Shown here in pieces: positions 1-30,090 of a stretch of DNA of 30,090 nt. The position numbers and the translations under genes were made by a program. Source of the stretch: a virus; IMG/VR virus record IMGVR_UViG_3300042456_000517, positions 1 to 30,090 of that record; one strand, 5' to 3'. The notes under the pieces are model-generated. The model did no database searches, had not been told where the DNA came from, and was given only the letters and a program-made list of their open reading frames with translations. The stretch's first letter is position 1. Each line of letters begins with the position of its first letter.

Positions 1-8
1 TTTTTGAT

Positions 9-37
9 TTGACAAACACTATGTATTGGTGTAAGAT
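9..37 (+). promoter_or_regulatory. Host-type promoter of the tRNA/tmRNA cluster
   Basis: A perfect -35 box TTGACA (9-14) is followed after exactly 17 nt by a -10-like TAAGAT (32-37). Transcription would begin near 44, just ahead of the first tRNA at 46, so this probably drives both tRNAs and the tmRNA. The same box-17-box layout occurs at 6044 and 14126. Confidence 0.7.
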
Positions 38-45
38 TTTTAAAT

Positions 46-117
46 GGGCTTGTGGTGCTAGTGGTAACACGACCGGTTTGCATCCGGTAATCTCCAGTTC
101 GACCCTGGACAGGTCCA
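46..117 (+). tRNA. tRNA-Ala (anticodon TGC)
   Basis: A full cloverleaf can be folded: acceptor GGGCTTG (46-52) with CAGGTCC (110-116), D stem GTG/CAC (55-57/68-70), anticodon stem ACCGG/CCGGT (72-76/84-88) with loop TTTGCAT, and T stem TCCAG/CTGGA with loop TTCGACC. The anticodon is TGC at 79-81. The acceptor has a G3-T70 wobble pair, the known identity element for alanyl-tRNA synthetase, and discriminator A at 117, which supports the Ala call. CCA is not encoded and would have to be added by the host enzyme, unlike the next tRNA. Confidence 0.9.
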
Positions 118-132
118 GTTGACAGAAATATC

Positions 133-179
133 ACAACCTCCACGATGGTTGTCAATGGGATGAAATTTTATAATTTCAT
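133..179 (+). other. Two spacer hairpins between the tRNAs
   Basis: The 108-nt spacer between the tRNAs holds two small stem-loops: ACAACC/GGTTGT (133-138/147-152) and ATGAAATT/AATTTCAT (160-167/172-179) with loop TTAT. Neither is followed by a T run, so they look like processing or spacer structures in a polycistronic tRNA transcript and not terminators. No reading frame is evident here. Confidence 0.4.
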
Positions 180-225
180 GCAAAAAGTGATATAAAATGT
201 AGGTTCTATGTTGATTAATTTTAAC

Positions 226-301
226 GCACTAGTAGCTCAATTGGTAGAGCGTATCGTTGCCAACGATAAGGTTGTCGGATCGTACCCGACCTAGTGCTCC
301 A
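226..301 (+). tRNA. tRNA-Gly (anticodon GCC)
   Basis: The cloverleaf is complete: acceptor GCACTAG/CTAGTGC (226-232/291-297), D stem GCTC/GAGC (235-238/247-250), anticodon stem TATCG/CGATA (252-256/264-268) with loop TTGCCAA giving anticodon GCC at 259-261, variable loop AGGTT, and T stem GTCGG/CCGAC (274-278/286-290). Discriminator T298 and first pairs G1-C72, C2-G71 fit bacterial glycine identity. CCA is encoded (299-301). One oddity: the T loop reads ATCGTAC, with A and T at positions 54 and 58 where T54 and A58 are near-universal. Confidence 0.88.
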
Positions 302-329
302 ATTTTTGTTTAGTTCTTTAAAATTTTAT

Positions 330-715
330 GGGGATGTGTAGATTCGACATAGATAAATATCTATTGTTAGGCACGTAGAGGATAATAGTTGGCCTCTTTA
401 AAAGTTCTATTGAAAATTAACTGCTGAAGATAACGTAGTTAGCTATGACTTCTCTTATGATGACGTTGTAGCCCTTGCAGCCTAAGTTGTTGCACATTCA
501 ATACAATGAAGTCTGATAGTTGTATTGGGTGTAAATTATTGGACTGGGCCAAATATTTGATTTGCGTAAATGGCTGAGAAAATGGTAAATCTTAAGGGTA
601 ATATTTTTAGATATTTTTAATTATTACTTCCCAACAATTTAAAATATATAAACGTGTAGTCTGGCAGTAATAATTTTTTATGGACGCGGGGTGCGACTCC
701 CCGCCATCTCCACCA
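330..715 (+). ncRNA. ssrA: Phage-encoded tmRNA
   Basis: tmRNA rescues stalled ribosomes by acting as an alanyl-tRNA and then as a short mRNA that tags the unfinished protein for proteolysis. The tRNA-like ends pair: GGGGATG (330-336) with CATCTCC (705-711), including the G3-T70 alanine identity wobble, followed by ACCA. The conserved GATTCGAC lies just inside the 5' end and GGACGCGGGG with a T-arm inside the 3' end. A tag frame ending in ALAA-stop lies at 423-485, followed by a pseudoknot-like stem (CAATACAA 499-506 with TTGTATTG 520-527). Total 386 nt is normal for the one-piece form. The T loop reads TGCGACT, with G where T55 is expected, on a stem one pair longer than in E. coli. It shares the promoter at 9 with the tRNAs. 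No integrase is nearby, so a host ssrA used as an attachment site is less likely than a phage gene. Confidence 0.93.
423..485 (+). other. tmRNA tag reading frame (20 residues)
   Basis: Reading from a GCT resume codon at 423 gives AEDNVVSYDF followed by SYDDVVALAA and a TAA stop at 483-485. The C-terminal ALAA matches the signal read by ClpXP-type proteases in the well-known ANDENYALAA tag of E. coli. At 20 residues it is about twice that tag's length. The resume codon is inferred by comparison with other tmRNAs; the frame and stop are directly visible. Confidence 0.8.
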
Positions 716-747
716 TTTTTATTCAAAGTTTATATTTTGAATATGTA

Positions 748-755
748 TATTTATA
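748..755 (+). promoter_or_regulatory. TATTTATA motif before gene 758
   Basis: The octamer TATTTATA ends 2 nt before ATG 758 and 5 nt before the in-frame ATG 761. It sits 32 nt behind the tmRNA 3' end. The same octamer precedes the genes at 10123, 14814 and 17405. It is a candidate phage late promoter element (see findings). Confidence 0.4.
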
Positions 756-757
756 TA

Positions 758-1171
758 ATGATGAAAAGATATAGTTTATTATACGAATCAAGCATATATG
801 ATTATCTAGTATGGGAACCGACTGGAAAATTGCAATATATTGCGGATGAATTGGATAAAATTCCAATCGACAGTTCTAAACTTTATAGAGGAATGTCTGA
901 GAAAGAATATAATATTTTAAAGAGTACTGGTAGAGTTACGTCGAAAGGTAAGGGAAATACCAGAAACATCGTGGGTAGTTATCTAGCGAGTGATTTTAAA
1001 TTGGCAGCTAGGTTTGCGTTGGTCAATTACAGAGACGCTGGAGAAGGTATAGTGGTTGTAATAGATAAAAGTAAGTTACCTGATTTAAAAAATGTAGATC
1101 CAGGCAATTATGTTACTAGTTATATACCGATAGAATCAGTAACAAAAATTATAGATTTAAAAAAGTTATGA
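758..1171 (+). CDS. Small ADP-ribosyltransferase-like protein
   Basis: This 137-residue protein has the outline of a minimal ART fold. LYRGMSEKEY (residues 42-51) resembles the Arg-containing first strand and helix, TSKGKGN (61-67) the Ser/Thr strand, ASDFKLAARFAL (77-88) the following helix, and GEGIVVVID (95-103) a core strand; an IPIES segment closes the domain. Proteins with this RGMS...A..FA pattern occur in phages, where ARTs of T4 (Alt, ModA, ModB) modify host RNA polymerase and translation proteins; activity here is only inferred. The frame stays open upstream into the tmRNA, so the start was placed at the tandem ATG ATG (758/761) outside the RNA. The stop overlaps the next start (ATGA). 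It might instead be an inactive relative. Confidence 0.45.
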   Translation: MMKRYSLLYESSIYDYLVWEPTGKLQYIADELDKIPIDSSKLYRGMSEKEYNILKSTGRVTSKGKGNTRNIVGSYLASDFKLAARFALVNYRDAGEGIVVVIDKSKLPDLKNVDPGNYVTSYIPIESVTKIIDLKKL

Positions 1172-1353
1172 GTAATATTAAACTAACGAAGGCCGAAGCC
1201 GAAAAGAAAGTGTATCAATTAACTGAAGATCTTTTGCATGTTAGAAAAGATTTTAAGGATGTAGCTAGTGGATACAAAGATCGAATGAAAGAAATTGAAT
1301 CTGAAATTAAAGCTATAGTAGAAGAAGCTTCGTCTGGAGATCCAACTAAATAA
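1168..1353 (+). CDS. Small coiled-coil protein
   Basis: A 61-residue charged protein, almost entirely predicted helix with heptad-like spacing (KKVYQLTEDLLHVRKDFKDV, then KDRMKEIESEIKAIVEEAS). No enzyme motif, signal peptide or membrane segment is visible. Its ATG overlaps the stop of the ART-like gene by 4 nt, so the two are translationally coupled and may act together. It ends 3 nt before the terminator stem at 1357. Function unknown. Confidence 0.65.
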   Translation: MSNIKLTKAEAEKKVYQLTEDLLHVRKDFKDVASGYKDRMKEIESEIKAIVEEASSGDPTK

Positions 1354-1356
1354 AAC

Positions 1357-1385
1357 AAAACCCGGTGTAAAAACCGGGTTTTTTT
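1357..1385. terminator. Bidirectional intrinsic terminator between converging genes
   Basis: Stem AAAACCCGGT (1357-1366) pairs with ACCGGGTTTT (1373-1382) around loop GTAAAA, followed by a T run on the plus strand. On the minus strand the A-rich 5' flank supplies T residues too. It lies exactly between the converging ends at 1353 (plus) and 1387 (minus), so it probably serves both. Confidence 0.85.
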
Positions 1386-1386
1386 A

Positions 1387-1671
1387 TTACTGTTGTTTGG
1401 CGGCGGGTTTAAATGTGCCGTCTTTTAAATTGAGACTACCATCGCCATATTTTGTAGCTAGATTATTAAGTAGACTTTCTTCTAGTTTTTGAATATCTTT
1501 CCACTCGACGAGAATAGCTGATCTACGATCAGTTAATTCGGTTTTGGTTTGGTCCAATTCAATTTCTTCCAATTGCAGTTGTCCGAGTTCAAATATTTTT
1601 TGTTGATATTTGGATTGAACGATTGCGATTTCTTGCATTTCTTGTTCTGTAAATTTAGTAACATCACTCAT
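1387..1671 (-). CDS. Conserved-looking coiled-coil phage protein
   Basis: A 94-residue protein. Residues 1-70 are a long acidic helix with prefoldin-like heptads (MQEIAIVQSKYQQKIFELGQ and DRRSAILVEWKDIQKLEESL). The end turns into a short KYGDGSLNLKDGTFKPA segment, which looks like a compact beta hairpin. No known catalytic motif. It is the last gene of the minus-strand group and ends against the bidirectional terminator. The start has an AT-rich upstream (TAGATATGTATCTA about 7 nt before ATG) and no Shine-Dalgarno. Function unknown. Confidence 0.7.
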   Translation of the reverse strand: MSDVTKFTEQEMQEIAIVQSKYQQKIFELGQLQLEEIELDQTKTELTDRRSAILVEWKDIQKLEESLLNNLATKYGDGSLNLKDGTFKPAAKQQ

Positions 1672-1678
1672 AATATTT

Positions 1679-1715
1679 TAGATACATATCTAATAATTGT
1701 TTTTGTAAATTATTA
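1679..1715. other. Inverted repeats upstream of the 94-residue gene
   Basis: Two overlapping inverted repeats fill the gap between minus-strand genes: TAGATA/TATCTA (1679-1692) and TAATAATT/AATTATTA (1691-1698/1708-1715). They could be a weak terminator for the 620-residue gene, an operator or a start-proximal promoter element for the next gene. No T run follows on the minus strand, so a terminator is not favoured. Confidence 0.3.
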
Positions 1716-1722
1716 TATTGTG

Positions 1723-3585
1723 TTATTTTGATAAAGAATCGATTGAATTTTTTACTTTGGGATCTATTACTAAATCTTGTGTATTTTTATTAACTATCGC
1801 TTTTAAGAATTTCTTTAAAACACCCATTAACATTTTATCCTCGTTTGAAGATATTTTACTTTTTGAAAGTTCTTTTAATAACATTACCATTGAGGGTAAA
1901 CTTTTCTTTATATCTTCAATTATAGATTTTGATTGTGCTAATAAATTAGAAGAAGGTGTGATTCCAGTTTCCACCGCCTTGCCGAGACTCTCGGCCGACT
2001 CTTGTTCATTTATTTTACCAATTAAATCTTTGACTTGAGAAATTGAAGGAGTGTTATTCAATTCCCATAAAAATCGTTTGATAAATTTTTTCTTTAATTT
2101 TTTTGCTATAGGTTTATTTTCTACTGAAATAAAATCAAGTAGTTTTAATGATTCCAATGAATTTTTTAAAGTGGAGAAATATCTACTTACGCCTTTATTT
2201 ATTTGTAAATCTTTGCCCAATCCTTTTTTAAGTTCGGATTGAAGTCTTATTAATTGTGAATAATAAGCACCAAATTTATTTATTTCATCCGGTGTCAATT
2301 TATCTTCATCTATACCTGATGTGCCTGTTGTGCCTGCAGTACCTGTTGTGCCTGCAGTACCTGTTGTGCCTGCAGTACCTGTTGTGCCAGTTGTGCCTGC
2401 AGTACCTGTTGTGCCAGTTGTGCCAGTTGTGCCTGCAGTACCTGTTGTGCCAGTTGTGCCAGTTGTGCCTGCAGTACCTGTTGTGCCAGTTGTGCCAGTT
2501 GTGCCTGCAGTGCCAGTTGTGCCAGTTGTGCCAGTTGTGCCTGCAGTGCCAGTTGTGCCTGGATCACTTGGCAACGTTACATTTGAAAAAGCATCTTCTA
2601 TAGATTTGCCAGCTTTTAATACAATATAAGCAGCATATAATTTATTGAAAATCGGACCTATGCCATTTTTATGTAAAATGATATAAAGTTTTTTAAGTTC
2701 ATATGGTTCAATACCCAATGATGGAGCAACTGTCTTAATTATTTTTTCGAAACTACTTATAAATTCATTCTTTTTAGTATTATCGTCCCAATAAGATAAT
2801 TCATCTATTTCTTTTATAACAGTAGATTTAATAGGTAATTCTATATTTTTAGGTATTATTTTACTATTATCTGTTATATTATTTAAAACATTCTTGGCAT
2901 CCACCGGCAAATTATCATATAAATTCTCAAAATCTTGTTTTATTTTACTTACATCTATTTGTTTTAATGTAATTCCACGTCCAATATCATCACCCCAATT
3001 TAAATTAGCAATTTTTGTAGTTTGATATCCAGATCTACCTGTTGTGCCTGATGTGCCTGATGTGCCTGTTGTGCCTGTGGTACCTGTTGTGCCCGATGTG
3101 CCTGTTGTGCCTGTGGTGCCTGTTGTGCCTGTTGTACCTTTTGTGCCTGTGGTACCTGTTGTGCCTGCAGTACCTGTGGTGCCTGCAGTACCTGTTGTGC
3201 CTGTGGTACCTGTTGTGCCTGTGGTACCTGTTGTGCCTGCAGTACCTGTGGTGCCTGCAGTACCTGTGGTGCCTGCAGTACTTCTTACCGATTTAATCTT
3301 ATTTGATAAATCTGTTAACTGTGTTGCATATGGAATTATTTCGGGGGTAATTAAATATTTACTTGGGCCATTTGTGAGATCGTTAATAAGATTTTCTTTG
3401 GTGGATCCTATTTCATCTGCAATACTGGTTAAAAGAGCGTCTACATTTTTATCCAAAACTTCAAGATCATTAGCTGACAATTCTTTTTTTCCGCCTAAGC
3501 CCACTGATCCTTTTAGTTTATCTAAAAAACCAGCTTCGTTTAAAAATTCTTTATACAACTCTTCGGTGTAATTTATTTCGTTCAT
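1723..3585 (-). CDS. Large protein with two Gly-Thr-Thr triplet repeat blocks
   Basis: A 620-residue protein built as helix, repeat, helix, repeat, helix. Residues 1-100 are helical with [20 protein letters not shown] near the start. A block of Gly-Thr-Thr/Ala/Ser triplets runs from about 101 to 183, then a folded linker of about 160 residues, a second triplet block at about 344-422, and a helical C-terminal third. The triplets have Gly every third residue like collagen but contain no proline at all. There is no signal peptide or clear membrane helix. It follows the 803-residue gene with 1 nt between them, so both are one operon and perhaps one complex. By comparison with collagen-like phage proteins a virion role is plausible but unproven. 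Confidence 0.75.
2318..2554 (-). repeat. 9-bp tandem repeat, block 2 (GTT/GTA codons)
   Basis: On the plus strand the units are CCTGTTGTG, CCTGCAGTA and CCAGTTGTG. They build a higher-order 36-bp unit (one GCAGTA 9-mer, one CCTGTTGTG, two CCAGTTGTG) repeated about three times between roughly 2396 and 2503. Near identity of units means recent slippage or recombination. It encodes the second triplet block of the 620-residue protein and creates long false reading frames on both strands. Confidence 0.9.
3036..3281 (-). repeat. 9-bp tandem repeat, block 1 (GTT/GTS codons)
   Basis: The units are close relatives of block 2 (CCTGTTGTG, CCTGTGGTA, CCTGCAGTA, CCTGATGTG) but use a different codon mix and include GTS and one GTK triplet. 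The two blocks therefore evolve partly separately within the same gene. Confidence 0.9.
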
Positions 3586-3586
3586 A

Positions 3587-5998
3587 TTATATATATAGTT
3601 TTTTAATCAGCGTCTTGTATACTGATTCTTTTACTGTTGAAGCAACTATGGATTGTGGTAAACCGCCGGCTGAATTTATAACTTTAGCGAAGATATCTAG
3701 ATTTTCTTGAGAAACGTCTTTGCTAGCTATACTATTAGCAAGAGAAGTAAGAACCCTGTCGGGTTCTGAGCCGGGATACATTTTTTCCAAAGCTGGTTTT
3801 AAAAATTTATTGTAATATTCTGGATCCTCAAGTTTTTCTATTAAATTTCCATATCCAAGTGATTGATTTAATGTTTTTAACTGTTCACCAGTTATATTTT
3901 TAAGACCACTTACAGCGGTAGACGCAACGTTTGTTACTGCCTTTCCAGCTTTTGTTGCCAGCTTAGCTAAAGCATCTTCATCAACTGCATTTCCCATCTG
4001 TTTAGCCACACTCATTGCAACGTGTGCAGCCTTCGCTTCATCCGGAGTCAATTTATCAATAACATTTACGCCATTTATAGATATTGGTATATGACCTCTT
4101 AATTCAGCAGTCAAATTGAGTGTTTTTGTTCCAACTCCTGAATAAAATTGTTGTTTATCAATTATTCCGGCATCCAGAGCTGTTTTCAAGATTCTATATT
4201 GATCTTCGCCTCCTCTACCCGATACCAAAAACTTTTGCATATAGTCATCTGCTGCTTTTGCATCTCCGCCCAGTGCGAGTTTTCCAAGTTCTTTTAGGGA
4301 TTGTGTAGCACCAGTTGCTGTGCGTGTTACGGCTTGTGATGCTACATCTGCTGCATTTGATGTTGATTTGGATGCTGCTCCATTCAATATTCCGCTGTTT
4401 TTTACTCTACGTGACATCCAATCTAACCATTTATCAGTATGAGACTCTCTAGCATCAAACCAATCACTAAATGAATCTATTTGTCCTGCTTTTTCACCTA
4501 CAAGTTTTTTTACTATGGCGTTGACTGCATTTTCATCATATCCTTTGGTTTTGAGAAATGATTTGAGAACTTCTATACCATCATTGTTGTCAACAGTTTC
4601 TGCAAAATTCTTGAGCTGATCAGCAAAATCATTTGGTTTTAATTTCATCAAATCAATATCAGCAATTGTATTTGATGCGCCTATTTTCATTGCACTTGCT
4701 GCATCTGCAGCTACATTTAATAAATTTTTAGGTAATCCACCTGCGCCATTAATAACAACGCTAATGTCATCGTTGGCCGTTAATCTAAGATATTGTTTTA
4801 TTCCTGACAAGTCTGCACTAAAATTTTGTGATTCTGCTTCTTCTTTAAAAGCGTCATACAATTTTTTATTTGTACTGATAATATCAAATAACTTTGTATT
4901 ACCACCCGGAAGCTTGCTAACCATTAATTTTGATATATCAACTTCAGATACTTCGACATTTCCACTGATAACGTTTTTATCTGATATAGCAGTCGCCGCA
5001 TCTCCTGTAAAGTAAGATTTAGCACCGTCAATAAATCCCCCGCCTTTGAAGTAACTAAATAATCCTTTTGTAAGTGATCCACCAACTAAAGATAAACCTG
5101 TGACTACTAATGACTTCTTAAATGCTTCTCCCCAAGTTTCTTTTTTGAGATAATGACCAGCGACTGTTCTTATTAATAAACCAACGAAAACGCCGATTGC
5201 CAATGATGTGCCTACAGTAGCACCCGCGAATGATACCGATAACATTTTTGTGATGTTAATTAACAAACCGATTATTGTATTGGTCCATTTTGGATTCAAC
5301 TTTGTAAAATCTTGTAATTTGCTCAACATTGATGTTCCAGAAGAATCAGTCTCATATGTTATGGTACCATCAGCTGCTCTTTTCGCAATCTTCATACTTG
5401 GGCCCAATTTGGCCATTATCATTTGCCAAGCTGATCCTTGTTTTTTAGCGTCTAAAATATCTGATTTTAATGTAGACGACCACTTTACAAATCTATTGAG
5501 TGCATTTACCACAATTGATTGAAATAAAGTTATTGCAATCTGGCCAGCTTTACCACCCAATTCTTTTGTTTTTAATGCGGCCTTTTGAATGATGCTTGGC
5601 TCGGCTCCAATATTTTTTGGTAACGATATGTCTTTTAGTCTTGCATCAGAACCAACATTATCTAGATATTGTTTATTATCTGTATGGAATTTATTGATTA
5701 GAGATAATATCTTTTTTGAAGTATCCGCTGTTGATACTGGATCGGTGGCGGCTTCTACTAACAGTGATGTGTCTGAAATTTGTTGATTGTGTTTGTATAT
5801 TTCTCTTAATGTTTTGCGGGTACCAACACTTAGTTTAAATTCTGCTAAATGTAGAGTGTTATTTTCTATACATCCGTGTAGAATAGATAATTCATTTAAC
5901 ATTCGATTGAATGTAAATTCGGATTTTTTAAAATTATCAATCTCTCGTTTAGATAAATTCAGATTTAACCATTGATTTTCCCCCAATAAAGATATCAT
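3587..5998 (-). CDS. Large helical protein with a central membrane-like region
   Basis: An 803-residue protein I do not recognise. It is mostly helical. Residues about 238-283 form a strongly hydrophobic hairpin ([17 protein letters not shown], then [19 protein letters not shown]), and a further apolar Gly-rich stretch follows at about 292-315. A segment V-I-N-x-A-G-G-L-P occurs twice, near residue 414 and again near 770, hinting at a duplicated helical module. Ala-rich helices dominate residues 550-700. It starts the minus-strand operon, with AT-rich TATATATTTATT before the ATG and no Shine-Dalgarno. Large helical phage proteins with membrane-like segments are often packaged and ejected, or act as tail internal proteins; that is inference only. 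Confidence 0.75.
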
Positions 5999-6043
5999 AT
6001 TTAATAAATATATAGATGTAAATAAATGTTGATTAAAATAAAG

Positions 6044-6072
6044 TTGACATAGTTGTTATTTGTATGTATTAT
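6044..6072 (+). promoter_or_regulatory. Host-type promoter of the 6150 operon
   Basis: TTGACA (6044-6049), 17-nt spacer, TATTAT (6067-6072). Transcription would start near 6079 and give a leader of about 70 nt. It lies in the divergent gap between the minus-strand 803-residue gene and the plus-strand 6150 gene. Confidence 0.75.
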
Positions 6073-6080
6073 CAGATTAT

Positions 6081-6105
6081 GTTCTGAGACTGGTAATCTT
6101 AGAAC
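6081..6105 (+). promoter_or_regulatory. Hairpin at the 5' end of the 6150 transcript
   Basis: GTTCTGAGA (6081-6089) pairs with TCTTAGAAC (6097-6105) over 9 bp (one G-T) around the loop CTGGTAA. It begins only about 9 nt after the -10 box, so the mRNA would begin with a stem-loop. Such 5' hairpins are known to protect mRNAs from decay; that role is inferred here. A matching arrangement exists at the HSP20 gene. Confidence 0.5.
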
Positions 6106-6149
6106 TCGTAAATATATTACCACGTTTAAATATTAAAGTATAAATTAGT

Positions 6150-6341
6150 ATGACAGTTAAAAGTGACAGTGTTATAGATAGCAATATTAAGTACGTAATT
6201 CTACGTGATGGCAGACGAGTTTCAGATTTGGAATATGTTTCCAAAGTCGAAGCTAAAACTGAATATGAACATTGGTCATCAATCCTTAATCGGTGGCCTG
6301 ATGGATCTAAAATTGAAATTGTAGAAGTGAAAGGTAAATAA
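6150..6341 (+). CDS. Small hypothetical protein
   Basis: A 63-residue protein with mixed strand/helix content (IKYVILRDGRRVSDLEYVSK, then EYEHWSSILNRWPDGSKIEI). It looks like a small globular alpha/beta domain ending in a beta strand and basic tail. No known motif is recognised. It is the first gene after the promoter at 6044, and its stop shares one base with the next start (TAATG). Function unknown. Confidence 0.7.
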   Translation: MTVKSDSVIDSNIKYVILRDGRRVSDLEYVSKVEAKTEYEHWSSILNRWPDGSKIEIVEVKGK

Positions 6342-6574
6342 TGAGTGGTAATATATTTGGCTTAAAACAGAAGATTAACGCAGCTAGCACAGAAAAAGAA
6401 GTATTAGATTTATTACAGTTGAGCAAAACATTTGTAGATGCGTCTCCAGAAACAATTCGTTCTTGGAAAAATTCATCCACAAAAAAATTACATCAGTTAA
6501 ATTCAACTAAACCAGCAATAGAAAATGTTGAAACTGACAACAATAAACCCGTAAAGAAGAAAAAGAAAAAGTAA
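6341..6574 (+). CDS. Small protein with a lysine-rich tail
   Basis: A 77-residue protein. The first 50 residues are helical (FGLKQKINAASTEKEVLDLL, then ASPETIRSWKNSSTKKLHQL) and the end is KPVKKKKKK. The polylysine tail suggests contact with nucleic acid or another acidic partner. It has a real Shine-Dalgarno-like AAAGG 8 nt before ATG, inside the end of the previous gene. The operon ends just after it at the UUCG terminator. Function unknown. Confidence 0.7.
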   Translation: MSGNIFGLKQKINAASTEKEVLDLLQLSKTFVDASPETIRSWKNSSTKKLHQLNSTKPAIENVETDNNKPVKKKKKK

Positions 6575-6596
6575 GAGGTGGTTAAATTGATTGTGA

Positions 6597-6628
6597 AAAG
6601 ACGTTACTTCGGTAACGTCTTTATTTTT
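6597..6628 (+). terminator. Intrinsic terminator with UUCG tetraloop
   Basis: An 11-bp perfect stem, AAAGACGTTAC (6597-6607) with GTAACGTCTTT (6612-6622), is capped by TTCG in the extra-stable C(UUCG)G context and followed by TATTTTTTC. It ends the 6150-6574 operon. Confidence 0.95.
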
Positions 6629-6644
6629 TCTTATATACTTATAT

Positions 6645-6998
6645 ATGATGATAGATAAATACTCTTCATTAACTTTGCCATCTGATTATAGTCAGATGGA
6701 GGGTTTGATTAAAGTCAATAAAATTAAGTTGATGGAACAAATTGTTTCGTCTATATGTTACGCGGTGAAGAACAATTTGAATGCGATAGAGGTCTTTAAT
6801 TTTAAAGATTCTGATTTCATAGTAGTATTAGTCCGTGATTCATTTGAAAGTAATTTAAATAGTATTTATAATTATTATATCTCATCTGAGACATATGAAC
6901 ATTGCGGACGTGTTTTAAATATTAAACAACAACTAAACCAAAAAAATGAACAAGAAAAAAGACACAAGTCCAAAGGTTCACCAAAACGAAAAAATTAA
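6645..6998 (+). CDS. Hypothetical protein coupled to phoH
   Basis: A 117-residue protein starting at the tandem ATG ATG just after the UUCG terminator, with TTATATACTTATAT directly before it. The body alternates helices (LMEQIVSSICYAVKNN) and strands (SDFIVVLVRDSF), suggesting a small alpha/beta fold. The last 25 residues are basic and Gln-rich (KRHKSKGSPKRKN). Its 3' end overlaps the phoH start by 53 nt, so the two are translated together. Not recognised; a PhoH partner is a reasonable guess. Confidence 0.65.
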   Translation: MMIDKYSSLTLPSDYSQMEGLIKVNKIKLMEQIVSSICYAVKNNLNAIEVFNFKDSDFIVVLVRDSFESNLNSIYNYYISSETYEHCGRVLNIKQQLNQKNEQEKRHKSKGSPKRKN

Positions 6999-7656
6999 AG
7001 AATCAGTTAGAATAGATGAACGACAACTTACATCTAAACAGATTGAATTATTAAATTTATTACAAAATAAAACAACCAAACTAGTCTTTATTTCTGGGCC
7101 AGCTGGAACTGCCAAAACATATACGTCAATATTAGCAGGTTTAACCTTATTGAATCATAAAAGGGTGAGTGAAATTATATATGTTAGAAGTATAGTTGAA
7201 AGCAGCGATAGTAAATTAGGATTTTTGCCTGGTGAAATGGATGAAAAAATGAGTCCATATATCCAACCATTGATAGACAAATTAGAAGAATTGTTGCCAA
7301 AACACGATATTGATAAATTGAAAAAAGAGGAACGTATTCACGGATTCCCAATCAATTTTTTACGTGGTTTAAGTTGGAATGCTAAATGTATCGTAGCAGA
7401 TGAAGCTCAGAATATGAGTAAAAAAGAACTAATAACATTGATCACACGTGTGGGTGAATTCAGTAAGTTATTTATCTGTGGCGATCCAGATCAAAGTGAT
7501 ATCAACGGTAAAAGTGGATTTGTGCCAATGATGAATGTTTTCGACGATGAAGAAAGTAGAAATAATGGAATTTATGTATTCAAATTTGATGAAGACGACA
7601 TTGTTCGGAGTGGTTTAGTAAAATTTATATTAAAAAAACTAAAAAACGTTAGTTGA
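6946..7656 (+). CDS. phoH: PhoH-like ATPase
   Basis: PhoH proteins are P-loop ATPases related to the SF1 helicase core and are common auxiliary genes of large lytic phages; their role in infection is not settled. Here the 236 residues contain Walker A GPAGTAKT (51-58), a YVRSIVES segment, Walker B with the box IVADEAQN (about 148-155) and the sensor-like GDPDQSD (about 179-185). Length is normal for a phage PhoH core. A basic 20-residue N-terminal tail overlaps the upstream gene, so the exact start is uncertain, but no other ATG is available before Walker A. The next gene begins 20 nt downstream, which suggests read-through into the fibre genes. Confidence 0.93.
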   Translation: MNKKKDTSPKVHQNEKIKESVRIDERQLTSKQIELLNLLQNKTTKLVFISGPAGTAKTYTSILAGLTLLNHKRVSEIIYVRSIVESSDSKLGFLPGEMDEKMSPYIQPLIDKLEELLPKHDIDKLKKEERIHGFPINFLRGLSWNAKCIVADEAQNMSKKELITLITRVGEFSKLFICGDPDQSDINGKSGFVPMMNVFDDEESRNNGIYVFKFDEDDIVRSGLVKFILKKLKNVS

Positions 7657-7676
7657 TTAATAATTATTAATATAAT

Positions 7677-10103
7677 ATGGCGATAGTATCCAATCAAGGT
7701 AGGACCGTTCCCGAATTACCAACATTAACATCTGGTAATATTGGCGACAATGATTATTTAATCATACAAAGTGTGAGTAGCAACTCAACTAAAAAATCTA
7801 CTGTCAATAGTTTTGTACAAAAGACCGGCGATCTTTTAACGTCGTTTGATAGTTTAAATTTTACAGGTCCAAATAACAGATACATAGGTTCATTCAGAAG
7901 TTTTGAAGGTGATAACTATTCCGTCATAAGTCAAAATGTACCAAATGTATTTAAAAGAGCCATAGTAAGCGATTATCTTACTATTGGATATAATCCATCC
8001 GCGCCAACCTTTTTGGGAATCTATGCAAAGACAATAGATGTTAATCAAGCAACTGGCGGTGGTGGTAATATTACGTTTACTGGAAATTCTATAAATAGTC
8101 AAATAACAATGCTTGACTATTCAAATGGATTGGTTCTTGAAAATACACCTTTTAAACTTGAACAAATTACAGCTAGTGCGGGTATAACAGGCAGTTTAAA
8201 AGGACGTTTATTAGGCAATGTAACGATTGGCACAGGTAAAAGTTCATTTAACAATGTAGACGTAAATAATAATTTATATGCTGTAAATGCCGAGGTAAAC
8301 AACGTTACTATAAGTTCTGGTGTAATTGAAAACGTTACTATTAACAATTCTACAATTGGAACAATTTTACCGAGGATTATATCAGGGTCAAAGATATATT
8401 CCGTAAATGGATTTTCAGGAGTATTTTCTGGCAGTGGTAATATTTCAATGACGGGTAGTTTAAAAGGCAAATTAAGAGGCAATGTAACATCTACAACAGG
8501 CACAAGTGATTTTAACAATATATCAGCTGCTAGTATATATTCTAGTGTGTATATTGAATCCCCATTATTTGTAGGCACATCCAGTTATTCTTACAACGGA
8601 TTGGGTGAGTTATCATCTTTATCAAGTAGCTATGCACAAACTTCAAGTATGTGTATGTCAACCACAGCAGATTCAGCTTCATATTTGAATTGGTCTAATT
8701 TAAGATCAAACGGCACAGCTAGTTATTCATATAATGGCAATTTAAAATATTCTTCTTTTTCAAGTAGTTACGCACGTACTTCAAGTAAAGCTATAAGTGG
8801 TAGTTATTCTACTAGAACCACTAGCGCTTCATACGCATTGCGAGCTTCAACGGTTCTTGGAACAGTTGATAATGCTTTATACGCCATAGCAGCTGATTCA
8901 TCAACTACTTCATTAACATCCTCTTATTTATTAAAAGGATCTTTAAATAGTTCAAGTGCTGTACCATATTTTTTCGGTAATAGATTAACAACATCCCCAC
9001 TATTTTATAAAAATGAGTCTGGACAAATTAATTTTTATATATCAGCTTCCGCTAAATATGCACAATCTAATTTGACAGTGGTCAATAGAGGATCTGGTAT
9101 ATATAGTTCAGCTGCGTTTGTATTACAAAATAAAAACAGATCAACCGGTTATCCAAACCAAGATCAATGGTTTATATCATCTGTTACTAGTGGTAGTTTG
9201 ACATTGAGTATTACCACAGGATCCTATCATCTTAAAAATAGTACCATTACAACAAGAATATCGGATACACCTTTATCGGGTGGTATATCAGGTGGCGGAA
9301 GTTGGAATGGTGTATCTGGCACAGCAGGTGTAATGGTTGCACTTAAACAAGTACGCAATGGTTTTTACTTCTGGCCATATATCCAGTCAGATTCAGCTGC
9401 GAGAGATGGTTCAGTTGGTATAGGCGTACAACCTCCAGCAGAGCCAACTGGTTCTATAGACAAGTATTTACGTGCTAAGTTGCAAATTAGAATGTTTAGT
9501 GGTAGTAATCAAGCAGCGAACGTTGCTGGATCAGTATTAGCTGGTAAATTTGTTGGCGGAGCACCAGTTGGTGTAGAAAATAAACAAACCGCAATATTGG
9601 TACAATATGGATCAAGTAGTTTTGCAAATACATTTTATGTATCCAGTAGCGGTGATATGCGTGCGTATGGATCTATCAGTGGTAGCAAGATGTATTCATA
9701 TGGAAGTATCAAAGTTGATAATGGTTCGTATATTTCCAAAACAGATAGTGCTATTATAACTGGATCTTTTAAAGGCAATTATCAAAAAGATTATACAACT
9801 GTAAGTGCTACTATTGCAGCTGCAACAACTAATTTGAGTTTTGATGATTATGATATGATTTATCTAACGGCTACAGCCGCTCAAACATTTAATGTAAATC
9901 TCACACAGAAGAAAGTGTGTTATTTATATTTCTATAATAATAGTGGCGGTACATCATTTATCTGGCAAACCGGTACTACCAATTCTTTAAAGTGGCCAAG
10001 TGGTGCAGCGTCAAATCCATCAAATGGATCCAGAGATCTATATTCCATCATATTGATGGGCAGTGAAATTCTTATAAATAAGATCGCAGCTTCTTACTCT
10101 TAA
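7677..10103 (+). CDS. Tail fibre / receptor-binding-type protein
   Basis: An 808-residue fibrous virion protein. Residues 1-50 carry the fibre N-terminal pattern (VPELPTLTSGNIGDNDYLII followed by KKSTVNSFV) seen in the next two genes. From 150 to 270 there are GSLKGRLLGNVT-type strand repeats, and from 300 to 420 there are 'SSYA-TSS' repeats typical of trimeric beta-structured fibre shafts. Gly- and Ser-rich globular segments follow, and residues 700-808 form a beta-rich tip domain (SFIWQTGTTNSLKWPSG). No enzymatic motif is seen. It most likely binds the host surface. The upstream sequence is AT-rich without Shine-Dalgarno. Confidence 0.75.
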   Translation: MAIVSNQGRTVPELPTLTSGNIGDNDYLIIQSVSSNSTKKSTVNSFVQKTGDLLTSFDSLNFTGPNNRYIGSFRSFEGDNYSVISQNVPNVFKRAIVSDYLTIGYNPSAPTFLGIYAKTIDVNQATGGGGNITFTGNSINSQITMLDYSNGLVLENTPFKLEQITASAGITGSLKGRLLGNVTIGTGKSSFNNVDVNNNLYAVNAEVNNVTISSGVIENVTINNSTIGTILPRIISGSKIYSVNGFSGVFSGSGNISMTGSLKGKLRGNVTSTTGTSDFNNISAASIYSSVYIESPLFVGTSSYSYNGLGELSSLSSSYAQTSSMCMSTTADSASYLNWSNLRSNGTASYSYNGNLKYSSFSSSYARTSSKAISGSYSTRTTSASYALRASTVLGTVDNALYAIAADSSTTSLTSSYLLKGSLNSSSAVPYFFGNRLTTSPLFYKNESGQINFYISASAKYAQSNLTVVNRGSGIYSSAAFVLQNKNRSTGYPNQDQWFISSVTSGSLTLSITTGSYHLKNSTITTRISDTPLSGGISGGGSWNGVSGTAGVMVALKQVRNGFYFWPYIQSDSAARDGSVGIGVQPPAEPTGSIDKYLRAKLQIRMFSGSNQAANVAGSVLAGKFVGGAPVGVENKQTAILVQYGSSSFANTFYVSSSGDMRAYGSISGSKMYSYGSIKVDNGSYISKTDSAIITGSFKGNYQKDYTTVSATIAAATTNLSFDDYDMIYLTATAAQTFNVNLTQKKVCYLYFYNNSGGTSFIWQTGTTNSLKWPSGAASNPSNGSRDLYSIILMGSEILINKIAASYS
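8583..8788 (+). repeat. Internal duplication in the fibre shaft
   Basis: A segment of about 70 nt starting at 8583 is repeated at 8721, an offset of 138 nt (46 codons). At protein level SYSYNGLGELSSLSSSYAQT corresponds to SYSYNGNLKYSSFSSSYART. Divergence is at silent and replacement sites, so it is an old shaft repeat and not an assembly artefact. Confidence 0.75.
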
Positions 10104-10110
10104 TACTTTA

Positions 10111-10118
10111 TATTTATA
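10111..10118 (+). promoter_or_regulatory. TATTTATA motif before gene 10123
   Basis: Exact TATTTATA ends 4 nt before ATG 10123, in the 19-nt gap after the long fibre gene. It is the same octamer found before genes 758, 14814 and 17405 and a candidate phage late promoter element. Confidence 0.4.
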
Positions 10119-10122
10119 AAAT

Positions 10123-10665
10123 ATGTCAACGCCGTGTAACAGTTTAAATGTTCAATTAATAAAAGTCAGTGATCTTGCGAGCTATAATAATATAAAAGCC
10201 GCAGACCAATTGATGCTTATTGAAAATACAGGTGGTTCAAAATATTCTAGAAAATCCACTTTATCAGATTTAAAAGATTATGTTAATTCAGATGGTATAT
10301 CTGGTTATACAACGTCTTTATTTAACACCACAACAGACTTGAATAATATTTATACATATTCGTTGGGAAATGTATTTTCTTTTTCGCATGGTTTTTCTTC
10401 AACACCATCTTTAGTAAGAGTAGTTTTACAATGCGCAGCTAATGATGGTAGATTTGTTATAAACCAAGAAGTTGATGTAACTTCATTTTTTAATAATGAA
10501 ACAAAACCAATATGTAGTGTTGTTTCACGTTCAAGTAATATATTAGTAATAGTACCCACTTTCACTAGTATTACCACATATGATTACAATAGTAGTACTA
10601 GTGTAATATCGCAATATAACATCGATACGTCAAAGTGGTATATTAAAATTTACGCCTGGAAGTAA
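10123..10665 (+). CDS. Short fibre-related virion protein
   Basis: A 180-residue protein. The N-terminus (IKVSDLASYNNIKAADQLML followed by YSRKSTLSDLKDYV) matches the fibre adaptor pattern of the neighbouring genes and is closest to the next gene. Residues 70-180 form a single beta-rich domain ending in WYIKIYAWK, resembling a small beta sandwich tip. It therefore looks like a short tail fibre or a fibre-cap subunit that docks to the same site as its neighbours. No membrane or signal segment. The next gene starts 2 nt later. Confidence 0.6.
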   Translation: MSTPCNSLNVQLIKVSDLASYNNIKAADQLMLIENTGGSKYSRKSTLSDLKDYVNSDGISGYTTSLFNTTTDLNNIYTYSLGNVFSFSHGFSSTPSLVRVVLQCAANDGRFVINQEVDVTSFFNNETKPICSVVSRSSNILVIVPTFTSITTYDYNSSTSVISQYNIDTSKWYIKIYAWK

Positions 10666-10667
10666 TT

Positions 10668-12158
10668 ATGTCAACTACCTGCAATTTAATACAACAAATA
10701 AAAGTTAGTGATCTTGTAAGATACAACACATTAACAGCTAAGGATTTAATTTTAACAATTGAATCTGGATCATCCAATAACTTGTACTCTCGAAAAAGTA
10801 CATTTGGCGATATAGTTACATTTTTATCAGATGTTACGGGATCTTACACAGGAAGTTTTTCTGGATCCGCAAAAACATTAAAAGGTATTTTTACTGGTAG
10901 TTTTACAGGCAGTTTTAAAGGAAAACATTCAGGTAGTTTTAGTGGAAATTTTAATGGCCGTAATACAGGTAGTTTCACAGGCAGTTTTAAAGGATTAACT
11001 ACAGGTAAATCCCAAACATCTGGATCGTTGAGTGGTAGTTTTAACGGTTACATATTAACTAAAAAAGCAAATGCTAGTGGTAGTTTTAGTGGAAGTTTGT
11101 ATGGAACTATAATTAGTAAAAATTCAAAACTAACAGGTAGTTTCAGTGGAATTTCAAAAGGACAATTTTCAGGAAGTGTTTCAGCTAGTATAAAAGGTTA
11201 CATCAGCGCTTCAAATCATTATAATGCCAATAGAAAAGTAGCATTTTATGGCACAGCTAGTTGTGCTAAAACCGCATCTTATTCTTTAAATTCAGGTGGA
11301 AATATAACAGGTACAGGTACTACAAATCAATTTTCATATTGGTCAGGAACAAGTGCATTGGGTTCTACTAATTATCTTGTAAGAAATAGTACTATTAATA
11401 ATTTAGGTAGTATGGCAGCTGGCAGAGTAACTGCGAATAATCCTCTGCAATTTTCTACTGCTGGCGAACAAATTATTCAACATTCGGCATCTGGACAATC
11501 GGTCTCTGGATTAGGATTACAAACTTCTAATAATTATTTAAGAACAACTGCTAATTTTGCAATTTATTATTCAGGATCTCATATAAATACATCAGCGTTA
11601 CCAGGCAAAGATGTAATTTGGCAGTCTGGTAAATCAGGATGGGGAATATTAGGCGCAAGACAAAGACTATTAAGTGTGGGTAACATAGTAAGTTCTGATA
11701 ATGTAAATGCTCAATTACATTTACATTTAAGTGGATCCACTGGTTGGCCAACAGGTTACAACCCAAATACCAATGTATTTCTAATTACATCAGGTAGCAA
11801 TCAAACAAAATTGTTACGTGTAAGTGGCAGTGGTCAATTGGACGTGAGAGGTGATATAGTTGCACTTTCAACATTCGCTTCGTCCGATATAAGACTCAAA
11901 GACAATATCAAAACTATAGAAAATGCTTTATCTAAAGTTAATCAAATACGTCCAATAGAATTTAATTGGAAGTCAAATGGAAAACAAGACTTTGGTGTTA
12001 TTGCTCAACAAATTGAAGAATTGTATCCTGATTTAGTAACTGAAAATCTTGAAGGATATAAAGTTGTAAAATATAATCCACTTATCGCATTGTTATTAAA
12101 ATCTATTCAAGAACTACACAAAGAAGTTCAAGAACTAAAAAATAAGATCGAATCTTAA
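10668..12158 (+). CDS. Tail fibre with C-terminal S74 chaperone domain
   Basis: A 496-residue fibre. Residues 1-50 are the adaptor (IKVSDLVRYNTLTAKDLIL followed by YSRKSTFGDI). Residues 57-177 are a GSFxG repeat shaft. Residues 200-395 are a Gly/Ser-rich beta segment. From about 402 the motif ASSDIRLKDNIKTI starts a peptidase S74 intramolecular chaperone, which trimerises the fibre and in known cases cuts itself off at the conserved Ser (here S405/S406 beside D407). The chaperone continues with FNWKSNGKQDFGVIAQQIEE and ends in a coiled coil (LLLKSIQELHKEVQELKN). The S74 end and length are typical. The mature fibre would lack the last 90 residues if cleavage occurs. Confidence 0.88.
   Translation: MSTTCNLIQQIKVSDLVRYNTLTAKDLILTIESGSSNNLYSRKSTFGDIVTFLSDVTGSYTGSFSGSAKTLKGIFTGSFTGSFKGKHSGSFSGNFNGRNTGSFTGSFKGLTTGKSQTSGSLSGSFNGYILTKKANASGSFSGSLYGTIISKNSKLTGSFSGISKGQFSGSVSASIKGYISASNHYNANRKVAFYGTASCAKTASYSLNSGGNITGTGTTNQFSYWSGTSALGSTNYLVRNSTINNLGSMAAGRVTANNPLQFSTAGEQIIQHSASGQSVSGLGLQTSNNYLRTTANFAIYYSGSHINTSALPGKDVIWQSGKSGWGILGARQRLLSVGNIVSSDNVNAQLHLHLSGSTGWPTGYNPNTNVFLITSGSNQTKLLRVSGSGQLDVRGDIVALSTFASSDIRLKDNIKTIENALSKVNQIRPIEFNWKSNGKQDFGVIAQQIEELYPDLVTENLEGYKVVKYNPLIALLLKSIQELHKEVQELKNKIES
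10838..11200 (+). repeat. GSFxG coding repeat
   Basis: A degenerate 12-bp pattern (GGTAGTTTTACA-like) encodes Gly-Ser-Phe-x units, densest at 10890-11000 where TGSFTGSFKGK-type doublets occur. Similar units are found in the genes at 7677 and 23556. Unit divergence is high, so this is protein-level periodicity, not a fresh DNA expansion. Confidence 0.7.
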
Positions 12159-12172
12159 TATATATAGGATAT

Positions 12173-14119
12173 ATGCCTGTCAATATATTAAACAGATCTG
12201 GTCCATTGAGTTTCAAAAGTGAAACAAATAATAGCGAAAATCTTTCGATCAACAGTTTATTAAGCAACGTTTATAATCCAGGCTCAAATAATTTTTCTAT
12301 ATCGCAAAGTTATTACCAATTGCAAAATAGAATTGGCAATTCAAACTCTGATTCAAGTACGATTAATATTACAAAACCTTTAGGAGTTGGATTCATAAAT
12401 AAAGACAATCGGCGACCAATAAAGTTTAGTGAATTTTATGGTGCTTCTTATATAAGTAGTTCTTTCAGTGTAGCTGCTTCTACTGGTGTCGCTACTGTTA
12501 AAATTTACTCGCCAAGTGTAGTACAAAATAATAACTTTTTGACTAATAATATACAAGACAAAGTTTATCAATACACACTATATTCTAAGTCAGATGTCGT
12601 TACACCTATTGTAGATTCTGGGTGGAATAAGATGTTTTCTTACGCTAAATCAGGTGATAACATTGAATCATTTTATAATTTAGTTAATACAAACGCATAT
12701 AAATTGGTTTGTAAGGATTGTTTGTCAAATGCGTTTACATCTAGTATGTTTATAGGCACTTGTACAAGTACGGTTATTGATAATACAACCTATACATACA
12801 CAATATCCGATGTAGATTTACCTACAGCAAGTTCTTTGTTGTTCCAGAAAATAAATAATGATAAAACTACCAATGGGTATACGAATACAAAGATAACAGA
12901 TTTGTCTACCACATTGAATAACTTAAATAGTTTATTGCCGAATCCAAACATTACAACTTATAAATCGAGTGGACAACTTTTGCCAGTTATATCATATAAA
13001 GACAATTTAGGATATACTAGAACGTTGACCTTCGCTGGATTGATTTTACAAAAATCAACCACCCCTGATGGTCCACTTGGATATTTTTATACTGGATTGG
13101 TAACAGCTACTAGCTTAGGCGGAACAAATCCTACATACCAATACTCGTTTGAAAATACATCAACATTTGGTCAAATTACACTTTACATTTTAGGTGATCA
13201 AGATTCAACTACCTCAACGTGTACGGCACTACCAACACTAGTTGGTAATTTTCCAACCAATATTTCATTTACAGGCCCAAGATGTGGTTACTTGGATTGC
13301 GGAGATGGTTATACTCAACCAGTTTGTAATCCAACTACAACTACACAAATAAAACACAGTGGTAGTTTCATAATGACAAATAATAACAATGCGGAGTTAT
13401 TAGCTACTATCAGTCCTACTTGGACTAACTTAGATGGAACTGCTTTAAATTCGTTAATTAGTACCGTTGATTTTACTCCAACTGGGATGTTTTCTATTTC
13501 AGCTAACAGTACACGTAAAATTAACATTGGTTTTGGGATTTCTAATTATCAAAATACACTTCAGCCAAAAACCTTTACTGCTAAAGGTTCGGTTAGTCTA
13601 ACCTTACCACCAGGATATTCACCGCAATCACAGAATTGTGAAATTATAGCTAGTTTTGATAAAAATTCATGCGTTATTTCTCCGGTAACACCCACTGTAG
13701 TTACGCCTGTAACAAGTAATTTAGGATGTGTAAATTACAATTCCAATATGTTGGAAAGTTGGACGCAGATAAAATCTGGTACCGTGGTAATAATTGCCTA
13801 TAAAACTGGTACATCGGCTGATAAAACTTTTGCGAAGGCGGTTGTCAATGCTTTACCAAATACAGAATGTACATTACCTACAACTATATCCCAAGATGGA
13901 TATACCATTAATATTTCTTGGACAGTAGATCCAGCTGGCGATCAGTCATATGATTGTACATCTGGACAATTTTCAGGCACTTATACAGTTGTAACAAGCA
14001 ATGCTATATTAGGAAATGCAAAGTTTTATATCTTATTTTTGAGAAGAAATAATAATAATCCAAATGCTGAAAATTACATCAATTTATGCCAAACAGGCGG
14101 AGTTTCGTCTGTTGGATAA
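12173..14119 (+). CDS. Large beta-rich virion adhesin-like protein
   Basis: A 648-residue protein not assigned to a named family. The N-terminal 90 residues end in NRRPIKFSEFYGASY, similar to the '(S)xFYG' segment common in phage surface proteins. The rest is Ser/Thr/Asn-rich beta structure. Cys pairs appear mid-protein (VCKDC and CGYLDCGDGYTQPVC), and residues about 390-500 look like an Ig-like sandwich (GSFIMTNNNNAELLATI, then AKGSVSLTLPPGYS). A second sandwich follows. AGGA 4-5 nt before the ATG is a possible ribosome site. It closes the fibre gene run, and the HSP20 promoter begins 7 nt after its stop. A decoration or receptor-binding role is inferred from context. Confidence 0.6.
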   Translation: MPVNILNRSGPLSFKSETNNSENLSINSLLSNVYNPGSNNFSISQSYYQLQNRIGNSNSDSSTINITKPLGVGFINKDNRRPIKFSEFYGASYISSSFSVAASTGVATVKIYSPSVVQNNNFLTNNIQDKVYQYTLYSKSDVVTPIVDSGWNKMFSYAKSGDNIESFYNLVNTNAYKLVCKDCLSNAFTSSMFIGTCTSTVIDNTTYTYTISDVDLPTASSLLFQKINNDKTTNGYTNTKITDLSTTLNNLNSLLPNPNITTYKSSGQLLPVISYKDNLGYTRTLTFAGLILQKSTTPDGPLGYFYTGLVTATSLGGTNPTYQYSFENTSTFGQITLYILGDQDSTTSTCTALPTLVGNFPTNISFTGPRCGYLDCGDGYTQPVCNPTTTTQIKHSGSFIMTNNNNAELLATISPTWTNLDGTALNSLISTVDFTPTGMFSISANSTRKINIGFGISNYQNTLQPKTFTAKGSVSLTLPPGYSPQSQNCEIIASFDKNSCVISPVTPTVVTPVTSNLGCVNYNSNMLESWTQIKSGTVVIIAYKTGTSADKTFAKAVVNALPNTECTLPTTISQDGYTINISWTVDPAGDQSYDCTSGQFSGTYTVVTSNAILGNAKFYILFLRRNNNNPNAENYINLCQTGGVSSVG

Positions 14120-14125
14120 AAAATA

Positions 14126-14154
14126 TTGACATTTTTCAGAAGTTCGTTTATATA
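14126..14154 (+). promoter_or_regulatory. Host-type promoter of the HSP20 gene
   Basis: TTGACA (14126-14131), 17-nt spacer, TATATA (14149-14154). It starts 7 nt after the fibre-region stop codon. Predicted start of transcription is near 14161, giving a leader of about 90 nt, so HSP20 is its own unit inside the late structural region. Confidence 0.75.
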
Positions 14155-14160
14155 TATTTT

Positions 14161-14236
14161 TAGATAGTACGTGTGTATTATCTACTATAGTGCTCGAGTG
14201 AGGCTATTAGGTTAATAAGTTCAATTGAATTATTAA
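14161..14236 (+). promoter_or_regulatory. Three-hairpin 5' leader of the HSP20 mRNA
   Basis: Three consecutive stem-loops fill the leader. Hairpin 1: TAGATAGTAC (14161-14170) with GTATTATCTA (14175-14184), loop GTGT. Hairpin 2: CTATAG (14185-14190) with CTATTAG (14204-14210), one bulge, inner CTC/GAG. Hairpin 3: TTAATAA-g-TTC (14212-14222) with GAA-TTATTAA (14227-14236), loop AATT. The Shine-Dalgarno AGAAAGG (14238-14244) comes directly after hairpin 3. Small heat-shock genes often carry RNA thermometers, but here the SD is beside and not inside the last stem. Confidence 0.5.
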
Positions 14237-14251
14237 AAGAAAGGTAAATAT

Positions 14252-14734
14252 ATGTCAGTAATTAAATATAGTCCGTTTGCATTACGTCACGTTGATCGTG
14301 ATGAGTTTTTAACGCCATTTGACCGTGTATTCGATGAAGTATTCGCGGCACATTTCCCAGAATTAAATAAAGAATTGGGAGTTGGTTTCTTTGAAAAACA
14401 AAGTTATCCACGTGTAGACGTTGTTGATTACAATGATCGAGTGGAAATTCTAGCAGAGATTCCTGGTCTCTCTAAAGAAGATGTTTCAGTTGATGTACAA
14501 GAAAATGTTCTTACTATTAGTGGTCAAAAGATTAAAAAGATTGATGATAGGGAATTTACAGGAAAGTATATTCGTAGAGAATTAAAACATAGCAATTTCA
14601 AACGAAGTTTTACATTAGGTGATCAAATTGATCGCAGAAATCCATCCGCAAAATTTGAAAATGGGTTGTTAAAGGTTACATTGTCAAAGATCAAACCTAC
14701 AATTCCAGAAACCAAAAAAATAAAGATTGAGTAA
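14252..14734 (+). CDS. HSP20-family small heat-shock protein
   Basis: Small heat-shock proteins hold unfolding proteins in solution without ATP. This 160-residue protein has the usual layout: a variable N-terminus with FDRVFDEVFAAHFPEL, an alpha-crystallin domain at about 51-145 (YPRVDVVDYNDRVEILAEIP, PGLSKEDVSVDV, ENVLTISGQK, and the A-x-x-x-n-G-L-L signature as AKFENGLLKVTL), and a C-terminal IKI (157-159) matching the IxI motif that links oligomers. All expected parts are intact. Unlike most neighbours it has a strong Shine-Dalgarno 7 nt before ATG, a promoter and a terminator of its own. HSP20 genes are known in large aquatic phages, where they may assist virion folding or host stress tolerance. 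Confidence 0.95.
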   Translation: MSVIKYSPFALRHVDRDEFLTPFDRVFDEVFAAHFPELNKELGVGFFEKQSYPRVDVVDYNDRVEILAEIPGLSKEDVSVDVQENVLTISGQKIKKIDDREFTGKYIRRELKHSNFKRSFTLGDQIDRRNPSAKFENGLLKVTLSKIKPTIPETKKIKIE

Positions 14735-14760
14735 TATTCATATTCAATCAAGGTTATATT

Positions 14761-14797
14761 AAACCCCGTTCATTTAATTGGATGGGGTTTTTATTTT
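14761..14797 (+). terminator. Intrinsic terminator after HSP20
   Basis: AAACCCC (14761-14767) pairs with GGGGTTT (14784-14790), with the stem extended inward by weaker pairs to CA/TG, followed by TTATTTT. It isolates the HSP20 unit. The next gene's TATTTATA motif begins at 14803. Confidence 0.88.
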
Positions 14798-14802
14798 GTA
14801 GA

Positions 14803-14810
14803 TATTTATA
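14803..14810 (+). promoter_or_regulatory. TATTTATA motif before gene 14814
   Basis: Exact TATTTATA ends 3 nt before ATG 14814 and begins 13 nt after the HSP20 terminator stem. Because the terminator should block read-through, a promoter is needed in the remaining 20 nt, and this motif is the only candidate. Confidence 0.5.
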
Positions 14811-14813
14811 GAT

Positions 14814-15848
14814 ATGATACAGTTTAAACATTTGGTAATATTCACATCACTTTTAATCGCTGGATGTGCTGCTTATTTTAGCGTATATGGTATAGGATTA
14901 TTATTTTCAGGCGCAACGATTGCTGTTATGATAATGGCATCCTCTTTAGAACTGGGTAAATTGGTAACAACATCTTGGTTATTTAGATATTGGAACTATG
15001 CTAATATTCTAATGAAAATTTATATGATAACTGCAGTATTCGCATTGATGGCTATAACATCATTGGGTATATTTGGGTTTTTAACGGCGGCTTTTCAAAA
15101 ATCATCTTTGGAAACTGAATTGTCATTGAATAAAATTTCAACATTAGAATCTCAAAAAAAAGAAGAGATTGGTAAAATTGAGTCTACAAAAAAATCTATA
15201 GAAAAATTGTATACGTTAAGAAGTAGTCAAGAAAATAGATTAAATGAAGTGCTTACAAATGTACTAATTGCTCGTAATCCAATTCAATTACAAAATATTC
15301 AAAATCAAATCAACGATCAAATTACAGATCTCAATAAACAGTTAGAAAACGAAAATGATAAAATCAAAACCTATAGTGCTAAATCAACAGCTGTGGATGA
15401 TGATATTTTCAAGTTAAAGGTAGATAACAGTCAGAAGAAAGATATTATAACGTTTAAATTTGTTGCTGATCAATTTGATACAACGATCCAAAACGTAGTA
15501 AAGTGGTTTATTGTAGTACTTATTACGGTATTTGATCCACTTGCTGTTGTATTATTATTGGCATATAATATAAGCACAAATAAAGTTTATTCAGAAAATG
15601 ACAAAAATTATGAATTATACAAAAAACAAGAAAAACCCACAGATGAGTCCGCCGACAAACCAACACATTCAACAGTTGAGCGCATAGTTGAAAAGCCTGT
15701 TGAGGTTGAAAAAATAGTTGAACGTATAGTGGAAAAGCCTGTTGAGGTTGAAAAAATAGTTGAACGTATAGTGGAAAAGCCTGTTGAGGTTGAAAAAATA
15801 GTTGAGCGAAAAGGTAAAACAGGATTAAGAGGTATGTTTAGTTTTTAA
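14814..15848 (+). CDS. Four-TM membrane protein with a large coiled coil
   Basis: A 344-residue membrane protein. Predicted TM helices lie at about 7-24, 27-46, 68-92 and 229-252. Between TM3 and TM4 is a charged coiled coil of about 120 residues (SLNKISTLESQKKEEIGKIE, then IQLQNIQNQINDQITDLNKQ). By the positive-inside rule (K and R between TM2 and TM3) the coil would be outside the cytoplasm and the C-terminus inside. The C-terminal tail has three copies of a 14-residue unit VERIVEKPVEVEKI, then RKGKTGLRGMFSF. IAGC at 15-18 resembles a lipobox, but the long following hydrophobic stretch favours a TM. Similar TM-coil-TM proteins occur in large phages without known function; spanin-like or superinfection roles are only guesses. 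Confidence 0.7.
   Translation: MIQFKHLVIFTSLLIAGCAAYFSVYGIGLLFSGATIAVMIMASSLELGKLVTTSWLFRYWNYANILMKIYMITAVFALMAITSLGIFGFLTAAFQKSSLETELSLNKISTLESQKKEEIGKIESTKKSIEKLYTLRSSQENRLNEVLTNVLIARNPIQLQNIQNQINDQITDLNKQLENENDKIKTYSAKSTAVDDDIFKLKVDNSQKKDIITFKFVADQFDTTIQNVVKWFIVVLITVFDPLAVVLLLAYNISTNKVYSENDKNYELYKKQEKPTDESADKPTHSTVERIVEKPVEVEKIVERIVEKPVEVEKIVERIVEKPVEVEKIVERKGKTGLRGMFSF
15675..15808 (+). repeat. 42-bp tandem repeat (3 copies plus partial)
   Basis: Units begin at 15675, 15717 and 15759 with a partial fourth at 15801. Copies 2 and 3 are identical and copy 1 differs at a few sites, so the array is recent. Each unit encodes the 14 residues V-E-R-I-V-E-K-P-V-E-V-E-K-I in the cytoplasmic tail of the membrane protein. 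Confidence 0.95.
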
Positions 15849-15881
15849 TATTAAAATAATTTTTTTATCAATTTGTCACGG

Positions 15882-15897
15882 TTACATATATATGTAA
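15882..15897. promoter_or_regulatory. 16-bp perfect palindrome before gene 15906
   Basis: TTACATAT/ATATGTAA is a perfect palindrome ending 8 nt before the start of the small gene at 15906. It could be a protein-binding operator or part of a promoter; no T run follows, so it is not a terminator. Confidence 0.45.
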
Positions 15898-15905
15898 TTA
15901 TACGC

Positions 15906-16049
15906 ATGGATGAAACTGAACTTAAAGAATTGTATAGGCTGATCAAAAGATCATACGACGAATCGTGTTGGAAAACATTGAATGACGCTTTAGACTATAT
16001 ATCGGAATTTGTGGAAGTGGACGACGAACTACCTACAGACAATGATTGA
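15906..16049 (+). CDS. 47-residue acidic protein
   Basis: A short frame beginning ATGGATGAAACT and ending at TGA 16047-16049 encodes 47 residues: MDETELKELYRLIKRSYDES, then CWKTLNDALDYISEFVEVDD, then ELPTDND. It is an acidic two-helix protein with one Cys. It overlaps the start of the following membrane protein by 8 nt (ATGATTGA), the coupled layout of real phage genes, and it fills a gap that would otherwise be empty. Function unknown. Confidence 0.6.
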   Translation: MDETELKELYRLIKRSYDESCWKTLNDALDYISEFVEVDDELPTDND

Positions 16050-16323
16050 AATTTTGTTATTAATATTACTGTTTATATCAGTAGCAGTTAATGTGTTTTT
16101 ATTAATCACATCGAAAAAGTTATTTAACCAGATTGACATTTTGGAAGACTGGATAATAAACTTTAAAAAATCGGTAGAAAATACTTATAATAAATTGAAA
16201 GCTATTGATAACCGTGGTATCTTTGAAAAAGATGACGACGTTGGTTTTCTCTTTTCCGATTTAAAACAAACAATGGAAACTTTGAATAAAAAAGTAAAAG
16301 AAGAAGAAACCGATAACGTTTGA
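16042..16323 (+). CDS. Small single-TM protein with coiled coil
   Basis: A 93-residue protein. I chose ATG 16042 over an upstream in-frame ATG at 16009 because the protein then begins with a clean N-terminal TM helix (MIEILLLILLFISVAVNVFL) and overlaps the previous gene only slightly. Residues 25-58 are a coiled coil, and the end has a KDDDVGFLFSDL segment followed by a second short helix and acidic tail. The topology suggests a membrane-anchored protein with a cytoplasmic or periplasmic helix. It sits between the large membrane protein and the sigma-like gene. Function unknown. Confidence 0.65.
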   Translation: MIEILLLILLFISVAVNVFLLITSKKLFNQIDILEDWIINFKKSVENTYNKLKAIDNRGIFEKDDDVGFLFSDLKQTMETLNKKVKEEETDNV

Positions 16324-16336
16324 TATTATTACTTGA

Positions 16337-17347
16337 ATGAAACAAACAAAAAAAAGTAAAGTTGTAAATAAAAAAACGACTAAAGTAGTAGCAGATAAAA
16401 AACGTAAAATTACTTCTATGGTAAATAGTGTTAACAAAAAAATCAAAAAACCAACCAAAATAACATCTTTTAAAAAAGTAGTTACACACCAACCGCCTAA
16501 AAAAAATAATAAAGTAAAATTAGATATTACATACGAATCTAAAAACTTATCTGAAATTAATGTTCCAAGAAATATTACCAGTAAAGATATAATAGTAATT
16601 AATGATCTAAACGCTATTAATAAAGAAGTAGAAGAATTAACAGATGTTAGAAAAAAACGACGTGGTAGAAACAAAAAAGAAAAGATTTATTTTTCTAAAA
16701 AGACTGAGGAAGCAATTATTGAGTATAATTTAGCAACAGATATGGTAATAAGAAACGAAATATATGAAAATCGTATAAAGTATAGTTTTGATAAATTAGT
16801 TGAAAACATATTCAATACATTCAAATTTACTTATTTTGATAATAGTCCATTAGAAATTCAAAAAGAAACTGTAACGCATTTAGTTTCTAATATGCATAAA
16901 TTTGAAGCGGGTAAAGGCAAAGCTTTTAGTTATTTCAGTATTGTTGCTAAAAACTATTTGATATTTCATAATAATAACAATTATAAACGATTCAATCAAC
17001 ATGTAGACATCAGTGACACGCCAGGTGACGACTGCGTTTGTTTGCAAACAGAAGATGCACATCATAAGACTATTCAAACACAAGAGTTTATGAAATTGTT
17101 AATTAACTATTGGGAAAAAAATCTAACAAAGATATTTACCAAACAAAAAGATCTTAATATAGCATATGCAGTAATCGAATTATTTCGTAGTAGTGATAGA
17201 ATAGAAAATTTTAATAAAAAAACACTGTACTTATATATAAGAGAATTAAGTAATTGCAAAACACAACAAATTACTAAAATCATTAATAAGATGAAATCAT
17301 ATCAAAATGTAGTTATGAAAAATTACGCAGACAGCGGTAAAGTATAA
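16337..17347 (+). CDS. Probable gp55-like late sigma factor
   Basis: T4 gp55 is a minimal sigma factor that directs host RNA polymerase to late promoters. Residues about 150-227 here resemble its sigma region 2: a helix pair (KLVENIFNTFKFTYFDNSPL), then LVSNMHKFEAGKGKAFSYF, SIVAKNYLIFHNNNNYKRF and the closing HVDISD. The KGKAFSYF..IAKNYLI pattern is the most telling part. At 336 residues it is nearly twice the T4 length. The extra part is a lysine-rich, disordered N-terminus (residues 1-110) and a C-terminal helical region (265-325) that may replace region 4. It ends at the terminator at 17365. A structural or DNA-binding role cannot be excluded, but the TATTTATA motifs in the window fit a late sigma. 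Confidence 0.6.
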   Translation: MKQTKKSKVVNKKTTKVVADKKRKITSMVNSVNKKIKKPTKITSFKKVVTHQPPKKNNKVKLDITYESKNLSEINVPRNITSKDIIVINDLNAINKEVEELTDVRKKRRGRNKKEKIYFSKKTEEAIIEYNLATDMVIRNEIYENRIKYSFDKLVENIFNTFKFTYFDNSPLEIQKETVTHLVSNMHKFEAGKGKAFSYFSIVAKNYLIFHNNNNYKRFNQHVDISDTPGDDCVCLQTEDAHHKTIQTQEFMKLLINYWEKNLTKIFTKQKDLNIAYAVIELFRSSDRIENFNKKTLYLYIRELSNCKTQQITKIINKMKSYQNVVMKNYADSGKV

Positions 17348-17364
17348 CACAAAACAAAACAAAT

Positions 17365-17391
17365 AAACCACTCCAAATGGAGTGGTTTTTC
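17365..17391 (+). terminator. Intrinsic terminator after the sigma-like gene
   Basis: AAACCACTCC (17365-17374) pairs perfectly with GGAGTGGTTT (17379-17388) around loop AAAT, followed by TT. The TATTTATA motif of the baseplate operon starts at 17392, immediately behind the stem. Confidence 0.9.
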
Positions 17392-17399
17392 TATTTATA
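17392..17399 (+). promoter_or_regulatory. TATTTATA motif at the head of the baseplate operon
   Basis: Exact TATTTATA followed by 5 nt and ATG 17405. In T4 late promoters the octamer TATAAATA lies about 5 nt before +1, so with that geometry transcription would begin on the A of the start codon. Only 16 nt separate the terminator stem from the ATG. Confidence 0.5.
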
Positions 17400-17404
17400 G
17401 ATAT

Positions 17405-17746
17405 ATGGACTTAAATTTTGAAATTTACAAAGGAAAGAATTTTTCGGGTCTTTGTAAGGACATAGTGAAAAATTCAGAGAATAAAAAGGATCAAATTGAT
17501 ATATTAATATCGGAGTTACGAAGTTTGATCAAAACCATCAATGATGCTACCATCATAGTTCCTATGATTAAAGATTACTATGATGTAGGAATTAAAAACG
17601 ATGAACAGTTAGTTAAGTTAGCGTCTGTTGTACAACGTTTGGTGGCTAAAGGTGAAGCTAGCGGCGAAGGTTCTTCTATGATATTAAGTGAAGACGAACG
17701 TAAACAATTGATGGAGGAAGTTATAACAATCAGTAAAGGCGAATAA
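17405..17746 (+). CDS. Hypothetical protein, first gene of the baseplate operon
   Basis: A 113-residue, mostly helical protein (KKDQIDILISELRSLIKTIN, IIVPMIKDYYDVGIKNDEQL, VKLASVVQRLVAKGEASGEG). No signal peptide or known motif is visible. It lies 1 nt from the spike gene and shares its promoter, so a role in spike or hub assembly is likely by context. It might be a chaperone or a small hub component. Not recognised. Confidence 0.7.
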   Translation: MDLNFEIYKGKNFSGLCKDIVKNSENKKDQIDILISELRSLIKTINDATIIVPMIKDYYDVGIKNDEQLVKLASVVQRLVAKGEASGEGSSMILSEDERKQLMEEVITISKGE

Positions 17747-17747
17747 T

Positions 17748-19424
17748 ATGGTAAGCACAGACGTATCCAAATCAAATAAATCACCACAGTTAAATGATCA
17801 ACAAATAAAAGATTTGGTTGATATTCGCTCACCCATACAACTTGCTGTCGTAGTCGATATAATTTTTGACGAAACTCATATAAAATTACAAGATGCGTAT
17901 AAACAAAAAATAAATCCGCAAACGGTTCCGCTTAATTATAAGAATGAACCAGCAAATGAAAACGATGTGGATTTTTCTTATATTGGACGTGCTAAAGTAA
18001 GAATATTATCACAAGAAAAAAAATCATCGGTTGAAAAATTACCTTGGGCTATACCACTTGAACAAACTATAACACAATATCCACTGGTTAATGAATTGGT
18101 ATTGGTGCAAAAGGTTGGAAACAATTATTATTATAGTAAACCATTAAACAAATTCAACTTCCCCAATAATATTGATTATACAGTTGAAACAGTATATAGC
18201 GAAGATGGAACGCCGGCTGTCCCTTTTTATTTTGATGGTAATAGAGCCACTTATACATCCGCTCCAATTTATTCGAAGTATAATAATATAGGATATGTAG
18301 GACAATATTTCATTTCAAATCCATTTATACGATTGGTCAAGAAAAATGAAGGGGATACTATAATAGAAAGTAGATTTGGTCAGTCAATTAGATTTAGTGC
18401 ATATGATGATAATAGACAAAATGATAAAGGTGTATATTCATCTTACGATTTGAATGGTAATTTATTGAAAGACTCAATCGGCGGTGGATATGGTAATCCT
18501 AAACTTACTATTAGAAATAGACAACGAAATATTGCTTTGGATGAACCACAACAATTACATCCTAAGTTGCCACCTATTCGTAAAATTACACCGGTTGAAA
18601 AGAATTTTGGCGGACAAATACCAGAAGATATTAACAACGACGGGTCCACTATTCAGCTAACAAGTGGCAAAACATCAAGTGAATGGAAAACTACAGTTTA
18701 TAAAAGTATATTTGGTATAACGTCAAATGGAGAGTCAACAGAAGAACAAATAAGATTCAATCCAAAAGGTTCGACATCATTTAAGTTTCCAACTTTAAAC
18801 AGCGATCAAATTGTAATAAATACAGATAGATTGGTACTAAGTAGTAGATTCGCAGAAACATTACATTTTAGTAAAAAACGGTATGCCATAACTACTGATA
18901 GTGAATATACAGTGGATGCTAATGATAATGTAGTTATAACTACAAATAATACCGCTTGTATTAATGCGCCACAAATATTTTTGGGACAATATGGAGAAAC
19001 AAATGAACCAGCATTGTTAGGTCAAACAACTGTAGATTGGATGTATGATCTTTGTAATTGGTTATTGGACCACGTTCATTGGTCTCATCATGTGCATCCA
19101 CATCCACATACACATCCTAGATCAGGAAATGCAACTCCAGAGAATACAAGAGATGCTAATCCAGATCAAACACAAATACCAGTACAACAAATTAAACTAC
19201 AATTATTAAGAGATAATTTACACAAGACACTAAGTAGACGTGTATTTGTTACCGGAGGCGGATATGCGCCTGGTAGCAATGGAGTTAAACCAGCTGGTAG
19301 TGGCGGAGAGTGTAAAGATCCAATAAAAATTAATACTGTTACAGGTGCTGGAGTTGTGGGGGATTTCAAAGGTAGAAATCGTCGAGAAGGGCCAGTACAA
19401 GTCGAATTTGAATTTCAGAATTAA
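17748..19424 (+). CDS. gp5/gpV-like baseplate central spike protein
   Basis: The central spike is the tip that punctures the cell envelope when the tail contracts. Residues 30-135 look like the N-terminal OB fold (VDIIFDETHIKLQDA, IGRAKVRIL, LPWAIPLEQTITQYPLVNEL, VLVQKVGNNYYYSKPL). A middle beta domain contains IESRFGQSIRF and NPKLTIRNRQR. From about 320 to 430 is a beta-helix-like run ending in INAPQIFLG...NEPALLGQ, as in gpV-type spikes. Residues 442-457 carry eight His in an HxH-rich stretch (HVHWSHHVHPHPHTHP). No lysozyme domain is present, unlike T4 gp5. A good Shine-Dalgarno (AAAGG) lies in the end of the previous gene. Next gene starts 5 nt later. Confidence 0.75.
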   Translation: MVSTDVSKSNKSPQLNDQQIKDLVDIRSPIQLAVVVDIIFDETHIKLQDAYKQKINPQTVPLNYKNEPANENDVDFSYIGRAKVRILSQEKKSSVEKLPWAIPLEQTITQYPLVNELVLVQKVGNNYYYSKPLNKFNFPNNIDYTVETVYSEDGTPAVPFYFDGNRATYTSAPIYSKYNNIGYVGQYFISNPFIRLVKKNEGDTIIESRFGQSIRFSAYDDNRQNDKGVYSSYDLNGNLLKDSIGGGYGNPKLTIRNRQRNIALDEPQQLHPKLPPIRKITPVEKNFGGQIPEDINNDGSTIQLTSGKTSSEWKTTVYKSIFGITSNGESTEEQIRFNPKGSTSFKFPTLNSDQIVINTDRLVLSSRFAETLHFSKKRYAITTDSEYTVDANDNVVITTNNTACINAPQIFLGQYGETNEPALLGQTTVDWMYDLCNWLLDHVHWSHHVHPHPHTHPRSGNATPENTRDANPDQTQIPVQQIKLQLLRDNLHKTLSRRVFVTGGGYAPGSNGVKPAGSGGECKDPIKINTVTGAGVVGDFKGRNRREGPVQVEFEFQN

Positions 19425-19429
19425 ATACC

Positions 19430-20677
19430 ATGAGCAATTATTATGTATCTTATAAACAAGTAGTGTCTTGGAATGGCACGGTATTTAATGCTAATCAATA
19501 TAGAAAAGCAATAAATGCTTTTTATTCTAAAATTGATTTAGTTAATCCAAATTTAAAAACTGATCAATCAGCTTCATCTGTATTTGATGTACCCATAAGA
19601 AATCTATCACCTGATGCATCTTTTCCAAGTGAATGGAGTTTTGATTTAAATGGAAACTTTTCAACAACAGTCCGAGATGAAGTATCTGGTCTTTTTAGAG
19701 CATTTTTAGTTTTGAGCGGAGATGTTAAAGTTCCAAGAATAACGTCAACTGGTAAAACTTTACGAGTAATTATAGCTGCTGCCAATAAAAGTTTAATTGC
19801 TATAGGTAAAACTCCTGAAGAAGCTTTTAATTATGCATTTAAAGAAGCAAGAGAATCTCTTTTACGAACACTAGCAGATCAAATTAATGTGTCGGGTAGG
19901 GGAATTAAAGTAGAAATACAAGATCCATTTACCGATCCAGATCCAGCGTTGCCTGGTCCGCCTACACAAACGATATCAGGAGTTGCCAATAAAGCTCCTT
20001 TGGTAGACAATCCTAACATAAAACTCCCCACCCAAGAAGCAAAGGGGTTAGACGCGAATGTAGCGCAACAAGCAGCTTCAAAAACCCAGGGCGCTACAAG
20101 TAATACTACGTCTGAAGTTCAAGGTGCCGCCGATAAAGCACAAAGCGCATTTGGTAAACCGGATGGATTGGGTAAGGATTGGTCGCCTGATAAGTTTAGT
20201 CCTGAATCTATAGCTGGAAATGAAAAAATTGTAAATGCTAAAACAGGTATAATTGAATCCACGTCCAAATTAGCTAAAGGGTTAAAAGGTGGATTGTTAG
20301 GTGGTGCTCTTGGTGCTGGAGTAGGGGCCTTAGCTGGAGGCGGTAAAGGAGCATTAATAGGCGGATTGAGTGGTACAGCACTTGGTGCCGGATTATCTGT
20401 TGGTGGTGTAACAGGAGCAGCATTAGCCGGTGGTGGATTAGGAGCCGGAATAGGTGGAATAGTTGGGGGTGGAAAAGGTGCTTTAATTGGAGCTGTATCA
20501 GGAGGAGCAGTTGGTGCAGCTGCTGCTAAATTAGCAAGTGTTAAAAAAGGAATGCCTAAACCAAATATACCAAAACCACCCAGTACACCCCGTATCAAGA
20601 CTATCAAGATACCCAGACCATCTGATACAAAAGGCGCACAAGCATTATTAAATTTACCTAAATCTCGTTTGGGTTAA
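19430..20677 (+). CDS. Virion-associated protein with glycine-zipper domain
   Basis: A 415-residue protein of unknown family. Residues 1-165 form a folded alpha/beta domain (YYVSYKQVVSWNGTVFNANQ, SFDLNGNFSTTVRDEVSGLF). Residues 165-280 are a Pro/Ala/Gln-rich linker. Residues about 283-367 are an almost pure Gly/Ala/Leu glycine-zipper region, with GGKGALIGGLSGTALGAG echoed by GGKGALIGAVSGGAVGAA. A Pro/Lys-rich tail ends the protein (KPNIPKPPSTPRIKTIKIP). Glycine zippers insert into or pack within membranes. Lying between the spike and wedge genes, it could be carried in the baseplate and act at the host membrane, but that is inference. The domain has no signal peptide ahead of it. Confidence 0.65.
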   Translation: MSNYYVSYKQVVSWNGTVFNANQYRKAINAFYSKIDLVNPNLKTDQSASSVFDVPIRNLSPDASFPSEWSFDLNGNFSTTVRDEVSGLFRAFLVLSGDVKVPRITSTGKTLRVIIAAANKSLIAIGKTPEEAFNYAFKEARESLLRTLADQINVSGRGIKVEIQDPFTDPDPALPGPPTQTISGVANKAPLVDNPNIKLPTQEAKGLDANVAQQAASKTQGATSNTTSEVQGAADKAQSAFGKPDGLGKDWSPDKFSPESIAGNEKIVNAKTGIIESTSKLAKGLKGGLLGGALGAGVGALAGGGKGALIGGLSGTALGAGLSVGGVTGAALAGGGLGAGIGGIVGGGKGALIGAVSGGAVGAAAAKLASVKKGMPKPNIPKPPSTPRIKTIKIPRPSDTKGAQALLNLPKSRLG

Positions 20678-20694
20678 TAATTATATATAATAAT

Positions 20695-21165
20695 ATGAAA
20701 ATAGATATATTAAAAGAATTCATTAAGAAAACAGTACAACAAGAGGTACGAAACGTAGTACAATCTGAACTTAAACTTCAATTGGCAGAAATATTCTCTA
20801 AAGAAGTTATTCAATCCAAGAAAAAATCATCTGATTCTGATTTAGAACAACAAATTCTAAAAGAATTGGATGTGATGAATGAATCTGCGGTTGTTGAGGA
20901 ACCAGTTAAACCCACGAAAAAGTTTGTAAAGTATACCAGTAACCCAATGTTGAATGATATTTTAAACCAAACCACCGGTGGTGTGCCACAAGAAGGCAGT
21001 ATGGTTAGTATGATGGGTGGATATGGAAACAGTACACAAGAAGTTATTACAGAAACCAAAGTGCCTGAAAATGCTCCTGCTCCTGTAAAAGGCGTTTATT
21101 CAGCGATAAACAGAGATTATCGTGCTTTACTAAAAGCAGTGGATAGTAAAAAGTCTAAGGTTTAA
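20695..21165 (+). CDS. Coiled-coil protein in the baseplate operon
   Basis: A 156-residue protein. Residues 1-45 are a long amphipathic helix (LKEFIKKTVQQEVRNVVQSE), residues 46-75 are acidic and probably flexible, and the central SNPMLNDILNQTTGGVPQEG followed by a Met/Gly-rich patch looks like a short binding segment. The C-terminal VYSAINRDYRALLKAVDSKK is a basic helix. The 17-nt upstream gap contains TTATATATAATAAT, similar to but not identical with the TATTTATA motif. The next gene starts 2 nt after the stop. Function unknown; an assembly helper fits the context. Confidence 0.7.
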   Translation: MKIDILKEFIKKTVQQEVRNVVQSELKLQLAEIFSKEVIQSKKKSSDSDLEQQILKELDVMNESAVVEEPVKPTKKFVKYTSNPMLNDILNQTTGGVPQEGSMVSMMGGYGNSTQEVITETKVPENAPAPVKGVYSAINRDYRALLKAVDSKKSKV

Positions 21166-21167
21166 TT

Positions 21168-21569
21168 ATGGCTAAAAAAGCACTAGGACTTAAAATACCG
21201 TTTAGATTGGGTCAAGATGGTTATTTTGAAACAAATACTGATACTATTTCACAAGTTTCTAGTAATATACGGAATCTTTTATTAACCAAACCTGGAGAAC
21301 GTAGGTTTAATAATGCATTTGGTTCTTCATTATATAAAGTGTTGTTTGATCAAAATGAATTGGGTGAAATGTTGCCGATGTTAGTAAATCTTATTCAAAA
21401 TGATGTAAATAGATTTATGAACGGTATAATAGTTGAAGACGTTAAAGTTCAATTATTGGAAAATGATGTTGTAAATAATAATTATAATAAAATATTTATA
21501 AAAGTAGCCTTTAGTTACAAAGAATTACAATCCACAACTGAAGTGATCATCACAAACAATAATATATAA
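21168..21569 (+). CDS. gp25-like baseplate wedge protein
   Basis: A 133-residue member of the gp25/GPW family, a small wedge protein that nucleates the tail sheath at the baseplate. The family hallmarks are visible: IPFRLGQDGYFETNTD at the start, IRNLLLTKPGERRFNNAFGS (the conserved 'L-T-x-P-G-E-R' box), LYKVLFDQN, and the second half IIVEDVKVQLLEND with FIKVAFSYKEL. Length is normal. The stop overlaps the next start by one base (TAATG), giving the gp25-gp6 order common in contractile tails. Confidence 0.9.
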   Translation: MAKKALGLKIPFRLGQDGYFETNTDTISQVSSNIRNLLLTKPGERRFNNAFGSSLYKVLFDQNELGEMLPMLVNLIQNDVNRFMNGIIVEDVKVQLLENDVVNNNYNKIFIKVAFSYKELQSTTEVIITNNNI

Positions 21570-23554
21570 TGCAACAATTAATTAACAAAACCTTCAAGGC
21601 TAATACAAAAGACGTTTTGTATTTAAATCGTGATTTTACTTCTTTAAAACAACAACTAATTGATTTCACTAAACAGTATTATCCACAAAGTTATAAAGAT
21701 TTTAGTGAAAGTTCACCAGGCCAAATCTTTATCGAACAAGCGTCTTTTGTGGGAGATGTATTGTCATATTACACTGATTATCAATTTAAAGAAAGTTTTA
21801 TTCAATTCGCGGGTGAACGTAAAAATATTATAAACCAAGCTCAATTTTTGGGATATAAACCAAAGGTATCTTCGGTATCATCCACTAATGTAGAATTGTT
21901 TCAATTGTTGCCCGCGACACGTACTTCGGGCGTTAATGGCGAATATGTACCTGATGAACGATACTGTTTGATTTTAAAACCATATACACAACTATCTAGT
22001 GTATCAGGTGTGTCATTTATAGTCGAAGAAAGTGTAGATTTTAGTCAAGATACTTTATTTTCACCAAGACAAATAAGTGTTTACAATCGTGATAATACAG
22101 GAGCACCATTATTTTACCTGATAAAGAAATCCACACAATGTTATTCTGGTAGAATAACAACAAAAACATTTAGTGTTGGCGATCCACAATCATTTTTAAA
22201 AATAAAGTTAGATGAAACTAATGTGGTTAAAATAATAAGTGTGGTGGATTCTAATGGCAACAATTACTATGAAACACAGTATCTAGCACAAGATACAATT
22301 CCACTATTGATTGATAATGTACCTCTTACCAATCAAACGTTATCACCATATAGAAATGAAACTCCTAAGATTTTAAAGTATCTAAGAACCGAACGTAGAT
22401 TTATTACAACGGTAGATCAGAATAATTTTACTTATATTCAATTTGGGGCGAATACAGAAAATTACGAAAATACAGTTATTATACCAAATCCAACTAATGT
22501 TGGTGTAGCTTTATCCAATTTAAAGAATCTAAATATATCTTTAGACGGTACAAATGTATTAAAGGCCAATTCATACGGTGTGTCTCCATCAAATACAACA
22601 TTGACAGTTAATTATGTTGTTGGTGGTGGTTTAGATTCAAATGTAAATTCCGATGAAATAAATAAGATTGCTAGTACGGATTATTTAAATGACGTGACCA
22701 GTTTAACTGATAGCGAAGTGATTCTATTAAACAATTTTAAAAATTCATTGAGAGTAAATAATCCACTTTCATCAACTGGTGGTAATGACGCGGATACAAA
22801 TGAGGAAATACGACAAAATGCTATATTAAACTTTTCCGCTCAAAATAGAATGGTTACTTCCGATGATATTCTACTAAGAGTATATTCATTGCCATCTTAT
22901 TTAGGTAATATTTCAAAAGCATATGTTGAAAGCAATTCAAATAGACGAGTTCAATATAACCAATTAATAAAAGGCGTAATAACCGAAGACGGAAATGAAA
23001 CATTAGATTTAAATCCATTAAATCCACTAGATAGAAGAAAGTTTTTGGAATCGAGTAATCCATTTACAAACAATCTTTATTTGTTAGGGTATGATGTTAA
23101 TAAAAATTTGACAACATTGAATCCAGCTACGTTACAAAATTTAATAAGTTATCTAAATAATTTCAAAATACTCACGGACAAAATCAATATTATTGATGGT
23201 TATATTATCAATTTAGGATTCGATTTTAAAATTACAGTATTCACTGGCTTTAATAAACGAGATGTATTAAACAATTGTATTCAATCTGTAAAAAACTATT
23301 TGAATATTGATAATATTAGTTTTAACCAACCGATAAATCTCAGTCAACTCAATTTTGAAATAATGAAAAACGAAGGGGTCCAATCTGTAATTGAGTTGAA
23401 GATTAAGAATTTAACAATTGATGATGGTAATTATTCACCTATAGCATATAATGTAAGTATTGCTACACAAAATAATATTCTCTATCCATCAAAAGACCCA
23501 TCAGTATTTGAAATTAAATATCCCGACAACGATATAAAAGGATTGGTAGTATAA
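21569..23554 (+). CDS. gp6 / baseplate J-like wedge protein
   Basis: A 661-residue wedge protein; two copies per wedge form the inner baseplate ring in T4. The N-terminal YKDFSESSPGQIFIEQASFV followed by GDVLSYYTDYQFKESFI is the classic baseplate J opening. Mid-protein has PLSSTGGNDADTNEEIRQNA and MVTSDDILLRVYSLPSYLGN, matching the J core 'GG.DaEt.ee.r' segment. The C-terminal part (GFDFKITVFTGFNKRDVL, then CIQSVKNYLNIDNI) fits the gp6 dimerisation region. Length equals T4 gp6. It is directly coupled to the gp25-like gene and lies 1 nt from the next. Confidence 0.88.
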   Translation: MQQLINKTFKANTKDVLYLNRDFTSLKQQLIDFTKQYYPQSYKDFSESSPGQIFIEQASFVGDVLSYYTDYQFKESFIQFAGERKNIINQAQFLGYKPKVSSVSSTNVELFQLLPATRTSGVNGEYVPDERYCLILKPYTQLSSVSGVSFIVEESVDFSQDTLFSPRQISVYNRDNTGAPLFYLIKKSTQCYSGRITTKTFSVGDPQSFLKIKLDETNVVKIISVVDSNGNNYYETQYLAQDTIPLLIDNVPLTNQTLSPYRNETPKILKYLRTERRFITTVDQNNFTYIQFGANTENYENTVIIPNPTNVGVALSNLKNLNISLDGTNVLKANSYGVSPSNTTLTVNYVVGGGLDSNVNSDEINKIASTDYLNDVTSLTDSEVILLNNFKNSLRVNNPLSSTGGNDADTNEEIRQNAILNFSAQNRMVTSDDILLRVYSLPSYLGNISKAYVESNSNRRVQYNQLIKGVITEDGNETLDLNPLNPLDRRKFLESSNPFTNNLYLLGYDVNKNLTTLNPATLQNLISYLNNFKILTDKINIIDGYIINLGFDFKITVFTGFNKRDVLNNCIQSVKNYLNIDNISFNQPINLSQLNFEIMKNEGVQSVIELKIKNLTIDDGNYSPIAYNVSIATQNNILYPSKDPSVFEIKYPDNDIKGLVV

Positions 23555-23555
23555 T

Positions 23556-25448
23556 ATGCATATTTTCATTTATCCATCTCAAGACACTTATATTAACAAT
23601 TCCAACAAATTCCAAAACAAAAATTTTGGAATAGACGAGGTGTTAGAAGTATATGCGTCGAACACAGGCAAAAAAACTGTGTACACAGATCCAAATTGGC
23701 ACACTGCACCTCTTACCGCCTCTTCATATGGTAATAATGGATGGTTGTCATACACCACGTCTTCACTGTTCATTTATTCTGGTAGTAAGTGGTATGCTTT
23801 TAATCTTACATCTTCTGTAATACCAAATACATCATTTATTGCTAATTTTACAGGTAGATTATCTAATGTAACTACTAACCCAAAAAAACCACTTTATATT
23901 TCTGGATCGGCAAATTATGCATCCGGATCATTTTCAGGTAGTATGAATATAACTAGTTACTCATTCTTTACAGGAAGTTGGAGTACAGGTAGTTTTTCTG
24001 GCTCTGTGAGAGTTGGTAGTTTTTTTACAAAATTAAAAGTAAACAAACGGACATATACAACAAGTCCATTAACTTCGTCTTTGACAGGTACAGGAAGCTT
24101 TAAAAATTTAAGAGGGAAACTATTAGGAAAATCAAACACAGGCATACCGTGTAGCTCCAGTTTTTATTCGCCGGTAAGAGCTTTTAATTCAGGATCATTT
24201 ACAGGAAGTTTTAGTGGTTCTAATTCTAAGTTGTATATAGAAACTTTAACTTCCAGTAAATTGTATTACACAGATGTCACAAATTTTGCCGGTTATTTCA
24301 AAGGTAAATATAGTGGGTCTTTTAAAGCTCCTTCGACAGCTATATACTTAAACTATCCAGAGTTTAGTAGAACATTAATTAAGTTTGACTTAAACACATT
24401 AAGTCAGTCTATTTCTACGAATGAAATTAGCAGTTCAAAGTTAAAATTTACACTCAATTTAAAAGCATGCGGTATGAGAAATCTTCCGCTAAATTACTCT
24501 ATATATGCTTATCCAATAAGTCAAAGTTGGGAAAATGGAAACGGTAGATATGCAGACGATGGTTCTCAACTAGGAGCTACTTGGAACAATAGAAGTTACT
24601 CAGGTAGTAATTTATGGTATGGTAATAAAATAACAAATAGTTATCAACAAGTAAATTATCTATTAACATCTTCATATTCAAGTGCTAGTTTTCAAAATCA
24701 AGGCGGTACTTGGTATTATAAAGTTCCAACTTCTTATACAAACAAACCAAAATGGATTTGCAACTCCACTTCGTTTCCATCATTGGTCAACAACGGATTG
24801 ATTTGTAGTCAGTCATTCAGTTATGGTAATCAAAGTGATATATCAATGGATATAACACAGATTGTCCGTTCTTGGCTATGTGGTTGTATTCCAAATCAGG
24901 GACTTATGTTATTGAGTTCATTTGAAATAAGTACGCCTCCTCTTCAACCAACCAATGGATTGTTACAGTTCTTCAGTAAAGATACCAATACTATTTATAG
25001 TCCATATATCGATGTCGGATGGAATGATACTGTATTTAGCACAGGCAGTTTAAAACCGGTGTCATCTTCTATACAAAATCTAATTACCTTGCAGTCATTA
25101 AACAGTGCATATAAAGCTGGTAGTGTTGCTAAAATATTTGTTTTTGCAAGAGATAAATATCCTTTAAAGACATTTAATAAATCATATCAACAACCCGCGA
25201 TGGTCACTCCTAAGTATTTACCAACTTCTTCCTATTATATGGTAAAAGATGCTGAATCCGAAGAGGTTTTAATTAATTTTGACGATTATACTAAATTAAG
25301 TTGCGATGCTTCATATGGTAATTATTTTAAATTAAATACTAGCGGATTACCGCAAGAACGTTATTTAACAGTATTTATTAAGGTAGAGTACAAAGATGGA
25401 ACAGTTGACATCGTTGATACTGGGAAAATATTTAAAATAACTCGTTAG
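23556..25448 (+). CDS. DNRLRE-like structural protein with GSFxG insert
   Basis: A 630-residue protein. The start HIFIYPSQDTYINNSNKFQN followed by NFGIDEVLEV is the usual opening of DNRLRE (disaggregatase-related) domains. The domain resumes at about residue 265 with FSRTLIKFDLNTLSQSI, SSKLKFTLNLKACGM, YAYPISQSWENGNGRYADDG, and later ISMDITQIVRSWLCGCIPNQ. Between them (about 115-260) lies an insert of GSFSG repeats like those of the tail fibre genes. The C-terminal 120 residues are a beta domain ending in VEYKDGTVDIVDTGKIF. These domains usually bind surfaces or stabilise large extracellular proteins. Position after gp6 suggests a baseplate rim or fibre connector. Confidence 0.6.
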   Translation: MHIFIYPSQDTYINNSNKFQNKNFGIDEVLEVYASNTGKKTVYTDPNWHTAPLTASSYGNNGWLSYTTSSLFIYSGSKWYAFNLTSSVIPNTSFIANFTGRLSNVTTNPKKPLYISGSANYASGSFSGSMNITSYSFFTGSWSTGSFSGSVRVGSFFTKLKVNKRTYTTSPLTSSLTGTGSFKNLRGKLLGKSNTGIPCSSSFYSPVRAFNSGSFTGSFSGSNSKLYIETLTSSKLYYTDVTNFAGYFKGKYSGSFKAPSTAIYLNYPEFSRTLIKFDLNTLSQSISTNEISSSKLKFTLNLKACGMRNLPLNYSIYAYPISQSWENGNGRYADDGSQLGATWNNRSYSGSNLWYGNKITNSYQQVNYLLTSSYSSASFQNQGGTWYYKVPTSYTNKPKWICNSTSFPSLVNNGLICSQSFSYGNQSDISMDITQIVRSWLCGCIPNQGLMLLSSFEISTPPLQPTNGLLQFFSKDTNTIYSPYIDVGWNDTVFSTGSLKPVSSSIQNLITLQSLNSAYKAGSVAKIFVFARDKYPLKTFNKSYQQPAMVTPKYLPTSSYYMVKDAESEEVLINFDDYTKLSCDASYGNYFKLNTSGLPQERYLTVFIKVEYKDGTVDIVDTGKIFKITR

Positions 25449-25449
25449 T

Positions 25450-25926
25450 ATGGCAAATATACCATTAGTATATAACGTATCATTAAGTGATATACAAACA
25501 TTTAAAGACTTCGGTACATTTCAAAATAACTTTGATAATTTTGGAAATGACCAATTAGTTTACAATATATCACAATCATTTGATGGTAAATTTAATTATA
25601 TTAAATTGCCAATTAAAAGTTTTTTATATAATGAAAACAAAATTGCCGATACATCGACAGTAGAATTCACTGAATTACAAACAACCGCTGTCGAAGAAAA
25701 GAGAAATTTGACAGATGTTATAATTCAATATAATAATCTGATCGAAGAAAATAGAATCTTAAATCAAACGGTAAATAGCTTGGTGGAAAAATATGAAAAT
25801 AACGATGACAAACAAGTTATTGCGGCTATGAAAAACGAAATTATTGGTTTGCGAATCAAATTGGGACAAGGAACTGTACTTTCCGATTTTGGCGACGACT
25901 ATCCATTTTTACCATTAACTTCTTAA
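25450..25926 (+). CDS. Small baseplate-operon protein with coiled coil
   Basis: A 158-residue protein. Residues 1-75 are beta-rich (LVYNVSLSDIQTFKDFGTFQ, QLVYNISQSFDGKFNYIKLP), and residues 80-140 are a parallel-type coiled coil (EEKRNLTDVIIQYNNLIEEN, then QTVNSLVEKYENNDDKQVIA). It ends with FGDDYPFLPLTS. Gaps of 1 nt on both sides tie it to its neighbours. A linker or trimerisation role next to the giant protein is plausible. Not recognised. Confidence 0.7.
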   Translation: MANIPLVYNVSLSDIQTFKDFGTFQNNFDNFGNDQLVYNISQSFDGKFNYIKLPIKSFLYNENKIADTSTVEFTELQTTAVEEKRNLTDVIIQYNNLIEENRILNQTVNSLVEKYENNDDKQVIAAMKNEIIGLRIKLGQGTVLSDFGDDYPFLPLTS

Positions 25927-25927
25927 T

Positions 25928-28900
25928 ATGCCTTACGACTATTTGACAATAAACGATAATGATTTGAATAAGGGTATTACAAGTGCATCTTATTTCAATG
26001 CCAATTTGCAGTCTTTGTACGAACAACAAGTTGTAAGTAATGATGTATTTTATGGAGAATCCGACGACGACTTGTTTGAATTTACTCTTTATAATAATAA
26101 TCAACAACTTGTAAGTTTTAACAGAGTAATTCCATCCGTTACATATTCCATATTACAAGGAAGTTATAGAGATATAAATAATGAGTTGAGATCGTATCAA
26201 TTCGCAAATCCATTTACAAATATTGTATCTCACAAAAATGATATTTTATTACACCCACAATTTGATTTAAATGCTAGTGGAGTTGGTCCAGGTTTGTATT
26301 ACTTGTTGTATAATCCAGTTAGAAATATAGCCGGCAATCCGACAAATAAATTGGTTATAAAAGAGATATCTCCAAGTAGAACTGAAATACGGTTATCTTA
26401 TGCATTTGACACAACTAAAAATGAATCATCTAGGTTAGATGCGGTTAAGATAAGATCATTTGCTGATAAAAAATATTTGTTATTGAGAATATATCAAGAT
26501 TTAATTGATATTATTAAAAACAATCCAATCGAACAAGACTTTCTGTTAAATAAAAATAAGTATAATTATACAGATATTTGTTTGAAGTTAGGTCTAAAAA
26601 GTGAAGCTGAATTGCAGGAATTTATAACATCAACATACGTTGGATATAATTCTGTAATTAAATTAAATAGTGATACTGATACTACGATTTTACAGACAAG
26701 TAAATTTTCAGGTGTACAGGAACAAATTAACAATTTTATATACACATATAACAATGTAGAATTTACCAATCAAGAAATATTAGAGTCTTTCAGAATCATC
26801 ACATTAAAAGTATCACAAGATAGAGTATTACAAAAAAGTTCTATAAATGATATCGATTTACAAAATATATTGGGATTATTTGAACAAACGATTTATACCG
26901 ATTGGATATTGCCGAATGTAACTAATTTATTAGAAAATTATAGAACAAAATATTATGGTTATTATAAGAACGCATTGAATTTTGACAATGGAAATTTAAT
27001 AAAAATTCTAGATCATACAAATTATTTAAATTCAATAGATGATACTTTTAACATACAAGTAAAATTAGATGCTCCATTACCTTTACAATATAATATAAAA
27101 TCGACATGTTGGATATCAAACATATCAATTGCTCCAATTTATTTTAAAGTTAACTTATTTACTTCGAAGATATCAAGAAAAGTATTTTTAAACGATATAA
27201 ATTTTGATGTTCAAGTTAATACGTCGCATCCATCTACAGAAAGATATCAAAGTAATGACGCGTTTACTCTGGACAAAGCAACAGTAAGATTAAAAGAAAA
27301 GTATAATGATTTGTATATAGATTATACAGATTTCAACAATTTTATTAATTATTCATCAGCTGAATTACGTACTAAAATTGCTAAGAATAAAATCAAAGAT
27401 TATAATCAACTTGAGTCCGTTAAGAAATCGACTATTAATTCCGCAACAAATACAAGTGCGACAATTTCATCTTCTTATAGTCAGTTGGTTAATCAGAAGA
27501 CATCTCAACAAATCACATTGCTGGATACATTTGATGAATACGAATCCTATTTGTTTTTTAATTCATCCAGTATAGACAACAAAATCGATGAGGCTATTAC
27601 ATATGATTCGGATAACTATAATAGTTTGGTATATCAACTTCCTGAATATGTAAAGGATGACTCCGATTCAGCGGATTACATAAAATTCACCGCAATGACC
27701 GGACATTTTTTTGATAATATATTAGTCTTTATCAAGAAGTTTCCTAAAACATATCCTATTTCTAACAATGATTCAAGTTACTATCCAAAGAATTATATAG
27801 ATGAATTATTGAACAGTTTTAATTGGAACGTTGACATTGACAAATTTTCTCAAAGTGATTTAAATCAATTATATTTAAATAATCAAGAAATTTCAGGTTA
27901 CAACTCCGCTTCTTATTTCGATTATACAAAATCAATTTTAAATCGATTTGCAAATAACATTTCATCTGTATATAAATCCAAGGGTACTATCAATTCATTT
28001 GAAATGATACGTACTATGTTTGGCATTCCATCTGGATTAATATCTACCAGAGAGTATGGAAGTGCTGACGCTTTTTCCAATCGTGATAATTACTTCGTAT
28101 ACGATGATATTATTTATATGACAGATTTCAAGGAAAATAATTTCTTGAATTTTCAACATACTAGTAGTGATTTTATTTATACCACTAGTAGCTACTACGC
28201 ATCTGGATCCAATATTAATACATTCACCAGTAGCACCGAATACACATCAAAATTTAATGGTATATCTACAATTGAATTTTCTTTTAGATTTAAATCGACT
28301 AATTATAACTTCGACGACAAGATACAATTGATGTCGAAATATAGAAATAAAAAGTCTGATTGGAATTTATTTATAAAAAAATCAAAGCAAGTTAACAGTG
28401 GTCAATTAGTATTTGAAATACATCCATATGAATTGGGTAACACCACGTCTAGTTTGATATTAAATGAAATACCATTATTAAACGGCGGCATTTTCACTGC
28501 TATGTTAAAGCGTGAGCCTGTTCTTGGAGATTTCGATAAGTTGCGGGTTCGTTCAATTAAAACCACTAATGAAGATACTCCTTTTATTATAGAAGACGAC
28601 GGTGATTTTGTGATAGAAGACGATGGCGATTATGTCACATTAGCATCTCAAAAAACAATATTAACAGCTTCTTATTTTATTAATTCGACAAATGAATTTA
28701 TTCCATACATATACAGTCTATCCATTAATCAATATGATGGAAGCGTTAAGAATTTCTCATCAACAAAGCGTAAACTTATAAATTATAATACAAACAAGAA
28801 GTTTTCATCGGGTAGTTATTATATAGGTAATTATTCGTCTTCTGTTTCTTTTATAGGAAATTTGGATAAAATCAAAATTTTAAAAGAACCACTTAATAAT

Positions 28901-30090
28901 GAATATTTCGATGAACATTCTTATAATTTAGATTCGATATCAATACCAAATAAAGAAAATGTTTATTCTAATTTGTTTTATTTATGGAGTTTCGACACGC
29001 CTGTAGATTTGTATTCATCTACATCGATTAGTACAACCGTACATAATCAAAATATTTATTATAATACGCAATTCTTTGCTTATAATTTTGGACAAACAGA
29101 AAAGTATTATAGCTATCCAACTTGTTCGAATGTAATGATTACTCAGTTCCCATATCAATTTGATAAAATCGATCTTAAACAAACTATAAACACCAATAAC
29201 TTTGGACCAAATTTCAAAATTAATGGTAAAATAAACAAAATAACCGAAACAGCTTTGTCTAATTTAACGCCGTATGATTATTCGACGAGAATTCAAGACA
29301 GTTTAGGTGACGATTCTATCTTATCAGGATTTTTTATAAGTCCATATAACTATTTAAATCAAAAAATAGAGAATTTTATAGGTTTGGATGGTATAGCCGA
29401 TATTATAGGTGAACCTCAAAATTTAAACAAACAAAATTATGATGGATTGACTAAATTACAACGTGAATTCGGCGAAATAAATGAAAAATATATATACCCA
29501 CAAGAATTTTATAGTACATATAAATTCTACATTGATTTTTCTATATTTGATGTTGTAAAAAATTTAAAACCGTCTAGATCTAATTTATTGACAGGCCTTG
29601 TATTAGAACCAAGCTTGTTTGAACGTAAAAAGTTTAACTACAGAGATGTGGAATTTTTAACAAATAACGAATTTGACATATACTTTAATAACAAGACAAC
29701 ATTTACATCTTCTTTATTAAATACGGTTGATATTGCAAACTTCGCTATAGTAACTAGTTCTAACGTTAATAATATTACCAGAGATGAAAATACTTATAAT
29801 TACTCTCGTCTAGAAATTAAAGACACAATCGACGACCGTGATTTTATTTATGCAAAGTATGGAAAATATGTATATATTGATTCAAATGGATATAATGTAC
29901 GAGACACAGTTAATGTAGGCAAAAAAGATTATTATCAATCTGTTAATAATGATGGATTTTTAGTAACATTTACTTCTTCATTTGACGAAGTTCAAGTTAT
30001 TGGTTCTGGGTCGGGATATTCTGTAGGTTCATCTGGCATCTCAGGTACATCCGGCATCTCAGGTACGTCCGGTACATCCGGTACATCCGG
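25928..30090 (+). CDS. Giant baseplate/tail structural protein (3' end outside window)
   Basis: An uninterrupted frame of 1387 codons from ATG 25928 (1 nt after the previous stop) to the window end, with no stop, so the gene is partial. The N-terminal 450 residues are mixed alpha/beta (MPYDYLTINDNDLNKGITSA; LRIYQDLIDIIKNNPIEQDF). Residues 540-760 include KSKGTINSFEMIRTMFGIPS. Residues about 770-1000 resemble a LamG/concanavalin-type sandwich (STIEFSFRFKSTNYNFDDKI through GNYSSSVSFIGNLDKIKILK). A conserved-looking SRSNLLTGLVLEPSLFERKK follows near 1217. The last residues are a Gly-Thr-Ser triplet run. By order after gp25 and gp6 it takes the place of T4 gp7, the longest wedge subunit, but no gp7 motif was recognised. 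Confidence 0.75.
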   Translation, partial: MPYDYLTINDNDLNKGITSASYFNANLQSLYEQQVVSNDVFYGESDDDLFEFTLYNNNQQLVSFNRVIPSVTYSILQGSYRDINNELRSYQFANPFTNIVSHKNDILLHPQFDLNASGVGPGLYYLLYNPVRNIAGNPTNKLVIKEISPSRTEIRLSYAFDTTKNESSRLDAVKIRSFADKKYLLLRIYQDLIDIIKNNPIEQDFLLNKNKYNYTDICLKLGLKSEAELQEFITSTYVGYNSVIKLNSDTDTTILQTSKFSGVQEQINNFIYTYNNVEFTNQEILESFRIITLKVSQDRVLQKSSINDIDLQNILGLFEQTIYTDWILPNVTNLLENYRTKYYGYYKNALNFDNGNLIKILDHTNYLNSIDDTFNIQVKLDAPLPLQYNIKSTCWISNISIAPIYFKVNLFTSKISRKVFLNDINFDVQVNTSHPSTERYQSNDAFTLDKATVRLKEKYNDLYIDYTDFNNFINYSSAELRTKIAKNKIKDYNQLESVKKSTINSATNTSATISSSYSQLVNQKTSQQITLLDTFDEYESYLFFNSSSIDNKIDEAITYDSDNYNSLVYQLPEYVKDDSDSADYIKFTAMTGHFFDNILVFIKKFPKTYPISNNDSSYYPKNYIDELLNSFNWNVDIDKFSQSDLNQLYLNNQEISGYNSASYFDYTKSILNRFANNISSVYKSKGTINSFEMIRTMFGIPSGLISTREYGSADAFSNRDNYFVYDDIIYMTDFKENNFLNFQHTSSDFIYTTSSYYASGSNINTFTSSTEYTSKFNGISTIEFSFRFKSTNYNFDDKIQLMSKYRNKKSDWNLFIKKSKQVNSGQLVFEIHPYELGNTTSSLILNEIPLLNGGIFTAMLKREPVLGDFDKLRVRSIKTTNEDTPFIIEDDGDFVIEDDGDYVTLASQKTILTASYFINSTNEFIPYIYSLSINQYDGSVKNFSSTKRKLINYNTNKKFSSGSYYIGNYSSSVSFIGNLDKIKILKEPLNNEYFDEHSYNLDSISIPNKENVYSNLFYLWSFDTPVDLYSSTSISTTVHNQNIYYNTQFFAYNFGQTEKYYSYPTCSNVMITQFPYQFDKIDLKQTINTNNFGPNFKINGKINKITETALSNLTPYDYSTRIQDSLGDDSILSGFFISPYNYLNQKIENFIGLDGIADIIGEPQNLNKQNYDGLTKLQREFGEINEKYIYPQEFYSTYKFYIDFSIFDVVKNLKPSRSNLLTGLVLEPSLFERKKFNYRDVEFLTNNEFDIYFNNKTTFTSSLLNTVDIANFAIVTSSNVNNITRDENTYNYSRLEIKDTIDDRDFIYAKYGKYVYIDSNGYNVRDTVNVGKKDYYQSVNNDGFLVTFTSSFDEVQVIGSGSGYSVGSSGISGTSGISGTSGTSGTS
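30035..30090 (+). repeat. Gly-Thr-Ser coding repeat, continues past the window
   Basis: Units of 9 bp (GGTACATCC) and 18 bp (GGCATCTCAGGTACATCC at 30035 and, with one change, at 30053) encode SGISGTSGISGTSGTSG. The array is still running at the last base, so its length is unknown. Confidence 0.85.

Follow-up and report, generated by a model that had tools for sequence, protein, structure and literature searches.

tmRNA genes on phage genomes have been described in mycobacteriophages, Bacillus phage G and phage DS6A (PMC4131195), and a tmRNA is present in 402 of 18,146 phage genomes (PMC9004378). The original prediction for the locus discussed here called phage tmRNAs known but uncommon; the first part holds, and with this count the rarity is weaker than stated. 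In huge phages, a tmRNA occurs together with SmpB (PMC7162821). The tmRNA of Methylophage Melnitz resembles the one discussed here as an aquatic phage tmRNA that is thought to act on the host machinery, but it is a permuted two-piece molecule with a glutamine riboswitch, as far as the available text of that paper goes (PMC9004378). In addition, theta ribozymes have been found behind phage tRNAs, with an HDV-like fold at the 3' end of tRNAs without an encoded CCA (PMC10879173).

The stretch of DNA that was analysed (the window) comprises all 30,090 bases of a virus record, which is probably a fragment. It carries a one-piece tmRNA gene that shares with the standard one-piece tmRNA (RF00023) the order of the elements, an acceptor stem with a G3.U70 pair, a tag frame ending ALAA, and CCA. 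It differs from the standard molecule in a six-pair T-stem, a TGC T-loop, a D-loop without GG and a tag of 20 residues. With the systems of PMC4131195 it has in common that the tmRNA gene lies on a phage genome, but those are other phages, and the available part of that paper does not mention an exchanged tRNA-like domain. This exchange, together with the form of the domain called type B below, is what is new here; a literature search at the level of titles and the beginnings of abstracts, with few subscription papers covered, gave no description of a tmRNA tRNA-like domain exchange. Neither the exchange nor the ribozyme-like element described below was part of the original prediction. The preferred reading, with a probability of roughly 0.7, is that the window encodes a phage tmRNA that uses the host SmpB, that the tRNA-like domain of this tmRNA exists as two exchangeable alleles, and that type B came from mainstream tmRNA ends and was spread by recombination.

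The tmRNA gene and its tag

The covariance model RF00023 spans positions 330 to 715 of the window entirely on the plus strand (model positions 1 to 374), with 102.4 bits against a gathering score of 47 and an E value of 3.1e-39 (Rfam), so that the tmRNA predicted at this place is present at full length. The acceptor stem (330-336 with 705-711) has 7/7 pairs, including the G3.U70 pair of alanine identity, and CCA is encoded at 713-715; the tRNA-like ends and the G3-T70 alanine wobble had been predicted correctly. The same goes for the neighbouring tRNA-Ala (UGC, 46-117, no encoded CCA) and tRNA-Gly (GCC, 226-301, CCA encoded), both on the plus strand and both found by ARAGORN and Rfam. Folding of the tmRNA strand is more stable than that of 100 shuffled sequences (z -3.49). 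Rfam detects no riboswitch family in the window.

With default settings, ARAGORN reported only the two tRNAs in the window and missed the tmRNA. With relaxed thresholds on a 550-base piece, a tmRNA with the tag AEDNVVSYDFSYDDVVALAA was listed among several overlapping spurious genes. Across the gene sets described below, the default run found 39 of 42 A-like genes, 0/21 type B genes and 0/2 mixed genes, and batch runs from -ps90 to -ps70 had the same outcome. ARAGORN is named in the phage papers PMC7162821 and PMC9004378, in the parts available. Since it finds none of the type B genes, phage surveys that rely on it probably overlook genes of this kind.

The tag reading frame (423-485, plus strand) reads AEDNVVSYDFSYDDVVALAA and a stop, as had been predicted for a 20-residue tag ending ALAA. 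Such an end is a protease signal. Tags of one family were present in 49/49 genes that were found without using the tag, and 15 genes found through the tag were excluded as evidence for this family. Across all 64 genes, there are 22 distinct tag peptides, 58 genes have a tag of 20 residues, and the window's own tag occurs in 24. The tags end in ALAA (43), AVAA (12), AIAA (8) or AVVA (1), and one related tmRNA (L118) has a tag that starts with Thr instead of Ala (TEDNVISYDFVSRDAQVAIAA). Among the 22 distinct 20-codon sequences of the 64-gene set, 9, 6 and 18 of 20 columns vary at codon positions 1, 2 and 3, respectively. This pattern is expected for a translated frame, and the tag frame with its hydrophobic end appears to be under selection. 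The suggestion that the tag length is unusual stands in so far as 20 residues exceed the most frequent length of 10 (PMC11915505, available part), but within this family it is the rule. A tblastn search with the tag in named phages gave no match, a query of 20 residues being a weak one.

Phage relatives and genomic context

A PhoH-like protein encoded at 6946-7656 on the plus strand (phrog_170, E 4.4e-65; Pfam PhoH, E 1.1e-51) was used as the marker for relatives and led to 71 viral loci. The window also encodes Hsp20 and baseplate genes. A tmRNA above the cut-off was found in 48 of the 71 PhoH-related records (35/50 and 13/21), always on the PhoH strand and 1.0-8.8 kb upstream of that gene, and it is present in 21/21 loci with 10 kb of sequence upstream of PhoH. 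The other 23 records end 0-6.7 kb upstream of PhoH, and therefore their tmRNA may lie beyond the contig; two of them (L160 and L058) hold a cut gene or its tag. A degenerate tag pattern matched 63 stretches in viral_contigs, from which 15 further complete genes were obtained, all of type A. The set of 64 genes thus consists of 49 found independently of the tag (48 relatives and the window) and these 15.

All records of the group are metagenome assemblies, and they are incomplete. The tmRNA family belongs to a single group of tailed phages, whose baseplate genes are of the T4 type. When a baseplate protein is compared, the nearest named phage is Microcystis phage Mel-JY01 (40.8%), followed by Flavobacterium phage immuto (35.9%). 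A search of 26 records gave no psbA-type gene and no CCA-adding enzyme (0/26 each), and an RNA ligase in one (1/26). In the 484-kb uncultured phage LR756508, a baseplate protein is related (38.7% identity) and a tmRNA lies about 12 kb upstream of its gene, but this tmRNA is unlike the window's in sequence. It is a divergent molecule of 447 bases (92434-92880), with a candidate tag frame of about 32 residues by eye; ARAGORN proposes another.

The window tmRNA is a phage gene, since a search of 84,980 species genomes with a near-identical version of the tag pattern, which misses some tags of the family, yielded three matches, none of them in a tmRNA. An identical tmRNA in a bacterial chromosome would have indicated host DNA, and within the tags that this pattern covers none was found. 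Host DNA at the window edge was also considered and rejected, because the window is a whole virus record, the gene recurs in its relatives at 1.0-8.8 kb upstream from PhoH, and no bacterial tmRNA with the tag was found by this pattern. By blastn of the whole gene against 50,697 phage records, one match was obtained, covering only the last 38 bases (10% of the query).

A captured relic without function would be a very improbable explanation of the gene. tmRNA genes are often integration sites of genomic islands (PMC11915505), and prophage exchange has been suggested for the ssrA gene of phage Melnitz (PMC9004378), both according to the available parts of these papers, so that a capture could be imagined. 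However, the differences between the tags lean to third codon positions, the pairing of the acceptor and T-stem is intact in 61/61 complete unmixed genes, and the gene occurs in every record with enough upstream sequence. The window tmRNA is a real, conserved phage gene of a known kind, and it is very probably functional.

Directly before the mature 5' end lies a leader, AGTTCTTTAAAATTTTAT (312-329, plus strand), that is identical in 19 of 49 records. Its end, AAATTTTAT, is present in 21/21 type B and 7/26 type A genes of the PhoH set. The proposed host-type promoter shared by the tmRNA and the two tRNAs found no support: a 10-of-12 site is present at 9-37, but positions 1-1700 hold 5 such sites against a mean of 7.0 in shuffles. 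Likewise, the idea that the tRNA-Ala keeps substrates of AlaRS available is unsupported, because the gene directly upstream of the tmRNA is not constant among the relatives. The suggested tuning of the tag to a particular host protease or adaptor is a further idea that is unsupported.

Elsewhere in the window, the predicted protein of an open reading frame at 1723-3585 (minus strand) has long GTT/GTA and GTS repeats, as has that at 25928-30088 (plus strand). The DNA at 2307-2559, within the first of these frames, matches a 735-kb uncultured phage record.

Two types of tRNA-like domain

The tRNA-like domain of the 64 genes comes in two types: 41 genes are of type A, 21 are of type B (the window's type; 14 distinct sequences) and two are mixed. 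Type A has a GGGC acceptor, a CUGG or CAGG D-loop, a five-pair T-stem and a UUC loop. Type B has a GGGGAUG acceptor, a GUAG D-loop, a six-pair T-stem and a UGC loop. In the window, comparison of the two types places the 5' half of the domain at 330-368 (acceptor strand GGGGATG, D-loop without GG, upper P2 strand) and the 3' half at 664-715 (P2 strand, T-arm, acceptor strand, CCA), both on the plus strand. The T-arm, GCGGGG-TGCGACT-CCCCGC (686-704, plus strand), has TGC for TTC and can be read as a six-pair stem or as five pairs with a nine-base loop.

These features are constant within each type. The D-loop is C[TA]GG in 40/40 complete type A genes and GTAG in 21/21 type B genes, five T-stem pairs with TTC are present in 40/40 type A genes, and the acceptor has 7/7 pairs in all 40 complete type A and all 21 type B genes. 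The D-loop GG goes with the T-loop TTC in all complete type A genes, and AG goes with TGC in all type B genes; this joint change from GG/UUC to AG/UGC looks like a preserved tertiary contact. With the T-stem read as six pairs, the acceptor/T stack of type B has 13 pairs. A stack of this length is known from bacterial selenocysteine tRNA. Set against the canonical arrangement given by the RF00023 structure and consensus (seven-pair acceptor, five-pair T-stem, UUC loop), type B deviates in the T-arm, and type B genes score below complete type A genes with this model. The type B T-arm is a deviation inside the tmRNA family, as the RF00023 match is still far above the cut-off.

When 7 distinct close type A sequences are compared with 14 distinct type B sequences, identity is 0.23-0.50 at RNA positions 1-39, 0.94-1.00 at 40-69, 0.76-1.00 in the core and 0.38-0.70 at 336-385, with sharp breaks near positions 39/40 and 335. 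Among the type B genes themselves, the ends (0.90-1.00) are more alike than parts of the core, where identity goes down to 0.74. The two exchanged ends are about 290 bases apart in the gene, form one domain in the RNA and change together. The exact type B T-arm pattern occurs in 23 stretches in viral_contigs, all from this phage group. With one mismatch allowed, it was found in 0/395 and 0/398 genomes of two bacterial phyla, in sets drawn around an Algoriphagus genome (G072, L140) and a Marinicella genome (G073, L141).

The altered D-loop/T-loop pair and the extra T-stem pair, present in 21/21 type B genes, could also be taken to mean that type B is a decoy. An altered elbow and a longer acceptor/T stack would then weaken delivery to the ribosome and keep SmpB binding, and the RNA would titrate the host SmpB and block the host tmRNA. 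A precedent is phage DS6A, which has little beyond the tRNA-like domain; a molecule of similar make-up is a strong inhibitor of tmRNA and may act by titrating SmpB (PMC4131195, available part). A decoy would, however, need neither the full core nor the tag frame of a conserved family, both of which type B retains, and this explanation is considered unlikely.

History of the exchange

The gene, the conservation of its tag, the two alleles, the switching between them and the likeness of the type B ends to mainstream ends can all be read from the sequences themselves. On the core tree, the allele needs 4-5 changes, 2 of them forced. With a midpoint root, type B falls inside a single, well supported clade of 43 rows, 20 of which are type A, and all other branches are type A, so type B looks derived. 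On the PhoH tree (49 rows), 7-8 changes are needed, 5-6 of them forced by well supported branches. Shuffled labels need about 14-15, so the A/B label is also clustered on this tree. One set of five identical PhoH genes combines four type A genes with one type B gene, and another set combines one type B gene with the two mixed ones.

The flanks of the genes add to this picture. In two type B records (L096 and L021), each flank is 96-99% identical to that of some type A phage, with a different phage for each flank. These are the only 2 of 21 type B genes with both flanks at least 95% identical to type A; the remaining 19 fall short on at least one side, and the flanks of the window are no more than 0.62 and 0.74 identical. 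The cores of two further type B genes (L029 and L097) are 98-99% like type A cores, and for these two an assembly origin is possible.

The two mixed genes (L024:1410-1796 and L122:849-1235) have a type A 5' end and a type B 3' end, with 5/7 acceptor pairs, and may be assembly chimeras or the result of a fresh crossover. The energies of the joined ends average -38.5 (type B), -36.9 (type A) and -32.9 (mixed). The binding part of the mixed ends, -8.8, lies inside the type A range of -22.0 to -7.0, which gives no clean separation.

It is conceivable that the whole A/B mosaic is an assembly artefact in which short-read assemblers joined the cores and ends of coexisting phages, as cores are up to 99% alike and the two mixed genes have a mispaired acceptor stem. 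Random joining should yield mixed ends more often than in 2 genes against 21 with matched type B ends, though, and there are core clades that are entirely type B (14 rows in the window's clade and 4 rows in the clade of L098). Moreover, each of the 20 type B contigs other than the window has its own metagenome number. An artefact of this extent is judged quite improbable, and exchange of the domain by recombination is preferred.

Origin of the type B ends

With its last 52 bases, the tmRNA gene matches places in 98 phage records at E values up to 1 (blastn). The best of these is Acinetobacter phage BUCT628 (92.1% over 38 bases, E 2e-4); phages of Stenotrophomonas and Streptomyces come next, with E values of 0.09 or higher, and several of these places are annotated as tmRNA. 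The match in BUCT628 falls in a permuted tmRNA (L220:772-986; RF04321 123.9 bits, RF01850 94.3 bits). This permuted tmRNA, above the Rfam cut-offs, is missing from the annotation of the record.

Compared with BUCT628, type B genes have 18-21 matches in the first 24 bases and 35 in the last 38 columns, whereas 40 complete type A genes have 13-18 and 25-31, respectively. Three differences separate the 3' end of type B from that of BUCT628: an extra G and an extra C of the T-stem, and the change of UUC to UGC. The tmRNAs of BUCT628 and of the Stenotrophomonas and Streptomyces phages thus have the 3' ends that are the nearest named matches to that of the window, but they are without the extra T-stem pair, and the remaining gene is unlike the window's by blastn.

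Gammaproteobacterial tmRNAs with GGGGATG...CATCTCC ends also exist; six, selected on the basis of their 3' end, were compared. In the class of the Marinicella genome, 42 of 274 genomes match a canonical 3' end with up to two mismatches, two of them exactly, and six of these bacterial loci that were tested were all confirmed as tmRNA (6/6). The 5' end alone gave nothing by blastn against phages, the 3' end matched plasmids in seven Acinetobacter records at E 1, and the other places in the compared loci are short, weak matches. The type B ends are like those of BUCT628 and of gammaproteobacterial tmRNAs, and therefore type B looks like mainstream, proteobacterial-type ends grafted on a phage core and later altered.

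A ribozyme-like element

Directly behind the tRNA-Ala, at 118-193 on the plus strand, lies a probable HDV-like (theta) ribozyme, for which self-cleavage is predicted. The element has P1 (GTTGACA/TGTCAAT), P2 (ATATCA/TGATAT), P3 (ACC/GGT) and CAAA shortly before the P2 3' strand. It was recognized with a purpose-written descriptor based on general rules of the HDV fold, and shows the double pseudoknot starting from the tRNA 3' end and the C before the P2 3' strand. The descriptor is positive at 4 of 251 tRNA 3' ends against 8 of 20,000 random positions. When scanned everywhere, it matches 64 places in 4.03 million strand-bases and 2 in 155,186 shuffled ones; such matches are mostly chance, and therefore the position is the evidence.

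The descriptor is also positive at 3 of 65 tmRNAs (L115, L117 and L146, the last being LR756508), all without an encoded CCA, with two more offsets allowed than in the control. In these three, the HDV-like fold lies directly after the tmRNA 3' end, which suggests that a ribozyme makes this end. Rfam ribozyme models gave none at the gathering score in the window and none at E up to 10 in the three records. The arrangement at the tRNA-Ala is the same as in the theta ribozymes described behind phage tRNAs, an HDV-like fold at a tRNA 3' end without an encoded CCA. It differs at L115, L117 and LR756508 in that the element follows a tmRNA, a word that does not occur in the available main text of PMC10879173. 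No ribozyme behind a tmRNA was described in the literature searched, which was covered by titles and the beginnings of abstracts and included few subscription papers.

Function and implications of the domain exchange

The 26 of 72 records that were searched, which are incomplete, gave no SmpB, with a control that was positive in 10 of 14 genomes; therefore, the host SmpB is the likely partner of the phage tmRNA. This sets the group apart from the huge phages with tmRNA and SmpB (PMC7162821, available part), whose tmRNA is also unlike in sequence. In the preferred reading, host enzymes would charge the tmRNA with alanine and mature the RNA, and together with host SmpB and host EF-Tu it would rescue stalled ribosomes during infection. 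This rescue would add the 20-residue tag ending ALAA. Allele B would have arisen when ends of a mainstream proteobacterial-type tmRNA took the place, as a unit, of the acceptor stem, D-loop, T-arm and upper P2. The elbow and T-stem would have been altered at the new ends, and the allele would then have spread between phages via recombination.

The likely reason for the exchange would be that the new domain fits SmpB, EF-Tu or processing enzymes in a different host, or that it evades a factor recognizing the old one. Among host matching, escape and a decoy, the mainstream type of the B ends favours host matching.

tmRNA is usually treated as one unit. A wider interpretation, put forward tentatively, is that the tRNA-like domain is a module that is swapped independently of the core. 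The window's domain would then be a bacterial-type graft that has since acquired a 13-pair acceptor/T stack and a rewired elbow, giving a new form of tmRNA for using or avoiding different host factors, and the 3' end of the tmRNA of some relatives would be freed by a phage ribozyme. In these phages, natural pairs of almost identical RNAs occur whose main difference is the tRNA-like domain, and they are a ready comparison. With it, one could ask which parts of the domain are required by SmpB, EF-Tu and AlaRS, and why a phage comes to change the domain.
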